Below, piece after piece: positions 1-64,000 of a DNA stretch of 64,000 nt; within the stretch, counting starts at the first letter, position 1; each line of letters opens with the position of its first letter. This DNA comes from Spirochaetes bacterium GWB1_60_80 (lineage in GTDB: Bacteria > Spirochaetota > Spirochaetia > Treponematales > UBA12059): positions 16,133 through 80,132 of the forward strand of contig MIAR01000032.1 in assembly GCA_001829185.1 (NCBI GenBank), written 5' to 3'. Position numbers and translations under genes: made by a program. The notes under the pieces were generated by a model. That model had not been told where the DNA came from and ran no database searches. It was given only the letters and a program-made list of their open reading frames with translations.

Positions 1-503
1 AAGGCAAGCCGCTCATCGACACCGGCCTAACCCTCACCGGCGGCGCTTGTAAAACGCCGCAGAACCTGGTCGTGCCGGTGGGCATGCTGGCCCAGGACCT
101 GTTCCCGGAAATCGCCAGCTACGACGAAACCAAACTGCGCCGTATTGTCATGGGCGGCCCGATGATGGGTCCGGCTGTACCGTCGCTCAATATCCCGCTC
201 CAGAAAAACACCTCTGGCCTGCTCCTGATGGATGCCCACGAGGCGAAAGTATTTACCGAGCAGTCCTGCATCCGTTGCGGCCGTTGCATGGGCGCCTGCG
301 CTTGCCGCCTGTCACCCGCCCTGCTGGCCAAGGCCCTGCGCGAGGACGATCTGACGGAAGCCGAAGCTATCGGCGTACTCGACTGCATCGAGTGCGGCAG
401 CTGCAGCTATGTCTGCCCGGCCCACATCCAGCTCGTGCAGCGCTTCCGCGTCGGCAAGCAGCTGGTACGCGCCAAGAAACAGAAGGAGGCCAAGCGTGCC
501 TGA
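1..503 (+). CDS. rnfC: RnfC, electron transport complex subunit C (3' part)
   Basis: RnfC is the peripheral NADH/FMN and 4Fe-4S subunit of the Rnf ion-translocating ferredoxin:NAD+ oxidoreductase. The gene is cut by the window start; the reading frame is open from base 3. The visible part carries the loop with TLTGGACKTPQN, then two ferredoxin-type clusters, CIRCGRCMGAC and CIECGSCSYVCP, each with CxxCxxCxxxC spacing and each expected to bind a 4Fe-4S centre. It ends with a basic tail. The stop codon overlaps the GTG start of rnfD by 8 nt, so the two are translationally coupled. First gene visible of rnfCDGEAB. Confidence 0.93.
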   Translation, partial: GKPLIDTGLTLTGGACKTPQNLVVPVGMLAQDLFPEIASYDETKLRRIVMGGPMMGPAVPSLNIPLQKNTSGLLLMDAHEAKVFTEQSCIRCGRCMGACACRLSPALLAKALREDDLTEAEAIGVLDCIECGSCSYVCPAHIQLVQRFRVGKQLVRAKKQKEAKRA

Positions 504-1509
504 CAACAAACTTCTCCTGTCCTCGACGCCACACGCCTACAGCGCCGGCTCGACGCGCAAGATCATGCTGGCTGTCATCATCGCCTTGTTGCCGGCCACT
601 GGGTACGGCGTCTATCTGTTTGGTCTGCCCGCCCTGCTCGTAATTTTGACGTCGGTGGTAGCGGCCGTAGTAGCTGAGGCAGGCTTCCGCCTGGTAACCA
701 AGCAGGATATCCGTATCGGCGACCTCTCGGCCGTGGTCACTGGCCTGCTGCTGGCCTTGATCTGTCCGCCGTCCATCCCTCTCTGGATGGTAGCCCTCGG
801 TTCAGCCGCTGCCATCATCTTTGCCAAAGAATTCCTAGGCGGACTCGGCGCCAACCCCTTTAACCCGGCCTTGATTGGCCGCGGCATCCTGCTGATGAGC
901 TTCCCAGCGGCCATGACCACCTGGCACCTACCGGTCCAGACCATCGGCGACGTAGTCACCGGTGCCACTCCACTCAACATCGTCAAGATGGGCGGCAGCC
1001 TGGCCGACGTCGCCAATGACTTGGCCGCCAATGGTCTGGCCGCCGGTAACAGCTATAGCGACATGCTGTGGACCCTGTTCCTCGGCAACCGCGCCGGCTG
1101 CATTGGTGAAAGTTCCATCCTGCTCATCCTGGTCGGCCTGGCCTTCCTACTGCTGACCCGCGTGGTTAATGTCATCGTACCCCTGGCCATGATGGGCTCC
1201 ACCTTCCTGTTCTCTTGGTTGTTTGGCCTGGACCCGGTCTTCGGCATCTTGTCCGGCGGCGTGGTCTTTGGCGCGGTCTTCATGGCCACCGATTATTCGT
1301 CCAGCCCGCTGCCGCCATTCGGTAAACTTATTTTCGGCACTGGCGCCGGCTTCCTGACGGCCATCATACGAAAGTTCGGCGGCTTCCCCGAGGGCGTCAC
1401 CTATAGTATCCTGATCATGAACGCCATCGCGCCTTATCTCGACAAATTGCGCGTCAAAAAGTACGGCTTCATCAAACCGGCCAAGCCAGTCAAGGAGGCC
1501 GCCAAATGA
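496..1509 (+). CDS. rnfD: RnfD, membrane flavoprotein subunit D
   Basis: Integral membrane subunit of the Rnf complex that carries covalently bound FMN and helps translocate Na+ or H+. I chose the GTG at 496 because AAGGAGGC lies just upstream and the protein then has the usual family length (337 aa). Longer in-frame starts would run into rnfC. Multiple hydrophobic helices are visible. The flavinylation motif is DVVTGATPLNI (about residue 155), with the Thr of TGAT as the expected FMN attachment site. The stop overlaps the rnfG start by 4 nt (ATGA). Confidence 0.93.
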   Translation: MPDNKLLLSSTPHAYSAGSTRKIMLAVIIALLPATGYGVYLFGLPALLVILTSVVAAVVAEAGFRLVTKQDIRIGDLSAVVTGLLLALICPPSIPLWMVALGSAAAIIFAKEFLGGLGANPFNPALIGRGILLMSFPAAMTTWHLPVQTIGDVVTGATPLNIVKMGGSLADVANDLAANGLAAGNSYSDMLWTLFLGNRAGCIGESSILLILVGLAFLLLTRVVNVIVPLAMMGSTFLFSWLFGLDPVFGILSGGVVFGAVFMATDYSSSPLPPFGKLIFGTGAGFLTAIIRKFGGFPEGVTYSILIMNAIAPYLDKLRVKKYGFIKPAKPVKEAAK

Positions 1510-2135
1510 AGAACAATATCCTCAAGCTCGGCATCGTCCTGGCCCTCTACGCCAGCCTGGCCTGTACCGCCCTGGCCGTGGTAGAGCAATTTACCGGGCC
1601 AATCATCGAAGGGCACCAGTCCCGCCAACTGCAAGAATCACAGCAAGACCTCTTCCCCGAGGCCGATGCCTTCACCGAAATTCCGCTCGAGTCGTTTTCC
1701 ACCGACGTCCAAAAGGTTAACTTCACCGGTGCTTGGCAAGCGCGCAGTGGCAACCGCCTGCTTGGCGTCATCCTCAAGGTAGCCGGATCCAGCTACGGTG
1801 GCAAGGAAGCCATCGTCCTGGTCGGCATCGGTTCCAACCTCAAAATCGCCGGTACCCGCATCCTGACCTTGTCCGACACTCCCGGCCTGGGCGCAAATGC
1901 CGTGAAGGCCAACTACTACGTGAACAAACCGGAACAGATCACTTTCCCCGGCCAATTCACCGGCATGGCCGTGTCGAGTTCCTTCGACCTGACCACCCTG
2001 GCCAGCGATAACGAGAACACCGTCATTGCCATCACGGCCAGTACCATTACCAGCCGGGCGATCACTACTATGGTCAAGGCCGCCGCCCAAGCCGGCACCA
2101 CCTGGCTGGGTTCCAACTCCACTGGAGGCAACTAA
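1506..2135 (+). CDS. rnfG: RnfG, FMN-binding subunit G
   Basis: Mainly periplasmic Rnf subunit with one N-terminal membrane helix (residues about 7-28) and an FMN-binding domain. The protein has 209 aa, a normal length. Seen: LTLSDTPGLGANAV, the conserved TPGLG region of the family. Odd: the usual C-terminal flavinylation motif D-x-x-S/T-G-A-T is degenerate here and reads IAITASTITSRA, so the Asp and Gly are lost while the acceptor-position Thr remains. The neighbouring RnfD keeps a normal motif. Coupled to rnfD (4 nt overlap) and to rnfE (TAATG, 1 nt overlap). Confidence 0.9.
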   Translation: MKNNILKLGIVLALYASLACTALAVVEQFTGPIIEGHQSRQLQESQQDLFPEADAFTEIPLESFSTDVQKVNFTGAWQARSGNRLLGVILKVAGSSYGGKEAIVLVGIGSNLKIAGTRILTLSDTPGLGANAVKANYYVNKPEQITFPGQFTGMAVSSSFDLTTLASDNENTVIAITASTITSRAITTMVKAAAQAGTTWLGSNSTGGN

Positions 2136-2767
2136 TGAAAAACCTGCTGAAAATTTTCAGCCGCGGCTTGATCATCGAGAATCCATTGCTGATGCTGATG
2201 ATCGGCCTCTGCTCCGCGGTGGCCGTGACGACCAGCGTCGAGAACGCCATCGGTATGGGCGCCGCCATGACCTTCGTCATTGTCCTGGCCGAGCTGGTCA
2301 TCTCGCTGTTCCGCAAGCTTATCCCGAGCGACGCGCGCATCCCGATCTTCATCATCGTTATCGCGGCTTTTACCACCATGATCGATTTGGCCATGAAGGC
2401 CTACTTCCCGGCTTTGTCCCGCTCATTGGGCGTTTTCATCCCGCTCATCGTGGTCAACTGCATCATCATGGGTCGCGTTGAAGCCTATGCCAGCAAGCAG
2501 CCACCGATCAATGCCGTCTTTGACGCGCTGGGTATGGGCGTCGGCTACACCTGGGTGCTGGTCGGCATCGCCACCTTCCGTGAGCTGCTGGGCAATGGCA
2601 CACTGCTCGACTTCCAGATCATGCCGGAAAGCTTCCAGCCCATCCTGTTCTTCACCCTCTCGCCCGGCGGCTTCATGGTATTCGCGCTGTTCATCGCCTT
2701 GAACCTCTGGCTCAAGAAGATCACCGGCCGCAAGGCTGGCAACACCATCGTGTCGGAGACCCTATGA
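2135..2767 (+). CDS. rnfE: RnfE, membrane subunit E
   Basis: Six-helix integral membrane subunit of Rnf (NqrD/RnfE family), 210 aa. The N-terminal signature IIENPLLMLMIGLCSAVAV and the internal VNCIIMGRVEAYA are family hallmarks. The start is supported by GGAGGC upstream. It ends overlapping rnfA by 4 nt. It pairs with RnfA in the membrane to form the pseudo-symmetric core thought to hold a buried 2Fe-2S centre and the ion path. Confidence 0.94.
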   Translation: MKNLLKIFSRGLIIENPLLMLMIGLCSAVAVTTSVENAIGMGAAMTFVIVLAELVISLFRKLIPSDARIPIFIIVIAAFTTMIDLAMKAYFPALSRSLGVFIPLIVVNCIIMGRVEAYASKQPPINAVFDALGMGVGYTWVLVGIATFRELLGNGTLLDFQIMPESFQPILFFTLSPGGFMVFALFIALNLWLKKITGRKAGNTIVSETL

Positions 2768-3345
2768 ACCTCTTTTCCATCTTTCTGAGCGCCGCGCTAA
2801 TCGACAATATCGTCCTGATGCAATTCCTAGCGCTTTGCCCCTTCATCGGCATGTCCAGCGATGCCGGCAAAAGCATCGGCATGGGCATGGCTGTCATGTT
2901 CGTCACGGTAATGGCCACCATCGTCACCTACCCGATCTTTCACTTCATCCTGGTACCGATGGAGCTCGAGTTCCTGCAGATCCTGGTTTTCATCCTGGTC
3001 ATCGCCGCCTTAGTGCAGCTGGTCGAATTTTTTCTCAAAAAGAACGTTCCCGGCCTGTATGCTTCGATGGGTATCTTCCTGCCCCTGATCACCACCAACT
3101 GCGCCATCCTAGCGGTTACCTTCAACAATATCTCCAAGGGATTCAACCTGATCGAGTCGGTGGTCTATGCCGTCGGCGTGGCCTCGGGCTTCCTATTGGC
3201 GCTGCTGTTGCTGGCCGGACTGCGCAGCCGGATGAAAGCGGCACCCATCCCGGCCTTCCTGAAGGGCACGCCAGCCTTGTTCGTCACCACCAGCTTGCTG
3301 GCCGTAGCCTTCATGGGCTTTTCCGGCCTGAGCTTCATCAAGTAA
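2764..3345 (+). CDS. rnfA: RnfA, membrane subunit A
   Basis: Integral membrane subunit of Rnf (NqrE/RnfA family), 193 aa, six predicted helices. Signatures: ALIDNIVLMQFLALCPF near the N-terminus and PLITTNCAILAV in the middle, each containing a conserved cysteine. It is encoded in the same order as in other Rnf operons (C-D-G-E-A-B) and is translationally coupled to rnfE. Followed after 9 nt by rnfB. Confidence 0.94.
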   Translation: MNLFSIFLSAALIDNIVLMQFLALCPFIGMSSDAGKSIGMGMAVMFVTVMATIVTYPIFHFILVPMELEFLQILVFILVIAALVQLVEFFLKKNVPGLYASMGIFLPLITTNCAILAVTFNNISKGFNLIESVVYAVGVASGFLLALLLLAGLRSRMKAAPIPAFLKGTPALFVTTSLLAVAFMGFSGLSFIK

Positions 3346-3354
3346 GGAGCCTCT

Positions 3355-4230
3355 ATGATAATCCTGATTACCTTTGGTTTCTCGGCGCTCCTAGCTTTGC
3401 TGCTTGGATTGGCGCTGGGATTCTTCAAGGAAAAGTTTAACGTTGAAAAGGACCCGCTAATGGCGGCCTGCGAGACAACCTTGCCCGGCATCAACTGCGG
3501 GGCCTGCGGTTATCCCGGCTGCGGCGGTTACGCCACCGCTCTTGCTTCCGGCGAAGCGCCAGTAACCAAATGTGCTCCCGGCGGCAAGGCAACGGCTGAG
3601 GCTCTCGCCAATCTGCTGGGTGTTTCGGCCAGCGCGGTCGATATAGTCGCCGTCTTGGCATGCCAGGGTCACAAGGACGCTGCCCAAGTAAAAGGCGACT
3701 ATGTGGGCGTCAAGACCTGTCGCGCCGCCAAGCTCTCTGCCGGCGGTACAAAATTGTGCGCCTGGGGTTGCATGGGCTATGGCGATTGTGTAGCCGTGTG
3801 CCAGTTCGATGCCATAAAAATACAGGCCGACGGCCTGCCGCACGTTGATTATGCTAAATGCACGGGCTGCCGCTTCTGTATTCTGGAATGCCCCAGTCAG
3901 CTACTGCAGGCCATCCCGCGCGACCAGGTCGGCTCGATGGTCATTTGCAGCAACCGCTCGGTAGTCAAAGCCAATGTCATGAAACAGTGTAAGGTCGGCT
4001 GCATCAAATGCGGCATCTGCGTCAAATCCTGCCCGGAAGAATGCATTACCATGGTCAATGGTATCCCGGTTACCGATTTCGAAAAATGCACTTCCTGCGG
4101 CATTTGCGTGGAAAAGTGTCCGACCAAATGTTACAAACTGCTCCAAGGCATCACTGGCGCAACCGGAGAGTTAAGTCCTCGGCCACTGCTTAAGGAAGAG
4201 CCGGCCATCAAGATAGGCTGTTGCAATTAA
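3355..4230 (+). CDS. rnfB: RnfB, ferredoxin-like electron input subunit B
   Basis: RnfB takes electrons from ferredoxin and passes them to the rest of the complex. Residues 1-25 form a membrane anchor. Next comes the GINCGACGYPGCGGYA motif (about residues 43-58) plus a downstream Cys, the typical 4Fe-4S binding site. The C-terminal half is rich in ferredoxin-type CxxCxxCxxxC clusters (CTGCRFCILEC, CIKCGICVKSC, CTSCGICVEKC). The start is preceded by AAGGAGCC. Last gene of the operon; an intrinsic terminator follows directly. Confidence 0.94.
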   Translation: MIILITFGFSALLALLLGLALGFFKEKFNVEKDPLMAACETTLPGINCGACGYPGCGGYATALASGEAPVTKCAPGGKATAEALANLLGVSASAVDIVAVLACQGHKDAAQVKGDYVGVKTCRAAKLSAGGTKLCAWGCMGYGDCVAVCQFDAIKIQADGLPHVDYAKCTGCRFCILECPSQLLQAIPRDQVGSMVICSNRSVVKANVMKQCKVGCIKCGICVKSCPEECITMVNGIPVTDFEKCTSCGICVEKCPTKCYKLLQGITGATGELSPRPLLKEEPAIKIGCCN

Positions 4231-4231
4231 T

Positions 4232-4260
4232 AAAAAACGGGGCGTAACGCCCCGTTTTTT
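4232..4260. terminator. Bidirectional intrinsic terminator between rnfB and the sigma factor gene
   Basis: A perfect 13-bp inverted repeat with a 3-nt loop (arms 4232-4244 and 4248-4260). The core ACGGGGCG/CGCCCCGT is flanked by six A on the left and six T on the right, so it can act in both directions. It separates the convergent rnf operon and the sigma factor gene. Confidence 0.92.
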
Positions 4261-4305
4261 ATTGTTCATTCCAGGTGTGACCTTCATCCAGTAACCAACT
4301 TGGTT

Positions 4306-5178
4306 TCAGGCTACATAGGTCTCCAGTATCTGGGCCCGGCCGGGAACTGACAGGCGTTTGAGCGCATTCTTCTCTATTTGCCGGATGCGTTCCTTAGTTA
4401 GCTTGAACCGATCGCCAATTTCCTTGAGGCTCATGGCACGGCGGCCGTTCAACCCAAAGCGATACTGCACAACCTCACGTTCCTTCTCGGTCAAGGTGAG
4501 CAAGATGGTGTTGATGTCATCCTTGAGGCTTTGCTCGATCACGTAGTCATCCGGTGTCTTGTATTTATCGTTTTCGATAAAGTCACCCAAAACGCTCGAG
4601 TCGCGCTCGTTGAAAACCGGAGTTTCTAACGAAACCAGATCACGCGATATGTTGACCAGGTCAGCGACGTGGGCGCTGTCCATATCCAGCATCCGGGCAA
4701 TCTCGCGAATCTCGTTTTCCTCGTTGCTGCCGTTATTGACGATTTTACGAGCCTTCTCAATCTGGACCAATTCATTGGCGCGGTTCAAGGGCAAGCGGAT
4801 CATACGACTTTTTTCGCAAATAGCCTTCAGAATAGCCTGCCGGATCCACCACACAGCGTAACTGATAAAATGATAGCCTTTATCCACATCATAGCGGTCG
4901 ATAGCGTTGATTAAGCCAATATTGCCCTCACTGATCAAGTCAGCCAGAGGCAAGCCCTGATTCTGATAGCGCTTGGCAACATTGACCACAAACCGCAGAT
5001 TGCTTTTGACGAGCATATCCTTGGCAATCTGCTCGCCGGTGGCTGCCTGGCGAGCCCAGCGATCTTCCTGCTCTCGGGTAAGTAAAGGGATGCGGTTTAT
5101 TTCCTTGAGATATATCGAGAGGACATTAGAGTCGCCGGAGTAATTAACCTTGGTCTTAAGCGTTTGATTAGATTTCAT
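4306..5178 (-). CDS. Sigma-70 family RNA polymerase sigma factor, group 2 (RpoS/RpoD-like)
   Basis: 290-aa sigma factor that lacks region 1.1 and so is a group-2 type rather than the housekeeping one. Region 1.2/2 begins at DSNVLSIYLKEINRIPLLT. Region 2 includes DLISEGNIGLINAIDRYD and the -10 recognition helix YAVWWIRQAI. Region 4 ends with the helix-turn-helix SLKEIGDRFKLTKERIRQIE. I chose the ATG at 5178 because AGGAGG sits 5 nt upstream; a longer in-frame start exists at 5238 but has no such site and would add a hydrophobic leader. A sigma-54-like promoter lies directly upstream. Which genes it controls cannot be read here. Confidence 0.9.
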   Translation of the reverse strand: MKSNQTLKTKVNYSGDSNVLSIYLKEINRIPLLTREQEDRWARQAATGEQIAKDMLVKSNLRFVVNVAKRYQNQGLPLADLISEGNIGLINAIDRYDVDKGYHFISYAVWWIRQAILKAICEKSRMIRLPLNRANELVQIEKARKIVNNGSNEENEIREIARMLDMDSAHVADLVNISRDLVSLETPVFNERDSSVLGDFIENDKYKTPDDYVIEQSLKDDINTILLTLTEKEREVVQYRFGLNGRRAMSLKEIGDRFKLTKERIRQIEKNALKRLSVPGRAQILETYVA

Positions 5179-5199
5179 CAATGCCTCCTGCCCTTTATA

Positions 5200-5216
5200 A
5201 AGCAACAAGCATGCCA
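5200..5216 (-). promoter_or_regulatory. Candidate sigma-54 (-24/-12) promoter for the group-2 sigma gene
   Basis: The minus strand reads TGGCATG-CTTG-TTGCTT, against the sigma-54 consensus TGGCACG-N4-TTGCW: one mismatch, correct GG-to-GC spacing. The expected start of transcription would be close to 5190, leaving a very short leader that begins at the AGGAGG ribosome site. I see no convincing sigma-70 promoter in the same place. Confidence 0.5.
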
Positions 5217-5464
5217 AAATCATGGCAAGAGAAGACAATTGTCAGAAAATTTACTAATTAGTTGTATAACAAGAAAATAAAAGCAAGAATAGAGATATCA
5301 GATTATTTTTTTGCGTAGGATTAAGCGCGAATACAGCAATTACCACTGGCGTTGTATAAAAATGAAACAATTGGTTGCCGGCCAGTGATTTTTCGTTTCG
5401 TTTTTACCCAACCTGTCCCGGCATCCGGCCAATTGGGAAAACTGGCAGCATTCAAGAATCATTA

Positions 5465-6103
5465 TCAAATACGATCTTCCCAGGGCATCGGCAGTCGCCT
5501 GATTTTTACGGAACCTAATTTCGGTAAGCCATTAATAAATGAAATGACCTGTTGTCCAGAACCCGAAACCCGGTTACGAAGAACGGGAAACACCACCCTT
5601 ATATTCTTAAAAAACTCCAGTTTCTGGCCACAGCTCCAACCCGCAGCGTCGGGTTGGCGTTGTAAGCCCAACCAAGCTTTGGCGATGATACCCAACACTG
5701 CTTCCATCTCCGTAGCGTCAAAAAATTTCTGCCCTGGCACGGTAGCCAAGTACCGTCGCACTTGAATGGTGAAAAACGCCCGGTAATCATCATGCTCTTC
5801 GCACAGACATTTTGGCTGCCCATAGCCATTGGTAATAGCCAGAAAGGATCGACGGATGTAGCCTCGCGGTGTCAGCTGACTGGCGCTATCCAAAGCTTTC
5901 ACCGCTAAGGGTTGTCTGGCCAGCCGTCTCAAGGCTATCGCCAGCCAATACAAGTATGCGCCTAACTTAGCCCGCTGCGCAGCGCTGCAACCGGCCACTG
6001 CGGCTCGGAAATGGGGCAAGGCACTTACCGGATCATGACCAGCTAGCAAGCGTCGCGCCCGGCGAAAGGCGATGACCTCAACAGGCGTTTTATTTCGAAC
6101 CAT
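5465..6103 (-). CDS. Hypothetical protein, TPR-like helical N-terminus
   Basis: I do not recognise this 212-aa protein. The first 110 residues are Ala/Leu/Arg-rich and helical, with a pattern resembling one or two TPR-like repeats (DPVSALPHFRAAVAG, PLAVKALDSASQLTPRG). The middle has CLCEEHDDYRAFFTIQVRRYL, and the C-terminal part mixes basic and aromatic residues. No signal peptide or membrane helix is visible, so it is probably cytoplasmic. It stands alone, without a strong ribosome site. The good reading frame and lack of stops support a real gene. Confidence 0.6.
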   Translation of the reverse strand: MVRNKTPVEVIAFRRARRLLAGHDPVSALPHFRAAVAGCSAAQRAKLGAYLYWLAIALRRLARQPLAVKALDSASQLTPRGYIRRSFLAITNGYGQPKCLCEEHDDYRAFFTIQVRRYLATVPGQKFFDATEMEAVLGIIAKAWLGLQRQPDAAGWSCGQKLEFFKNIRVVFPVLRNRVSGSGQQVISFINGLPKLGSVKIRRLPMPWEDRI

Positions 6104-6262
6104 AGACGTAAAATACCCAATTTCAGCCTAACAAGCAAACCCATTGCGGCTGGCCGCCAAGGTCAGGCTATGCTATACTCGATAGTGCCTTGCCTGGACA
6201 TTGTATACTAGAAAGTAGTGGTAATAAACCGCAACCAACACGCCTTGCCTCCGGAGGAAGCC

Positions 6263-7198
6263 TTGATTAACCAATACGAATTCCGGCCAATCACCACCGC
6301 CGACAAACCGCGTATCCTTGAAATCTGCGCCAAAATTTGGGATGGCGGCGATTATCTGCCGGCGGCTTTTGACGCCTGGGTGGCTGACAAGAATGGCCAG
6401 TTCACAGCCTGCCTTCATGACGGTCAACTGATCGGTTGCGGAAAATTGGGTTTCGTCTCCCCAGGTCATGCTTGGCTGGAAGGCTTGCGCAAGGACATCG
6501 ACCTGCCGCTAAAAGGGGTCGGACGAGCCCTCTGCCTGTATAACTTGCGCCGATTGCAGACTCAGGCCGGGATAAAATCAATCCGCTTTGCAACATATAT
6601 TATGGATCACGAGTCTATCAACCTGAACGAAAAAATCGGCTTCTGCCGGATAGCTAGCGCTACCGTCCGCAGCAAGATCGTGGACGCCATGCATCGTGAC
6701 TATAATGCCACTTCGGCCTCGCCGTTGACGCCTGCCGAAACCGGAGGCTATATCACCCGACCGACAGCCGACTTGACTGAGCTTGCGAAAAACTTGCGGG
6801 CTGCTGGGTGGCTGCAGCAGTTTCTTTACGCATCATGGAAAGCTTATCCAGCCGAAGAGCCGGGCTTACTGGATAAGTTCGCCACCGCTGGGGCTTGTTA
6901 CGATTGCCTCGACAAACAAGGCCATAACGCCGGCGGGATTATATTCTGGATTGACCATACTAAGCGGCTGCTGACCATTATCGGCTTGGCAGCCCGCGAC
7001 AGCCAAGCCGCGGCCACCTTGCTACTGCGGGCGGAGAAGGCCTGCCGGCAAGCCGGCTACGCTGAAATCGAAGCCATGCTGCCGGCCAATCCTGCAGTTT
7101 TCCGCCAATTTGCCGATTGCCATTACCAAGGCTGGGAGCAGGACGACGATTTTCTGCTTTACGAATTCCCGCTTGATCGGCTGACCAATCTGGCCTGA
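6263..7198 (+). CDS. GNAT family N-acetyltransferase (two GNAT-like halves)
   Basis: 311-aa protein with an N-terminal GNAT fold. It includes EFRPITTADKPRIL (first strand/helix), GQLIGCGKLGFV (central strands), GVGRALCLYNLRRLQ (acetyl-CoA pyrophosphate loop region, R/Q-x-x-G-x-A-like) and NLNEKIGFCRI. The C-terminal half (about 200-305) looks like a second, degenerate GNAT domain. I prefer TTG at 6263 because CGGAGGA lies 4 nt upstream; a GTG at 6218 is in frame but has no ribosome site. The substrate is unknown. Confidence 0.72.
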   Translation: MINQYEFRPITTADKPRILEICAKIWDGGDYLPAAFDAWVADKNGQFTACLHDGQLIGCGKLGFVSPGHAWLEGLRKDIDLPLKGVGRALCLYNLRRLQTQAGIKSIRFATYIMDHESINLNEKIGFCRIASATVRSKIVDAMHRDYNATSASPLTPAETGGYITRPTADLTELAKNLRAAGWLQQFLYASWKAYPAEEPGLLDKFATAGACYDCLDKQGHNAGGIIFWIDHTKRLLTIIGLAARDSQAAATLLLRAEKACRQAGYAEIEAMLPANPAVFRQFADCHYQGWEQDDDFLLYEFPLDRLTNLA

Positions 7199-7202
7199 CC
7201 AC

Positions 7203-7760
7203 TCGCGCGCCCGTCAGCCGCTGGGTAGACGCGCTCGATAGTCGCCTAGTCTTCTGCGGCGGCCCCACCAGGGGATGGTGCCAGAATAAATGCCAACACA
7301 CCGTTTGGCCGTGATCAGTTCGTCGACATCGACCCCAAAAGGCAAGACTTGCCAAGGTGTCAAAATCCCTGCACTCAGCCCGGCGCAGAAAGCGACGTAC
7401 AGCGGCAAGACAAATATCTGCCCAATCAACAGGCTGCTCAGGCTGATTGTATCGAAACCGCTGCCGCGAGCGGTGGCCTTCGGGTTGAACGGCAACTTCC
7501 AAGTACCCAGAAACACCGGCAGCCAGAGCATGGCGATGGTCAACGCCGCGGGAATCATACCGACAAGGAAAAAGCCAGGCCGGCAACCGTAGCGGCTGTG
7601 GACCTGGTCGGTAATAAAACCCATCAACGGGTCGGACTCCGAGTCCCACACCTTACCCAAGCCGGGTATCAGAACAGCCAAGATCGGTGACAGGTCAACC
7701 GCCGCCGTATGAATCGCCAACGCCATAAGCCAAGACCGCTTTCTGCCCAAGCAGAGTCCA
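7203..7760 (-). pseudogene. Remnant of a GPH/MelB-type sugar:cation symporter
   Basis: The minus strand reads GKVWDSESDPLMGFITDQ, the family signature of MelB-like (glycoside-pentoside-hexuronide) transporters, and further on PWQVLPFGVDVDELITAKR and GIYSG, which belong near the C-terminal end. The two parts are joined with most of the middle (about 180 residues) missing, and both ends of the protein are missing too. This is therefore a deletion remnant, not a working gene. It abuts the 3' end of the adenylate cyclase gene. Confidence 0.75.
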
Positions 7761-7767
7761 CGGCCTG

Positions 7768-9213
7768 CTACTTGCTAGCTGGCCTGGTCGCTTGTTCGGA
7801 ATATCCAGCACTCCAGCTTTTTACAGCATAATAAGTTATCGGCTCACTTTTCCCTTTAATAACCTGGTTCTCAATGGCCTTGGCCACCACCTTAGCCTGT
7901 ACCTCAGCATAGAAACTGGCCGAAATCAGGATGGCGTTAGGCGGGGCCAGGCCACACAAGCGGCTGGCCAGATTGACCGTATCGCCGATAACGGCGTATT
8001 CTTGGCGGTTCTGGCTGCCGATGTTGCCGGCTACCACTTCGCCATAGTTGATGCCAATGCCGATGGCCATCGGGTAATCCCAATTGCGACTCAACCGGTG
8101 AGTCTGGCGGACCATGTCGAAGGCGGCCTGCAGTGCCGACTCCGGTTCCTGGAACAAGGCCATAACGGCATCACCCATGAACTTGTCGATATCGCCATGA
8201 TGTTGCTCGACAATACGCGCCTGGACATCAAGCACTTGGTTGAGCCGTTCAATGACCAGGCTGGCGTCTGCCTGGTCAGCGAAACGGGTAAAGCCGCGCA
8301 CATCCGAAAACAGGACCGCCAGCCGGTTCTTCTGCCCGGCCTGACCGGTAGTCTGTTGCCGGATCATGGCATCGGTAGACCGCGATACATACTTGCTAAG
8401 CTGCAGCCGTTCCTGCACGCTGGTAAACATTTCGTTAATGCGGTTACCCAGCATCCCCAGCTCATCCTTGCTCCCGATCTGTACCTTGGCATCCAGCTGA
8501 CCGGCGCCAAAATTGCTAACCATCCGGCCGATGTACAGCAATGGATTGAGTACCAAACGACGGATGGTCCAAATCAAGGCCAATGAGAACAAGACGACTG
8601 CAGCCGTCAGAAACGAAACCAACAACACGCTGGCCTTAGCGATCTGACGATAAATGCCGGCGATGGATACCTTGAAGTGGGCGATGCCGCGGATCGGGCC
8701 GGAAACCGCGACCGGACCATGGCAAAACTGGCAACTCTGTTCATTGCGGAGGGGAAAGAAATATTCCATCTCCCGTTGCTCCGTCAACTCGCGGATAACG
8801 GGTCGGCCGGTGACGATGACCGACTGAAAGGCCGGATTATCCTGCATGCCCACGTCAACCCGCGGCGTCTGTTCGAAAATGACCCGCTCCTGGAAACTGT
8901 TCACGAATTCCAAGGTACGATAATCCTGGAAAGCACGACTGCTATCCGCGCGGTATAAATTGATTGCCTTGAACTCGCCGATCTGTTGCAGGCTTTGCAT
9001 GGTGCCAACCGCCAACGGCGCCTCACCGCCCAACATCAAGTTCTTGATGACCATGTTGAGGATGTCGGTATTAACGCTTAGCGTACTCTTGGCCGCCTCC
9101 AGCAAGTCATTCTTCTGGCGCAACACCGTCAGGGGTATGACGGTTCCCATGACCACCAACATCAGCAGCACTATTACGACTATCACCTTAAATTGGAGGG
9201 AAAGGCCTTTCAT
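7768..9213 (-). CDS. Membrane adenylate/guanylate cyclase with periplasmic haem-binding (CxxCH) sensor domain
   Basis: 481-aa class III nucleotide cyclase. Domain order: membrane helix (about 8-30), periplasmic sensor region (31-190) with a c-type haem motif CQFCH near residue 160, second membrane helix (about 195-215), HAMP linker (215-268), catalytic domain (about 295-460). Catalytic landmarks are VLFSDVRGFTRFAD and DKFMGDAVMALF (metal-binding Asp residues) and GDTVNLASRL. AGGAG lies 8 nt before the start. It overlaps the upstream cytochrome P460 gene by 4 nt. I infer a redox or gas (NO/O2) sensor that changes cAMP or cGMP output; the haem attachment is inferred from the motif alone. Confidence 0.87.
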   Translation of the reverse strand: MKGLSLQFKVIVVIVLLMLVVMGTVIPLTVLRQKNDLLEAAKSTLSVNTDILNMVIKNLMLGGEAPLAVGTMQSLQQIGEFKAINLYRADSSRAFQDYRTLEFVNSFQERVIFEQTPRVDVGMQDNPAFQSVIVTGRPVIRELTEQREMEYFFPLRNEQSCQFCHGPVAVSGPIRGIAHFKVSIAGIYRQIAKASVLLVSFLTAAVVLFSLALIWTIRRLVLNPLLYIGRMVSNFGAGQLDAKVQIGSKDELGMLGNRINEMFTSVQERLQLSKYVSRSTDAMIRQQTTGQAGQKNRLAVLFSDVRGFTRFADQADASLVIERLNQVLDVQARIVEQHHGDIDKFMGDAVMALFQEPESALQAAFDMVRQTHRLSRNWDYPMAIGIGINYGEVVAGNIGSQNRQEYAVIGDTVNLASRLCGLAPPNAILISASFYAEVQAKVVAKAIENQVIKGKSEPITYYAVKSWSAGYSEQATRPASK

Positions 9214-9776
9214 TGATCGGCTCCTGCGGCGTCAAGCCTTTGTAAAAGCACAAAATCGGAGGCCGAAGAGCTATGGCACCTAATGCACATGGCTGGCCGA
9301 CCTTCCATCTTGACTCCACCTTGATTGTCGTACGCTGCCCAAAACCAGTCACCGGCATCAGGGTTGTATCCAGGCACTTTAGCCATCACCGTGTACCCAG
9401 AAACAACGCGGTCCGGGTCGTAGTTTTCCTTAATAATGATCGAGCCAGCCGGTGCGATATTGGCGCTAATAGGCAGGGCATCGGCCAGTATAGGATTGAT
9501 ATAGATGCGGTGAAAACGACCATGAGGCGATTGCCCCGGCTGAATGCCCTTATAATCCGGCCAGGACGGGTAGGCCTTAAAATCTTCTTCTACGGTGATG
9601 CGCTGCCAAAGGCTAGCCCCGCTGATCTGGTCGCCCGTCAAGCCTGGCAAGGCCGCCACTGCCCTCGGGGTGCAGCTGACGATACTGCACAGACCGCATA
9701 AAACGACTCCCCAAAACCGATTGGCCAGTTTCAGTCTGCGACGTACAATAGCTTTCATGGCTTCACTATGAACCAT
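9210..9776 (-). CDS. Cytochrome P460 family protein, exported
   Basis: 188-aa exported haem protein. A basic n-region (KAIVRRRLK) and hydrophobic stretch are followed by a possible lipobox (SIVSC) or a type I site after AVA. The P460 domain shows YPSWPDYKGIQPGQSPHGRFHRIYINP, and near the C-terminus CIRCH, the haem c attachment motif. I chose the ATG at 9776, with AAGGGGG upstream; 9758 is an alternative. The gene overlaps the haem-sensor cyclase by 4 nt (ATGA), so the two are co-translated and probably act together. P460 proteins oxidise small nitrogen compounds or bind NO in some bacteria; the substrate here is unknown. Confidence 0.83.
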   Translation of the reverse strand: MVHSEAMKAIVRRRLKLANRFWGVVLCGLCSIVSCTPRAVAALPGLTGDQISGASLWQRITVEEDFKAYPSWPDYKGIQPGQSPHGRFHRIYINPILADALPISANIAPAGSIIIKENYDPDRVVSGYTVMAKVPGYNPDAGDWFWAAYDNQGGVKMEGRPAMCIRCHSSSASDFVLLQRLDAAGADQ

Positions 9777-9863
9777 GTCGACCCCCTTGTCAAACTTTTC
9801 CAGCAAGAAGAAATAATAGCGACGCAACTGGACAAGGACAAGGACCAGCATTATGATGCCGCC

Positions 9864-11105
9864 ATGATTCAGTCCATCCTTATCTTCGCCCTCACCTATG
9901 TGCTCATTTCAGGCCGCCGGCTCAACCTCATCAAGATCGGCCGGCCGGCCGGCGTCATGCTGGGTGCGGTATTGATGGTGCTAGCCGGAGTGGTGCGGCC
10001 GGAACAGACGTACCGCCTGGTCAACTGGGACACCATCGTACTGTTATTAGGCATGATGATCATTACCGAACACCTGGCTGAGTCCGGCTTCTTCGATAAG
10101 ACCGCCCAATGGCTGAACCGCCGTAACCACGCACCCAAGGCGCTGCTAGCCATCTTGGTGTTTGGCGCCGGCATTCTGTCGGCCTTCCTGGTCAACGATA
10201 TCGTCTGCATCTTTTTTACGCCCTTGCTGGTGATCCTGCTGCGCGCCCGCAAACTGCCGGCCCTACCCTTCCTGCTGGCCCTGGCCTCGGCAGCCAACAT
10301 CGGCGGCGTTATGACCCTGACCGGCAATCCGCAAAACATGATCATCGGCAACCTATCCGGCTTGTCGTACCGTGAGTACTTTTTGTTGATGCTGCCGGTA
10401 GCGCTACTTTGCCTGGCCGTGAACTATCTACTGCTGCTGCTCATCTACCGGCGCGAGCTGTCGACGGCTGCCGCGCTACCAGCGCCTCCACCACCAGTCG
10501 TCACCCTGGAGCGCCAACCGCGGCTGCGCCGTTCCCTCCTGGTCACCGGCCTAGTCATTGTCGGCTTCTTCGCCTTCCATAACCTGCCCTGGACGGCCTT
10601 CGCCGGCGCGGCACTGCTCATGGTAATGTGCAACCGTGATGAGGCCAATCTTCTGCGGCGGATCGACTGGAACCTGCTGCTGTTTTTCGCTTGCCTGTTC
10701 GTGGTGACTGGCGCGTTGCGGGTATCCGGCGCCACGGCCTTGATTACCGACCACGCCGGCCGTTTCCTTGGCAACAGCCCGGCAGCACTCTGGCTGTTCG
10801 GCCTGGTCAACCTGGTTGCCTCCAACATCTTCGGCAACGTACCCTACGTCTTGATCATAGCCGAGTCCATCCAGAAAATGGCCAATCCAAAACTGATGTG
10901 GTATTGCCTGGCCTTTTCCAGCACCGTGGCCGGCAACCTGACCTTGCTGGGCTCGGTGGCCAACGTCATCGTCGCCGAAAAGGCGCGCGACGTCCATGAA
11001 ATGGGCTTTTTCGATTTCCTGAAATTCGGCTTGCCGACCACTTTAGTGACCACGGCTATCGGCCTGGGCATCCTGAGCCTTTACCAAACGATCGGCTGGC
11101 TGTAA
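9864..11105 (+). CDS. ArsB/NhaD-type anion permease (SLC13/citrate-transporter superfamily)
   Basis: 413-aa integral membrane protein with about eleven hydrophobic helices. Signatures: NWDTIVLLLGMMIITEHL in the first half, the re-entrant loop region FLVNDIVCIFFTPLLV and TLTGNPQNMIIG, and in the second half NLVASNIFGNVPYVL and TLLGSVANVIVAEKA. The two pseudo-repeats with an NxxN/GNPQN type motif are typical of the ArsB/NhaD group. I took the ATG at 9864; the longer frame from 9768 would overlap the start of the divergent P460 gene and begins with a hydrophilic stretch. The substrate (arsenite, sodium/proton or dicarboxylate) cannot be told from sequence. Confidence 0.83.
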   Translation: MIQSILIFALTYVLISGRRLNLIKIGRPAGVMLGAVLMVLAGVVRPEQTYRLVNWDTIVLLLGMMIITEHLAESGFFDKTAQWLNRRNHAPKALLAILVFGAGILSAFLVNDIVCIFFTPLLVILLRARKLPALPFLLALASAANIGGVMTLTGNPQNMIIGNLSGLSYREYFLLMLPVALLCLAVNYLLLLLIYRRELSTAAALPAPPPPVVTLERQPRLRRSLLVTGLVIVGFFAFHNLPWTAFAGAALLMVMCNRDEANLLRRIDWNLLLFFACLFVVTGALRVSGATALITDHAGRFLGNSPAALWLFGLVNLVASNIFGNVPYVLIIAESIQKMANPKLMWYCLAFSSTVAGNLTLLGSVANVIVAEKARDVHEMGFFDFLKFGLPTTLVTTAIGLGILSLYQTIGWL

Positions 11106-11398
11106 AAACGCCTAGAAGCGCCACCCCAACTGACCCACACTATGACCGGCCGCACCTGGCGCTTCCGCATCGAGGCCGTCTCCCCCAACACCCGGTGGGA
11201 CGACACCGCCATCCGCCATGACCGGCACAGCGCCCGCCAGTGTCCGGCAAACCCGCAAGACCGCCATCCCGGCTAACCACCCGCATCCCCATCCCCCCGC
11301 CACCACAACCCACCCCTCTCTACGAACCACGGCGCAAAACCGTCAAACCCCGCAACTGGCTTAACCACGGAGACCGCACCCGCGCGGGTGGCACGACC

Positions 11399-11430
11399 AA
11401 ACATGGCCAAGCGATAAGCTGGCCATGTTT
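11399..11430. promoter_or_regulatory. Inverted repeat overlapping the -35 box (operator candidate)
   Basis: Arms AAACATGGCCA (11399-11409) and TGGCCATGTTT (11420-11430) are perfect 11-bp inverted repeats with a 10-bp spacer. The right arm runs 2 nt into the -35 hexamer of the promoter at 11429. This position suits a repressor or activator site. No T-run follows, so it is not a typical terminator. Confidence 0.5.
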
Positions 11431-11457
11431 GATAGTGCCAGGCCCCGCGTCTATAAT
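11429..11457 (+). promoter_or_regulatory. Sigma-70 promoter for the DUF4956-VTC-CotH operon
   Basis: TTGATA (11429-11434), 17 bp spacer, TATAAT (11452-11457). Near-consensus, located about 150 bp upstream of the first gene. Confidence 0.7.
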
Positions 11458-11603
11458 CTCCATGATCAAGCCCGCGCCGTTGTCAAAGTTTTACCCCGCT
11501 TTTCGCACCACCCTTGCCCTTTTCCCGTTTCGACGCAATAATGGCCCCACCGAATGCCAATTCCCGGAGACACTGCCCGTCTTCCATAAGTAAGGATACC
11601 ATC

Positions 11604-12281
11604 GTGAACTGGTTACAAACCACCATCCTCGTCTCTCCCGACCAACTGCTGCGTTTCGCGCTGGCCCTTTGTCTGGCGCTCGCCTTGGGCCTGGGCGTGG
11701 CGCTGGTCTACCGCTATACCCACCGCGGCCTCAACTACGAGAGTAGTTTTGTATCGACCCTGGCCTTGCTGGCACCTATCGTCTGCCTAGTTATGTTTTT
11801 CATCCAGGGTGACCTGGTGCTATCACTTGGCCTAGTCGGCTCACTGTCCATTATCCGCTTCCGCACGCCCATCAAAGACACCCGCGACATGGTCTACCTG
11901 TTCTGGTCCATTGTAGTCGGGTTGGGTTGCGGTACGATGTTCTGGCTCTACTCCATCCTGGCCAGCCTGTTCATCGCCGTGGCGCTGGTCATCTTCAATT
12001 TGGTCAAATATGGCCGCCAGGTCCACGCCGAGTACATCTTGATCATCGCCGGAGGCTTACCGGCCGATTACGCCAGCATCGAGCAACTTATCAACCAGGC
12101 CGACGCCTTGGTTCAGCTGCGCAGCCACGAAATGGAAGGCCAAACCTGGGAACGCACTTACGAATTCCGTTTTAGCCGCCAACAGGAACAGGCCATTCAT
12201 CACCTGGCTACCGTTTTGCAACAATTGCCGGGCATCCACAAGGTTTCGCTGTTGACGCCTCAGCTGACCTTACCGATGTAA
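11604..12281 (+). CDS. DUF4956 family membrane protein
   Basis: 225-aa protein. The first 130 residues form four membrane helices. The motif GLVGSLSIIRFRTPIKDTRDMVYLFWSI is strongly conserved in DUF4956 (the IRFRTPIK stretch). The C-terminal 90 residues are a soluble cytoplasmic domain. I chose GTG at 11604 with AAGGAT upstream. The next genes encode a VTC-domain protein and a CotH kinase; these three families often travel together, and a role in cell-envelope or secreted polymer assembly is generally assumed but not proven. First gene of the operon. Confidence 0.83.
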   Translation: MNWLQTTILVSPDQLLRFALALCLALALGLGVALVYRYTHRGLNYESSFVSTLALLAPIVCLVMFFIQGDLVLSLGLVGSLSIIRFRTPIKDTRDMVYLFWSIVVGLGCGTMFWLYSILASLFIAVALVIFNLVKYGRQVHAEYILIIAGGLPADYASIEQLINQADALVQLRSHEMEGQTWERTYEFRFSRQQEQAIHHLATVLQQLPGIHKVSLLTPQLTLPM

Positions 12282-12287
12282 ACCAGG

Positions 12288-13013
12288 ATGACTAGGCTGA
12301 CCACGCGTTTCGAGCGCAAATATCTGCTGGATCAAGCCCAATACCATCAGGTGCGTAACGAATTGCGATTGCAGATGACCAGCGATGGCTACACCCGCCA
12401 GGGCGGCGGCAACTACCTGGTGCGCAGCCTTTATTACGATACGCGCGACTACTCGGCCTTCCACGAACGCAACGACGGCAACTTTGGCCGCATCAAGTTG
12501 CGCGTCCGTTCTTACAGTGAACAAGCGGAACCAGATCAACCTATCTCAGTGGAAATCAAGACCAAGAAAGGCAATGCCATGGAAAAGTTTGCCTGCTTGG
12601 TCGGCCTGAACGACTACCACAATTTCCAGACCTGCCGGCGCTGGGCTTGCCCCGACAACGAGGTGACCAACGAGTTCGAGCGCCTCTATCGGGTGCGCAT
12701 GATGGTTCCGGTACTGTTGATACAATACCGGCGTGAAGGTTACCGCACCCGCGACGGCTCGCCGCTGCGCGTAACGCTGGACCAGAACATCAGCAGCGCC
12801 CGGGCGTCGCGCCTGTTCCCGGAAAACTTACTGCTCAAGCCGCATCGCCCTAAAAATGTCGTCCTGGAGATCAAGAGCACGGCCGCCTGCGAGCCGGAGT
12901 GGCTGCAACACCTGGTCCGCCGGCACGGCCTCAAAATGACGGCCAACAGCAAGTACGTCCAGGGCATCGAGATCATCCGGCCCAATATGGTGACACCCGG
13001 ACCGGTGGCATGA
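12288..13013 (+). CDS. VTC domain (polyphosphate polymerase-like) protein
   Basis: 241-aa protein of the VTC family, related to the catalytic tunnel domain of the yeast vacuolar polyphosphate polymerase Vtc4. Seen: RFERKYLLD at the N-terminus, SLYYDTRDY, RIKLRVRSY and VSVEIKTKKG-like segments (here ISVEIKTKKG), and at the C-terminus VLEIKSTAA. These supply the alternating Lys/Arg/Glu residues that line the tunnel for phosphate chain binding. It starts 6 nt after the DUF4956 gene and is followed 10 nt later by the CotH gene. Polyphosphate synthesis is plausible but not proven for the bacterial versions. Confidence 0.85.
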   Translation: MTRLTTRFERKYLLDQAQYHQVRNELRLQMTSDGYTRQGGGNYLVRSLYYDTRDYSAFHERNDGNFGRIKLRVRSYSEQAEPDQPISVEIKTKKGNAMEKFACLVGLNDYHNFQTCRRWACPDNEVTNEFERLYRVRMMVPVLLIQYRREGYRTRDGSPLRVTLDQNISSARASRLFPENLLLKPHRPKNVVLEIKSTAACEPEWLQHLVRRHGLKMTANSKYVQGIEIIRPNMVTPGPVA

Positions 13014-13023
13014 GGTATTTGAA

Positions 13024-16000
13024 ATGAAGTACATGAAGCGCTTGCGCTGGCTAGGCATCGGCGCCGGCCTGCTCCTGGCCAGCCTATTGGCCTGCTATAT
13101 CGTCCTCAGCGCCAACACCGCCACCATCAGCTTCGCGGACCCCGGCCTACAGGCCGCCGTGCTGGCGGCCACCGGCGGCGAGACTGGCCAAGTCCTGCGG
13201 CACAAGCTGGGACAGATAACCTGGCTGGACGCCAGCTACCACGATATCCGCGACTTGAACGGCATCGAGCGCCTGGCCAACCTGCGCGGTATCGACCTTT
13301 CAGGCAATCCGCTGCAATCACTCGCTGTCTTGGCCAACCTGGGCGGCCTTGAGGAACTGACGCTGCAAGACTGCGGCCTAACCGACCTGGCCGCGCTCGG
13401 CGCCGGCCAACTGGCCAGACTGCGCCGCCTGTTCCGTCTGGACCTGGCCAATAACCCGGACCTGGCCGGCCTGGCCGCCCTGACCAGTCTGCCGCAGCTG
13501 CGGTCGCTCAGCCTACGGGGCTCAAGCATCGACCAGCTCGACGCGGTCGGCCAGCTGGTCCACCTGACGACCCTCGATTTGCGCGACTGCGACCTAGCCA
13601 CGCTTGATCTGGAACCGCTTGGTCATTTAAGCGCCCTCGAGGAACTTGACCTGCGCGATACCGGCCTAGCTGACCTTACCTTCCTGACCAGGCTATCAAA
13701 CCTGCGCACCGTCAACCTGCGCGGCAATCGCGCCATCACCGATTTCCAGCCCTTGGCCAGCCTAAGTGGGCTGCGCCGCCTGGACGCCAGCCACACCTTT
13801 ATCGGCGCTCAGTTGGCGACCTTGGCCGGACTGCGCCACCTGGAGGATATCGACCTGCGCGCCACCGGGACCGTTGATCTGACAGTCCTGGCCAGTCTGA
13901 TGTCACGTGGCGCTTTACAGGACAATCCGGCTGCCGGTCGCCGCGCCAGTTTGGACATCCGCGACAATCCCGTCAACCTTGACCCACGCTTGGGACCAAT
14001 TGGTTACGACGTCCTGGCGCCATACTGGAATGCCATTGGCAATCGCCAGCCGAAGCACCTGCCCCGCGTACCCAACAAGGAAATCATCATCAGCGAGGCG
14101 ATGAGCGCCAACGATGGCGGCCTGACCGACGCCGACGGAAAGCATGCCGACTGGATCGAACTCTTTAACCCCGGCCCAACGACTGTCCGGTTGGACGGTT
14201 TTTTTTTATCTGACGACCCGACCCAGCCCCTGCGCTGGCAGTTCCCGCCCGAAACCGAGCTGGCCGCAGACAGCCGCTTGATCGTCTTCGCTTCCGGCAA
14301 GCAACCCGGCCCAGCCGGCCAGCTCCACGCCGCCTTCCAGCTGGACGCTGCCGGCGAAAGCCTGGTACTAACCCACCGTAATCGGCACAGCCTGGTAGAC
14401 CGACTGGACCTGCCAGCCTTACCTCGCAACGTCAGCTATGGCGTCAAACCCGACGGACAGGCCACTAGTTTCCTGACCACCAGTTTCCTGGTGCCCACTC
14501 CCGGCGCCGACAACGCGACCGCTATCGAGTACGCCAATGTGGCCTTCTCACACCGCTCCGGTTTCTACGATGCGGCCTTCGACCTAGAACTGGTCGCCAG
14601 TCAACCGGGCTGCGAAATTTACTATACTCTGGACGGTTCTGTACCCGATCCAGCCAACCTAGGCGGCCGCGATGCCTACCGCCTGCGTGACGCGGACAGC
14701 CTGGCCTTCAGCTGGCGACAGGTGCGTAGCTACCACTACAACGGTCCGATACACATTACACCCCGCCACTTGGATACGCGCGACATTGCTGGAATTCCCA
14801 CCGCCGTACCACTCGCTACCGAAGAAAACCTGGGCTGGGAGCCGCCGCAACCGGATATCCCGGCCGGCATGGTGGTTCGCGCACTAGCCTGGGCCGGTCA
14901 AGCGCGCGGCCTGGTGAATAGTGCCTCGTATTTTATCATCACTGACCACTCGGAGAATTTCACATTGCCGGTTGTTTCAATTGTTACCGATCCTAGTGCC
15001 CTTTTCGATTACGATGTTGGACTCTATGTACCCGGGAAATCTTACTACGATAACCTGGATTGGGAAGAGATATGGCGCACGCAACCGGCTAATTACCATC
15101 TTAGGGACTTGGAAATTCCTGTCTGGCTCGATTTTTTTGAAGCCGACGGCCACCAGGTGCTGGGTTTGAATGCCGGCCTGCGCATGCATGGCGATTGGTC
15201 GCGAGCCCTGGTCATGAAATCATTACGTCTCTACGCACGCGACACCTACGACAGCCAGGATCGTTTCAACTATGCGTTTTTCCCCAGTTCCCTGGCGGCA
15301 GACAACCTGTCACCGATCAATGACTACAAACGCTTACTGTTGCGTTCCAATCAAAGCGGCCAGCGGACCTTTCTAGCCGATAGTTTCAGCAATACTTGGG
15401 TTGCCGATCATGTAGCTGTGGATCTGCTACACAATCGACCGGCTGCCCATTTCATCAATGGTGAGTACTGGGGGTTACAGCATCTTAACGAGCGCTTCGA
15501 TGAACACTGGCTGGCCAGTAAGTACGGGCTGCCACCAGAAGAATTCAGCTATTTATACGCCACCTTCGGCCTCGTCGCCCATCTGCGCCAGGGGCAACCC
15601 GAAGCGGAGGAACGCTACGCCGAATTGATGGCTTTCGTCAGAAACCAAGACCTGACTGATGCCGCTTCTTTCGACTACCTCGAAAAACAAATAGATTTGG
15701 ACAGTTTAATCGACTACAACATGGTGCGAATTTTTTCCGGTGACATGGACGGCGTCAACAAGCATGTCATCGTCTGGCGGCGTAATGGTCCCTTGCGCCC
15801 GGAGGCGGGGCCAGGTCTTGACGGCCGCTGGCGCTGGCACACCTGGGACTTCGATAATGCCCTGATTTTCCCTTTCAACGACACTATGACTTATTTTGCC
15901 AATGATCGTACTCTCGACGCTTATTCTGAACGGCCAATTACGTATGAACTGGATGCGGAATACCACTATACCGCACCCTGGGTGCGCGACTCGGATTCTA

Positions 16001-16575
16001 CGATCCTGCTGGCCGGTTTACTTCGCAACGAAGCCTTTCGGATTCGCTTTGTCAATCGTTTTGCCGACTTTATGAATAGTTGGTATCGTGAGGATATTTT
16101 AACAGAAGGACTGGAAAACGCCATGGCGCAGATCCGGTTTGAACTGGGCAGGCATACCCGCCGCTGGGGCATACCCGTGTCATTAGATAGCAAATTCAAC
16201 AGAAATCTGGATTTCGCCCGGCTACGTAGTGGTGTTCAGCGCGAACACCTGCGCGCCTACTTTGGCTATCGCGGCCTGGACATTGGATCGATAGCACCCT
16301 TGGAGCTTGCTTTGCCGCTCGAAGGCGGCCTGGTGCGCGTGAACAGTTTATTGCTCAATGAAGCAGTCCTCGGCGTCTCGCCTGGAACCGTCTGGCGTGG
16401 ATTATACTTCGGTAACCTGCCGGTGGAACTAGAAGCCATCCCAGCCCACGGCTGGTACTTCGCAGGCTGGGAAGGATTACCATCAGGACAGGATGCCAGC
16501 CAGGCCCTGCTTTCGGTTCTGCCCGCTGATTCGCCGAAACTTGAACCGGTCTTCGTGAGATTAGCTGGCCATTGA
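13024..16575 (+). CDS. Large exported CotH-kinase protein with leucine-rich repeats and lamin-tail domain
   Basis: 1183-aa multidomain protein. An N-terminal signal/anchor helix (about 8-28) is followed by 8-10 internalin-like leucine-rich repeats (about 70-310), then a lamin-tail domain (about 355-490; IIISEAMSANDGG...DWIELFNPG). A chitobiase/FN3-like beta domain comes next (about 505-540; CEIYYTLDGSVPDP). The CotH kinase domain (about 640-1010) contains GLRMHGDWSR, LLLRSNQSG and the metal-site region WRWHTWDFDNAL. A beta-rich tail follows. CotH is a secreted protein kinase in Bacillus spores. Here it is the last gene of the DUF4956-VTC-CotH operon. The fusion to leucine-rich repeats suggests binding to a surface partner. 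Confidence 0.87.
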   Translation: MKYMKRLRWLGIGAGLLLASLLACYIVLSANTATISFADPGLQAAVLAATGGETGQVLRHKLGQITWLDASYHDIRDLNGIERLANLRGIDLSGNPLQSLAVLANLGGLEELTLQDCGLTDLAALGAGQLARLRRLFRLDLANNPDLAGLAALTSLPQLRSLSLRGSSIDQLDAVGQLVHLTTLDLRDCDLATLDLEPLGHLSALEELDLRDTGLADLTFLTRLSNLRTVNLRGNRAITDFQPLASLSGLRRLDASHTFIGAQLATLAGLRHLEDIDLRATGTVDLTVLASLMSRGALQDNPAAGRRASLDIRDNPVNLDPRLGPIGYDVLAPYWNAIGNRQPKHLPRVPNKEIIISEAMSANDGGLTDADGKHADWIELFNPGPTTVRLDGFFLSDDPTQPLRWQFPPETELAADSRLIVFASGKQPGPAGQLHAAFQLDAAGESLVLTHRNRHSLVDRLDLPALPRNVSYGVKPDGQATSFLTTSFLVPTPGADNATAIEYANVAFSHRSGFYDAAFDLELVASQPGCEIYYTLDGSVPDPANLGGRDAYRLRDADSLAFSWRQVRSYHYNGPIHITPRHLDTRDIAGIPTAVPLATEENLGWEPPQPDIPAGMVVRALAWAGQARGLVNSASYFIITDHSENFTLPVVSIVTDPSALFDYDVGLYVPGKSYYDNLDWEEIWRTQPANYHLRDLEIPVWLDFFEADGHQVLGLNAGLRMHGDWSRALVMKSLRLYARDTYDSQDRFNYAFFPSSLAADNLSPINDYKRLLLRSNQSGQRTFLADSFSNTWVADHVAVDLLHNRPAAHFINGEYWGLQHLNERFDEHWLASKYGLPPEEFSYLYATFGLVAHLRQGQPEAEERYAELMAFVRNQDLTDAASFDYLEKQIDLDSLIDYNMVRIFSGDMDGVNKHVIVWRRNGPLRPEAGPGLDGRWRWHTWDFDNALIFPFNDTMTYFANDRTLDAYSERPITYELDAEYHYTAPWVRDSDSTILLAGLLRNEAFRIRFVNRFADFMNSWYREDILTEGLENAMAQIRFELGRHTRRWGIPVSLDSKFNRNLDFARLRSGVQREHLRAYFGYRGLDIGSIAPLELALPLEGGLVRVNSLLLNEAVLGVSPGTVWRGLYFGNLPVELEAIPAHGWYFAGWEGLPSGQDASQALLSVLPADSPKLEPVFVRLAGH

Positions 16576-16647
16576 ACTTGCCAGACTACCAGCCGGCTGG
16601 CAACTGCCCGGCTGGACAGCCGTTACGGCTGACGCTATCATGACACT

Positions 16648-18363
16648 ATGCTCAAACGCTTTGCCGCCTATTACAAACCGCACCGTTTCCTGTTCCTGCT
16701 TGACATGTTCGTCGCCGTGTTGGCCTCGGGTCTGTCAATCACGGTACCGCGCATCACCCACCGGCTGTTGGGTATCCACATTCCGGCGCGCGACGCCAAA
16801 GCCATCGGCCTGACCCTTGGCTTGATCCTGTTCGTCTACGTCGCCGGCGCCAGCCTGACCTTTATCCGCATCAAGTGGGGGCACATCATGGGCGTGCGCA
16901 TGGAAACCGACATGCGCGCCGATTTCTTCAGCCACTTACAGAAGTTGAGCTTCCGCTATTACGACAACATTAAGACCGGCCACCTGATGTCGCGCATCAC
17001 CGGCGACCTGGAAAACATCGCCGAGGTCGCTCACCACGCACCGGAGGACTTGCTCATCTCGCTGTGCATGGTCATCGGCTCCTACATTTTCATGTTCCTG
17101 CTCAATCCGACCCTGGCGGCGCTATCGCTGGTCTTGCTGCCGCTCATCCTGCTGTGGGGCATACTCCAGGGCAAGGAACTGAAATCGCGCTTCCGCACCG
17201 TCCGGGCGCGTATCGCCGACATCAACGCCGTGGTCGAGAACACGGTGCAAGGCATCCGCGAGGTACAATCCTATGCCAACGAAAACCTGGAGATTACGCG
17301 GTTCCAGACGACCAACCGCAATTTCCGCTCCGCCAAGGAAGCCGCCTACGACCGGATGGCTCGCTTCCACTCGGTGATCGGCTGTCTGCGCGAGCTGTAC
17401 TACTTCGTCATCATCGCCGGCGGCGCCTGGCTCATCTACCGCGGCGCTATGGCGCCGGTGGACCTGGTCGCTTTCCTGCTCTACGTGTCAATAATCCTGC
17501 CACCAATCGACCGCCTGATCGGCTTCGTGGAACAGTACTCACAAGGCGCCGCAGCCTTCGAGCGCTTCCTGGAAATCATGGACGAGGAGCCGGACATTCA
17601 GGACTGTGCCGACGCCGTAACCCCGGCCAGCATTTCCGGACGCATCGAACTCCAAGGCATAAGCTTCCGCTACGAGGCGGATAAAGACATCGTGCTGGAC
17701 GGCATCGCCCTGACCATCGAACCAGGCCAGACCGTCGCCCTGGTCGGCGAATCCGGCGCCGGCAAGTCCAGCCTGGTATCGTTGCTGCCCCGTTTCTATG
17801 AGCCGCAAACCGGCGCTGTGCTGATCGATGGCTACCCGGTGCACCGCCTGAGCAGCCATTGGTTGCGCGAGAACATCGGCCTGGTGCAACAAAGCCCCTT
17901 CCTGTTCGATACCAGCCTGCGCGAAAACATCGCCTACGGCAAGCCCGAAGCCACCGAGGAACAGATCCGGGCCGCCGCCAAGTTAGCCCACATCCTCGAC
18001 TTCATCGACAGCTTGCCCGAAGGCTTCGATACCCTGGTGGGCGAGCGCGGCGTCAAGCTGTCCGGCGGCCAGAAACAGCGCGTGGCCATCGCCCGCGTTT
18101 TCCTGAAGGATCCGCCCATCCTGATCTTCGACGAAGCCACCTCGGCGCTCGACTCCGAAACCGACGCCCTCATCCAAGCCTCGATGAAGGCACTGTGCGC
18201 CGGCCGCACCTCCATCATCATCGCCCACCGCCTGTCCACAGTCCGCGAGGCCGACCGCCTCTACGCCATGAAAAACGGCCGCATCGTCGAGCAGGGCAGC
18301 CATGCCGAACTGCTGGCCTTGAACGGCTATTACCGGGAACTGTACGAGCGCAACCTGTTGTAA
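16648..18363 (+). CDS. ABC exporter, fused permease/ATP-binding protein
   Basis: 571-aa half transporter of the MsbA/LmrA type. The transmembrane domain (about 1-310) has six helices and conserved coupling-helix region FRYYDNIKTGHLMSRITGDLENI. The ATPase domain (about 335-571) has Walker A GESGAGKSS, Q-loop LVQQSPFLFD, signature KLSGGQKQR, Walker B PILIFDEATSALD and H-loop IIAHRLST. It probably works as a homodimer exporting a lipid or drug-like substrate. No partner gene is adjacent, so the substrate is open. Confidence 0.93.
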   Translation: MLKRFAAYYKPHRFLFLLDMFVAVLASGLSITVPRITHRLLGIHIPARDAKAIGLTLGLILFVYVAGASLTFIRIKWGHIMGVRMETDMRADFFSHLQKLSFRYYDNIKTGHLMSRITGDLENIAEVAHHAPEDLLISLCMVIGSYIFMFLLNPTLAALSLVLLPLILLWGILQGKELKSRFRTVRARIADINAVVENTVQGIREVQSYANENLEITRFQTTNRNFRSAKEAAYDRMARFHSVIGCLRELYYFVIIAGGAWLIYRGAMAPVDLVAFLLYVSIILPPIDRLIGFVEQYSQGAAAFERFLEIMDEEPDIQDCADAVTPASISGRIELQGISFRYEADKDIVLDGIALTIEPGQTVALVGESGAGKSSLVSLLPRFYEPQTGAVLIDGYPVHRLSSHWLRENIGLVQQSPFLFDTSLRENIAYGKPEATEEQIRAAAKLAHILDFIDSLPEGFDTLVGERGVKLSGGQKQRVAIARVFLKDPPILIFDEATSALDSETDALIQASMKALCAGRTSIIIAHRLSTVREADRLYAMKNGRIVEQGSHAELLALNGYYRELYERNLL

Positions 18364-18432
18364 ACCAGCCAAACTTTTTGTCCGAAAAAAACAGCGATTG
18401 ACGGAATGGCCGCCAGCCCGTAAGCTGACGGT

Positions 18433-20850
18433 ATGAGGCAAATTCAAACCATCAATCGCGCTTGGCACTACCGTGCCGATTATGCCGACCACTATACCAG
18501 CGCCACGTTCCGTCCCGAAAGCTGGGAAACCGTCTGCCTACCGCACGCCAACCGAGAACTGCCCTATAACGGCTTTGACGAAAAATGCTACCAATTTATC
18601 TCCAGCTACTGGCGAGAAATCGAGCTGCCGGCCAACCAGCCACGCCATTTCCTGGATTTCGAGGGTGTGATGTGCGCTGCCGATGTCTGGGTCAACGGCC
18701 AAGCCGCCGGCAGCCATCGCGGTGGCTATACCCCCTTCTGTATCGAGCTGAGCCGCTTCGCCGCCCCCGGCAGTACGGCCCGGGTACTGGTCCGGGTCGA
18801 CTCGACCGAGCGCCGCGACATTCCCCCCTTCGGTCACGTCGTCGACTACCTGTGCTACGGCGGCATTTACCGCGAGGTCAGCTTGCGCAGCCAAGCCACC
18901 TGTTTCGTGGACGACGTCTTTGCCCGACCGCGTGATGTATTAGCCGACGCCAAAGGCCTGCGCCTGGAAATCAGCTTTGCCGGGGTCGACCAGGCCAACC
19001 AGGCCGGCGGGGAGCGGCGCGTCCACTGCCAGCTGCTTGATACCTGCAACGGACAGACCATGGCCGAAAGCAGTCAGGCCGTTCCCGCCGGCAACGCCGA
19101 GTTGGCGGTCGAGCTGACCGGCATCAAGGGCCTGCAGCTGTGGGACATCGACCAACCGAAGCTGTATCGGGTCGTCGTCAGCCTGTTACAAACCGACCAA
19201 CCGCTTGACCGCTGGGAAGGGCGCGTCGGTTTCCGCCAGGCCGAATTCCGCCCCGACGGTTTCTGGCTGAACGGCCGCCGCCTGCCCATCGTCGGCTTGA
19301 ATCGCCACCAGGCCTGGCCCTATGTCGGCTACGCCATGCCCAAACGCGCCCAACGCCGCGACGCCGAGATTCTCAAAAACGAATACCACGTCAACCTGGT
19401 ACGCACCAGCCATTACCCGCAGTCGCGCCATTTCCTGGACGCCTGCGACGAATTGGGGTTGCTGGTGTTCGAGGAAACGCCCGGTTGGCAGCACATCGGC
19501 GACCGCGCCTGGCAAGACCAGGTCTGTACCGATATCGAAGCCATGATCCGGCGCGACCGGAATCGGCCCTCGATTATTTTGTGGGGCGTGCGCATCAACG
19601 AGTCGACCGACAACCATGACTTCTATACCCGCAGCAATCAGATCGCCCGGCGTCTCGACCCAGACCGCCAAACCGGCGGCGTCCGCTGCATCGAAGGCAG
19701 CGAACTGCTGGAAGACGTTTATACCTTCAACGATTTCACCCACTCCGGTGGCCAAGCCGTCTTGCGCAAGCCGCGTCAGGTGACCAGGCTGAAGCGCGAC
19801 GTACCTTACCTGGTCAGCGAGCATAACGGCCACATGTACCCGACCAAGCGCTTCGACAACGAGGAACGTCTCACCGAGCACGCCCTGCGCCATGCCCGAG
19901 TCCTGAACACCGCTCTCGGCATGGCGGGCTGCTCCGGCGCCATCGGCTGGTGCACCTTCGACTACAACACCCACAAGGACTTCGGCTCGGGCGACCGCAT
20001 CTGTTACCACGGTGTAGCCGACCTGTTCCGGCAGCCCAAATACGCCGCCTGGCTCTACGCTAGCCAGGTCGAGCCAGCCAGGCGGGTGGTGCTGGAGGCC
20101 GGCTGCCTGTTCGCCAAAGGCGAACGCTGCGCCGCCCGCCTTCTGCCCATCGAGATCTATACCAACTGCGACAGCGTCGTGCTGTACCGCGCCGGCAAGC
20201 GTATTGGCGAATACTGGCCGGAGCGCGACCGGTTCCGGCACCTGGCTCACCCGCCGGTCATCATCCGCGACCTGATCGGCGACCAATTGGCCGGCAGCCA
20301 GTTCAAGCCACGCGACCAGGCCTTTCTGCGCCGGCTGGTCGGGACCATCTTCACCAGCGGCTTTGAGGCCGTCGGAAAGCTCGACCAGCTGCGCCTCGGC
20401 CTGTTGTTGGCCCGCTACCGGATGAACCGAACCGTGGCCAGCGACTTGATGGCCAAATACGCCATCGGCTGGGGTAGCCAAGACGAGAGCTTCGAGCTAG
20501 CCGGTTGCCTCGCCGGGCAGGAAGTGGTACGGCGCAGCTATGGCGGCGACGCCCGGGCAGTCCGTCTATCCGTCAACGCCGACGATGCAGCCCTCCAGGC
20601 CGGCGACTGGGATACCACCCGCGTGGTTATCCGGGCGGAAGACCAGTACGGCAACCTGCATCCCTTCACCGCCGACGCCGTTGCTTTGTCCGTCGAGGGA
20701 CCCGGCGCGGTTATCGGCCCGACCCTGCTGCCGCTGACCGGCGGGTACGCCAGCTGCTGGCTGCGCAGCCACGGGCCGGCTGGCATCGTCAGCCTGAAAA
20801 TTTCCAGCCAGCGCTTCGGTGAACAAAGTATCTCGCTGACCGTTCGCTAG
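18433..20850 (+). CDS. Glycoside hydrolase family 2 (beta-galactosidase-like)
   Basis: 805-aa cytoplasmic GH2 enzyme without a signal peptide. The sugar-binding jelly-roll domain comes first (about 1-170; WVNGQAAGSHRGGYTPF), then an Ig-like domain, then the TIM barrel (about 285-560). The acid/base Glu is in RINES (about residue 390) and the nucleophile Glu in VSEHNGH (about residue 462). NRHQAWPY and RTSHYPQS are typical active-site loops. The C-terminus adds another Ig-like domain (about 690-800). Substrate specificity among beta-galactosides, glucuronides and mannosides is not decided by what I can see. Confidence 0.85.
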   Translation: MRQIQTINRAWHYRADYADHYTSATFRPESWETVCLPHANRELPYNGFDEKCYQFISSYWREIELPANQPRHFLDFEGVMCAADVWVNGQAAGSHRGGYTPFCIELSRFAAPGSTARVLVRVDSTERRDIPPFGHVVDYLCYGGIYREVSLRSQATCFVDDVFARPRDVLADAKGLRLEISFAGVDQANQAGGERRVHCQLLDTCNGQTMAESSQAVPAGNAELAVELTGIKGLQLWDIDQPKLYRVVVSLLQTDQPLDRWEGRVGFRQAEFRPDGFWLNGRRLPIVGLNRHQAWPYVGYAMPKRAQRRDAEILKNEYHVNLVRTSHYPQSRHFLDACDELGLLVFEETPGWQHIGDRAWQDQVCTDIEAMIRRDRNRPSIILWGVRINESTDNHDFYTRSNQIARRLDPDRQTGGVRCIEGSELLEDVYTFNDFTHSGGQAVLRKPRQVTRLKRDVPYLVSEHNGHMYPTKRFDNEERLTEHALRHARVLNTALGMAGCSGAIGWCTFDYNTHKDFGSGDRICYHGVADLFRQPKYAAWLYASQVEPARRVVLEAGCLFAKGERCAARLLPIEIYTNCDSVVLYRAGKRIGEYWPERDRFRHLAHPPVIIRDLIGDQLAGSQFKPRDQAFLRRLVGTIFTSGFEAVGKLDQLRLGLLLARYRMNRTVASDLMAKYAIGWGSQDESFELAGCLAGQEVVRRSYGGDARAVRLSVNADDAALQAGDWDTTRVVIRAEDQYGNLHPFTADAVALSVEGPGAVIGPTLLPLTGGYASCWLRSHGPAGIVSLKISSQRFGEQSISLTVR

Positions 20851-20860
20851 CCGATAAATA

Positions 20861-20905
20861 CCGCCGCCGGGACACAGGCAAGACGCCTTGTCCCGGCGAC
20901 GGCGG
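20861..20905. terminator. Long GC-rich hairpin between convergent genes
   Basis: A bulged inverted repeat built from CCGCCG-CCGGGACA and TGTCCCGG-CGACGGCGG. It lies just after the GH2 stop and may end transcription of GH2 and pruA, but it lacks a T-run. Confidence 0.45.
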
Positions 20906-20920
20906 ACCTGCGACCATTAG

Positions 20921-21049
20921 CAGGTTGTTGAAAAAGCCGGTTGCTTTCTCAACAACCTTAACAATTCCTCGCATAGCTTGCGCTATGCTGCGTAATTGTA
21001 GCGGCTTTTGAAGTGTTGAAAAGCCGCATCCGCGTTTTTCAACACCCTG
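20921..21049. mobile_element. MITE-1 copy 1 (129 bp, 4-bp TTAG duplication)
   Basis: Non-coding 129-bp element with imperfect terminal inverted repeats (CAGGTTGTTGAAAAA at one end; TTTTTCAACACCCTG at the other) and an internal hairpin GCATAGCTTGCGCTATGC. It is flanked by TTAG on both sides (20917-20920, 21050-21053). Two more copies sit at 52907-53035 and 58847-58975, nearly identical (one or two visible base differences). The right-hand duplication includes the stop codon of pruA. Confidence 0.9.
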
Positions 21050-22681
21050 TTAGCTCATGTAGTCGTACTCCCAACCGGCCTGCGGCAGGAAATTTTCCTT
21101 GATGTTCCTGGCGCTCACCCAACGCAGCAGGTTCAGCTCGGAGCCAGCCTTGTCATTGGTACCGGAAGCTCTAGCGCCGCCGAAGGGCTGCCGCCCGACT
21201 ACCGCACCAGTCGGCTTGTCATTGATGTACAGGTTGCCGGCCGCATTCGACAAAGCACTAATCGCCTTGACGATATCAACCCGCTCCCGGGCAAAGACGG
21301 CGCCGGTTAAGGCGTAGGGCGACGTTTCGTCGACCAGGCGATAGGCCGCATCGATATCCTTGTCATCATAGACATACACCGTCAGCACCGGTCCGAAGAT
21401 TTCTTCGACCATCGGTCGAGCCTTCGGTTGGCTAGCCAGGATAATGGTCGGTTCGATAAACCAGCCCAGGCTGTCATCGCAAGTACCGCCGGCAATGATA
21501 CTGCACTCCGAATCTAGCCGCGCGGCTTCGATATAGCCAGTAATATTGGCAAAGGCAGCCTTATCGATTACGGCATTCACGAAATTGCCGTAGTCACGTG
21601 GCGAACCCATTTTCAGGCGGCCGGTTTCGGCCACCAGCCGGTCCAGAATTTCCTTAGCAGCCGATTTCGGAACGTAGAGCCGCGAAGCAGCCGAACATTT
21701 TTGACCCTGATACTCGAAAGCACCCCGGATAACCAGGGGAATGGCCGAATCGAAGTCAGCATCAGGATGGATGAAAATGAAGTCCTTGCCACCGGTCTCA
21801 CCGACGATACGCGGATAAGTCCGGTAGTTTTCCAGCCGTTCGCCGATGCCCCGCCACAAAGAATTGAAGACAGCCGTCGAACCGGTGAAATGCAGGCCGG
21901 CAAAATCGTGCTGACTAAGCAGGGTATCGCTGATTTCACCGGCGCGGCCCGGCAGGAAATTGATGACGCCGTCCGGCAAGCCAGCCAAACGATATAGCTC
22001 GGCCAGATACCAGTTGGACAATACTGAACTGGAAGCTGGCTTCCACATCACAACGTTTCCCATTAAGGCTGGCGCCGTCGGTAAATTGGCAGCGATGGCC
22101 GTGAAGTTGAACGGCGTTACCGCGTAGACAAAGCCTTCCAACGGCCGGTATTCCAGCCGGTTCCACTCCTTGGAGGTTGAGGCCGACTGCCGGGCGTAAA
22201 TCGCCGCCGCGAAGGCCGGATTGTTGGTAAAAAAGTCGGCCGTTTCACAAGCCGAGTCGATTTCCGCCTGGAGACTATTCTTGGATTGCCCCAGCATCGT
22301 GGCGGCGTTGAGCCTGTAGCGGTAACCATCACTGATCAAGGCACCGGCCTTGAGGAACACGGCCGCCCGCTCCTCCCACGGTAACTGCGCCCACTCACGC
22401 GCCACCTGTCGGCTGCTTTCCAGCGCCACCTGCAATTCAGCCGGACCGGCCTCGTGATAGACGCCCAACAACAGCGACTTATCGTGTGGAGCTCGGATTT
22501 CCCTAGTCCGCCCGGTAAAAATGCGCCGGCCACCGGCGATAACCGGGATTTCGACCAGCTGAGCGCTCATCCGATCCAGTTCAGCTTCCAGGCGTATGCG
22601 CCCGGCTGAACCAGCTGAATATTCCTGGACGGCTGCATTCTGCCGGCCCGGAACGGAAACGATTCCGTTGTTCATGGTCAT
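21050..22681 (-). CDS. pruA: L-glutamate gamma-semialdehyde (1-pyrroline-5-carboxylate) dehydrogenase
   Basis: 543-aa aldehyde dehydrogenase that oxidises glutamate semialdehyde to glutamate with NAD+, the second step of proline breakdown. Seen: TPFNFTAIAANLP (NAD site and catalytic Asn), HFTGSTAVF, VGETGGKDFIFIHPDAD (general-base Glu), FEYQGQKCSAASRLYVP (catalytic Cys), EEIFGPVLTVYVY. I use the ATG at 22681, with GGAAAGGA upstream; the open frame runs 44 codons further without a ribosome site. No proline dehydrogenase gene is adjacent. The stop codon lies inside the target duplication of MITE-1, so the insertion left the protein intact. Confidence 0.92.
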   Translation of the reverse strand: MTMNNGIVSVPGRQNAAVQEYSAGSAGRIRLEAELDRMSAQLVEIPVIAGGRRIFTGRTREIRAPHDKSLLLGVYHEAGPAELQVALESSRQVAREWAQLPWEERAAVFLKAGALISDGYRYRLNAATMLGQSKNSLQAEIDSACETADFFTNNPAFAAAIYARQSASTSKEWNRLEYRPLEGFVYAVTPFNFTAIAANLPTAPALMGNVVMWKPASSSVLSNWYLAELYRLAGLPDGVINFLPGRAGEISDTLLSQHDFAGLHFTGSTAVFNSLWRGIGERLENYRTYPRIVGETGGKDFIFIHPDADFDSAIPLVIRGAFEYQGQKCSAASRLYVPKSAAKEILDRLVAETGRLKMGSPRDYGNFVNAVIDKAAFANITGYIEAARLDSECSIIAGGTCDDSLGWFIEPTIILASQPKARPMVEEIFGPVLTVYVYDDKDIDAAYRLVDETSPYALTGAVFARERVDIVKAISALSNAAGNLYINDKPTGAVVGRQPFGGARASGTNDKAGSELNLLRWVSARNIKENFLPQAGWEYDYMS

Positions 22682-22931
22682 GTTCCTTTCCAAATACGGG
22701 AAGTCGCAGCCTTTCGCCTGCGGCTCATCGGTTTCCGGCCATGGCTGCCCACCAGCTGTAGGTCCAGTGAAACTCGGAGATGACACTGAGAAGATACGCA
22801 TCCCTACGGACACGTGACGACAACAAAAGCATGCTTCACTTTCTTCGCCATCTGATATATCAGTTTAATATAAATAGCCTTTGATGTCGATTACAAATTA
22901 CTATGTGGTATGAAAATCATACCCAAATAAC

Positions 22932-24868
22932 AAACGAGTAGGAGGCGGGCTTACGCCCCCCTTCCTCTCACACCACCGTACCTACGGTTCCGTATACGGC
23001 GGTTCATGAACTGTATTGAAACTTTACCATTGCTTGGTAAAGGGAAAAAAGCCCAAGCTTCTCGAAGATTTTCACTGGTATTGCCTGATTCATGTGACTT
23101 GCCCCGGCATTCCACCACGCTCCACGACCATTCCACGCCGAGCGCCGGGCTCGATCTTCTTCAAGGCCAAGTTTAAGCAGGTACTTATAGCGTGTTCGCG
23201 GGCGCTTCCATTGCCGCCACAGTATGCACCGAAGTTTTCGACGTATCCATTGGTCGAGCTCTTCAAATATCCCTTTGAATGCGGATAGCTTGAAGTAATT
23301 CACCCAGCCCCGTAAGGAGCGGGTTAACACGGCTATGGTTTTACGTATGTTCCAGCCTCGGGCTTTCCGGCAGAGAGCTTTGACTTTGGTTTTCAGTCGC
23401 TCAATGGATTGTTTGGCGGGTTTCAGTTTTGCTTTAGCTCGCCCGGCGATGGTGTATCCCAAGAACTTACGGTGTTCGGGTCTATCTACCGCGCTTTTCT
23501 CTTCATTCACCTTCAACTTCAATTTCGTGGTGATGAATTGAGTGATCGATCGTTTCACTCGCTCCGCTGCCTTTTGGCTTCCCACATATATGTTACAGTC
23601 GTCGGCATAACGGCAGAATGACAACCCGCGCCGTTCCAGCTCTTTGTCCAGATCGCCCAGCATGATGTTTGATAAAAGCGGCGACAGCGGCCCGCCCTGC
23701 GGCGTGCCTTCCCTTGTTGGTATTACCAGTCCGTCTTCCATGACACCCGCATTCAGGAAACCACGCACCAGCTTCAGCACGCGCTTGTCCTTAACCTTCC
23801 GGGCGACCCGGGCCATCAACATATCGTGATTTACCCGGTCGAAGAATTTCTCAAGGTCTATGTCCACCACCCATGCTTTACCTATTCTGACATACTCACA
23901 GGCTTTCAGTACCGCTTGATGTGCGCTCCTACCTTCCCTGAATCCATAACTTGAATCCGAGAATCCGGCGTCAAAAATCGGGTTGAGTACTTGCAGAACG
24001 GCTTGCTGAATCATGCGGTCGAGCACAATGAGGATGCCGAGTTTGCGTTTCCCTTTGCCGTCTGGCTTGGGAATTTCCACCCGCAGTACAGGTTGTGGTT
24101 GATAGGTGCCTGCCAGCAGGTGCCGCTCAATTTCCTTCCAGTTTCCACGGATATATCCGGCCAGCTCTCTGACATTCATGTCGTCGACGCCGGCGCTACC
24201 TCGGTTACTTACCACGCGTTTGTAGGCTTTTACCAGATTCTTCTTCTCCAACACCCGCATGAGCAATTGCTCATGATCCATCAACGATTCAGTATCTTGA
24301 TGTATCGAGTCCTTTGTTGCCGGGCTTGTCGATGCTGCACCTGTCCACGCTACTCCCGGATTCCGTCCGGTTTGGTTTGCGAGTGCTTCGGGGGTTTCAC
24401 CGTCTCTTTCCAACATCCTGCACGTTCAGCTTGCTGAACGACACCTCGAAACGCAGGGATACATCCACAGCTCATGTTCAGTCCTTCAGCCCCGTTGATT
24501 GAGCCTACTATGACTTCTGCTGACTTCTGGTAATCCATCTCTCCGCCTCACAGCGGAAATAGCCTTTGGGCAGATTGCCAGACCTCCCCGGGTAATGCGC
24601 CCTACTTTCACGCTTATGCCTGCCACATCTACACACAGAGATTCCGGGTAAGATTTGGATTTTGAAGATATTAGCCTTCTCTTCCTCTTTGTGTGCCTCT
24701 TATGGGATTTCTGTTCGTCAAGCCAGCGCTTTGCCTTCACCTTCCTTCAGATTCCACCTCGCGGTGGCGCGGACCTTCGCGAGCACCCTTGGTGTTCAGC
24801 TAACGGTTCCCCTTACCGGGCCCGTACGGGACTTTCACCCGCTAGTAGGTGCGCCCTGCCGGGCGCAC
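22932..24868 (-). mobile_element. Group IIC intron (ribozyme plus encoded maturase)
   Basis: On the minus strand the intron begins with GTGCGCCCGGC at 24868. It has the typical 5' domain I sequence with GTGAAAGTCCCG, encodes a reverse transcriptase, and ends with a domain V (about 22970-23003, CCGCCGTATACGG...TACGGTGG) and domain VI (about 22935-22970, ending CCTCCTACTCG). The 3' border is uncertain by about 5 nt. The 5' border lies 2-3 nt behind the terminator hairpin of tRNA-Gly, the classic landing site of class C introns. Confidence 0.87.
23004..24416 (-). CDS. ltrA: Group II intron-encoded reverse transcriptase/maturase
   Basis: 470-aa intron-encoded protein. The reverse transcriptase domain covers about 55-340, with PKPDGKGKRKLGI, DIDLEKFFDRVNHDML, EGTPQGGPLSPLLSNI and the catalytic YADD box (FCRYADDCNI). 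The maturase X domain contains LRGWVNYFKLS. No HNH endonuclease domain follows, as expected for class C. The first 45 residues up to LMDHEQ may not be translated; ATG at 24281 is an alternative start. The frame is intact, so the intron could still be active. Confidence 0.93.
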   Translation of the reverse strand: MLERDGETPEALANQTGRNPGVAWTGAASTSPATKDSIHQDTESLMDHEQLLMRVLEKKNLVKAYKRVVSNRGSAGVDDMNVRELAGYIRGNWKEIERHLLAGTYQPQPVLRVEIPKPDGKGKRKLGILIVLDRMIQQAVLQVLNPIFDAGFSDSSYGFREGRSAHQAVLKACEYVRIGKAWVVDIDLEKFFDRVNHDMLMARVARKVKDKRVLKLVRGFLNAGVMEDGLVIPTREGTPQGGPLSPLLSNIMLGDLDKELERRGLSFCRYADDCNIYVGSQKAAERVKRSITQFITTKLKLKVNEEKSAVDRPEHRKFLGYTIAGRAKAKLKPAKQSIERLKTKVKALCRKARGWNIRKTIAVLTRSLRGWVNYFKLSAFKGIFEELDQWIRRKLRCILWRQWKRPRTRYKYLLKLGLEEDRARRSAWNGRGAWWNAGASHMNQAIPVKIFEKLGLFSLYQAMVKFQYSS

Positions 24869-24870
24869 AA

Positions 24871-24896
24871 CGAAAAAGCCCGCTGGCGCGGGCTTT
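24871..24896 (-). terminator. Intrinsic terminator of tRNA-Gly
   Basis: AAAGCCCGC-GCCA-GCGGGCTTT followed by TT on the minus strand, directly downstream of the tRNA and directly upstream of the group II intron. Confidence 0.88.
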
Positions 24897-24907
24897 ACTT
24901 TTATGGA

Positions 24908-24978
24908 AGCGACCAGCGGGAGTCGAACCCGTGTCTCTGGCTTGGGAAGCCAGGGTAATACCGTTATACGATGGTCGC
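24908..24978 (-). tRNA. tRNA-Gly (anticodon TCC)
   Basis: Minus strand GCGACCA...TGGTCGC acceptor stem (7 bp), T-arm ACGGGTTCGACTCCCGC-like, and an anticodon arm CTGGC-TTCCCAA-GCCAG giving TCC. The CCA end is not encoded. A terminator follows. Confidence 0.93.
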
Positions 24979-25010
24979 GAAAGGTGGCCGCTTACTTGGC
25001 CACAGAGGAA

Positions 25011-25039
25011 ATAATAGTATCAAATGCTGAAAATGTCCA
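25011..25039 (-). promoter_or_regulatory. Promoter of tRNA-Gly
   Basis: Minus strand TGGACA (25034-25039), 17 bp, TATTAT (25011-25016), about 30 nt before the tRNA. Confidence 0.6.
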
Positions 25040-25057
25040 GTTCTCGCTCTACTCGGG

Positions 25058-26359
25058 TCAATCTTCACTATGCCCACTAGCCGTTCCCGCCAGCCAGTAA
25101 TTCAATGCTGCCTGTTCCGCTTCAACGCGCCGATAGACCCGGATCCGGTGGTCGAGGAAATCGGAAAACACCATCCGCTGACCGTTCGGAGAGATATCCA
25201 GTCCCGTCGGCTGGTTGCCGCCCTCCCAAACCGCCACCGTCTCGAAATTTCGGGTGTCGATCATGTGCACTTGACCCATCACGAGTCCCTTGTGCAGGTA
25301 GTCAAGCGTCGGGTGATTCGGTCCGCGACAAGAAACAAATAGGTAACGCCGGTCTGGCGACAGCACTATGGTGTTGGGCTTGTCATACACCCGGATGGTA
25401 CGAACCAGGCTATCGGTGGTCATGTTATAAACTTCCACCGTGTTGCGCGCCATATCCGAGACGAACATCAGTTGGCGCTCCTCATCCTTGACAATATGAC
25501 GCTTGGCCCCCAAGGCACCCAGCCGGGCCTCGACTGCCAAGGTGGCCAAATTGATCTTCAGCACTTGGCAGACCGAACGTCCGGCAAGCTCGTACTGGGC
25601 AAGGTACATGTAAGCGCCATCAGACGAGAAGGTTAGGCCCCGCGGCACTGCGCCATAACGGACGCGCTGTTCCTCCTGATAGGTGCTGGGATTAATAATA
25701 CTAACATCCTCGCTCAGCCAATGAGTAAAGAAAACCCGGTCCAGAACTGGATTATAGGCTAGTACCTTGCTTAGATTCCCCGTAGTATTGATAGTACGTT
25801 TATAGTCCAAAGTCTGCAGGTCATAGATATGGATGGAGGCGGTAAACATCTGACTAATCCAGATTTCGTTGCGGTGCGCCAGTATCAGGGCTTCGACGAA
25901 ACCCTGCTGTCGGGGATAGCGGCCCGGCAGAGGCAATAAGTGGCGCTCGCCGCTTACCACGTTTATCACTTCAGCGCCATTGCCGGCCAACAGCGGTACA
26001 ATAACCCGGACATTGTCGATGAAGGTGACGCTTTTAGGTTGGGTACCGGTGGGAAAGGCGTTCTCAAAGACAAATGGAGCGTCAGGCTTGTCGAGTATCA
26101 CGAAGCGCAGGGTACCGGCCAATGCTGCCACCTGGCTATCAGCGTAGCCATCATGGCTGGCACGCAGGATAATCTGGGTATCGGTATGGCTGAAGCTGAC
26201 AAAGGCGCTACTATTATCCCGCTCCACCACCCGGTAAGCAAGTTCGGTTTCGCCGGCAAACAGGCGGGTGCCTTGAAACGGCTGGAGGTAGACGCGGTAT
26301 TCATGGGCCTGTATCAGGGCAGCCAGACATGCCAGTATGATCAACAGCATTTTCTTCAT
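25058..26359 (-). CDS. Exported YVTN/YncE-like beta-propeller protein
   Basis: 433-aa protein with a clear signal peptide (KKMLLIILACLAALIQA, cleavage near residue 18). A small N-terminal beta domain is followed by a seven-bladed propeller made of about 40-residue repeats such as HIYDLQTLDYKRTI, RVFFTHWLSEDVSIINP, MYLAQYELAGRSVCQVLKI, VEVYNMTTDSLVRTIRV and YLFVSCRGPNHPTLDY. GGAG lies 8 nt before the ATG. The gene is divergent from the second ion-pump operon. Periplasmic YVTN propellers often bind proteins or small ligands; the role here is unknown. Confidence 0.8.
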   Translation of the reverse strand: MKKMLLIILACLAALIQAHEYRVYLQPFQGTRLFAGETELAYRVVERDNSSAFVSFSHTDTQIILRASHDGYADSQVAALAGTLRFVILDKPDAPFVFENAFPTGTQPKSVTFIDNVRVIVPLLAGNGAEVINVVSGERHLLPLPGRYPRQQGFVEALILAHRNEIWISQMFTASIHIYDLQTLDYKRTINTTGNLSKVLAYNPVLDRVFFTHWLSEDVSIINPSTYQEEQRVRYGAVPRGLTFSSDGAYMYLAQYELAGRSVCQVLKINLATLAVEARLGALGAKRHIVKDEERQLMFVSDMARNTVEVYNMTTDSLVRTIRVYDKPNTIVLSPDRRYLFVSCRGPNHPTLDYLHKGLVMGQVHMIDTRNFETVAVWEGGNQPTGLDISPNGQRMVFSDFLDHRIRVYRRVEAEQAALNYWLAGTASGHSED

Positions 26360-26471
26360 ATATATACTCCAAAGGGGTGGTATGGACTGACAGGCCTTGC
26401 GATGCGAACGGCGACATTCTCAGGCAGTCAAACCGCTTTGTCAAGCCAGTCGCCGATTCGATGGTTTTCGC

Positions 26472-26500
26472 TTGCGGGAATAACATTAAACAATTACTAT
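26472..26500 (+). promoter_or_regulatory. Candidate promoter of the nqr-like operon
   Basis: TTGCGG (26472-26477), 17 bp, TACTAT (26495-26500), followed 39 nt later by the GTG start at 26539. Confidence 0.5.
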
Positions 26501-26538
26501 ACAAACTGTCATCCAGCGAGTCCTTCCAAGGAGTCATC

Positions 26539-27507
26539 GTGTTCCAGAAGCAACCCATAATGCGCAAGGTGTTATACGCGTTACTGCCGATTGTGCTATT
26601 CTCAGTCTGGCTATACGGTCCCCGCGTCGCTTTAGTGCTAGCTATCAGCCTAGTAACCGGGATATTGACCGAACTGGCATTCGAGAAGAAAAAAGGCGGC
26701 AAGGTCAGCGAAGCAGTGCTAGTGTCAGCCTGCCTTTTTGCACTGAGCATGCCTCCGGCTGTACCACTGTGGATCGTGGTCATTGGCATGGCCTTCGCCA
26801 TCTTCATGGCCAAGGAAGTCTTTGGCGGTTTTGGACGCAACATATTCAACCCGGCCATTGCCGGCCGCCTGTTTGTGTACATTTCCTTCGCTAGCCTACT
26901 GGCCGCTTCTTTTTATGCTCCCGGCAACTTCGGCGCTGCGGCAGGCAGCCTGTTTGGTAAGGTTGACGCCTTGACTGCCGCCACCCCGCTGGCCATCATG
27001 CGCGATGGTGGCAGCATACCACTGCTTCAACTGTTGATTGGAAACCGTAGCGGCTCGATTGGTGAATCGAGTACCATTCTTATCGTCCTGGCCGCCATCT
27101 ACCTGATTGCCACCAAAACCGCCCAGTGGCGCCTGATACTGTCCACCCTTCTGGGAGGCTTTGGCTTGAGCGCAGCCTTGTTCTACGGCGGTGTCGCCAG
27201 CGCCCTCCCACCGGCTGGACTGCTAGCTGGCAGTTTCCTGTTCATCACCGTTTTCATGGCCACCGACCCGGTTAGCGCGCCCAAAAAACCACTCGCCCAA
27301 TGGCTGTATGGCCTCCTGATAGGCTTCGTGGTCGCCATCATCCGCACCTTTTCTGCCTCCTTCCCAGAAGGCACCAGCTTTGCTGTATTATTCAGCAACA
27401 CCTTCGCCAGCCTGTTCGACAAAATAGTAAACGACTATGCCAAAGCCAAAAAAGAACGGCTGGCGCGCACCGAAAATCTCCAAGCTGCCACCAGAGGCCA
27501 AAAATGA
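26539..27507 (+). CDS. NqrB/RnfD-type membrane flavoprotein
   Basis: 322-aa membrane subunit with covalent FMN. Helices and FGGFGRNIFNPAIAGRLF and GNRSGSIGESS match the NqrB/RnfD family. It is short, lacking the long N-terminal extension of true NqrB, so it is RnfD-sized. The flavinylation motif is DALTAATPLAI, with Ala instead of the usual Gly before A-T. GTG at 26539 is preceded by AAGGAG with 5 nt spacing. It is the first gene of a five-gene operon that ends in an NqrF, and no nqrA precedes it. Confidence 0.85.
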   Translation: MFQKQPIMRKVLYALLPIVLFSVWLYGPRVALVLAISLVTGILTELAFEKKKGGKVSEAVLVSACLFALSMPPAVPLWIVVIGMAFAIFMAKEVFGGFGRNIFNPAIAGRLFVYISFASLLAASFYAPGNFGAAAGSLFGKVDALTAATPLAIMRDGGSIPLLQLLIGNRSGSIGESSTILIVLAAIYLIATKTAQWRLILSTLLGGFGLSAALFYGGVASALPPAGLLAGSFLFITVFMATDPVSAPKKPLAQWLYGLLIGFVVAIIRTFSASFPEGTSFAVLFSNTFASLFDKIVNDYAKAKKERLARTENLQAATRGQK

Positions 27508-28157
27508 AGAAGGATAATCCGGTCTACGTAGTGATATTTACCTTTATCATCTGTATCCTTTTTGTCAGTGGCTTGGCTTTAGCCAACGACCTCACCAAGG
27601 ACCGTGTGGCGGCCAATCGGCGTTTCGCCGGGCAATCCGCCATTCTCACCGCTCTGGGACTTACCTATACCGACCAAGCGGAGGCGGAGAAGCTGTTTGA
27701 AGCTACAGTAAGCTCAATAGTCGACGAAGCCGGTAATGATCTGCAGCCCCCAGCTTGGCGCGGCACCCAGGAAAACAGAGCAGTAATCATCAGTCAATTC
27801 AGCGGCGCCGGTCTGTGGGGCAGCATCACCATTATTGTGGTGGCTGACCCCGACACCGCCACAATCCGCGGTCTGCGGGTCATCGACCAAAACGAAACGC
27901 CCGGCCTGGGCGGCCGCATCACAGAAGAGTGGTTCCAGGAACAGTTCCGCGACCAGCCCACCACCAATGGCCGCATCGCTGTCAGCAGCGGCGCCGAAGG
28001 CAGCAGCACCGCCCAACCGAGCTCTGTGGACGGCATTACTGGCGCAACCCGAACCAGTGATGCGATGGCCGACATCACCAACGGCGCTTTAGATCGCATC
28101 CGTGCCATTGCCGACGGTAGCGCCCTGACAGCCAGCCAGAACGGAAGCAAGCAATGA
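27504..28157 (+). CDS. nqrC: NqrC/RnfG-type FMN-binding subunit
   Basis: 217-aa protein with one N-terminal membrane helix (about 8-30), a periplasmic FMN-binding domain with NETPGLGGRI, and a C-terminal flavinylation motif VDGITGATRTS that is fully canonical (compare the degenerate one in RnfG). Overlaps the upstream gene by 4 nt and nqrD by 4 nt. Confidence 0.88.
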   Translation: MKKDNPVYVVIFTFIICILFVSGLALANDLTKDRVAANRRFAGQSAILTALGLTYTDQAEAEKLFEATVSSIVDEAGNDLQPPAWRGTQENRAVIISQFSGAGLWGSITIIVVADPDTATIRGLRVIDQNETPGLGGRITEEWFQEQFRDQPTTNGRIAVSSGAEGSSTAQPSSVDGITGATRTSDAMADITNGALDRIRAIADGSALTASQNGSKQ

Positions 28158-28771
28158 AAAATTCGCCAGCCCTTGCCAACCTGAAGGAGAATATCTGGAC
28201 GAATAACCCGATCTTCGTACAGATTCTCGGAATTTGTTCCACTCTGGCGGTGACCAATAGCATGCGCAATACGTTTATCATGACCTTTGGCGTCATGATG
28301 ACGACGGCGCTGTCCAGTTTCACGCTTTCGGCCATCAAGCAACTGATACCACGCAAGGTACGCATGATCGTACAGGTGTTGGTCATCTCGTTCTACGTCA
28401 TCATTATCGACATCATCTTGCGCGCTTGGTTGCCGGAGGTGTCACGACAATTGGGACCTTACGTCGGCCTGATTATTACCAACTGTATCATCATGGGACG
28501 CGCCGAAGCTTATGCCCAGGCCAACAAACCGTTGGCATCATTCTGGGACGGCCTGACCAGCGGTCTGGGCTACATGCTGGTGCTCATGACCCTGGCGGTG
28601 GTTCGCGAACTGCTTGGTTTTGGAAGCCTGTTCGACTTCCGGATCCTGCCGGCCGGCTTTGTGTCCTGGACCATCATGATTATGGCACCGAGTGCCTTTT
28701 TTCTGGTGGCCATCCTGATGTGGCTGGCCAAGACCATCCAGAGCAAGCCAGCCCGCAAGGAGAAAACATGA
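28154..28771 (+). CDS. nqrD: NqrD/RnfE membrane subunit
   Basis: 205-aa six-helix membrane subunit. WTNNPIFVQILGICSTLAVTN is the NqrD-type N-terminal signature (NPI..Q.LGICS), and TNCIIMGRAEAYA is the second family motif. It is coupled to nqrC and nqrE by 4-nt overlaps. It partners with NqrE in the membrane core. Confidence 0.92.
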   Translation: MKNSPALANLKENIWTNNPIFVQILGICSTLAVTNSMRNTFIMTFGVMMTTALSSFTLSAIKQLIPRKVRMIVQVLVISFYVIIIDIILRAWLPEVSRQLGPYVGLIITNCIIMGRAEAYAQANKPLASFWDGLTSGLGYMLVLMTLAVVRELLGFGSLFDFRILPAGFVSWTIMIMAPSAFFLVAILMWLAKTIQSKPARKEKT

Positions 28772-29361
28772 GCTCTGCCATCAACCCGGTCATCCTGTTC
28801 TTTGCCTCAATCTTTACCAGCAACATCCTGCTGTCCAATTTTCTCGGAACCTGCTCATTCATTTCCATTAGCAAAGACTGGAAAAGTTCATTCGGGCTGG
28901 GTATGGCCGTCACGTTTGTATTGACCATCACTGCGGCCATCAGCTGGCTTGTACTGACCTACGTCGTCATTCCTCTCGACATAGAATACCTGAGCTTCAT
29001 CATCTTCATTATCGTGGTGGCCGCCGTGGTGCAGATACTGGAAATGATAATCGACCGCGCCAGCCCGGCCCTATACATGAGCCTGGGTATCTTCCTGCCG
29101 CTCATAACAGTGAACTGTGCCATCCTGGGCGCTATCCTCTTCATGCAGATCCGTCAATACAACTTTATCCAGACGGTTTTCTTCGCCACAGGCTCCGGCA
29201 TCGGCTGGTGGCTAGCCATCCTGCTATTGGCAGCGATCCGCGAACGCATCGAGAAAAATCCAGTGCCAGCCGGTCTCAAAGGCGCTGGCATCACCATGAT
29301 CACCATCGGGTTCATGGCCATGGCCTTCATCGGCTTTTCCGGCATGATAGCCGTACAATAA
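28768..29361 (+). CDS. nqrE: NqrE/RnfA membrane subunit
   Basis: 197-aa membrane subunit. IFTSNILLSNFLGTCSFISISK is NqrE-like (NILLSNFLG.C) and PLITVNCAILGA is shared with RnfA. Six helices. The ATG at 28768 has AAGGAG upstream. The longer frame from 28426 overlaps nqrD out of frame and is not used. Confidence 0.93.
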   Translation: MSSAINPVILFFASIFTSNILLSNFLGTCSFISISKDWKSSFGLGMAVTFVLTITAAISWLVLTYVVIPLDIEYLSFIIFIIVVAAVVQILEMIIDRASPALYMSLGIFLPLITVNCAILGAILFMQIRQYNFIQTVFFATGSGIGWWLAILLLAAIRERIEKNPVPAGLKGAGITMITIGFMAMAFIGFSGMIAVQ

Positions 29362-29374
29362 AGGGGCGACGAAC

Positions 29375-30496
29375 ATGATTGATTTCCTGTACGGACCCCT
29401 GATCACGGCCGGACTGGCGGCCGGTTTGGCCTTGGTCATTGTGGTTCTGGATGCCATCGTCAACAATTATGGCGACGTCAAGATTGATATCAACGAGGGC
29501 CAGCGCAGTTACACCGTGCGTGGCGGCGCCAACCTGCTAGGCACGATGGCCGCTGAAGGCGTATTCGTCCCCTCGGCCTGTGGCGGACGCGGTTCCTGCG
29601 GCGCTTGCAAGGTCAGGGTACTCAGCGACGTCGGACCCCATCTTCCCACCGAGCTGCCCTACTTGAGCGCTGAAGAAGTCACACAGAACGTCCGTCTGGC
29701 TTGTCAAATCAAGCTTAAAAAAGACATCGCCATCGAGCTCGCCGAAGAGCTCTTCAGCGTAAAAAAGTTTCAGTCCACCGTCAGTAGCATCAAAACTATT
29801 ACTCATGACATTAAGGAAGCGGTCTTCCGCCTGGACAATCCCGGTGAAATCGAATTCATGGCCGGACAATATGTCCAGCTAGTCGTACCACCTTACGGCA
29901 CTTTCAAGGAAAGCGTTCAGCGCGCCTATTCGATGTCCTCCAAGCCCGGGGACCGGCAAGCGGTGGAATTGCTCATCCGCCTAGTACCGGGCGGCATAGC
30001 CACCACCTGGGTGCACCAGTTCCTCAAGGAAGGCGACCGTGTGGAGCTGGTCGGCCCGTTTGGCGAATTCCATGTCCGCGACACGACGGCCGCCATGGTG
30101 TGCGTAGCCGGCGGTTCCGGCATGGCGCCATTCAAAAGCATGTTTTACGATATTTTACAAAACAGCAGCTACCCGGAAAAGGAAATCTGGTACTTCTTTG
30201 GCGCCCGCTCGGGCCGCGATATGTTCTACCTAGATGAATTGCGCCAATTAGAAACACTGTTACCACGATTTCATTTCGTACCCGCGCTTTCCGAGCCGTC
30301 ATCGGACGACAAATGGACTGGCGAAACCGGTTTGATCACAGACGTTTTGGAGCGCTTTCTTAAGGAACGGATCGGTACCGCCAAAGGACTGGAAGGCTAT
30401 CTTTGTGGCAGCCCCGGCATGATAAACGCCTGCACCACAGTTATGACCCGCAACGGTATCAACCTGGAAAAAATCTACTACGACAAGTTTGCTTGA
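29375..30496 (+). CDS. nqrF: NqrF, NADH-oxidising flavo-iron-sulfur subunit
   Basis: 373-aa NADH dehydrogenase subunit. Residues about 5-28 form the membrane anchor. The 2Fe-2S domain has CGGRGSCGACK and a later Cys (VRLACQ). The FAD domain has QRAYSMSS, and the NAD domain has VAGGSGMAPFKSM and YLCGSPGM. It is somewhat shorter than typical NqrF (about 405 aa). It feeds electrons from NADH into NqrB/C and shows that this cluster is NQR-like, in contrast to the RnfB/RnfC input of the first operon. Confidence 0.93.
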   Translation: MIDFLYGPLITAGLAAGLALVIVVLDAIVNNYGDVKIDINEGQRSYTVRGGANLLGTMAAEGVFVPSACGGRGSCGACKVRVLSDVGPHLPTELPYLSAEEVTQNVRLACQIKLKKDIAIELAEELFSVKKFQSTVSSIKTITHDIKEAVFRLDNPGEIEFMAGQYVQLVVPPYGTFKESVQRAYSMSSKPGDRQAVELLIRLVPGGIATTWVHQFLKEGDRVELVGPFGEFHVRDTTAAMVCVAGGSGMAPFKSMFYDILQNSSYPEKEIWYFFGARSGRDMFYLDELRQLETLLPRFHFVPALSEPSSDDKWTGETGLITDVLERFLKERIGTAKGLEGYLCGSPGMINACTTVMTRNGINLEKIYYDKFA

Positions 30497-30506
30497 GGAG
30501 GCTGGC

Positions 30507-30953
30507 ATGAAATACACCCAGATCGAACGCGCTGTGCAAGAACGAATGCGTCCAGGTCACATTACCGCACTGGGCTTGCTGGGCGACGACCAGCGGCCAG
30601 TAGCCGATATCATGCAAGCCGATAGCGAAGCCTTCAGCCGCCTCGGGATGGACTTCGACCAGGTGGCCGACCTCCTAGAACACCTACGCTCAGCCGGGCA
30701 AGACGGCCTGGGCGAACCGATTACTGTGGACAATCGTTACCTGGTCAGCACTGGCGACGCCCGCGGCGTCCTGCCCTGTCCCTGGAACGACGGTGTACAT
30801 CATAAGAACGCCATTACCGTCCAAGACCAACGCAGCGGCCGAACGATTATCTATAGCGACCTTTCCATTCACTTGCTGCGGGTCCACCACTTCTGCCAGG
30901 GTAAAGGCAGCCCTTTCCGGTTGGACCCGGATACCCTAGCCGCGATCCTTTAA
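30507..30953 (+). CDS. Hypothetical protein downstream of nqrF
   Basis: 148-aa protein I do not recognise. GAGGAGG precedes the ATG at 30507 and the gap to nqrF is only 10 nt, so it is part of the operon. It is acidic and soluble, without a signal peptide or membrane helix. Notable is a His-rich segment near the end (DGVHHKN and LRVHHFCQGKG) that could bind a metal. A role in assembly or regulation of the pump is possible but only by position. Confidence 0.65.
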   Translation: MKYTQIERAVQERMRPGHITALGLLGDDQRPVADIMQADSEAFSRLGMDFDQVADLLEHLRSAGQDGLGEPITVDNRYLVSTGDARGVLPCPWNDGVHHKNAITVQDQRSGRTIIYSDLSIHLLRVHHFCQGKGSPFRLDPDTLAAIL

Positions 30954-30963
30954 CACAACATTG

Positions 30964-31461
30964 TCAGAAGGGCTGGAAGTTGTTGATGTCGAAATAGTAA
31001 CGTTCTAGCTGCTCTTGCATCAGCAGTAAGTCATCATAATGCTGTTGTTCCCAATCGCCAAGCTTGGCCAGAAGCTTCTTCAATTCGGGTGCTTGCGCCC
31101 GGCCGGCCCACTCCCGATACAGGTGCATGGCATCCGCTTCCAGATGGAGCGCGGCCGCCACCGCCGCAGTCAGGTGTCGCGAGGAGGCTACCTGCTTCAT
31201 AAAGGCATCGCCGACAATCGCCGATTTCCAGCCGCCTTGCAAATCAGCTGCTGCATTCCGCTCATGGTTCAGGTTGATGGTCTTAGTTCGGTAATAGTCC
31301 AGTAGATAATTAAAATGTTGTTTTTCGGCCGCGGCACGTTCTTCAAAAAAATCCTTGACTTCACCTTCGGCATTTTTGGCTGCGTTCTCGTAGATCGTAA
31401 CAGAATCGAGTTCCCCTCTCATGCCAGCCTTGATTCCTGCCAAAACCTCGGTATCCAACAT
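30964..31461 (-). CDS. Ferritin-like/rubrerythrin-type di-iron protein
   Basis: 165-aa four-helix protein with two E-x-x-H type pairs: GELDSVTIYENAAKNA...ERAAAEKQHF in the first half and LHLEADAMHLYREWA...WEQQHYDDL in the second. This is the classic ferritin-like carboxylate/His pattern for a di-iron site. There is no rubredoxin Cys-4 tail, so it is a rubrerythrin-like erythrin domain only. Start at 31461 with AAGGAG 7 nt upstream. Likely role: peroxide removal or iron handling in an anaerobe. Convergent with the nqr operon. Confidence 0.82.
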   Translation of the reverse strand: MLDTEVLAGIKAGMRGELDSVTIYENAAKNAEGEVKDFFEERAAAEKQHFNYLLDYYRTKTINLNHERNAAADLQGGWKSAIVGDAFMKQVASSRHLTAAVAAALHLEADAMHLYREWAGRAQAPELKKLLAKLGDWEQQHYDDLLLMQEQLERYYFDINNFQPF

Positions 31462-31603
31462 ATATACTCCTTCCCGGTTTGTACGAAGCGACCAGCGCGA
31501 CGATGACAACCTGTCTCCCCCACAAGTTTTGTCGCAGCCAGTAACATTGTCAAGGCGTATCGGTTTCCACAAAGTGGGCTGCCCCTAGCCAATTAATCCC
31601 CAC

Positions 31604-31632
31604 TTGCCAAATGCCGATAAATTGGACATACT
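31604..31632 (+). promoter_or_regulatory. Promoter of the sahH-metK operon
   Basis: TTGCCA (31604-31609), 17 bp, CATACT (31627-31632). It would give a leader of about 200 nt that includes the SAM-II riboswitch. Confidence 0.5.
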
Positions 31633-31670
31633 GCTTTTATCGGGCAACCCGCGTAGCGACGCTGTCCGAT

Positions 31671-31738
31671 ACCGCCGATTTGAACCAGATTGCGGGCGGT
31701 TTGCCATCATGACGATGGCAATAATCCAGCTAAAAGGG
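31671..31738 (+). ncRNA. SAM-II riboswitch with an inserted hairpin
   Basis: P1 is formed by ACCGCC (31671-31676) and GGCGGT (31695-31700). The loop GATTTGAACCAGATTGC matches the SAM-II core GATTTAACC..ATTGC, and the 3' strand AGCTAAAAGGG (31728-31738) matches the SAM-II end AGCTAAAAAGGG, which pairs back as a pseudoknot and hides the ribosome site. Between P1 and the 3' strand there is an extra 8-bp hairpin TTGCCATC-atgac-GATGGCAA (31701-31721). SAM would switch off translation of the downstream sahH-metK genes. The assignment rests on motif memory, not on a covariance search. Confidence 0.82.
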
Positions 31739-31745
31739 AGCCTCC

Positions 31746-31853
31746 GTGACCAGACCCGTACCAGTCTCAACTCAGCCTGTCATAAACATCACGTACGCCC
31801 ACGACACTCCCTTTCAGGCCTGTTCAATGAAAGAAGGAGTCTATGGCGTTTGA
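31746..31853 (+). CDS. Small ORF between the riboswitch and sahH
   Basis: 35-codon frame starting with GTG 7 nt after the AAAAGGGAG that the riboswitch would sequester. Its stop TGA (31851-31853) overlaps the start region of sahH (ATG at 31843) by 11 nt. It contains [12 protein letters not shown] at the start and MKEGVYGV at the end. I do not recognise the peptide. The layout suggests that riboswitch control acts on this ORF and is passed to sahH by translational coupling; sahH also has its own AAGGAG inside this ORF. Confidence 0.5.
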
Positions 31854-33276
31854 TTACCGCATCAAGGACCTGAAACTGGCCGATCTCGGTCGTCGCCAAC
31901 TCGATCTGGCCGAACCGGAGATGCCTGGCCTGATGGCTGCCCGTGTCAAGCACGGCAAAACCAAGCCACTGACCGGAGCACGTATCACCGGCAGCCTACA
32001 CATGACCGTCCAGACGGCCGTCTTAATCGAGACGCTGGTGGAACTGGGCGCCGCCGTGCGCTGGTCTAGCTGTAACATCTTCAGCACCCAGGACGAGGCC
32101 GCAGCAGCCGTGGTAGCCGGCCCTAAGGGCTCGGCCGCCAAGCCAGCCGGCGTGCCGGTTTACGCCTGGAAGGGTGAAAACCTGGTGGAGTACTGGGACC
32201 TTCTGGATCAAGCCCTACGTTTCCCGAAAGGCAAGGGCCCTAATCTGATTGTCGACGATGGCGGCGACGCCACCTTGATGATCCACTTGGGCTATCAGGC
32301 CGAAGACGACCCCACCGTGCTCGATACGCCATCCGGCTCCGAAGATGAAGCCGAGCTCAAGAAGCTCCTCAAACTGATACTCAAGGAAGACCCCAAACGT
32401 TGGCACCGCATCCTGCCCGAGCTGTTTGGTGTCTCGGAAGAAACCACCACCGGCGTCCGCCGCCTGGCTCAGATGGCCGACAACAAGGAACTGCTGATCC
32501 CGGCCATCGACGTCAATGATTCGGTTACCAAGAGTAAATTCGATAACCTGTACGGCTGCCGTGAGTCACTGATTGACGGTATCAAGCGGGCCACCGATAT
32601 CATGCTAGCCGGCAAGGTGGCCGTGGTCTGCGGCTATGGCGACGTCGGCAAAGGATGCGCCCAGAGCCTGCGCGGCCAAGGCGCCCGCGTCCTCGTCACC
32701 GAGATCGACCCCATCTGCGCTTTGCAGGCCGCCATGGAAGGCTATGAAGTCACGACAGTCAAGAAGGCCCTGCCCCAGGCCGATATCTGGGTCACCGCTA
32801 CCGGCTGCGTGGATGTCATCACCGCCGAGCACATGGCTAAGATGAAAAACCAGGCCATTGTCTGCAATATCGGCCATTTTGACCACGAAATCGACGTGGC
32901 CGGTCTCAAGGCCACGGCCAGCATAAAATGCAAGCCAGTCAAGCCGCAAGTCGACGAATGGGTCTACAAGGACGGCCACTCTATCATCCTGTTGGCTGAT
33001 GGCCGCCTCGTCAACCTAGGCTGCGCCACTGGTCACCCCTCCTTTGTCATGTCCAACAGCTTCACCAACCAGGTATTGGCCCAGATCGAACTCTGGCAGC
33101 AGCGCGCCAAGCGCGTACCAGGCGTCCGGGTTCTGCCGCGTGAACTGGACGAGGAAGTCGCCCGGCTGCACCTCGAGAAAATCGGCGTCGAACTCACCAA
33201 ACTGTCGCCCAAACAAGCCAGCTATCTCAACATCAAGGCCAAGGGTCCCTTCAAACCGAAACATTATCGCTATTGA
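31843..33276 (+). CDS. ahcY: Adenosylhomocysteinase
   Basis: 477-aa enzyme that splits S-adenosylhomocysteine into homocysteine and adenosine, removing the product inhibitor of methyltransferases. Seen: [32 protein letters not shown], the Lys/Asp substrate site [16 protein letters not shown], the NAD-binding [20 protein letters not shown], and the C-terminal KPKHYRY that reaches the neighbouring subunit. AAGGAG lies 5-6 nt upstream. It forms an operon with metK and sits behind the SAM-II riboswitch. Confidence 0.96.
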
Positions 33277-33326
33277 GGGAGCCTCGCTTACACCGAGGAA
33301 GACCCCGCTTCAAGGAGAAATGCATC

Positions 33327-34496
33327 ATGAGAGACAAGAAATACCTGTTTACCTCCGAATCGGTCGGCGAAGGCCACCCCGACAAACTCTGCGACCAGTT
33401 GTCCGATGCCGTACTTGACGCTTGCCTGGCCGAGGACCCAGACAGCCATGTCGCCTGCGAATGCTTCACCACCACCGGCATGGTGCTGGTGGGCGGCGAG
33501 ATAACCACCAATACCTACGTCGACATCCAGAGCCTGGCTCGCGAAGTAGTCAAGGAAATCGGCTACACCAACCCCGACTACGGCATCGATTACGAATCAA
33601 TGGCCATCCTCAACACCATCCACTCCCAGTCGCCAGACATCAACCAAGGCGTGGCGGGCCATGGCCTCAAGGAATTTGAAGGCCTGCAAGGCGCCGGCGA
33701 CCAGGGCATGATGTTCGGCTTTGCCTGTACCGAGACACCAGAACTGATGCCCGCGCCCATCATGTACGCCCATCAGCTGCTGCACAACGCCACCCGTTTA
33801 CGCAAAAGCCGCCAGATTCCCTGGCTGCGTCCGGATGCCAAAAGCCAGGTGACCATCGAATACAATGGCCACAAGCCGGTCCGCATCGACACAGTTGTCG
33901 TTTCGCATCAGCACGACCCGGATATCGATTATGAAACCATTAAGGAAACGGTCATCGAGCAGATCATCAAACCGGTCTTGGCCCCTACTGGCCTTTTGGA
34001 TGCCAAGACACGCTACTTTATCAACCCAACTGGTCGCTTCGTAGTGGGCGGTCCCAAGGGCGATTCGGGCCTAACTGGTCGCAAAATCATCGTCGACACT
34101 TATGGTGGCATGGGACGACACGGCGGCGGCGCCTTCTCCGGCAAGGATCCATCCAAGGTAGACCGTTCGGGCGCTTATATGGCCCGTTACGTGGCCAAGA
34201 ACATCGTTGCCGCCGGTTTTGCCAGTCGCTGCGAGGTCGAGTTGGCCTACGCCATTGGCGTGCCTTATCCGGTATCAGTCATGATCGACACTTTCGAAAC
34301 CGGCAAAATAGCCGAGCATGAAATAATCGCTGCCGTGAACAAGGTCTTCGACCTGACGCCAGCCGGCATCGTTCGCACCTTGAATCTCAAGCGGCCAATC
34401 TTCCGTAAAACCGCTTCGTACGGCCATTTCGGCCGTGAAGGCTTCAGTTGGGAAAATACCGACAAGGTGGAAGCACTCAAAAGAGAAATCCGCTAA
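33327..34496 (+). CDS. metK: S-adenosylmethionine synthetase
   Basis: 389-aa enzyme making SAM from methionine and ATP. Seen: [13 protein letters not shown] (ATP/Mg site), [12 protein letters not shown], the P-loop-like [18 protein letters not shown], and the [18 protein letters not shown] triphosphatase region. Start at 33327 with AAGGAG 9 nt upstream. It lies 50 nt after ahcY, so both share the SAM-II controlled transcript: SAM represses its own synthesis and recycling. A terminator follows. Confidence 0.96.
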
Positions 34497-34513
34497 CCGA
34501 GACGTCCTCACTC

Positions 34514-34550
34514 AAGCCCGGTCGTTAACAAGCGACCGGGCTTTTCTTTT
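34514..34550 (+). terminator. Intrinsic terminator after metK
   Basis: AAGCCCGGTCG (34514-34524) pairs with CGACCGGGCTT (34533-34543), followed by TTCTTTT. Confidence 0.92.
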
Positions 34551-34558
34551 AACACCAT

Positions 34559-34886
34559 GAACTTAGTTGTGTTGCACACAAGTGCACAGCATTCATTGTG
34601 GATAACTTGTGCAAAAAACAGTCAATTTTATATCTTATTTAAGCGCTTAGCCAAGAAATTCTAAAAAATCTGCTATTTCAGGTCAAACTTGCTGATTTTT
34701 CATGGTTTTTACTACTATCTTGTTAGGCTGTTTCAAAAAGCCAAAATCTATAAAATGTTGATAACTTGTGGATATCTTTCCAAAATACAAAATTTCCAAA
34801 ACCACAGAGCCCGTTTTTAGTCATCATCGCCTAAACTATTGACAGCTTCACGCGCAAATACTATTATCACAGCGTGTTTGTTCAAT
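34559..34886. other. AT-rich intergenic region with DnaA-box-like sites
   Basis: About 330 bp without a gene. It contains TGTGGATAA (34597-34605, the exact complement of TTATCCACA), TGTTGATAA (34756-34764) and TGTGGATAT (34766-34774). The right end carries the tRNA-Val promoter. Confidence 0.45.
34839..34867 (+). promoter_or_regulatory. Promoter of tRNA-Val
   Basis: TTGACA (34839-34844), 17 bp, TATTAT (34862-34867), 19 nt before the tRNA. Confidence 0.75.
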
Positions 34887-34958
34887 GGGCGATTAACTCA
34901 GCGGGAGAGTGCTACCTTCACACGGTAGAAGTCACTGGTTCAATCCCAGTATCGCCCA
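34887..34958 (+). tRNA. tRNA-Val (anticodon CAC)
   Basis: Acceptor stem GGGCGAT/ATCGCCC, D-arm with ACTCAGCGGGAGAGT, anticodon arm CTACC-TTCACAC-GGTAG giving CAC, T-arm with GGTTCAATCCC. The CCA end is not fully encoded. The length of 72 nt is normal. Confidence 0.93.
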
Positions 34959-35002
34959 CAAAATATACTCGTTCTATTTGACTGTCTGCGCTTGCTGTTC
35001 CT

Positions 35003-35019
35003 CGGTAGAAGTCACTGGT
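35003..35019 (+). repeat. Partial duplicate of the tRNA-Val sequence
   Basis: CGGTAGAAGTCACTGGT repeats 17 nt of tRNA-Val (34923-34939) about 80 bp downstream. It is followed by the hairpin CGCCAATGG-TCGCG-CCATTGGCG (35024-35046). It could be a trace of an integration or recombination at the tRNA gene. Confidence 0.55.
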
Positions 35020-35246
35020 CCAGCGCCAATGGTCGCGCCATTGGCGAATAAGGCAGAATAACAATACGAACCCGAAAATTGATCGAAAATCTAGTACTAG
35101 TAAACTGACAGTTCGTATCAGTCATTTTTTCTGATTTCGTTTGAGCCTGCTACCTCAAAGGAAGTATTATAGTTCTGCTCTTGCGCCGATTCACTTTCGT
35201 GACTCACCCGCTCTGATGTGGTGGAATATAGCGACCCGGGACACAG

Positions 35247-37130
35247 TTAAACAATCGAAAACCGCAAATTACAACTCACACCGCCTTCGTCACTTATCCC
35301 AATCGTACCGTTTAGCTGCCGGGAGAGGCTATTCATCATGGTAAAGCCGAGCTGCTCTTTCCGCTGCGAGCTCTGGGCCAAACCAATGCCGGAATCTCGC
35401 ACTTGCAGGAAAACCACTGTATCCGATTCCATGCCCAGCGTAATCAGGATTTTTCCTTCGGTCCCTGGTGGATATGCATGCTTAACGGCGTTGGTAAAGA
35501 TTTCATAGAACAACAACCCGAAGGGAATCGCCTTAACGATGGAAAGATAAACGGCCGAAGCCCGCGTTATCACCTCAATCCGGCTCATTTCCTCCCGGTA
35601 CATATTCTTGATCTCGTCCCGAAGATTGCAAATATACGGCGTGATATTCATATTATGAAAATCACGTGCCTGGTAAAATTCCTCATGCAGCAAAGCCAAG
35701 GAGTAGATGCGCTCCTGGCTGACCTTAAAATAGAAGCGACTTTCCGGATCGCGAATCCGGTCGGCCTGCAAATTGAGAATACTGATAATCAGCTGAAGGT
35801 TATTCTTAACTCGATGGTTAATTTCTTGCAGTAAGGCTTCCTTTTCTCGCACAGTGTTTTCCAGGTTCATCAAAGCCTGCTGCAATTCATTAGTCATGAT
35901 ATCAAACATCCTGGCGAGTTTTCCAATCTCGTCCTTACGCTTCAAGAGTCCGGTCGAAAGAAAATCAGCCGGCTTCCTCAATCCAGCAGTTACCAGGTTC
36001 CCCGCGGCCTCACTCAGCTTAATAATCGGCCAGGCAATATAGCCAGCCAGTATCCAACCCAATACCAGCGTCATCAGCGAAATAGTCGCCAGCAACAACA
36101 AAGACTGGATATTTGAATTTTCGATTGAAGCGCTAAAATCAGCCTCATATAAAAATATCAAGGAATACCAAGCCAAGCCTGGTTCACGGAAAAGTCGTTT
36201 TGTTACCGTATAGCGACCGGCCCCTGTATTTATCGAAAGGTGGTCAAATCCGGTTTTCAATATATCAGTGTGGTCGACGACTAAAGGAATAGCCGAATCC
36301 TGTGCATTGCGCCGCTCCCCATTGTCCGGGTTTATCAACGACAAGCCAAGAGAAGTAGCCAATAAGTCGCCATTTTCTTCTATCAATAATATAAAGCCAT
36401 TATTTCCTGTAAAAATGCTTTCCAGGAATTTACTCAGATCATCCAGGGTAAAGGTAGCCGACAATACACCTAATAATTGCCCAGCTTCATCATAGAGCGG
36501 CATGGTGTTCGAAATAGCTAAAGCCTGATTTGAGTAATATGGATAAACTGCGGACCAGCCAGGTTGGCCTGACTGAGCCGACGACTGATACCATGGCCGG
36601 GTACGCGGATCATAATCAGGCCGTTGGAGCAGCAATTCCTGTAATGATCCTTGCGCATCGACTTGCCAGAGTTCTAAAGCACCGCCAGTATGAACGCCAG
36701 CCATTCCCTTGGTAATCGAGGCATCCTGTTGTCGCTGGGCTTCTATATAATCCCCATTACAGTTGCCAAAAGCCAGAATGTTCATTGCCTGATTGGCCAT
36801 AAGCTGGTCACTGAATAAAGGAAACAATGCATCCAGATTGGCAAGCAAAGCAGGCTGATTGCTCATCAGTATCTGATTATTCCCATTCTGCTGCCTGGAA
36901 TTAGACAAATAGCCATCGATAGCCGTTTTGATATGCCCGGATATGCCAACCGACAGATGATTCATCAATTCAGCTACGATCTGCCGACTATTACTGTAGG
37001 AAATGAGCCATGACACTAAAGAACTTACTATGATAAGGACGAGAAAAGGCACCAGGGTTACAGTCTTGAGTTGCCCCCGCTTAAAAAGCCACTTAAAAAA
37101 TGAAAGATAGCCTTTTCTAGTACCATGCAT
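35247..37130 (-). CDS. Membrane sensor histidine kinase (HisKA_2 type)
   Basis: About 627-aa sensor kinase. The first membrane helix (about 20-42) is followed by a large periplasmic Cache-like sensor (about 45-330), a second helix (about 340-365), a HAMP-like linker, then the phosphoacceptor EKEALLQEINHRVKNNLQLI with the H-R-V-K-N-N motif of the HisKA_2/HWE group, and an ATPase domain with EIFTNAVKHAYP and VRDSGIGL. I chose ATG at 37130 with GGAG upstream; TTG at 37175 is possible. No response regulator gene is adjacent. The ligand is unknown. Confidence 0.87.
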   Translation of the reverse strand: MHGTRKGYLSFFKWLFKRGQLKTVTLVPFLVLIIVSSLVSWLISYSNSRQIVAELMNHLSVGISGHIKTAIDGYLSNSRQQNGNNQILMSNQPALLANLDALFPLFSDQLMANQAMNILAFGNCNGDYIEAQRQQDASITKGMAGVHTGGALELWQVDAQGSLQELLLQRPDYDPRTRPWYQSSAQSGQPGWSAVYPYYSNQALAISNTMPLYDEAGQLLGVLSATFTLDDLSKFLESIFTGNNGFILLIEENGDLLATSLGLSLINPDNGERRNAQDSAIPLVVDHTDILKTGFDHLSINTGAGRYTVTKRLFREPGLAWYSLIFLYEADFSASIENSNIQSLLLLATISLMTLVLGWILAGYIAWPIIKLSEAAGNLVTAGLRKPADFLSTGLLKRKDEIGKLARMFDIMTNELQQALMNLENTVREKEALLQEINHRVKNNLQLIISILNLQADRIRDPESRFYFKVSQERIYSLALLHEEFYQARDFHNMNITPYICNLRDEIKNMYREEMSRIEVITRASAVYLSIVKAIPFGLLFYEIFTNAVKHAYPPGTEGKILITLGMESDTVVFLQVRDSGIGLAQSSQRKEQLGFTMMNSLSRQLNGTIGISDEGGVSCNLRFSIV

Positions 37131-37476
37131 TGCGGGACTCCGGGGTTTTGTGCAGTCTACGGTCAGTGACTCCAAAGGCCGTAATCAACCAGTGAAACCT
37201 AGAGTACTAGCCCTTCGGCCGCTCCACGATCTCCATGGAAATGATAAGCCAATACATGGCAGACTGCAAGCTGAATGATGCGCGATGACAACCTATTACA
37301 ATTAGGCCTGGTAGTGTTGAATCCGCTACTTGTTGTCAGCAAGTTTGACAGTTGCCAGAATATAAAATAGACTATCGACGCCGGATAGTTCTACTAAGCG
37401 GACTGGAAACAAATGTGCTGCCTGGAAATCAGAAAATAGAAATGATTGCGCTTCCTAAAAATAAACGGAGAAAACT
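37131..37476. other. Intergenic region between divergent genes
   Basis: About 345 bp that hold the promoter of the M20 peptidase gene; I see no further gene or repeat. Confidence 0.5.
37345..37373 (+). promoter_or_regulatory. Promoter candidate for the M20 peptidase gene
   Basis: TTGACA (37345-37350), 17 bp, TAGACT (37368-37373), about 100 nt before the start codon. Confidence 0.6.
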
Positions 37477-38910
37477 ATGCTTTATATTCTTGGCTTTGCT
37501 ATGTTGGTCACACTTGTTCTGTTCATTCTAATACGGACGCTTCTATTCCGACCGTATCCGACCGGCAACTTCCATACGTCCATACCAACAGTAACGAGTG
37601 AACGGCTCCAAAACACCTTTCCGCAATTGTTGCGTTGTAGAACCATTAGTCACGACAATACCAGCCTGATTGATTTCCAAGAATTCGAAGCCTTTAAACA
37701 ATTGCTGGCTACCCTTTATCCCAAGGTATTTACTACCTGCCAGCATGAAGAAATTGGTCCAACTGGATTACTGTTTCTTTGGCCTGGCAAAGAGCCAGGC
37801 CCATCTACTATATTGATGGCCCATTATGATGTCGTCCCGGTAGAAGAAGAATTCTGGACTAAGCCAGCCTTCGCCGGTTTATTTGAAGATAATACTTTCT
37901 GGGGCCGTGGCAGCCTCGACACTAAAGGAACACTGTGCGCCATTTTGGAAGCCGCTGAATGTTTGGCAGCAAGCGGATTCCAGCCAAAGCATGACCTCTA
38001 CTTTTCTTTCTCTGGCGACGAGGAGGTCAGTGGTCCATCAACACCAGCCATAGTCCAGATTCTGAAAGCACGCGGTGTAAAGCCAGAATTGGTCCTGGAT
38101 GAAGGTGGTGCCATTGTGGAAAATATTTTCCCAGGCATCAAGCAGTCTGTTGCCGTAGTTGGAAGCGGTGAAAAAGGTTATCTGGATTTGATCATTGATT
38201 TGAGTGGACCAGGTGGTCATTCTTCGACGCCACCCCAGCATAGCTTGGTTGGTCGCTTGGCAAAAGCAATCGTCAATATAGAAAACAAGCCGTTCCAGAC
38301 CTGCTTCACCAAACCCGTCATGGCCATGCTCAACAACCTTGGCCGATATGCCGGCCTCGGCCTACGCCTCGTTTTTGCGAATCTTTGGCTCTTCAAACCG
38401 TTACTGGCCAGTATCTTCCATAAAAACGGCTGCGAACTTGATGCCATGATCAGGACCACCATCGCGGTAACCACCTTGAGCGGAAGCCAAGCCTTTAATG
38501 TGATGCCGCCAAAAGCCAGCGCTGGCATCAACCTTCGGCTTCTGGATGTCAACACCGTCAAGGAAGCGGTAGAACATATCAAGAAGTCTGCGGCCACGCC
38601 AGGTCTAACTTGTACAATTGTAGAAAGCCACGAGGCATCTCCTCCGGCCAACCTCAGTAGTCCAGCCTGGCATTGCGTCCGTCGGATCATCACTGCAACA
38701 TGGCCGGAAGTAATCATCTCACCATATCTGATGCTGGCGGCTACTGATTCGCGTCATTATTGCGAGATATGCGATTGCGTTTTGCGGTTCTCGGCCATGC
38801 GTCTGAGTAAAGCCGAACGCGACATGATTCATGGCCACGACGAACGGATCAAACTGGAAAATCTACTCGGGACTGTCGGCTTTTTCTTACGTCTGATGAT
38901 GAGTCGCTAG
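37477..38910 (+). CDS. M20 family metallopeptidase, membrane anchored (PM20D1-like)
   Basis: 477-aa di-zinc hydrolase with an N-terminal membrane helix (about 2-24). Metal and catalytic residues lie in MAHYDVVPV (His), GRGSLDTKG (bridging Asp), SGDEEVSG (catalytic Glu and metal Glu), VLDEGGAI, and IHGHDERI near the end (His). The dimerisation domain has GPGGHSSTPP. This arrangement resembles carboxypeptidase S and the animal enzyme PM20D1, which acts on N-acyl amino acids. The substrate is probably a peptide or acylated amino acid. Confidence 0.88.
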   Translation: MLYILGFAMLVTLVLFILIRTLLFRPYPTGNFHTSIPTVTSERLQNTFPQLLRCRTISHDNTSLIDFQEFEAFKQLLATLYPKVFTTCQHEEIGPTGLLFLWPGKEPGPSTILMAHYDVVPVEEEFWTKPAFAGLFEDNTFWGRGSLDTKGTLCAILEAAECLAASGFQPKHDLYFSFSGDEEVSGPSTPAIVQILKARGVKPELVLDEGGAIVENIFPGIKQSVAVVGSGEKGYLDLIIDLSGPGGHSSTPPQHSLVGRLAKAIVNIENKPFQTCFTKPVMAMLNNLGRYAGLGLRLVFANLWLFKPLLASIFHKNGCELDAMIRTTIAVTTLSGSQAFNVMPPKASAGINLRLLDVNTVKEAVEHIKKSAATPGLTCTIVESHEASPPANLSSPAWHCVRRIITATWPEVIISPYLMLAATDSRHYCEICDCVLRFSAMRLSKAERDMIHGHDERIKLENLLGTVGFFLRLMMSR

Positions 38911-38925
38911 CGATGCAGGCAACAC

Positions 38926-41133
38926 TCAGAGCCAACGCAGTCGGCCAACTACATAGCCACTCCAGATATATGCTGGCAGCCCATGTCTGGCTTTTAATGA
39001 ATCACGGAAAAAGATTAAATAACGCTGTAATACTATTTTAGACTCCGGCACAACCGGACAGTTTCCATACAGGACAGCTTCAAAATTTTCCGCCAAAACC
39101 TTAAGTGACTCTACCTCCAGCAAAGAATTAGCGCTGGCTCGTAAAGCAAATTCACGTACGGTTTCTCCACCACCGATGGCCAAACCCGACAGAGCCATTA
39201 AATGCAACAAACGACCAAATCTGGCCAAAAAGGCAATGCTTTCCGGTAGCTGTAGCAAGCTGTGTTCATAGCGTCTGATTTGGCGAAATGTAATCATTAT
39301 CCGCAGTGGAACAAACAAAACTAAAAAACCGCCAATCAAGGTAAATACTACAATCCGTAGGCTAGAAACAAGCAAAGCTTTCCCTAATACTGGTCTCATA
39401 GCCGGCCTAGACGCCAGCAGCGTCTCTAAATCCGGCATCTCCCTCGCTGAACGACGATCAGAATAATCCGGTAAAGGATACAGTGGCGTAGGCTCCAGCA
39501 ATACCCAACCATGCGGCTCAAGGTAAGCCTCTACCCAGGCATGCGCATCGCTTTGTCGTACCAGATACAACGTTTCGTCCAGTTCTTCCGGACTGCGCGC
39601 CAGATAGCCTTCGACATATCGTGTTGGAATACCAACGACGCGCAACAAGATAGCCAACGTGGTCGCAAAATAAGTGCAGTAGCCTTTTTGAGTATCGAAT
39701 AAAAAATAATCGACGAATTCACGACCCGGTGGCGTCATTTCTGTATCGAGTGCGTAGCCAAACGACGAGCGGAGGTATTCAAGCACCGCTTGGGCGGCTG
39801 CCGTTGGACTGGTGGCAAGACGCGTCAGTTCGGTAGCTAATTGGCTTACCCGATCTGGCAAGCCAGATGGCACTTGCAGATACCTTTGACGCTCAGATTC
39901 TAACAAAGGACCGACAATCCGCTGTACTAGCACCAGGCCGGCGGCTTGGCCAGACGGAATCAAGATTTGTACTTGATAATGCTCGGCGGACAATAAACTA
40001 ACCGGAAAACTGATATTGCCTTCTAGGTCACGCTCATAGGTATGCAGCCGTTCGCTGGTGATGCCTACCGCTTCAAATGAAGAAAAAATCGACCGTTGAC
40101 CGGCTTGACTGACCGTAAGTTCAAGGGTTACAACCTTGCCGTCCAGCATACCCTCGTCAATTACCTGATTCGTGGCCTTTATCTCTATCGGTCCGTCCTG
40201 ATTCAGCCAACGATTCCCGGAATAAACCGATCGTGTAGCGCCCCGCAAATACAGCGGGAACGGCGCTTCCAACTCCATAACCAGACGACCATTCAATTCT
40301 ACCGGTCCACCCAATTGCTCAGACTGCATTTGGAATCCAGTCTGACTCAAGCTGAAGACGCCTGTCTCAATAGTACCAAGGCGACCCGCTTGATTTACCC
40401 CATTCGATTCACTGCTTACATAGCCGCCAAAAAGAGCTGACAAGCGAGCAAGCCAAGGATTCAATTCCGGAAAAGTTGGCAACAGTAAGGCGAGCGCCGA
40501 AATGACAAAAGCAAAGAGCACCGAATTCTTTTTCCAGCAGCGGCTAACTGCTTCATTCCCCGTTCCTGACTTGCCGCCAGCGGCCTGTTTATGCAGACCG
40601 ATCCAGTACCATAAAACCAGGAATAGCAGTATCAGCATGGGCCAGGCAATCGTAAAGCCACTGTACCAGTATACCAACAAGATAGACGCATACGGAATTA
40701 TCAGTACCAGTACCGATAGCCGTTTTAGCAAAACTAGATATGAAAAACAACATATCAGCACCGTCGAAGCCAGCCAGAGAATAAAAAGATATTCATCATG
40801 AAGCTCGTCAATCGCCCGAAAATAGTCAACTAAGTTAGCCAATAAAGTTTGGACAGTATTCAGACCAAGCGCCAGCCAGGCACCCTTGAAAACTGCCAGA
40901 AAGACACCGACCAGAATAGTCAATACAGCCACCACAAGCAGTAATAGCGGATACAAGCTGAATAGACGCAAGATAAAATACACGACCACAATAATAAGCA
41001 GGTTGAATAATGGATTGATACCAGCCGAAAGTCCCCGGCCAACAGTAAACGACACCGGAAAAACCGTGGCCCAAAAGACAAGTAAGCTGACTGGCTGCGT
41101 AGTGAGTCGACCCCTGAAATTAGGTAATTTCAT
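38926..41133 (-). CDS. Transglutaminase-like membrane protein (TgpA type)
   Basis: 735-aa protein. Several N-terminal membrane helices (about 15-225) precede a large extracytoplasmic region with a transglutaminase-like cysteine protease fold: KGYCTYFATTLAILLR (catalytic Cys) and SDAHAWVEAYL (His). The third catalytic position, usually Asp in DPTP, is Glu here (LLEPTPLYP). One membrane helix follows near residue 600 and a cytoplasmic tail closes the protein. It overlaps the DUF58 gene by 14 nt and belongs to the moxR-DUF58-tgpA operon. Confidence 0.87.
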   Translation of the reverse strand: MKLPNFRGRLTTQPVSLLVFWATVFPVSFTVGRGLSAGINPLFNLLIIVVVYFILRLFSLYPLLLLVVAVLTILVGVFLAVFKGAWLALGLNTVQTLLANLVDYFRAIDELHDEYLFILWLASTVLICCFSYLVLLKRLSVLVLIIPYASILLVYWYSGFTIAWPMLILLFLVLWYWIGLHKQAAGGKSGTGNEAVSRCWKKNSVLFAFVISALALLLPTFPELNPWLARLSALFGGYVSSESNGVNQAGRLGTIETGVFSLSQTGFQMQSEQLGGPVELNGRLVMELEAPFPLYLRGATRSVYSGNRWLNQDGPIEIKATNQVIDEGMLDGKVVTLELTVSQAGQRSIFSSFEAVGITSERLHTYERDLEGNISFPVSLLSAEHYQVQILIPSGQAAGLVLVQRIVGPLLESERQRYLQVPSGLPDRVSQLATELTRLATSPTAAAQAVLEYLRSSFGYALDTEMTPPGREFVDYFLFDTQKGYCTYFATTLAILLRVVGIPTRYVEGYLARSPEELDETLYLVRQSDAHAWVEAYLEPHGWVLLEPTPLYPLPDYSDRRSAREMPDLETLLASRPAMRPVLGKALLVSSLRIVVFTLIGGFLVLFVPLRIMITFRQIRRYEHSLLQLPESIAFLARFGRLLHLMALSGLAIGGGETVREFALRASANSLLEVESLKVLAENFEAVLYGNCPVVPESKIVLQRYLIFFRDSLKARHGLPAYIWSGYVVGRLRWL

Positions 41134-42331
41134 GCAAATCTCCGCACATCGCCAAACGATGAACCGCTATATGCTGGCTTCTCAAACTGGCAATCACCGA
41201 TTCCTTCTGCTTGAGGTTTTTTACAACTTCCGGAATTAGGCAACGAACTTTCCAACCAGCCAGATATAGGCGCAGCAGTAAAACACCCAATTCCTCGTCT
41301 ATTTCCGGTGTAATTAAAAATAAACAAGGTGAACGAGTCCGTGCCTCCGACAATTCATTAACCAGCCTGTTCAAACCCTCGTCGTCGGCTTGCGGCTTAA
41401 AACCAGCCAACAAATCCATAAAGTCAAAAAAAACCTCCCCCGCAACGCCGTTCCCGGTCCTCAGGCTATTCAATTCTTGAAGCATCAGGCTAGTATGCAC
41501 TTTGTGATTAAGGAAAAAGTGAACCAGTGAAACGGCAATATCAACTGCCAGATCAGCCATTTTACCACTTACATCCATTTTCCAGGCTTTGGCGTTACTG
41601 TTGATAGTCAGAAAAATTTCAGCATCACTGGATCGGCCGAACTTGCGTTGCTGCCATTGGCCAGTGCGCGCGCTGGACTTCCAATGCATGAAGCGCACCG
41701 GATCGCCTACCCTATACGGCCTGATTTCATCAACTTCGTATTGATTCTTGGCAAAAAGGTCATGTACCAACAAGTCGCCCGCCTGACGGTTACCATCGAC
41801 CAAAAAGTAATCAAGTTGCAATACGCGCGGGTAAACGGTGATATTGATTGGTGACTTGATGACTCTCGACACACGGAAAACTCCATAGATATCGATGACT
41901 GAAAGCAATGATTCTTCCATTTTGAATTTGCCGCGCCGCAGGTGAGGGATGACGGTCTGCCAGGTTTTTACCATATGAGCTTCCAGGATGAAACTATGCG
42001 CCAAATCTAACTCAGTTGCTTCCTTCAAAATTTTCCCGGCGTTAAACTCAACCCGTGGCCAGGAGAAATTGGATGGATTGGTAACTTCGCAATCCAGAAC
42101 CAACTGGTCGCCAGCGTATAAAACAAGCGGCTGGCTACTCGTACCCGCCTTGATTCTCAGCAAACCGAACAGCGAGTGGCCTAAAGGCACCAGAAAATAG
42201 AGTACCAATGACCAAGCCATGAATGACAAAACCTTCCCGCCAAACAGCAAGGCTGCCGCCAGAAAAATTCCAGCCAGGATCATGAAAATGATCCTGGAAC
42301 GCTCAAGCGAGACTGATATTCTTGGGTACAT
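41120..42331 (-). CDS. DUF58 domain protein
   Basis: 403-aa protein with two N-terminal membrane helices (about 15-55) and a C-terminal DUF58 / vWA-like domain containing the signature VDEIRPYRVGDPVRFMHWKSSARTGQW-like stretch (R-x-Y-x-x-G-D...I/MHWKxSAR). The gene lies between the MoxR ATPase (overlap 29 nt) and the transglutaminase protein, the usual MoxR-DUF58-TgpA order. Such clusters are thought to work on assembly or quality control of envelope proteins. Confidence 0.9.
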   Translation of the reverse strand: MYPRISVSLERSRIIFMILAGIFLAAALLFGGKVLSFMAWSLVLYFLVPLGHSLFGLLRIKAGTSSQPLVLYAGDQLVLDCEVTNPSNFSWPRVEFNAGKILKEATELDLAHSFILEAHMVKTWQTVIPHLRRGKFKMEESLLSVIDIYGVFRVSRVIKSPINITVYPRVLQLDYFLVDGNRQAGDLLVHDLFAKNQYEVDEIRPYRVGDPVRFMHWKSSARTGQWQQRKFGRSSDAEIFLTINSNAKAWKMDVSGKMADLAVDIAVSLVHFFLNHKVHTSLMLQELNSLRTGNGVAGEVFFDFMDLLAGFKPQADDEGLNRLVNELSEARTRSPCLFLITPEIDEELGVLLLRLYLAGWKVRCLIPEVVKNLKQKESVIASLRSQHIAVHRLAMCGDLHEIT

Positions 42332-43250
42332 GGACCTGCTTCAGCAACTGCGTGATAATTCTGTAAACATCTTTCTTTTCCATTCTGGCCTCAGCCGACA
42401 GGATGAGACGATGTCCGAGTATCCATGGTGCCAATTCTTTGATGTCATCTGGGATGACGTAATCTCGTTGCCGAATATAAGCCAAGGCGCGTCCTGCTTT
42501 GACCAGATCCATCGAAGCCCGCGGGCTGGCTCCCAAGACGAAATCCGGATTCGCACGCGTGGCAGTCGTAATATTTACGGCATATTGCAGGATTTCAGGC
42601 GCGACAACTAGCGCAGCAACATTTTGAAAAAGCTCCAATAATTCGTCTTCCGTCACAAGCGCTTGTAGCTGTGCGGCTGTGCGTTGCCGAGCAGCTGCAA
42701 TATCAAGTTCCTTCAAGTAACCAGGATAGCCGATTTTCAAGCACATCAAGAACCGATCCAACTGTGCTTCCGGCAAAGGAAACGTTCCTTGATACTCCAC
42801 CGGATTCTGGGTGGCTATCACCATGAAAGGAATTGGCAAAAGGTAGGTTTGGTCGTCAAAACTTACTTCCCGTTCCTCCATGGCTTGCAAGAGGCTGGAT
42901 TGGGTCTTGGGCGAACTGCGATTGATTTCATCAGCCAAAACAATTTGATTAAAAACTGGGCCTTTGCGAAAAAAGAAACGGCTCGTAGCCGGATCGAGTA
43001 TCGTAGTTCCGGTAATATCACCCGGCAGGAGATCCGGTGTAAATTGAATGCGGCCGAATTTCAGGCCTAAAGAGGCGGCAAAAGCCTTGGCTACGGAAGT
43101 TTTCCCGACTCCGGGTACATCCTCAATCAGGACATGCCCACCAGCCAGGAAGCCGGCCAACAAGTATTCAAGAACCATCGGCTTGTCCAATAAGACTTGT
43201 CCGAGCTGCTCGAGGAGTTGATTTATTCTATCGCGGTTCTTCATCTCCAT
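42303..43250 (-). CDS. MoxR-family AAA+ ATPase
   Basis: 315-aa ATPase of the MoxR group. Walker A is EDVPGVGKTSVAKAF, Walker B ILADEINRSSPK, sensor 1 IATQNPVEYQGTFPLPEAQLDRF, and the lid domain includes GASPRASMDLVKAGRALA. I prefer ATG at 43250, with GAAGGG upstream; the frame is open to 43301. Divergent from the rhodanese gene, with only about 60 bp between start codons. Confidence 0.93.
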   Translation of the reverse strand: MEMKNRDRINQLLEQLGQVLLDKPMVLEYLLAGFLAGGHVLIEDVPGVGKTSVAKAFAASLGLKFGRIQFTPDLLPGDITGTTILDPATSRFFFRKGPVFNQIVLADEINRSSPKTQSSLLQAMEEREVSFDDQTYLLPIPFMVIATQNPVEYQGTFPLPEAQLDRFLMCLKIGYPGYLKELDIAAARQRTAAQLQALVTEDELLELFQNVAALVVAPEILQYAVNITTATRANPDFVLGASPRASMDLVKAGRALAYIRQRDYVIPDDIKELAPWILGHRLILSAEARMEKKDVYRIITQLLKQVHVPKNISLA

Positions 43251-43313
43251 ATTTCGCCCTTCTCCGTTCTCTAATAACTTGACCACACTAGATTCGATCA
43301 CTAAATTCCAGTC

Positions 43314-43754
43314 ATGAAGTACCTTCTGTTTATTATGGCGTTGATTTTCAGCAGCCTGCCTTTTTCATCGTGCCTGGCCGATAACTCCGTAACTGAATCG
43401 GCCTCTGATAGCAACGCTCCAGCCGCTGCCATTATGGCAGGCGAGTTGCCGCCACAACTCACCTACGACCAACTAGTTACCCTCCTGGCGCAAAATCGGA
43501 AAGCAATCCTGCTGCTCGATGTCCGCACAGCCGAAGAATTCGCTCAGGGAAATATCCCAGGCTCGATTTTGGCTCCTTACGATCAACTAGCCGCCACTTT
43601 CCAGGAAAACGATATGAACCGTCCGATTATTCTGTATTGCCGGAGCGGTAATCGATCGGCAACTGCCAAACGCACCCTGGAAAGCATGGGCTATACCAAT
43701 ATCGCGGATTTCGGTGCCTTGAGCAATTGGCGTAGTGAGTTGTCCAGACCGTAA
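43314..43754 (+). CDS. Rhodanese-domain lipoprotein
   Basis: 146-aa exported protein. The signal peptide ends in a lipobox (LPFSSC, Cys about residue 20). The rhodanese domain has ILLLDVRTAEEFAQGNIPGS and the active-site loop ILYCRSGNRSA with its catalytic Cys, then LESMGYTNI. Expected role: sulfur transfer or sulfide handling in the periplasm. Confidence 0.87.
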   Translation: MKYLLFIMALIFSSLPFSSCLADNSVTESASDSNAPAAAIMAGELPPQLTYDQLVTLLAQNRKAILLLDVRTAEEFAQGNIPGSILAPYDQLAATFQENDMNRPIILYCRSGNRSATAKRTLESMGYTNIADFGALSNWRSELSRP

Positions 43755-43780
43755 ACCACAGCACCTCCGGTACTGCAGTT

Positions 43781-45271
<1,491 letters not shown>

Positions 45272-45440
45272 ACACTACCCCTGTTTTAGTTACCGGGCGA
45301 TCCTGCTGGTTTCAAGCCTAGCTGCGGCCTTTCACCTGAACCACCTTCTTCTGCACAGTATAAAGTGCTTCACCTGATTCGTAAACAAAAAGCGTCCAGA
45401 ATAAAAATTTCAACGCACCACTGAAAAAGAAAGTAGCTCT

Positions 45441-45477
45441 AAAAAAACCGACTACCGCCAGAGGCTTTGGTAGTCGG
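45441..45477 (-). terminator. Intrinsic terminator after tex
   Basis: Minus strand CCGACTACC (45469-45477) pairs with GGTAGTCGG (45448-45456), followed by TTTTTTT. Confidence 0.9.
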
Positions 45478-45502
45478 CCCTTACATCACCTCACTACGGC
45501 AT

Positions 45503-47944
45503 TTACTTCCGATTTTTAAGCAAATCCGCAAAAGGATTATAGCTAGTACCGTCATCATCCTTTTCCGGACGCCCACCGCCCCGACCGCCTGAGGCCGGGT
45601 CCGATCTGCGACCGACCAGAGCCGATGCTCGGTTTCCATAACCTGATGCCGGTCCGGAATAGGCCGTTGAAGCAGTAGTTACGCCCGAAGCCGTTTGCCC
45701 CGTCTGGGCAGTACCCGGTTTCTTCACTTCTACGACCTTGCGTGCGGCATTATCACCTTGGCCAGACGCTGTCCGGCCACCTGGACGTCCATTCTCGCTT
45801 TTCAACGATAACCCGATGCGCCGACGTACCGGGTCCAGACTGATGATGCGAAATTCCTTGACATCGCCAACCTTGACCACATCCATTGCTTCGCTGATAA
45901 AGTGATCCGACAACTCGGACACGTGAATCAAAGCGCTTTCCTTGATGCCGATATCGACGAAAGCACCAAAGTCCACCACATTCTTGATTTTGCCCCTGAC
46001 TTTCATACCTTCGCGTAAATCCTCAAAACTGATGACGCCTTGCTGCAGCAGCGGTTTGGGTAAGTCCTCACGCGGGTCGCGGTTCGGCTTCTTCAATTCC
46101 AGGACAATATCCTCGATGGTCGTATCGCCCACGCTATACTTGTCCTTGAGTAGTTTGCGCTGCTCGTGGAGTAATTCACCGCCCGTCTGAATCACCGGCA
46201 GAATCTCTGACGCCAAGGGGTAATGCTCTGGATGTACCCACGTGCGATCCAACGGATTCGGGCTCTCCATGATCTTGAGGAAGCCGGCGCACTGCTCATA
46301 GGTCTTTTCACCCAATCCAGAAATCTTGCGCAGCGCATCACGACTGAGTATCGTCCCATGTTCATCCCGATACTTGACTATCTTCTTGGCCAACGAGTTG
46401 TTGATGCCAGAAACATACTTGAGCAAGGAATGGCTGGCGGTATTCAAATTAACGCCAACCCGGTTGACCACCGACTCGACAACTTCGTCGACGCTTTCGC
46501 CAAGGCGTTTCTGGTTCACATCATGTTGGTAGAGGCCAACCCCAATCGATTTCGGGTCGATCTTGACAAGCTCAGCCAAGGGATCCTGCAAACGACGGCC
46601 AATGGAAATGGCACCACGTATCGTTAAATCCAATTCAGGAAATTCCTCGCGGGCGATATCCGAGGCCGAATAGACTGAAGCGCCATCTTCATCAACCAGG
46701 GTAAACTTGACGTCCAGCTGGTGATCGGCAATCGTAGCGGCCACCAATTTGGCTACATCCTGACAGGCGGTGCCATTACCGATGGCCACCAGTTCAAGAC
46801 GATAATCCTTGATGGCCTTGGCGACGGCTTTCTTGCCTTCCTCGGGTTTCATCTCTTGGTTGATGACGAAGTAACCCAGGAATTTCCCCGTTTCATCGAT
46901 GGCGGCGCACTTGCTTCCAGTTCGAATGCCCGGATCGATGCCAAGCACCCTGGTTCCCTTGATCGGCGCCGACATCAAGAGGTTCTTGAGGTTTTCGCCG
47001 AAGACAGAAATACCATGATCGTCAGCTGATTCGGTAGCATCGGAACGAATCTCGCGCAAGACGGCCGGCGCCAATAATCGCTCCACCGAATCGGCCACCG
47101 CCTCCCGATGAAAATCGTTATGCAGCGTATAGCGATCCTGCAGCCGGGCTATGGCTCCAGCCTCATCGATTTCCAGATTAACGTTCAGCTCGCCCTCACG
47201 CTCGCCGCGATTGATGGCCAGCACCCGATGCGGCTTGAGCGTCGCCAAGGGTTCAGCATAATCCCAATACATCTGGTAGGTGCTAGATTCCTGCTTCTTT
47301 TCGTCCCCGACGCCGACTACTTTCAAGGTACCGCTCTGAAGGAAGTACTTTTTGACAGCGGCCCGGTTTTCCGGATCCTGCGATATCCGTTCGGCGATGA
47401 TATCCATCGCGCCGCTGATGGCTTCCTCCGGACTCGCTACCGTCAGTTCCGGTTGCTCGGCATTCGTCTTGACATATTCAGGAGCCTTGACACGCACCGC
47501 TTCGCCGTTGACCGTCAATACTAGCTCAGCCAATCCTTCCAGGCCACGCTCCATGGCCATCATGCCCCGCGTCTTTTTCTTGCGCTTGTACGGCGCATAA
47601 ATATCCTCAATCTCGGTCAAGGTTGAGCACTTGTTGATATTAGCGAACAATTCCTCAGTTAGTTTGCCTTGTCCGAAAATAGCCTGGATTACCTCAATAC
47701 GTCTGGTTTCCAGATTTTGCAAGGCGCTGTGTCGATGCACGACATCGCGAACCTGAACTTCATCAAGGTTACCGGTCCGCTCCTTTCGATAGCGGCTGAT
47801 AAAAGGCACAGTACAGTCTTCAGCCGTCAATTCCACTACCGCGGCTACCTGGCTTACCCGGATGGACAACTCTCCAGCTATGGTATTGAGGAGTGCAGTC
47901 TGGCTGACCGCCAGTGCGCCAATCACTTCTTCAGTTATTTGCAT
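45503..47944 (-). CDS. tex: Tex-family RNA-binding transcription accessory protein
   Basis: 813-aa Tex homologue: N-terminal helical domain (TVPFISRYRKERTGNLDE), YqgF/RNase H-like fold (VLGIDPGIRTGSKCAAID), helix-hairpin-helix segments (LNTASHSLLKYVSGI), and a C-terminal S1 domain (GMKVRGKIKNVVDFGAFVDIG). A Gly/Ser/Arg-rich extension of about 100 residues follows the S1 domain, longer than usual. It binds nucleic acids and influences transcription. The start overlaps the upstream small gene by 14 nt. Confidence 0.94.
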   Translation of the reverse strand: MQITEEVIGALAVSQTALLNTIAGELSIRVSQVAAVVELTAEDCTVPFISRYRKERTGNLDEVQVRDVVHRHSALQNLETRRIEVIQAIFGQGKLTEELFANINKCSTLTEIEDIYAPYKRKKKTRGMMAMERGLEGLAELVLTVNGEAVRVKAPEYVKTNAEQPELTVASPEEAISGAMDIIAERISQDPENRAAVKKYFLQSGTLKVVGVGDEKKQESSTYQMYWDYAEPLATLKPHRVLAINRGEREGELNVNLEIDEAGAIARLQDRYTLHNDFHREAVADSVERLLAPAVLREIRSDATESADDHGISVFGENLKNLLMSAPIKGTRVLGIDPGIRTGSKCAAIDETGKFLGYFVINQEMKPEEGKKAVAKAIKDYRLELVAIGNGTACQDVAKLVAATIADHQLDVKFTLVDEDGASVYSASDIAREEFPELDLTIRGAISIGRRLQDPLAELVKIDPKSIGVGLYQHDVNQKRLGESVDEVVESVVNRVGVNLNTASHSLLKYVSGINNSLAKKIVKYRDEHGTILSRDALRKISGLGEKTYEQCAGFLKIMESPNPLDRTWVHPEHYPLASEILPVIQTGGELLHEQRKLLKDKYSVGDTTIEDIVLELKKPNRDPREDLPKPLLQQGVISFEDLREGMKVRGKIKNVVDFGAFVDIGIKESALIHVSELSDHFISEAMDVVKVGDVKEFRIISLDPVRRRIGLSLKSENGRPGGRTASGQGDNAARKVVEVKKPGTAQTGQTASGVTTASTAYSGPASGYGNRASALVGRRSDPASGGRGGGRPEKDDDGTSYNPFADLLKNRK

Positions 47945-48287
47945 GGCTTATCCTTATATTCTTTTTGCGCAATTCCAGCATCAGTCCTTCGGGACTAAAT
48001 CCACCTAGATAGGCGATCTTCCCATCAAAGCAGATTACCGGATCCAGTTCTGCCATAGAGAGCAAGCGCTCCACGTCGGCATTTCTGGCAATATTTTGAG
48101 GAGTTGCCTCGTAAAACTGGACTAAATGAGTCTGGGCCAGTTCACTGGCCGCCAAAAGTCGGGTAAAATCAGCCACCAATTGACTGGTTTTTGTTTTTAT
48201 ACCAGGAGAACAGGCATTACATTCATGGCCATCGCAACCAGCGCAAATTTCCTTGTCTGCCTTACCGAAAATTTCAACCTGTATCAT
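47931..48287 (-). CDS. Small thioredoxin-like protein with clustered cysteines
   Basis: 118-aa protein with CAGCDGHECNAC near the N-terminus. The overall pattern (beta strand with CxxC, helix, later VICFDGKIAYLGGFS) resembles thioredoxin-fold proteins such as the YuzD/DUF1462 group. Start uncertain: ATG at 48287 has AGGAG just upstream; ATG at 48302 is an alternative. Overlaps tex by 14 nt, so the two are coupled. A redox or metal role is likely but unproven. Confidence 0.65.
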   Translation of the reverse strand: MIQVEIFGKADKEICAGCDGHECNACSPGIKTKTSQLVADFTRLLAASELAQTHLVQFYEATPQNIARNADVERLLSMAELDPVICFDGKIAYLGGFSPEGLMLELRKKNIRISHANN

Positions 48288-48368
48288 GTGCTCCTCATTC
48301 ATAGTGTCTGGTACGATACGGATTACTAGTATAAAAATCAAGCCTTGACCATCCAAAACCTATGCGGT

Positions 48369-48887
48369 TCATTTTTTTCGCTGCCGATTTTCACTTTGCA
48401 AAGTAGAAAATAAAGAGGACAGAATATTCTTGAATCCTTCATCCTGCACCGACTCAATCAGCTCTTTAACGGAACCAGCCCTGGCAGCCTCCACCTGGCT
48501 GCTTTCTATTTCCGCCACTGGTACCTCTGGCTGCTGTTGTCTGGCCGGATTCCGGTCAGTTGAGCTGGCCATGGGGACAGAATCATCACCTACTATCTTG
48601 AATGCGATCCCGCGGATATTCAGGACCGGAAATCGCTTCTGGATAGATCGGAGCAGATTATTTTGATTGAACTGCATACGCTGCAGCCATCCAGGATGGT
48701 CAGCCTCAATGATTACTATGCCATTACGGATATCAATTGGACTGGAATGTGAACTGCAGGAATCACCGGCTATCTCGGTCCAAGCTGTATAGAATTTTGA
48801 CCATTCACGCGATTCTTCCTGATCATGAGGCTTGATGATACGAGTTATCAGTTCTGAGGCTTTACGTACGTAAAAAGTGCCCATCAT
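48369..48887 (-). CDS. DUF721 (DciA-like) protein
   Basis: 172-aa protein whose first 105 residues match the DUF721/DciA pattern (SKFYTAWTEIAGDSCSSHSSPIDIR, VIIEADHPGWLQRMQFNQNNLL). DciA loads the replicative helicase in bacteria without DnaC. The position behind dnaA-dnaN-recF fits this. The last 60 residues are low-complexity and hydrophilic. Overlaps recF by 26 nt. Confidence 0.87.
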   Translation of the reverse strand: MMGTFYVRKASELITRIIKPHDQEESREWSKFYTAWTEIAGDSCSSHSSPIDIRNGIVIIEADHPGWLQRMQFNQNNLLRSIQKRFPVLNIRGIAFKIVGDDSVPMASSTDRNPARQQQPEVPVAEIESSQVEAARAGSVKELIESVQDEGFKNILSSLFSTLQSENRQRKK

Positions 48888-49962
48888 CCGTCCAATAGAC
48901 TATAGTATCATGATTGAGGTAGTCCTTGAAAGGTTCGCCTGGTAGAAACGTAAAGAATGCCTGGCGGGCAGGCGGTAAATACTGCATGAACCGTTTCCGC
49001 TTCTCGGGATCCAATTCCAGCAACACATCATCAAGCAGCAAGATAGGCTTATTACCCGTTTCTCGGACATAGTATTCGGCTTGGGCAATACGCAGCACCA
49101 ATGACATCAAGCGGCGCTGGCCAGTTGAAGCCCGCAGACTAAAATCACCCTCCTCGTCCATGAAGTAAAAACGATCCCGGTGCGGACCGCTCAAATTGGT
49201 TCCCAGCATGATTTCCCGTTCCCGCCCACTAGCCAAATTTACCGAGACCTCTCCAAAGTCATATGATTTCCAGGATGGTCGATAAGCTATCTGCACTACT
49301 CGATCATAGGCGGAAATTTTATTATAGCAAAGTGTAAACGTTTCGTTGAATCCAGCCATCAAATCGTTCCGAAACCGTTGCAATTCCAATCCATAGGTAA
49401 TCAATTGAACATCGATCGCGTCGAGCACATCAAACATATGCTCTTTCAATGCGGCATTCTTCATCTTCAGGCATTTTTTATAATTGCGCAAACTGTCGAT
49501 ATAACTATTTTTTACCAGACCAATCGTCTGATCAAAAAAAAATCGCCGTCTCTCAGGTTCGCCACTGACAAAATCCATGTCCTCATGGCAAAAAACAATG
49601 GCTGGATATTTTTCCACCAGGTATTTACGATCACTGATAGCTTTGCCGTTTTCGCGTATGGTTTTCGTCCGGGCATCCCAGCTCACGACCATGGTATCAA
49701 GCAGCGAACCACTTGACTGATCATTCCCATCCAGCGGTCCAATGGTAGCCTTAATAAACCAATCCCTACTACCAATCCTGGAACTATCGGCATCTGTTCC
49801 ACGTCGGAATGAGGAGCCATAGCAAATCGTATACAGGGCATCCAGAATATTGCTTTTTCCTTGGCCATTTTCACCAACAAAAAAAACAAAAGAGGCGCCA
49901 GTATCAATGGCGCCTGCTTTTAAATTTCTATAATTTCCAGTCTCTAGTGACAGGAAAGCCAT
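48862..49962 (-). CDS. recF: DNA replication and repair protein RecF
   Basis: 366-aa SMC-like ATPase that binds gapped DNA and helps load RecA. Walker A GENGQGKSNILDALY, signature STGQRRLMSLVLRIAQ, Walker B ILLLDDVLLELDPEKR. Starts 4 nt after dnaN, in the standard dnaA-dnaN-recF order. Confidence 0.95.
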   Translation of the reverse strand: MAFLSLETGNYRNLKAGAIDTGASFVFFVGENGQGKSNILDALYTICYGSSFRRGTDADSSRIGSRDWFIKATIGPLDGNDQSSGSLLDTMVVSWDARTKTIRENGKAISDRKYLVEKYPAIVFCHEDMDFVSGEPERRRFFFDQTIGLVKNSYIDSLRNYKKCLKMKNAALKEHMFDVLDAIDVQLITYGLELQRFRNDLMAGFNETFTLCYNKISAYDRVVQIAYRPSWKSYDFGEVSVNLASGREREIMLGTNLSGPHRDRFYFMDEEGDFSLRASTGQRRLMSLVLRIAQAEYYVRETGNKPILLLDDVLLELDPEKRKRFMQYLPPARQAFFTFLPGEPFKDYLNHDTIVYWTDDGHFLRT

Positions 49963-49966
49963 CGCT

Positions 49967-51070
49967 TTATTGTTCGGCAGACATCGGCATTAAAATATGG
50001 AAATAAGCATCGCTTCCTTCTGGTGCCAACGTAACTGCCTTAGAATTTTCGGTAAACAATATTCTAACCGAATCCGTATCCATAACTTTTAACGGCTCTT
50101 CCATATATTTTAGATTGAGGGCTATTAATGTTTTCGGACCATTATAAGAGCACATTAGCTCTTCCCTAGCGGTACCAACATCAGATTCCTCAGACGAAAT
50201 AACTATAGTATCTTCAGACAATTCAAAAAATGTCCGGCGCGATTTTTGTTCAACAAAAATCGCCACACGTTTCAGGGCATCCATTACATCACTTTTTTTG
50301 ATAGAAACCGAATAGGTTTGTGATTCAGGAATTACTTTTTGATAATTTGGAAATTGCCCTTCTATCAAGACTGAACTGAGTTGATACATGCCAAATTTAA
50401 TGAAAATATTCCGCTCTGTTACCGCAATTCCGATCATCCCCTCATCAGCGGCGCGACGATTCACGATATTCAATATTTTGGGCGGAATAATAACACTCTT
50501 GAAATCGGGAATATTTGCAATCTCCTTTTTTATATATGACAGACGCCGTCCATCAGTTGCCACCATGATAACCCGATTTTCCTTTTTTTCAAAATGTACG
50601 CCATTCATAAAATATCGGGTTTCATCATCAGAAACCGCAAAAATAGTTTGAGTAATCATGGCCTTAAAATCAGTGGCCGGAATCAAAAAAAAGCTTTCTT
50701 GGTCCATATTTGGTAAAATCGGAAACTGTTCACTCGAAATGGTTTTTACAGTAAAAGTAGCCTTTTTAAAACTTGGCTTGATTTTCATCTTGCCATCTTG
50801 ATGTTCGATTTCCAAGATACCGTCTGGAATACTAGCCAAAATTCCTGAAAGTTTATCGCAAAAGACCGTGACACTACCCTCTTCCAGCACATCGACCGGC
50901 ATACGGGTTTCAAAGCCGATTTTTATGTCCGTAGCCCGTATAATGAGAGTATTACCAACAACTTCAATAAAAACATTCGATACAACCGAAATGGAGGATC
51001 GTGAAGCTATTACTTCCTGAGCAATCATTATTTCTTTCTGAAAAGCACTTTTTTCACAGGAAAATTTCAT
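49967..51070 (-). CDS. dnaN: DNA polymerase III beta subunit (sliding clamp)
   Basis: 367-aa clamp protein with three similar domains. Family marks: SSISVVSNVFIEV at the N-terminus, a central MVATDGRRLSYIKKE, and PEGSDAYFHILMPM at the C-terminus, where the pocket for clamp-binding peptides lies. Length normal. Separated from dnaA by an AT-rich gap. Confidence 0.96.
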   Translation of the reverse strand: MKFSCEKSAFQKEIMIAQEVIASRSSISVVSNVFIEVVGNTLIIRATDIKIGFETRMPVDVLEEGSVTVFCDKLSGILASIPDGILEIEHQDGKMKIKPSFKKATFTVKTISSEQFPILPNMDQESFFLIPATDFKAMITQTIFAVSDDETRYFMNGVHFEKKENRVIMVATDGRRLSYIKKEIANIPDFKSVIIPPKILNIVNRRAADEGMIGIAVTERNIFIKFGMYQLSSVLIEGQFPNYQKVIPESQTYSVSIKKSDVMDALKRVAIFVEQKSRRTFFELSEDTIVISSEESDVGTAREELMCSYNGPKTLIALNLKYMEEPLKVMDTDSVRILFTENSKAVTLAPEGSDAYFHILMPMSAEQ

Positions 51071-51395
51071 TGGCTACCTCACTAGTTAAACCAGGATACT
51101 GATAGAAGAATATCATGAAAATCGTGGTAGTAGCAATAATAATTTATAGAGGAATCGAAATGAGATTCAGGCTCTTTTTACTATAATTCATTTAATATAA
51201 ATTTTAGTAATAGTAATAGTAGGCATAAGCTTATGTGCGTAAGTACAATAATTATATAATGGATAAACAGTTATAAACTATATAACTACCAGCTAGGATT
51301 TCGATGTTTTCCACAATATCCACAAGTAGTGATAAAAAGGGGCATTTAGGAAACTTATACATGGTTTATACAGGGCTTATCAACCGTTTATAATA
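51071..51395. other. AT-rich dnaN-dnaA gap, origin candidate
   Basis: 325 bp, strongly AT-rich (around 51170-51290 almost only A/T). Two DnaA-box-like 9-mers lie head to tail, TTTTCCACA (51307-51315) and ATATCCACA (51316-51324). A duplex-unwinding stretch next to boxes is what oriC looks like; the dnaA-gyrB gap is the competing candidate. Confidence 0.5.
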
Positions 51396-52811
51396 TCAAG
51401 CTTTGCTGCCATCTTTTATAACCTGGATTATTTTTTGGATGGTTATGTCTAAGGTAGGATCGATTTTAAGGCGTTCCTCCGTCTTTTGACAAGAGTGCAT
51501 TACGGTGGTATGGTCGCGACCGCCGAATTCCAGGCCAATTTCGGTAGTTGAATATTCAGTAATGTCTCTGGCTATGAACATGGCAACCTGACGGGGAAAT
51601 ACTATGTTCTTGTTGCGTTTCTTGCCCTTCAAATCGTTGCTACTGACCCGAAAATGGTCCGAAATAGCTCGAATAATATGATCTATTGTTACGTTACTGT
51701 GTTTGATCTGATTGATGCTATCTTTAAGCACTTGTTCAGTGGTTTTAAGATCGATCTTTTTATTGGACAGCTCAGTAAAGGCTACCAGGGTAGTCAAGGC
51801 CGATTCGATGTCTCGAATATTGGTAGAAATATTCCGGGCAATGAAATCAATCACATCGTCAGAAATGGTTGTATTAAGGCCTTCCGCTTTGCGTTTGATA
51901 ATCGCGAAGCGCATTTCGTAGCTTGGTGGTTGTAAATCGACTTTGATCCCTCGTTCAAAACGGCTGCGCAGGCGATCATTCAGGTTTTTCAGTTCCGATG
52001 CTGGGCGGTCGCAAGTAAAAACCATTTGCTTACCGGCATCATATAAGGCATTAAAGGTATAGAAGACTTCCTCTTGTAATGATTCTTTTTTATCAAAAAA
52101 GTGAATATCGTCAATTAGAAGCATATCGACGCTGCGATAGCGGTTTTTGAAAGCTGAAAGCTTTTGAGCATTCAAGGCTTCAATAAAGTCATTGGTAAAG
52201 GTTTCGGCGGAAACACAGATGATTTTCAGTTTTTGGTTTAGTCCAAAGGCCCGGTTTCCTATAGCTTGCATCAAATGGGTTTTACCGAGACCAACTCCTC
52301 CATATACCAAAAAAGGATTGTAGGCTTTACCGGGGTTTTTAGCGATGGCCAGTGCGGCATTCGCTGCAAAGGAGTTATTTTCCCCGATGACATAGTTCTC
52401 AAAGGTGTGATTGAGATTCATTTGGGGGTGTTTGACAGGTTGAGTGGGCTCTTTGGCAATGAGGTTCTTGTCGGATTGGCTATTTGTTTTTCTTGGCTCG
52501 TCTTGAGAGCTATCCAAGGTTTTCGGAGAATGATATTTAGCCGCGTTTTCATCAGTCGCTGGTTTTACTACGACAAAATCAATTGACAGCTGTTTACCGG
52601 ATATTTCGTAGAGCTTTTTTTCAATCCGGGCCTGATAGTTTTTGGCCAGCTGATCCCGAAAAAAGGCCGAGGGTACGCGGATGTTAATGGTATTTTGGGT
52701 CGCTGAATCGTAGTCGATGGAAAACCACATTGAAAATTCCTGTTCGGATAACTCCTCAGCCAGTTGTTTCATGGCTTCGATCCAGAATGGGGAATAATCC
52801 CAGGCGTCCAT
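51396..52811 (-). CDS. dnaA: Chromosomal replication initiator DnaA
   Basis: 471-aa initiator. Domain I is at the N-terminus (FWIEAMKQLAEELSEQEFSMWF). The AAA+ domain has Walker A YGGVGLGKTHLMQAIGN and Walker B MLLIDDIHFF. The C-terminal DNA-binding domain has GGRDHTTVMHSCQK. I prefer ATG at 52811, since AAGGAGGGAG lies upstream; the frame extends to 52853 without a better site. A DnaA box (52846-52854) lies in its promoter region, consistent with autoregulation. Confidence 0.95.
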   Translation of the reverse strand: MDAWDYSPFWIEAMKQLAEELSEQEFSMWFSIDYDSATQNTINIRVPSAFFRDQLAKNYQARIEKKLYEISGKQLSIDFVVVKPATDENAAKYHSPKTLDSSQDEPRKTNSQSDKNLIAKEPTQPVKHPQMNLNHTFENYVIGENNSFAANAALAIAKNPGKAYNPFLVYGGVGLGKTHLMQAIGNRAFGLNQKLKIICVSAETFTNDFIEALNAQKLSAFKNRYRSVDMLLIDDIHFFDKKESLQEEVFYTFNALYDAGKQMVFTCDRPASELKNLNDRLRSRFERGIKVDLQPPSYEMRFAIIKRKAEGLNTTISDDVIDFIARNISTNIRDIESALTTLVAFTELSNKKIDLKTTEQVLKDSINQIKHSNVTIDHIIRAISDHFRVSSNDLKGKKRNKNIVFPRQVAMFIARDITEYSTTEIGLEFGGRDHTTVMHSCQKTEERLKIDPTLDITIQKIIQVIKDGSKA

Positions 52812-52845
52812 ATAAATGCTCCCTCCTTCTTGAATTACGGATGAT

Positions 52846-52854
52846 TTATCCACA
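52846..52854 (+). promoter_or_regulatory. DnaA box upstream of dnaA
   Basis: Perfect TTATCCACA. Confidence 0.75.
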
Positions 52855-52906
52855 ATTTATACTATAGCCAGATATATGTACAGAGGTTGCAGAAAACAGC
52901 GGCTAG

Positions 52907-53035
52907 CAGGTTGTTGAAAAAGCCGGTTGCTTTCTCAACAACCTTAACAATTCCTCGCATAGCTTGCGCTATGCTGCGTAATTGTACCGGCTTTTGAAGT
53001 GTTGAAAAGCCGCATCCGCGTTTTTCAACACCCTG
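52907..53035. mobile_element. MITE-1 copy 2 (129 bp, CTAG duplication)
   Basis: Same element and orientation as copy 1, nearly identical. CTAG flanks both sides (52903-52906, 53036-53039). It lies in the dnaA-gyrB gap, between DnaA boxes on either side. Confidence 0.9.
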
Positions 53036-55299
<2,264 letters not shown>

Positions 55300-55300
55300 G

Positions 55301-57841
55301 ATGTCAGATACAATTTCCAGAGTTATTCAGATGCCTATCGAGGAAGAGGTTAAAACCGCTTACCTCAATTACGCCATGAGTGTCATCGTCAGCCGGGCTC
55401 TTCCTGACGCCCGTGATGGCCTCAAACCAGTTCATCGTCGTTTGTTGTACGCCATGGATGAACTGGGCCTCAAGCCAGGTGCGACTACCAAAAAGTGCGC
55501 CCGCATTACCGGTGATGCCATGGGTAAATACCATCCCCATGGCGACTTGTCCTTGTACGATGCCTTGGTGCGCATGGCACAGGATTTCAGCTTGCGTTAT
55601 CCGTTAGTGCAAGGCCAGGGTAACTTCGGTTCTGTCGATGGCGACCCGCCGGCTGCCAGCCGCTATACCGAGGCCAAGTTGGCCAAGGTCGGCGACGAGA
55701 TGCTCAGTGACCTGGAAAAAGATACGGTCACCTTTGTACCGAACTACGATGACAGCTTGACCGAACCTTCGGTGATGCCGGCGGCCTTGCCGAACCTGCT
55801 GGTAAACGGATCTTCCGGCATCGCTGTCGGTATGGCTACCAATATGCCTTCGCATAACCTTCTTGAGGTGGCCGCCGCTATTAATGCATATATTGACGAC
55901 CCGGATATCACGATTGATGGCCTGATGAAGCATATCACTGGTCCCGATTTCCCGACCGGCGGTATCATTTTCGGTAAGAAGGGGATTCGAGAAGCCTATG
56001 TCACCGGCCGAGGTAAACTGCACGTTCGGGGTCGCTTTAACATAGAAACCTTGAAAGGCGGCAAAGAACAGATCATCTTTACCGAGATTCCGTATGCCGT
56101 GAACAAGGCTAATCTGATTATAAAGATTGCCGAGCTTATCAAGGACAAGGTGATTGAAGGCGTCGCCGATGTTCGCGATGAGTCAGACCGCCAGGGTATG
56201 CGAATCGTAATCGAGTTGAAGAAAACGGCTATTACCAAGCTGATTCTCAATAAGCTGTTTGCCCACACGCCTTTGCAGAGCACCTTCGGCGTCATAAACC
56301 TGGCACTGGTGGGCGGGCGGCCGCGAACCCTGACGCTTAAAGATTTAATCCAGTGTTTCGTCGATCATCGGGTGGACGTAATCACCCGTCGTTCCAATTT
56401 TGAATTGCGCAAGGCTCGCGACCGGGAGCATATCTTGGTCGGGTTGGTGATTGCCATTCAGAACATCGATGAAGTTATCCGTATCATCAAGGCGTCGAGC
56501 AACGTTGATACCGCCAAAAAAGGCTTGATGGATCGTTTCTCGCTGTCTGAAATCCAGGCTCAGGCGATCATTGACATGCGCTTGGGACGTTTGACCAGCC
56601 TGGAAATCGAGAAACTAGAAGCGGAATTGGCAGAGGTCCGAGCTCGGATTGCTTATCTGCTGGATTTGCTCGAACATCCGGAAAAGATCCTGGGCGTGAT
56701 TAAGGAAGAAACCGATATCCTGGCCAAGAAATATGGCGATCCCCGCCGCACTGAGATTGTTCATGACGAAGTTGAAGTCATTAATATTGAAGACCTGATC
56801 AAGAAAGAAGAGATGGTCATTCTCATCTCCAACAAGGGATTCATCAAGCGCGTTCCGGCAACTTCTTACCGGAGCCAAGGTCGCGGTGGTAAAGGCTCAA
56901 ATTCGGCATCATTGTTGGATGACGATTTCGTGGATGAGCTGTTCATCGCCAATACCCATGATTACATCATGTTCATCACATCCTACGGTAAGGCTTACTG
57001 GCTCAAGGTACATGAAATACCGGAGGCCAGCCGTCATGCCCGCGGTGCCCATATCAAGAGTCTGTTGGCAACTGGTCCCGAGGAAGAAATTACCACGGTT
57101 ATCGACCTCAAGGAATTTAGCGAGAACGAATTCCTTTTCCTGGGTACCTTGCGTGGGGTTGTTAAAAAGGTTGCCACGGCGCAGTTCGTCAACGCCAAGA
57201 CGCGCGGTATTATCGCCATTTCCTTGGATGAAGGTGACAAACTGGTTTCAGCCGTCCTGACAACCGGCAGCAATGAGGTTTTCCTGATTACCCGGCGCGG
57301 TGTGGCCTTGCGCATCAACGAAACGACTGTTCGTTCGATGGGACGTAACACGCGTGGTATCCGCGGTATCAGCTTGAAGAATGATGATGAACTGAATGCC
57401 ATGCTGCGGGTGAGTGCCGATCAGCAGATTTTATTGATAACGGCCCAGGGTTACGGCAAGCGGATTGAGTTTGATAACTATAATGCGCACGGTCGAGGAA
57501 CTGGTGGTCAACGGATTTATAATCCGAGCGAGGAAACCGGCGAAATCATCTCAGCCATTACCTTATTTGAGCAGGATGATGTTGTCGTGATTACCAGCCA
57601 GGGTAAAACGCTCAAACTGAGTGCAGCGGATATCCGTCAGTGTGGTAAAACCGCCCGGGGTGTGCGTATCGTCAATATTAATCTTCCAGATACTGTGGTT
57701 GGAATGGACCGGATTGCCAAAGAAGAATTGGATGTGGAAGCTGTCATGGAAGAACCTGGTTTGGTTGAGACTGGTACTGACGAGGTAGGCGACAGTTTGA
57801 ATGACGGCCTGTCCGGGGATGATAGTTCTGAACAAGACTGA
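55301..57841 (+). CDS. gyrA: DNA gyrase subunit A
   Basis: 846-aa DNA-cutting subunit. The active-site Tyr is residue 122 (ASRYTEAKL), as in E. coli numbering. The six-bladed C-terminal wrapping domain has the GyrA box QGRGGKG. In the quinolone-contact helix, residue 83 is Leu ([16 protein letters not shown]) where E. coli has Ser; residue 87 is Asp. The acidic C-terminal tail is usual. Forms an operon with gyrB; a terminator and two parS sites follow. Confidence 0.96.
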
Positions 57842-57859
57842 GTGAAAAACCGATAAGAG

Positions 57860-57891
57860 CAGGCGCCCTGTTTGGGGCGCCTGTTTTGTTT
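57860..57891 (+). terminator. Intrinsic terminator after gyrA
   Basis: CAGGCGCCC (57860-57868) pairs with GGGCGCCTG (57875-57883), followed by TTTTGTTT. The T-run merges with the first parS site. Confidence 0.9.
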
Positions 57892-57902
57892 CACGTGAAA
57901 CA
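57887..57902. promoter_or_regulatory. parS site 1 (ParB binding)
   Basis: TGTTTCACGTGAAACA, a perfect 16-bp palindrome identical to the widespread parS consensus for chromosomal ParB/Spo0J. Confidence 0.9.
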
Positions 57903-57943
57903 ATCCGCCAGGCTAGACTAATGTGTGGTGGTCAGTAGCGTAC

Positions 57944-57959
57944 TGTTTCACGTGAAACA
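57944..57959. promoter_or_regulatory. parS site 2 (ParB binding)
   Basis: Second perfect TGTTTCACGTGAAACA, 57 bp from the first. Confidence 0.9.
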
Positions 57960-58007
57960 ATTGGCCCTAGTTACTAATAGCTTTTGTCTTGACTGGCTGC
58001 GTGGCTA

Positions 58008-58242
58008 GGAGTCTGTCGGGCTTTGGAACGCGAAGAATGAGTGTCAGGAAAAATTGAGAAACAAATCTGAAGAATCCAGAATTTCGGGAGATTATTCGCG
58101 CTTTTTTGGCCGATCTTAGCGCCCCACGGCGTAAAATCGGCTCGTCAATCGGGTCATACAGGAAGTATGACTCTCAATCCTCACCAATTTTCCACTCGAG
58201 GCTCGCTTTCGCTGGGCCAAAATCCAAAGTCCGACAGACTCC
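58008..58242. mobile_element. MITE-2 copy A (235 bp, TA duplication)
   Basis: Non-coding element with terminal inverted repeats GGAGTCTGTCGGGCTTTGG and CCAAAGTCCGACAGACTCC. It is flanked by TA on each side (58006-58007, 58243-58244). An inverted copy with about 90% identity by eye lies at 62634-62867. Its right end supplies the first base of the stop codon of the serine dehydratase pseudogene. TA duplication points to an IS630/Tc1-mariner type helper transposase, not found here. Confidence 0.85.
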
Positions 58243-59631
58243 TAACGACAGGAGAACTTGGCGAGTGCCAATCCGCCTTCAGAGGTTTCCCGGTAAATGC
58301 GTGGCAGGTCGTTACCAGTGCGGTTCATGGTATCTACAATCAGGTCAAATGAGATGCGATGCCGTCCATCTGACAGGATGGCATAGGTGTTAGCGTCAAG
58401 TGCCCGTGATGCCGCAAAAGCGTTGCGCTCAATGCAGGGTATCTGAACAAGACCGGCAATCGGGTCGCAGGTCAGGCCAAGGTGATGTTCCAAGCCCATT
58501 TCGGCGGCATATTCGATCTGGTTCGGTGTGCCGCCAAACAATTGGGTGGCGGCCGCGGCTGCCATGGCGCAAGCTGTGCCAATTTCGCCTTGGCAACCGA
58601 CTTGTGCACCCGAGATTGAAGCGTTGAATTTTACCAGATTACCAATCAGGCCAGCAGTGGCTAAGGCGTGAAGTATTTTATTGTCACTGAAACCGTAATG
58701 TACTGACATGGCATACAGGACTGCCGGTACGACACCGCAAGAACCGCAAGTCGGGGCCGTGACGATTTGACCGCCATCGGCATTTTCCTCAGCGACGGCT
58801 AGCGCATAAGCATACAAGCGAGAGCGTCGCTTTAAGGACCCTTTAACAGGTTGTTGAAAAAGCCGGTTGCTTTCTCAACAACCTTAACAATTCCTCGCAT
58901 AGCTTGCGCTATGCTGCGTAATTGTACCGGCTTTTGAAGTGTTGAAAAGCCGCATTCGCGTTTTTCAACACCCTGTTAAAGCTATTAGCTTTGACGAAGT
59001 AGGCAGACGCTTTCCGTGGCAGATTAAGACCGCCGGGCAAGACGCCTTCATTCTCGATGCCTCTCTCGACAGCCGCCTTCATCACTAACCAGACAGCTTG
59101 CAAATGCTCCCAGATGGCCAGGCCTTCGCGGCTGGCCACGTACTCCCAAAAGTTTTCACCAGTGTCGTTGACCTGAGTCAAAACGGCTTACATCGTTGTC
59201 ATATCATACACGGCAGCAGTGGCGTTTAGTTGGCTGGCGTCTGGCATTTGGTCGCCTTCCGCCGAGGCCCAGACAATCTTGCCTCCACCGGTACTATAGG
59301 CCAGTTCCTTGGCCAAGCCGAGTCCCGTACCGTCGAAGGCTTCTAACAGAACGGCGTTTGGGTGGTAAGGCTTAATTGTTTGTGGGTACCAGGCTATTTC
59401 AGTGGGCTGGGGAGCGAACGCCTTGATGATGGCCTGATCTGTCAGATGGCCTTTGCCGGTGGCTGCCAGGCTGCCGTACAGTGTTGCCTTGTAGTGGGCA
59501 GCTGGGTTCTTGACGGCAAAGTGCTTTGCTGCTTTGCGTGGTCCTATGGTATGGCTGGATGAAGGACCGTAGCCGATGGCGAAAATGTCTTTGATTGATT
59601 CCCTGGTAACGCTCTTGATGCCTGGGGGTAT
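58242..59631 (-). pseudogene. sdaA: L-serine dehydratase (single-chain), inactivated three ways
   Basis: Read without interruptions, this is a full iron-sulfur L-serine deaminase. The beta domain has IGYGPSSSHTIGP and ends in YSTGGGK; the alpha domain has [41 protein letters not shown] and GLTCDPIAG. Damage: (1) the start position holds ATA (59629-59631) and no ATG, GTG or TTG occurs between the preceding stop and GPSSSHT; (2) an in-frame TAA at 59188-59190; (3) MITE-1 copy 3 after ...KANSF. Removing the element and one TTAA restores the frame exactly. Confidence 0.88.
58847..58975. mobile_element. MITE-1 copy 3 (129 bp, TTAA duplication) inside sdaA
   Basis: Third copy, same orientation as the others, flanked by TTAA (58843-58846, 58976-58979). 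It interrupts the serine dehydratase reading frame. Confidence 0.92.
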
Positions 59632-59741
59632 ACTAAGCGGCGCTGGAAACCAGTGTCAATCGGCCTGAAGGATAATGAATATTTCTAGCTCAAGCGCAGG
59701 CTACCAGGTAGTCGGGTAACCAGCGCTTGGGTTAGTCGGGA

Positions 59742-61004
59742 TTAGTGAGTATGCTTGGTTGGTTTAGTTTGCACTTCCAGATGCACAATTCGCAAACGGC
59801 TGGCTTGACATATCCATTCGGTAAACACGGCTGTTTTCATGGTCAGCGATTCTTTTTGACCATACAAGCGGATGCTGACATCGTCGTTGACGGCTTCACG
59901 TTCACCGATGATCACCATTAGAGGAATCATCAGCTGATGGGCATCCTGGATCCGGCGACCGAGTGACTCTAGCCTGCTGTCCACCGAGCTGCGTACGCCG
60001 TGCTCGCTGAGTTGCTCGCGTAGTTTTGTAGCGGCAGACAAGCCCAGTTCCGTGATTGGTAACAACCGGATTTGCTCGGGAGCAAGCCAGAACGGTAGCT
60101 GGCCTTGATAATGCTCCAGCAAGAGAGCCAAGGTGCGTTCATAGCAACCTATCGACGAACGATGGATGATCAGGGGTGGTACTGGTTTACCGGCTTGATT
60201 GATATAGGTCATGCCGAAACGGCCAGCCAAAGCAAAATCGAGTTGCAGGGTGAAAAGGGTTTCTTCGCGCCCCCAGGCATCTTTATACTGGATGTCGAGT
60301 TTCGGACCATAGAAAGCCGCCTCGCCAGGGGCAATTCGATATGATTCACCGGTTTTATCGAGCAGTTCCTGAAGCAGGCTTTCCGATTGCTCCCAGGCGG
60401 CTGGGTCATCGATATACTTGCCGCCGACTTCTTCTCCACGGGTTGAAAGTCGGTACCAGCAGCCAGACAGGCCAATACTGGTGGTGATGTATTTTACCAA
60501 AGCCAACGCAGCTAGAAATTCATCAGCCACTTGGTCGGGTCGACAAATGATATGTCCCTCGCTCAAGGTGAATTGTCGGGTGCGGATCAAGCCGTGCAAG
60601 GCGCCGGAGGCTTCATTGCGAAACAGGTAGGATGTTTCGGCATAACGGATAGGTAGATCCCGGTAGCTGCGGCCTTTACGTAGATACAGCTGGAATTGGA
60701 ACGGGCAGGTCATGGGCCGCAATGCCAGAAAGCTTTCTCCTGGTTTTCCCTCATTATCGGGAATGAGGAACATGTTGTCGCGGTAAAGATCCCAATGACC
60801 CGATATTCGATAGAGCTGGTCGCTGGCCAGGAACGGTGTATTGGTATATTCGTAGCCGCGCCTGATTTCCTCGTCTTCGACGAAGCGCTTGAGTATACGC
60901 AGGATGGTGCTGCCGCGTGGCGTCAGCAGGGGCAAGCCTTTGCCGACGACCGGTGACAGATGGAAGAGATCGAGTTCGTGCCCGATTTGTGCATGATCTT
61001 TCAT
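59742..61004 (-). CDS. thrS: Threonyl-tRNA synthetase, short form without TGS and editing domains
   Basis: 420-aa class II synthetase that starts directly at the catalytic domain (DHAQIGHELDLFHL); usual ThrRS proteins are about 640 aa. The three zinc ligands are kept: Cys in RPMTCPF, His in SEGHIICR and His in IIHRSSIG. GEAAFYGPKLDIQYKDA and the C-terminal anticodon domain (LAPEQIRLLPI...) are present. The N-terminal TGS and the Ser-tRNA editing domains are absent, so misacylated tRNA must be cleared elsewhere. Start at 61004 with AAAGGAA upstream. Preceded by a Thr-specific attenuator. Confidence 0.92.
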   Translation of the reverse strand: MKDHAQIGHELDLFHLSPVVGKGLPLLTPRGSTILRILKRFVEDEEIRRGYEYTNTPFLASDQLYRISGHWDLYRDNMFLIPDNEGKPGESFLALRPMTCPFQFQLYLRKGRSYRDLPIRYAETSYLFRNEASGALHGLIRTRQFTLSEGHIICRPDQVADEFLAALALVKYITTSIGLSGCWYRLSTRGEEVGGKYIDDPAAWEQSESLLQELLDKTGESYRIAPGEAAFYGPKLDIQYKDAWGREETLFTLQLDFALAGRFGMTYINQAGKPVPPLIIHRSSIGCYERTLALLLEHYQGQLPFWLAPEQIRLLPITELGLSAATKLREQLSEHGVRSSVDSRLESLGRRIQDAHQLMIPLMVIIGEREAVNDDVSIRLYGQKESLTMKTAVFTEWICQASRLRIVHLEVQTKPTKHTH

Positions 61005-61047
61005 GCAGGTTCCTTTCGACCAAATGAAGGCTACGGCAGGCTGGGCG

Positions 61048-61080
61048 TAAAAAAAAGCCCCGCGCTGCCGCGGGGCTCCT
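61048..61080 (-). terminator. Attenuator terminator in the thrS leader
   Basis: Minus strand AGCCCCGCG-GCAG-CGCGGGGCT followed by eight T, between the leader peptide and the thrS start. The segment GCCGTG near the leader-peptide stop could pair with CGCGGC in the 5' arm (one G-U) and so form a weak antiterminator; this is only a suggestion. Confidence 0.9.
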
Positions 61081-61095
61081 GTCGGTCATGTAGTT

Positions 61096-61173
61096 TTATG
61101 ACACGGCGAAACAAGCTCCACGGCGTGGGAAGGTTCGAGTCGTCGTGGTAGTGTTGTTGCAGTGTTGATTCAT
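61096..61173 (-). CDS. thrS leader peptide (threonine-rich)
   Basis: 25-codon ORF starting MNQHCNNTTTTTRTF and ending in CFAVS-stop. It has five consecutive Thr codons (ACT ACC ACG ACG ACT) and a sixth after one Arg, an extreme density in a tiny ORF just before a terminator and thrS. It starts 7 nt after the -10 box, so the mRNA is probably leaderless. Ribosome stalling at Thr codons when charged tRNA-Thr is low would allow read-through into thrS. Confidence 0.82.
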   Translation of the reverse strand: MNQHCNNTTTTTRTFPRRGACFAVS

Positions 61174-61180
61174 GATAATG

Positions 61181-61209
61181 ACGATAGCCTTCTGTCGCCT
61201 TTTCGTCAA
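61181..61209 (-). promoter_or_regulatory. Promoter of the thrS leader
   Basis: Minus strand TTGACG (61204-61209), 17 bp, TATCGT (61181-61186), inside the gap between asnS and thrS. thrS therefore has its own promoter. Confidence 0.72.
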
Positions 61210-61242
61210 GGGCTGGACTGAATCGTCGATTATGATCTCCTT

Positions 61243-62529
61243 TCATGGCGAACAGCGCTGCGGCGTCCGCGCAAACGGAATGGTTTCGCGGATATGATGC
61301 AGTCCGCAGATCCAGCGTAGCATCCGTTCAATGCCCATGCCAAAGCCGGAATGCGGTACTGAGCCGAAACGCCGCAAGTCGAGGTACCAGTTGAAGGTTG
61401 CTTCATCCAAACCGTGCTCTGCAAGGCGCTGGCGTAAAAAATCGTAATCTGCGGCGCGTTGCCCGCCGGTAATAATCTCGCCGAAGCCGTCAGGCATGAG
61501 GCAGTCGCTGGATAAGGCCACCTCTGGACGTTTGGGATCAGCTTCTATATAAAATGCCCGGCATTGCACGGGATACTTGTAAATGAAAAAGGGTCGGTCA
61601 AAATCAACCGACAGGGCTTCCTCATCTTCCACCGATAAATCGCTGCCCCAGGATAGGTCACGGCCTTTGACCGCCAACCGCTTGATTACATCATCATAGA
61701 GAACAACCTCGAAGCAGCCGCTAGGGAAGCGTAGATCAGACGGGTTACGTTCCAGCAAGAGCAGGTCTGCTTCCCGTTCGGCAGCCACTATTTCGAGGAT
61801 GCCACGAATGAATTGTTCTTGGAACTGCATGTTCTCCTCGGCCTCTACCCAGGCCATTTCCGGTTCGACGCCCCAGAACTCCGTTAGATGGCGGCGGGTG
61901 ATTGATTTTTCGGCTCGGAAACAGGGGCCAAGGCTATAGACTTTTTCTAGGGCCGCAATTCCAGCTTCGGAATACAGTTGGGCACTCTGTGACAGAAAGG
62001 CTGGGTTGCCAAAATAATCTAGCTTGAATAGTTCAGTTGTGCCTTCGCAACTGGTGGGTGTGATCAAGGGAGCGTCAAAGCGGTGGAAGCCGGCGCGCTG
62101 TAGGAAGCTGACGCAGGCGAATTCCAAGCTGCTGCGGATGCGTAAAATAGCGGCTTGCTTGGCCGAGCGGATCCAAAGATGGCGCTGGTCCATCAGGAAG
62201 TCCGGTCCATGGTCTTTGCGTCCGATGGGGAAGCCTGGTTCTGAGGGCAGTATGATGATACTGGTGGCCAGTAATTCGGCTATCGGTTTACCTGTTGGGA
62301 GACTGACCAGGCCAGTCACGGATAGGGCACTTTCCAGTGGCGCGCTTTTGCAGGCGCAAAACTGGTCATCACCGAGTTGGTCGCGGCTACATACCACTTG
62401 GCTGGTACCGTGGCCATCGCGCAGGGTGAGGAAGATGACCTTGCCACGGTCTTGGCGGGAACACAGCCAGCCACGCAGGCTGGCTTGGTCAGAAATTCGT
62501 TCTTGGAGTCGGTCAGTTCGGGTAAACAT
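61243..62529 (-). CDS. asnS: Asparaginyl-tRNA synthetase
   Basis: 428-aa class IIb synthetase. The N-terminal OB-fold anticodon domain (about 10-110: VIFLTLRDGHGTSQVV) is followed by the catalytic domain with motif 2 SLGPCFRAEKSITRRHLTEF, the AsnRS-type EPEMAWVE, and motif 3 GFGMGIERMLRWICGL, ending HIRETIPFARTPQR. The start is ATG at 62529 with AAGGAG 7 nt upstream. The open frame continues upstream only because it runs through the leader and a MITE. Two attenuators precede it. Confidence 0.94.
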   Translation of the reverse strand: MFTRTDRLQERISDQASLRGWLCSRQDRGKVIFLTLRDGHGTSQVVCSRDQLGDDQFCACKSAPLESALSVTGLVSLPTGKPIAELLATSIIILPSEPGFPIGRKDHGPDFLMDQRHLWIRSAKQAAILRIRSSLEFACVSFLQRAGFHRFDAPLITPTSCEGTTELFKLDYFGNPAFLSQSAQLYSEAGIAALEKVYSLGPCFRAEKSITRRHLTEFWGVEPEMAWVEAEENMQFQEQFIRGILEIVAAEREADLLLLERNPSDLRFPSGCFEVVLYDDVIKRLAVKGRDLSWGSDLSVEDEEALSVDFDRPFFIYKYPVQCRAFYIEADPKRPEVALSSDCLMPDGFGEIITGGQRAADYDFLRQRLAEHGLDEATFNWYLDLRRFGSVPHSGFGMGIERMLRWICGLHHIRETIPFARTPQRCSP

Positions 62530-62543
62530 GGTAAGCTCCTTAG

Positions 62544-62574
62544 AAAAAAATAAGGCCGGCTGAACTGCCGGCCT
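62544..62574 (-). terminator. Second attenuator terminator of asnS
   Basis: Minus strand AGGCCGGC-AGTTCA-GCCGGCCT followed by TATTTTTTT; it ends 15 nt before the asnS start codon, so read-through is needed for expression. Confidence 0.9.
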
Positions 62575-62596
62575 GTGATGCACGTTTGACGTGGTA

Positions 62597-62886
62597 TCAA
62601 GCCGGAGGCGATATATTATTATTGGCGTTACAAGGAGTCTGTCGGGCTTTGGATTTTGGCCCAGCGAAAGCGAGCCACGAGCGGAAAATTGGTAAGGATT
62701 GAAGGTCATACTTCCTGTATGGCCCGATTGACGAACCGATTTTACGCCATGGGGCGCTGAGATCGGCCAAAAAGCGTGAAAAATCTCCCGAGATTCTGGA
62801 TTCTTCAGATTTGTTTCTCAATTTATTCCTGACAATCATTCTTCGTGTTCCAAAGCCCGACGACTCCTAGGTTGCTTAGACTTCAT
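62597..62886 (-). pseudogene. Second asnS leader peptide, interrupted by MITE-2
   Basis: The 5' part (ATG at 62886, AGGAG 5 nt upstream) encodes MKSKQP. The 3' part encodes NANNNISPPA followed by TGA (62597-62599). The 234-bp MITE-2 copy B lies between. Removing it and one TA joins the parts in frame as MKSKQPSNANNNISPPA, 17 codons with four Asn. At present the 5' part runs into the MITE and stops after 16 codons. Confidence 0.72.
62634..62867. mobile_element. MITE-2 copy B (234 bp), inverted relative to copy A
   Basis: Terminal repeats GGAGTCTGTCGGGCTTTGG and CCAAAGCCCGACGACTCC. The right flank is TA; the left flank reads AA, one base away from the expected TA. It sits inside the second asnS leader peptide. 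Confidence 0.85.
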
Positions 62887-62918
62887 GGTTGCTCCTGTCG
62901 ACCGAGTTTAGTCCGGCC

Positions 62919-62946
62919 AAAAAAAAACGACACCCGAAGGTGCCGT
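62919..62946 (-). terminator. First attenuator terminator of asnS
   Basis: Minus strand ACGGCACC-TTCG-GGTGTCGT with a stable TTCG tetraloop, followed by nine T. It lies 36 nt after the stop of leader peptide 1. Confidence 0.9.
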
Positions 62947-62981
62947 TGCTGGTAGTTACATTGCTGCAGCTACACGACAGA

Positions 62982-63050
62982 TCAGCACCCGTTGTTCGGG
63001 GAGCCGTTATTATTGAGAATTGCATACTTGTCATGAACTGTTCTCTGCAT
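62982..63050 (-). CDS. First asnS leader peptide (asparagine-rich)
   Basis: 22-codon ORF starting MQRTVHDKYAIL, then NNNGSPNNGC and stop. Five Asn codons (AAT AAT AAC, AAC AAC) fall in the last ten codons. The ATG starts 6 nt after the -10 box, so translation would begin at or near the very 5' end of the transcript (leaderless). Followed by an intrinsic terminator. Another, longer frame here (MTSMQFS...) runs through the terminator and is less likely. Confidence 0.82.
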   Translation of the reverse strand: MQRTVHDKYAILNNNGSPNNGC

Positions 63051-63056
63051 GCCAAA

Positions 63057-63085
63057 AGGATAGCAGTGGCGGCACGTTCTGTCAA
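63057..63085 (-). promoter_or_regulatory. Promoter of the asnS leader
   Basis: Minus strand TTGACA (63080-63085), 17 bp, TATCCT (63057-63062). Confidence 0.8.
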
Positions 63086-63191
63086 TCCGTTAATAAGTTG
63101 CTAGATTTACATTGATTCTAGTCAATCTTCCGCTTGATGGATTGTTTTTTGGTACGATAATAAGATATGCAGAAGAGGGAAAGTAGCACAA

Positions 63192-64000
63192 TGCGCCAAA
63201 TTACCGGATTAAGTCGATGGTTCTTGCCAGTATTGGTGGCATTCATACCGTTCGGGGTGTTGGCCCAAAGTCTACACATCACACCTGGTCTGCAATCTGC
63301 CTCCTCGGCTGTTGGTTGGCAACTGTCCAATGTGACCATCGCTACGCCAGCCAGCGAACAGACCGCCTTCGTACTCGTCCCCGTGTCGAGCGCTTCGGCC
63401 GATACGCGAGATCTACAGTTGTCAATTACCGATGGCGAATTGTCGGATACTACCGGGCGCTGGGACGTCAGCCGTGAGGGCGTCGTCGATGTGGTGGCAG
63501 CTGCGTCGGCCCGGATCGGAAATAGCGCCTTGTCCTTTGTGGCACCCCGTGGCAAGCTGACCTTGTCGCCAGTTCGGAGCGAGCTTTTCATGCCTGGCAC
63601 GGTAATCGGCGACTTTTCGATTGACTTTTGGCTCAAGCCCGTGCGGGCTGATAACGGCGAAATAGTTTTCTTGTATCGCTCCACGTTGCAGTATGGCCGA
63701 CAGCGCTTTGCCCAGCAGATGACGGCCAGCATCAACCGCAATCGGATGAATTTTGCCATGTTCAATTTTTTCATCGATCCGGCTGGCCGGGAAACCTCAA
63801 TCAGTTTACAAGGGCGTAGCTTACTGGTTCCGGGTCGCTGGTCGCATCACTTGGTTAGGTTTAGTGTTGACTGTGGCTTATTTGAGTATCTGATGGATGG
63901 TCGACTGGAGGCCGTTAGCTACGTGACCAGTACGGGACGCGAAGGCGGTACGGTCTTTGCTCCCGTGGCGGGGGCTTCCACTCGTTTCGACCTAGCACCG
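63192..64000 (+). CDS. Exported protein with LamG/concanavalin-like domain (5' part)
   Basis: The frame is open from ATG 63192 to the window end (269 codons seen), so the gene continues outside. The signal peptide WFLPVLVAFIPFGVLAQS has a cleavage site near VLA-Q. After about 110 residues of beta-rich sequence, a LamG-type jelly roll is visible: GDFSIDFWLKPVRADNGEIVFLYRS, RWSHHLVRFS and YLMDGRLEAVSYV. The family usually binds carbohydrate or acts as a structural surface domain. GAGGGA is about 11 nt upstream. It is divergent from the asnS leader promoter. Confidence 0.8.

Follow-up and report, generated by a model that had tools for sequence, protein, structure and literature searches.

Why does a second threonyl-tRNA synthetase gene lie behind a promoter, a very short reading frame rich in threonine codons and a transcription terminator? 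In the window, i.e., the whole stretch of 64,000 nucleotides analysed here, this arrangement sits on the minus strand between asnS and thrS (Table 1). A first-pass annotation had interpreted it as a threonine attenuator. The answer we favour, with a probability of about 0.87, is that the segment 61209-61049 of the minus strand is a ribosome-mediated transcription attenuator with a leaderless threonine leader, which controls the second thrS; in relatives, the same design is predicted ahead of asnS, of tyrS and of a gene that resembles asparagine synthetase A.

Table 1. Features of the asnS-thrS region in the direction of transcription (positions are those of the window)
Feature	Position	Strand	Remarks
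Predicted promoter of the asnS leader	63057..63085	minus	TTGACA-17-TATCCT
asnS leader 1	62982..63050	minus	MQRTVHDKYAILNNNGSPNNGC, stop; ATG 63050, 6 nt past the -10 box
asnS terminator 1	62926..62947	minus	hairpin 62947-62926; sequence and folding
asnS leader 2, 5' part	62868..62886	minus	ATG after AGGAG; cut by the MITE-like insertion
MITE-like repeat within asnS leader 2	62634..62867	minus	234 bp
asnS leader 2, 3' part	62597..62633	minus	codons N A N N N and stop
asnS terminator 2	62553..62574	minus	
asnS, second asparaginyl-tRNA synthetase	61243..62529	minus	428 aa
Predicted sigma-70-type promoter of the thrS leader	61181..61209	minus	sequence pattern; -35 TTGACG 61209-61204, 17-nt spacer, -10 TATCGT 61186-61181
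thrS leader ORF	61096..61173	minus	MNQHCNNTTTTTRTFPRRGACFAVS, 25 codons; ATG 61173, 7 nt past the -10 box; stop TAA
Predicted thrS antiterminator	61067..61124	minus	GCCGUGG... pairing with CCGCGGC; folding, -26.9 kcal/mol
thrS intrinsic terminator hairpin and T run	61049..61080	minus	hairpin 61080-61053; about -22 kcal/mol
thrS, second threonyl-tRNA synthetase	59742..61004	minus	420 aa, catalytic and anticodon domains only; ATG 61004, 48 nt past the terminator hairpin

The anatomy given in the annotation, TTGACG-17-TATCGT, an ATG 7 nt later, five consecutive threonine codons plus one, a stop, a terminator and thrS, is seen in every part. Codons 8-12 of the leader read ACT ACC ACG ACG ACT and codon 14 is ACC, which makes six threonine codons. 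The use of three distinct codons in the run argues against a simple DNA repeat; the 15 long ORFs of the window encode threonine by ACC (52%), ACG (22%) and ACT (19%). Chance was already held to be unlikely in the annotation, and the shuffles agree. Dinucleotide shuffling gave a short ORF with five consecutive threonines in 11 of 20,000 versions of the region, the run of three asparagines at asnS in 14 of 10,000, and a five-residue run of any amino acid in 3 of 4,000 shuffles of the thrS leader region. Among 3,219 short ATG ORFs from 249 kb of the same genome, three contain five consecutive threonines, namely the thrS leader and one frame counted twice for its two starts. Strong terminator-like sites numbered 56 in the window and 65 listed loci of the genome (overlaps unmerged); the matched leaders at these sites were those of asnS and thrS (the latter with two start codons), plus one unrelated tryptophan match. 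A second open frame of 71 codons (61031-61246, minus strand) overlaps the asnS stop by an ATGA and spans leader and terminator; it is probably due to chance.

At gathering score, neither the T-box (RF00230) nor any other Rfam family matched at the thrS locus, nor did a T-box match in the window; the same holds for the Rfam family Thr_leader (RF00506). Elsewhere on the minus strand of the window, at 24481-24768 and 22667-22791, Rfam matches were to pieces of group II intron RNA and to a molybdenum cofactor riboswitch.

The folding of the leader was calculated with a ribosome assumed to cover 13 nt past the first base of its A-site codon. With the A site on any of the threonine codons 8-12, the RNA up to the 3' arm of the terminator forms the antiterminator at the energy listed in Table 1. 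At codon 14 it is weakened to -18.0 kcal/mol, the segment being only partly free, and at the leader stop codon the terminator alone is left (-22.7 kcal/mol). The ribosome-free leader folds into an upstream 1:2 hairpin and the terminator. As modelled, the leader follows the three-state scheme known from classical attenuators. The antiterminator energy was matched by none of 500 shuffles of the stretch from the stall site to the terminator; by the count of arm pairs, a weaker measure, 74 of 500 were equal.

The proposed sequence of events is as follows. Transcription would start at the leader ATG or a few nucleotides from it, and a ribosome would load on the leaderless 5' AUG. With ample Thr-tRNA it would get to the stop codon and mask segment 2, which leaves the terminator to form. 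With scarce Thr-tRNA it would stall on codons 8-12, and segment 2 would be free to pair with the terminator's 5' arm. The two folds are calculated, the events themselves proposed. The antiterminator would permit readthrough into thrS, the spare synthetase would be made and charging restored. Attenuation by a leader of threonine codons is supported as the best explanation, since codons, antiterminator, terminator and gene fit together; the threonine attenuator of the annotation thus gains support from the locus itself and also from sister systems at asnS and tyrS.

A transcript that starts as predicted has no space for a Shine-Dalgarno sequence before the leader ATG. This leaderless 5' end is a prediction, based on the 7 nt that separate the ATG from the -10 box and on a genome-wide excess of such spacings. 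In the own genome, a promoter with an ATG at 4-8 nt was matched 69 times, against 8 matches of the backwards pattern. Of the 64 distinct matches examined, 40 stand before ORFs with 80 codons or more, and in 27 of these the spacing is exactly 6 nt; by our own reading, these long genes include metG, alaS, murA and coaD. Over 58 genomes of the order, the distance from -10 box to ATG was 5-7 nt in 2,623 matches and 12-14 nt in 932, with 471 and 433, respectively, in the backwards controls; the direction was the same in 58 of 58. Judged by these patterns, leaderless starts appear to be common across the order. Leaderless leaders would then conform to a habit of the lineage and may be no special adaptation. 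The view that leaderless sensors are unusual was therefore right only in part: leaderless starts appear frequent in the order, and leaderless leaders have been published for Sinorhizobium (trpL) and Streptomyces (leuS, trpS, thrS).

In the 420 residues encoded by the thrS behind the attenuator, Pfam recognises the class II core and the anticodon-binding domain only; a TGS or an editing domain was not reported. The zinc-binding cysteine and two histidine positions are retained, as judged from an alignment to the Staphylococcus enzyme. Contig C46 of the same genome encodes another ThrRS, a longer one whose N-terminal part we read as an editing domain. The short form was found in one of 390 genomes of the order, and the thrS leader has hence been seen in one genome. 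In the phylum, 7 of 392 genomes matched the short ThrRS (E up to 1e-95), the other six in open frames of 611-708 codons. A protein search placed it with a metagenomic group of 405-433 aa and 59-68% identity; homologues with a named source measure 398-434 aa and belong to Spirochaetaceae, Spirochaetales and Spirochaeta cellobiosiphila.

A horizontal gain of thrS from Clostridia was suggested by a first scan, in which 80 of 176 relatives were kept, mostly of clostridial type. Such a donor is unsupported, because the frame continues open ahead of the match for at least 183 codons at all 78 loci whose upstream sequence sufficed, i.e., these are longer proteins, and because of the short ThrRS group with its named Spirochaetaceae and Spirochaetales homologues. 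Three threonine-leader matches in these relatives (L017, L035, L039) were dropped, since they lie inside longer ThrRS frames. When the scan was repeated ahead of the frame openings (75 of 80 loci), L037 and L045 showed a Thr-rich short ORF, with four threonines in seven codons, near the ThrRS start of distant relatives. Among 16 distant relatives that were scanned, two (L007, L011) have a T-box immediately ahead of the ThrRS frame. On the 3' side of thrS, an L-serine dehydratase gene (58242-59700, minus strand) adjoins a copy of a MITE-like repeat; it is broken and was rejected as a co-regulated gene.

The neighbouring asnS, a second copy beside another AsnRS on contig C46, had been claimed to repeat the architecture of thrS, and so it does: promoter, ATG at the predicted 5' end, asparagine-rich leader and terminator hairpin are all in place. 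Orthologues of this asnS occur in 5 of 390 genomes of the order, the own one included (E up to 1e-95); in a second family, 3 of the 30 genomes searched had it, the same three. An Asn-rich leader and a terminator precede asnS in all five orthologue genomes, in some of them in tandem. The leaders of the relatives are MTTKFAFSAVLNNNGSPASGAA in G001, MRMIHLGADNKGLDNNAPANGGRRVVA in G055, MRLIAGANNNASANNAARTGQRGNDA in G041 and MDFRGSVATLNNRLANNSTPRGCRRGA in G437. With promoters called by eye, the ATG is 6 nt past the -10 box in four of the five genomes and 9-10 nt in G001; the promoters of the own genome and G055 fit the strict pattern, whereas the -10 boxes of G041 and G437 are less regular. The leader peptides diverge between genomes and the asparagine codons are kept.

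Antiterminators as stable as those of asnS were found in 12 of 500 shuffles for the own genome, 18 for G001, 1 for G055, 46 for G041 and 0 for G437. The three asnS leaders first folded (12, 18 and 1 of 500 shuffles as stable) follow the stall/stop logic of thrS, with 22, 124 and 135 of 500 shuffles matching by arm-pair count. Leaders 1 and 2 of G055 and the G437 leader show this logic, too (1, 3 and 0 of 500 shuffles). Stalling on later asparagine codons (19-20 in the own genome, 20 in G055, 14-15 and 24 in G041) abolishes or weakens the antiterminator, and the ribosome-free leader 1 of the own genome and leader 2 of G001 fold with the antiterminator, not the terminator. The asnS leaders are thus imperfect copies of the classical design. 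When the relatives' other thrS and asnS loci were scanned, the only matched leader to emerge was the second Asn leader of G001; the scan was incomplete, as leader 1 of G001 escaped it.

In G001 and G055 a second Asn leader, led by a Shine-Dalgarno sequence (MTVKTISNCKSAIRALVNNTNNSHPPV and MIHARRPYHPLSLFAVNNTNSNNPRPA), is followed by a second terminator before asnS; by eye, none was seen in G041 or G437. In the own genome leader 2 is interrupted by the MITE-like repeat. The annotation had overlooked this tandem attenuator and the mobile element in it, and also that thrS and asnS are both second copies. With its flanks rejoined, leader 2 would read MKSKQPSNANNNISPPA and obey the same stall/stop logic; with the insertion present, the asparagine codons sit in an open frame that begins inside the repeat. 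The repeat is about 234-249 bp long, has the ends GGAGTC..GTCGGGCTTTGGA and occurs in the window at 62634-62867 and 58001-58249; further copies or pieces are found at L137, L199, L200 and L203.

The leaderless pattern was matched 176 times in the four relatives G001, G041, G055 and G437. The 112 distinct ones examined comprise 92 at the head of long or open frames and 20 short ORFs. A strong terminator comes after five of the short ORFs, and the genes next in line are tyrS, asnS, the asparagine synthetase A-like gene and two of the ABC-F type.

A tyrS match was obtained in 9 of 58 genomes, the own one not among them; eight of the homologues were examined and the partial match L336 was left out. 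Seven of the eight have a leader with two to four consecutive tyrosine codons and a terminator, two of the terminators being called by eye. The runs are YYY in G001, G023 and G018, YYYY in G020, and YY in G011, G005 and G006; the tyrS of G044 has no leader. Antiterminator folding covered G001, G020, G011, G005 and G006, and 6, 165, 36, 40 and 244 of 500 shuffles, respectively, were as stable. Owing to these mixed results, folding backs the tyrS cases partly, and the codon matching bears the weight.

The asparagine synthetase A-like gene is named from weak matches below the cut-off (a 94-residue piece, best E 6.8e-5). In G055 this gene has also a second, Shine-Dalgarno-led leader with NNN; for its two leaders, 130 and 33 of 500 shuffles were as stable as the antiterminator. 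By energy, these two leaders, the asnS leader of G041 and the tyrS leaders of G006, G020, G005 and G011 do not stand out clearly from shuffled sequence. The ABC-F assignment relies on a scan of a 152-residue piece for G437 and on likeness to it for G055. Ahead of these ABC-F ATPase genes, L238 (G055) and L277 (G437) carry similar leaderless ORFs of 36 codons (..LRS.L....RR.TGA....RGGP......DF and stop) and terminators. It is possible that they are attenuators that sense ribosome stress.

How far does the scheme reach? Matched codons stand in the leaders of all five asnS orthologues and of seven of the eight tyrS homologues examined. The annotation had extended it to a general scheme for synthetases in this lineage. 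This stands insofar as several synthetases in several genera are covered, but not for all synthetases: a matched leader was absent from the eight other synthetase genes inspected in the own genome, which were in part named by reading (two read as proS, aspS, lysS, long thrS, other asnS, alaS, metG). Ahead of the gene read as a second proS, L203 has a promoter-like site (102-131) and a GC-rich hairpin with a T run (146-164), together at 102-164; a Pro-rich ORF was not seen there. The attenuated synthetase copies are patchily distributed, and we infer that they are accessory or mobile. A broader view, on which we would place even odds, is that spirochaetes of the order run dispersed leaderless attenuators for asnS, tyrS, thrS and the asparagine synthetase A-like gene, perhaps also for genes of the ABC-F type. 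The codons of a mini-gene at the 5' AUG would read the charging of one tRNA (or ribosome stress in case of ABC-F), in places with two such devices in series, and the start of transcription would also be the loading of the sensing ribosome.

Of course, the locus can be explained in other ways. Attenuation might hold with a transcript that comes from upstream as readthrough of asnS, so that the leader would not be leaderless. thrS indeed follows asnS on the same strand, its leader's -35 box starts 33 nt past the asnS stop, the terminator scan gave nothing between that stop and the box, and the leader frame extends upstream without a stop as far as a TTG. However, the promoter is well placed, with a spacing near that of the long genes (the 27 of 40 at exactly 6 nt), a Shine-Dalgarno sequence is missing close ahead of the leader ATG, and the spacing is similar at the asnS and tyrS leaders. 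We regard this variant as unlikely, yet as the most serious of the competing explanations. Less probable still is that the hairpin acts as nothing more than a partial terminator beside an incidental ORF; it would fix thrS at a low level, and the threonine run would be there by chance. The strength of the terminator would fit, as would the finding of the leader in one genome only and the presence of one other short frame with five consecutive threonines in 249 kb. Against it stand the match of the threonine codons to the gene, with the low count of 11 in 20,000 shuffles, the antiterminator energy and the matched codons at asnS and tyrS.

Control might finally lie with the synthetase, or with an RNA that senses tRNA (a T-box), and not with a translating ribosome. 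The ThrRS of E. coli controls its own expression, as is mentioned in PMC2965389, and the two distant relatives L007 and L011 have their T-box just upstream of the ThrRS frame. The window, however, is free of T-box matches at gathering score, and the run of threonine codons would be left unexplained; this reading is very improbable. Attenuation by a translating ribosome on a leaderless threonine leader remains our choice.

Ribosome-mediated attenuators of the trpL, hisL and pheM/pheST type are classical, and the systems described here share with them the matched codons in a short ORF and the competition of antiterminator and terminator. They differ by the predicted leaderless start, by second-copy or patchily distributed synthetase genes as targets, by the specificity for Asn, Tyr and Thr, by the probable spirochaete host and by the serial double attenuator at asnS. 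Close parallels are on record. In Streptomyces lividans, according to passages of PMC8079986, leader peptides precede leuS, trpS, alaS and thrS, and those of leuS, trpS and thrS are leaderless; its thrL, as described there, has two threonines and no clear terminator, whereas the leader here has six, a clear terminator and an antiterminator. The trpL RNA of Sinorhizobium meliloti begins at its ATG and attenuates trpE(G) (PMC7298713); it resembles our case in having the leader ORF at the 5' end of the transcript and differs in serving a biosynthesis gene, not a synthetase. The His leader of the duplicated hisS/hisZ in bacilli likewise puts a synthetase paralogue under a matched leader, but belongs to Firmicutes, and a leaderless start is unmentioned in the passages of PMC2965389. 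As to the target, the Anabaena ThrRS T2 is a stress-induced second enzyme with impaired editing that responds to low zinc (PMC4787780); its editing domain is degenerate, while none is reported for the 420-aa ThrRS here. Excerpts of further papers deal with attenuators of Streptomyces trpS and leuS (PMC1262725), candidate cysteine-rich leaders in mycobacteria (PMC4633059) and leader peptides in Campylobacter (PMC3847290), and, from the spirochaete attenuator literature, with leader genes close to start codons (PMC4833913). On spirochaete attenuators, leaderless starts in Treponema and asnS leaders, our search, with subscription papers mostly outside its scope, gave nothing on point; on leaders of thrS and asnS it listed two papers, one of which concerns T-boxes. 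The mechanism is of a known kind; novelty, as far as our searches reach, lies in the lineage, in asparagine as a case, in the arrangement of attenuators in tandem and in a thrS target that lacks editing.

If the interpretation is true, codon-matched, ribosome-mediated attenuation would reach the spirochaetes and extend to the sensing of Asn, perhaps also Tyr, by synthetase genes. The leaders would then constitute a natural set of leaderless sensors for testing what 5'-AUG initiation contributes to coupling. They also suggest how a spare ThrRS that lacks editing may stay silent until threonine becomes scarce.
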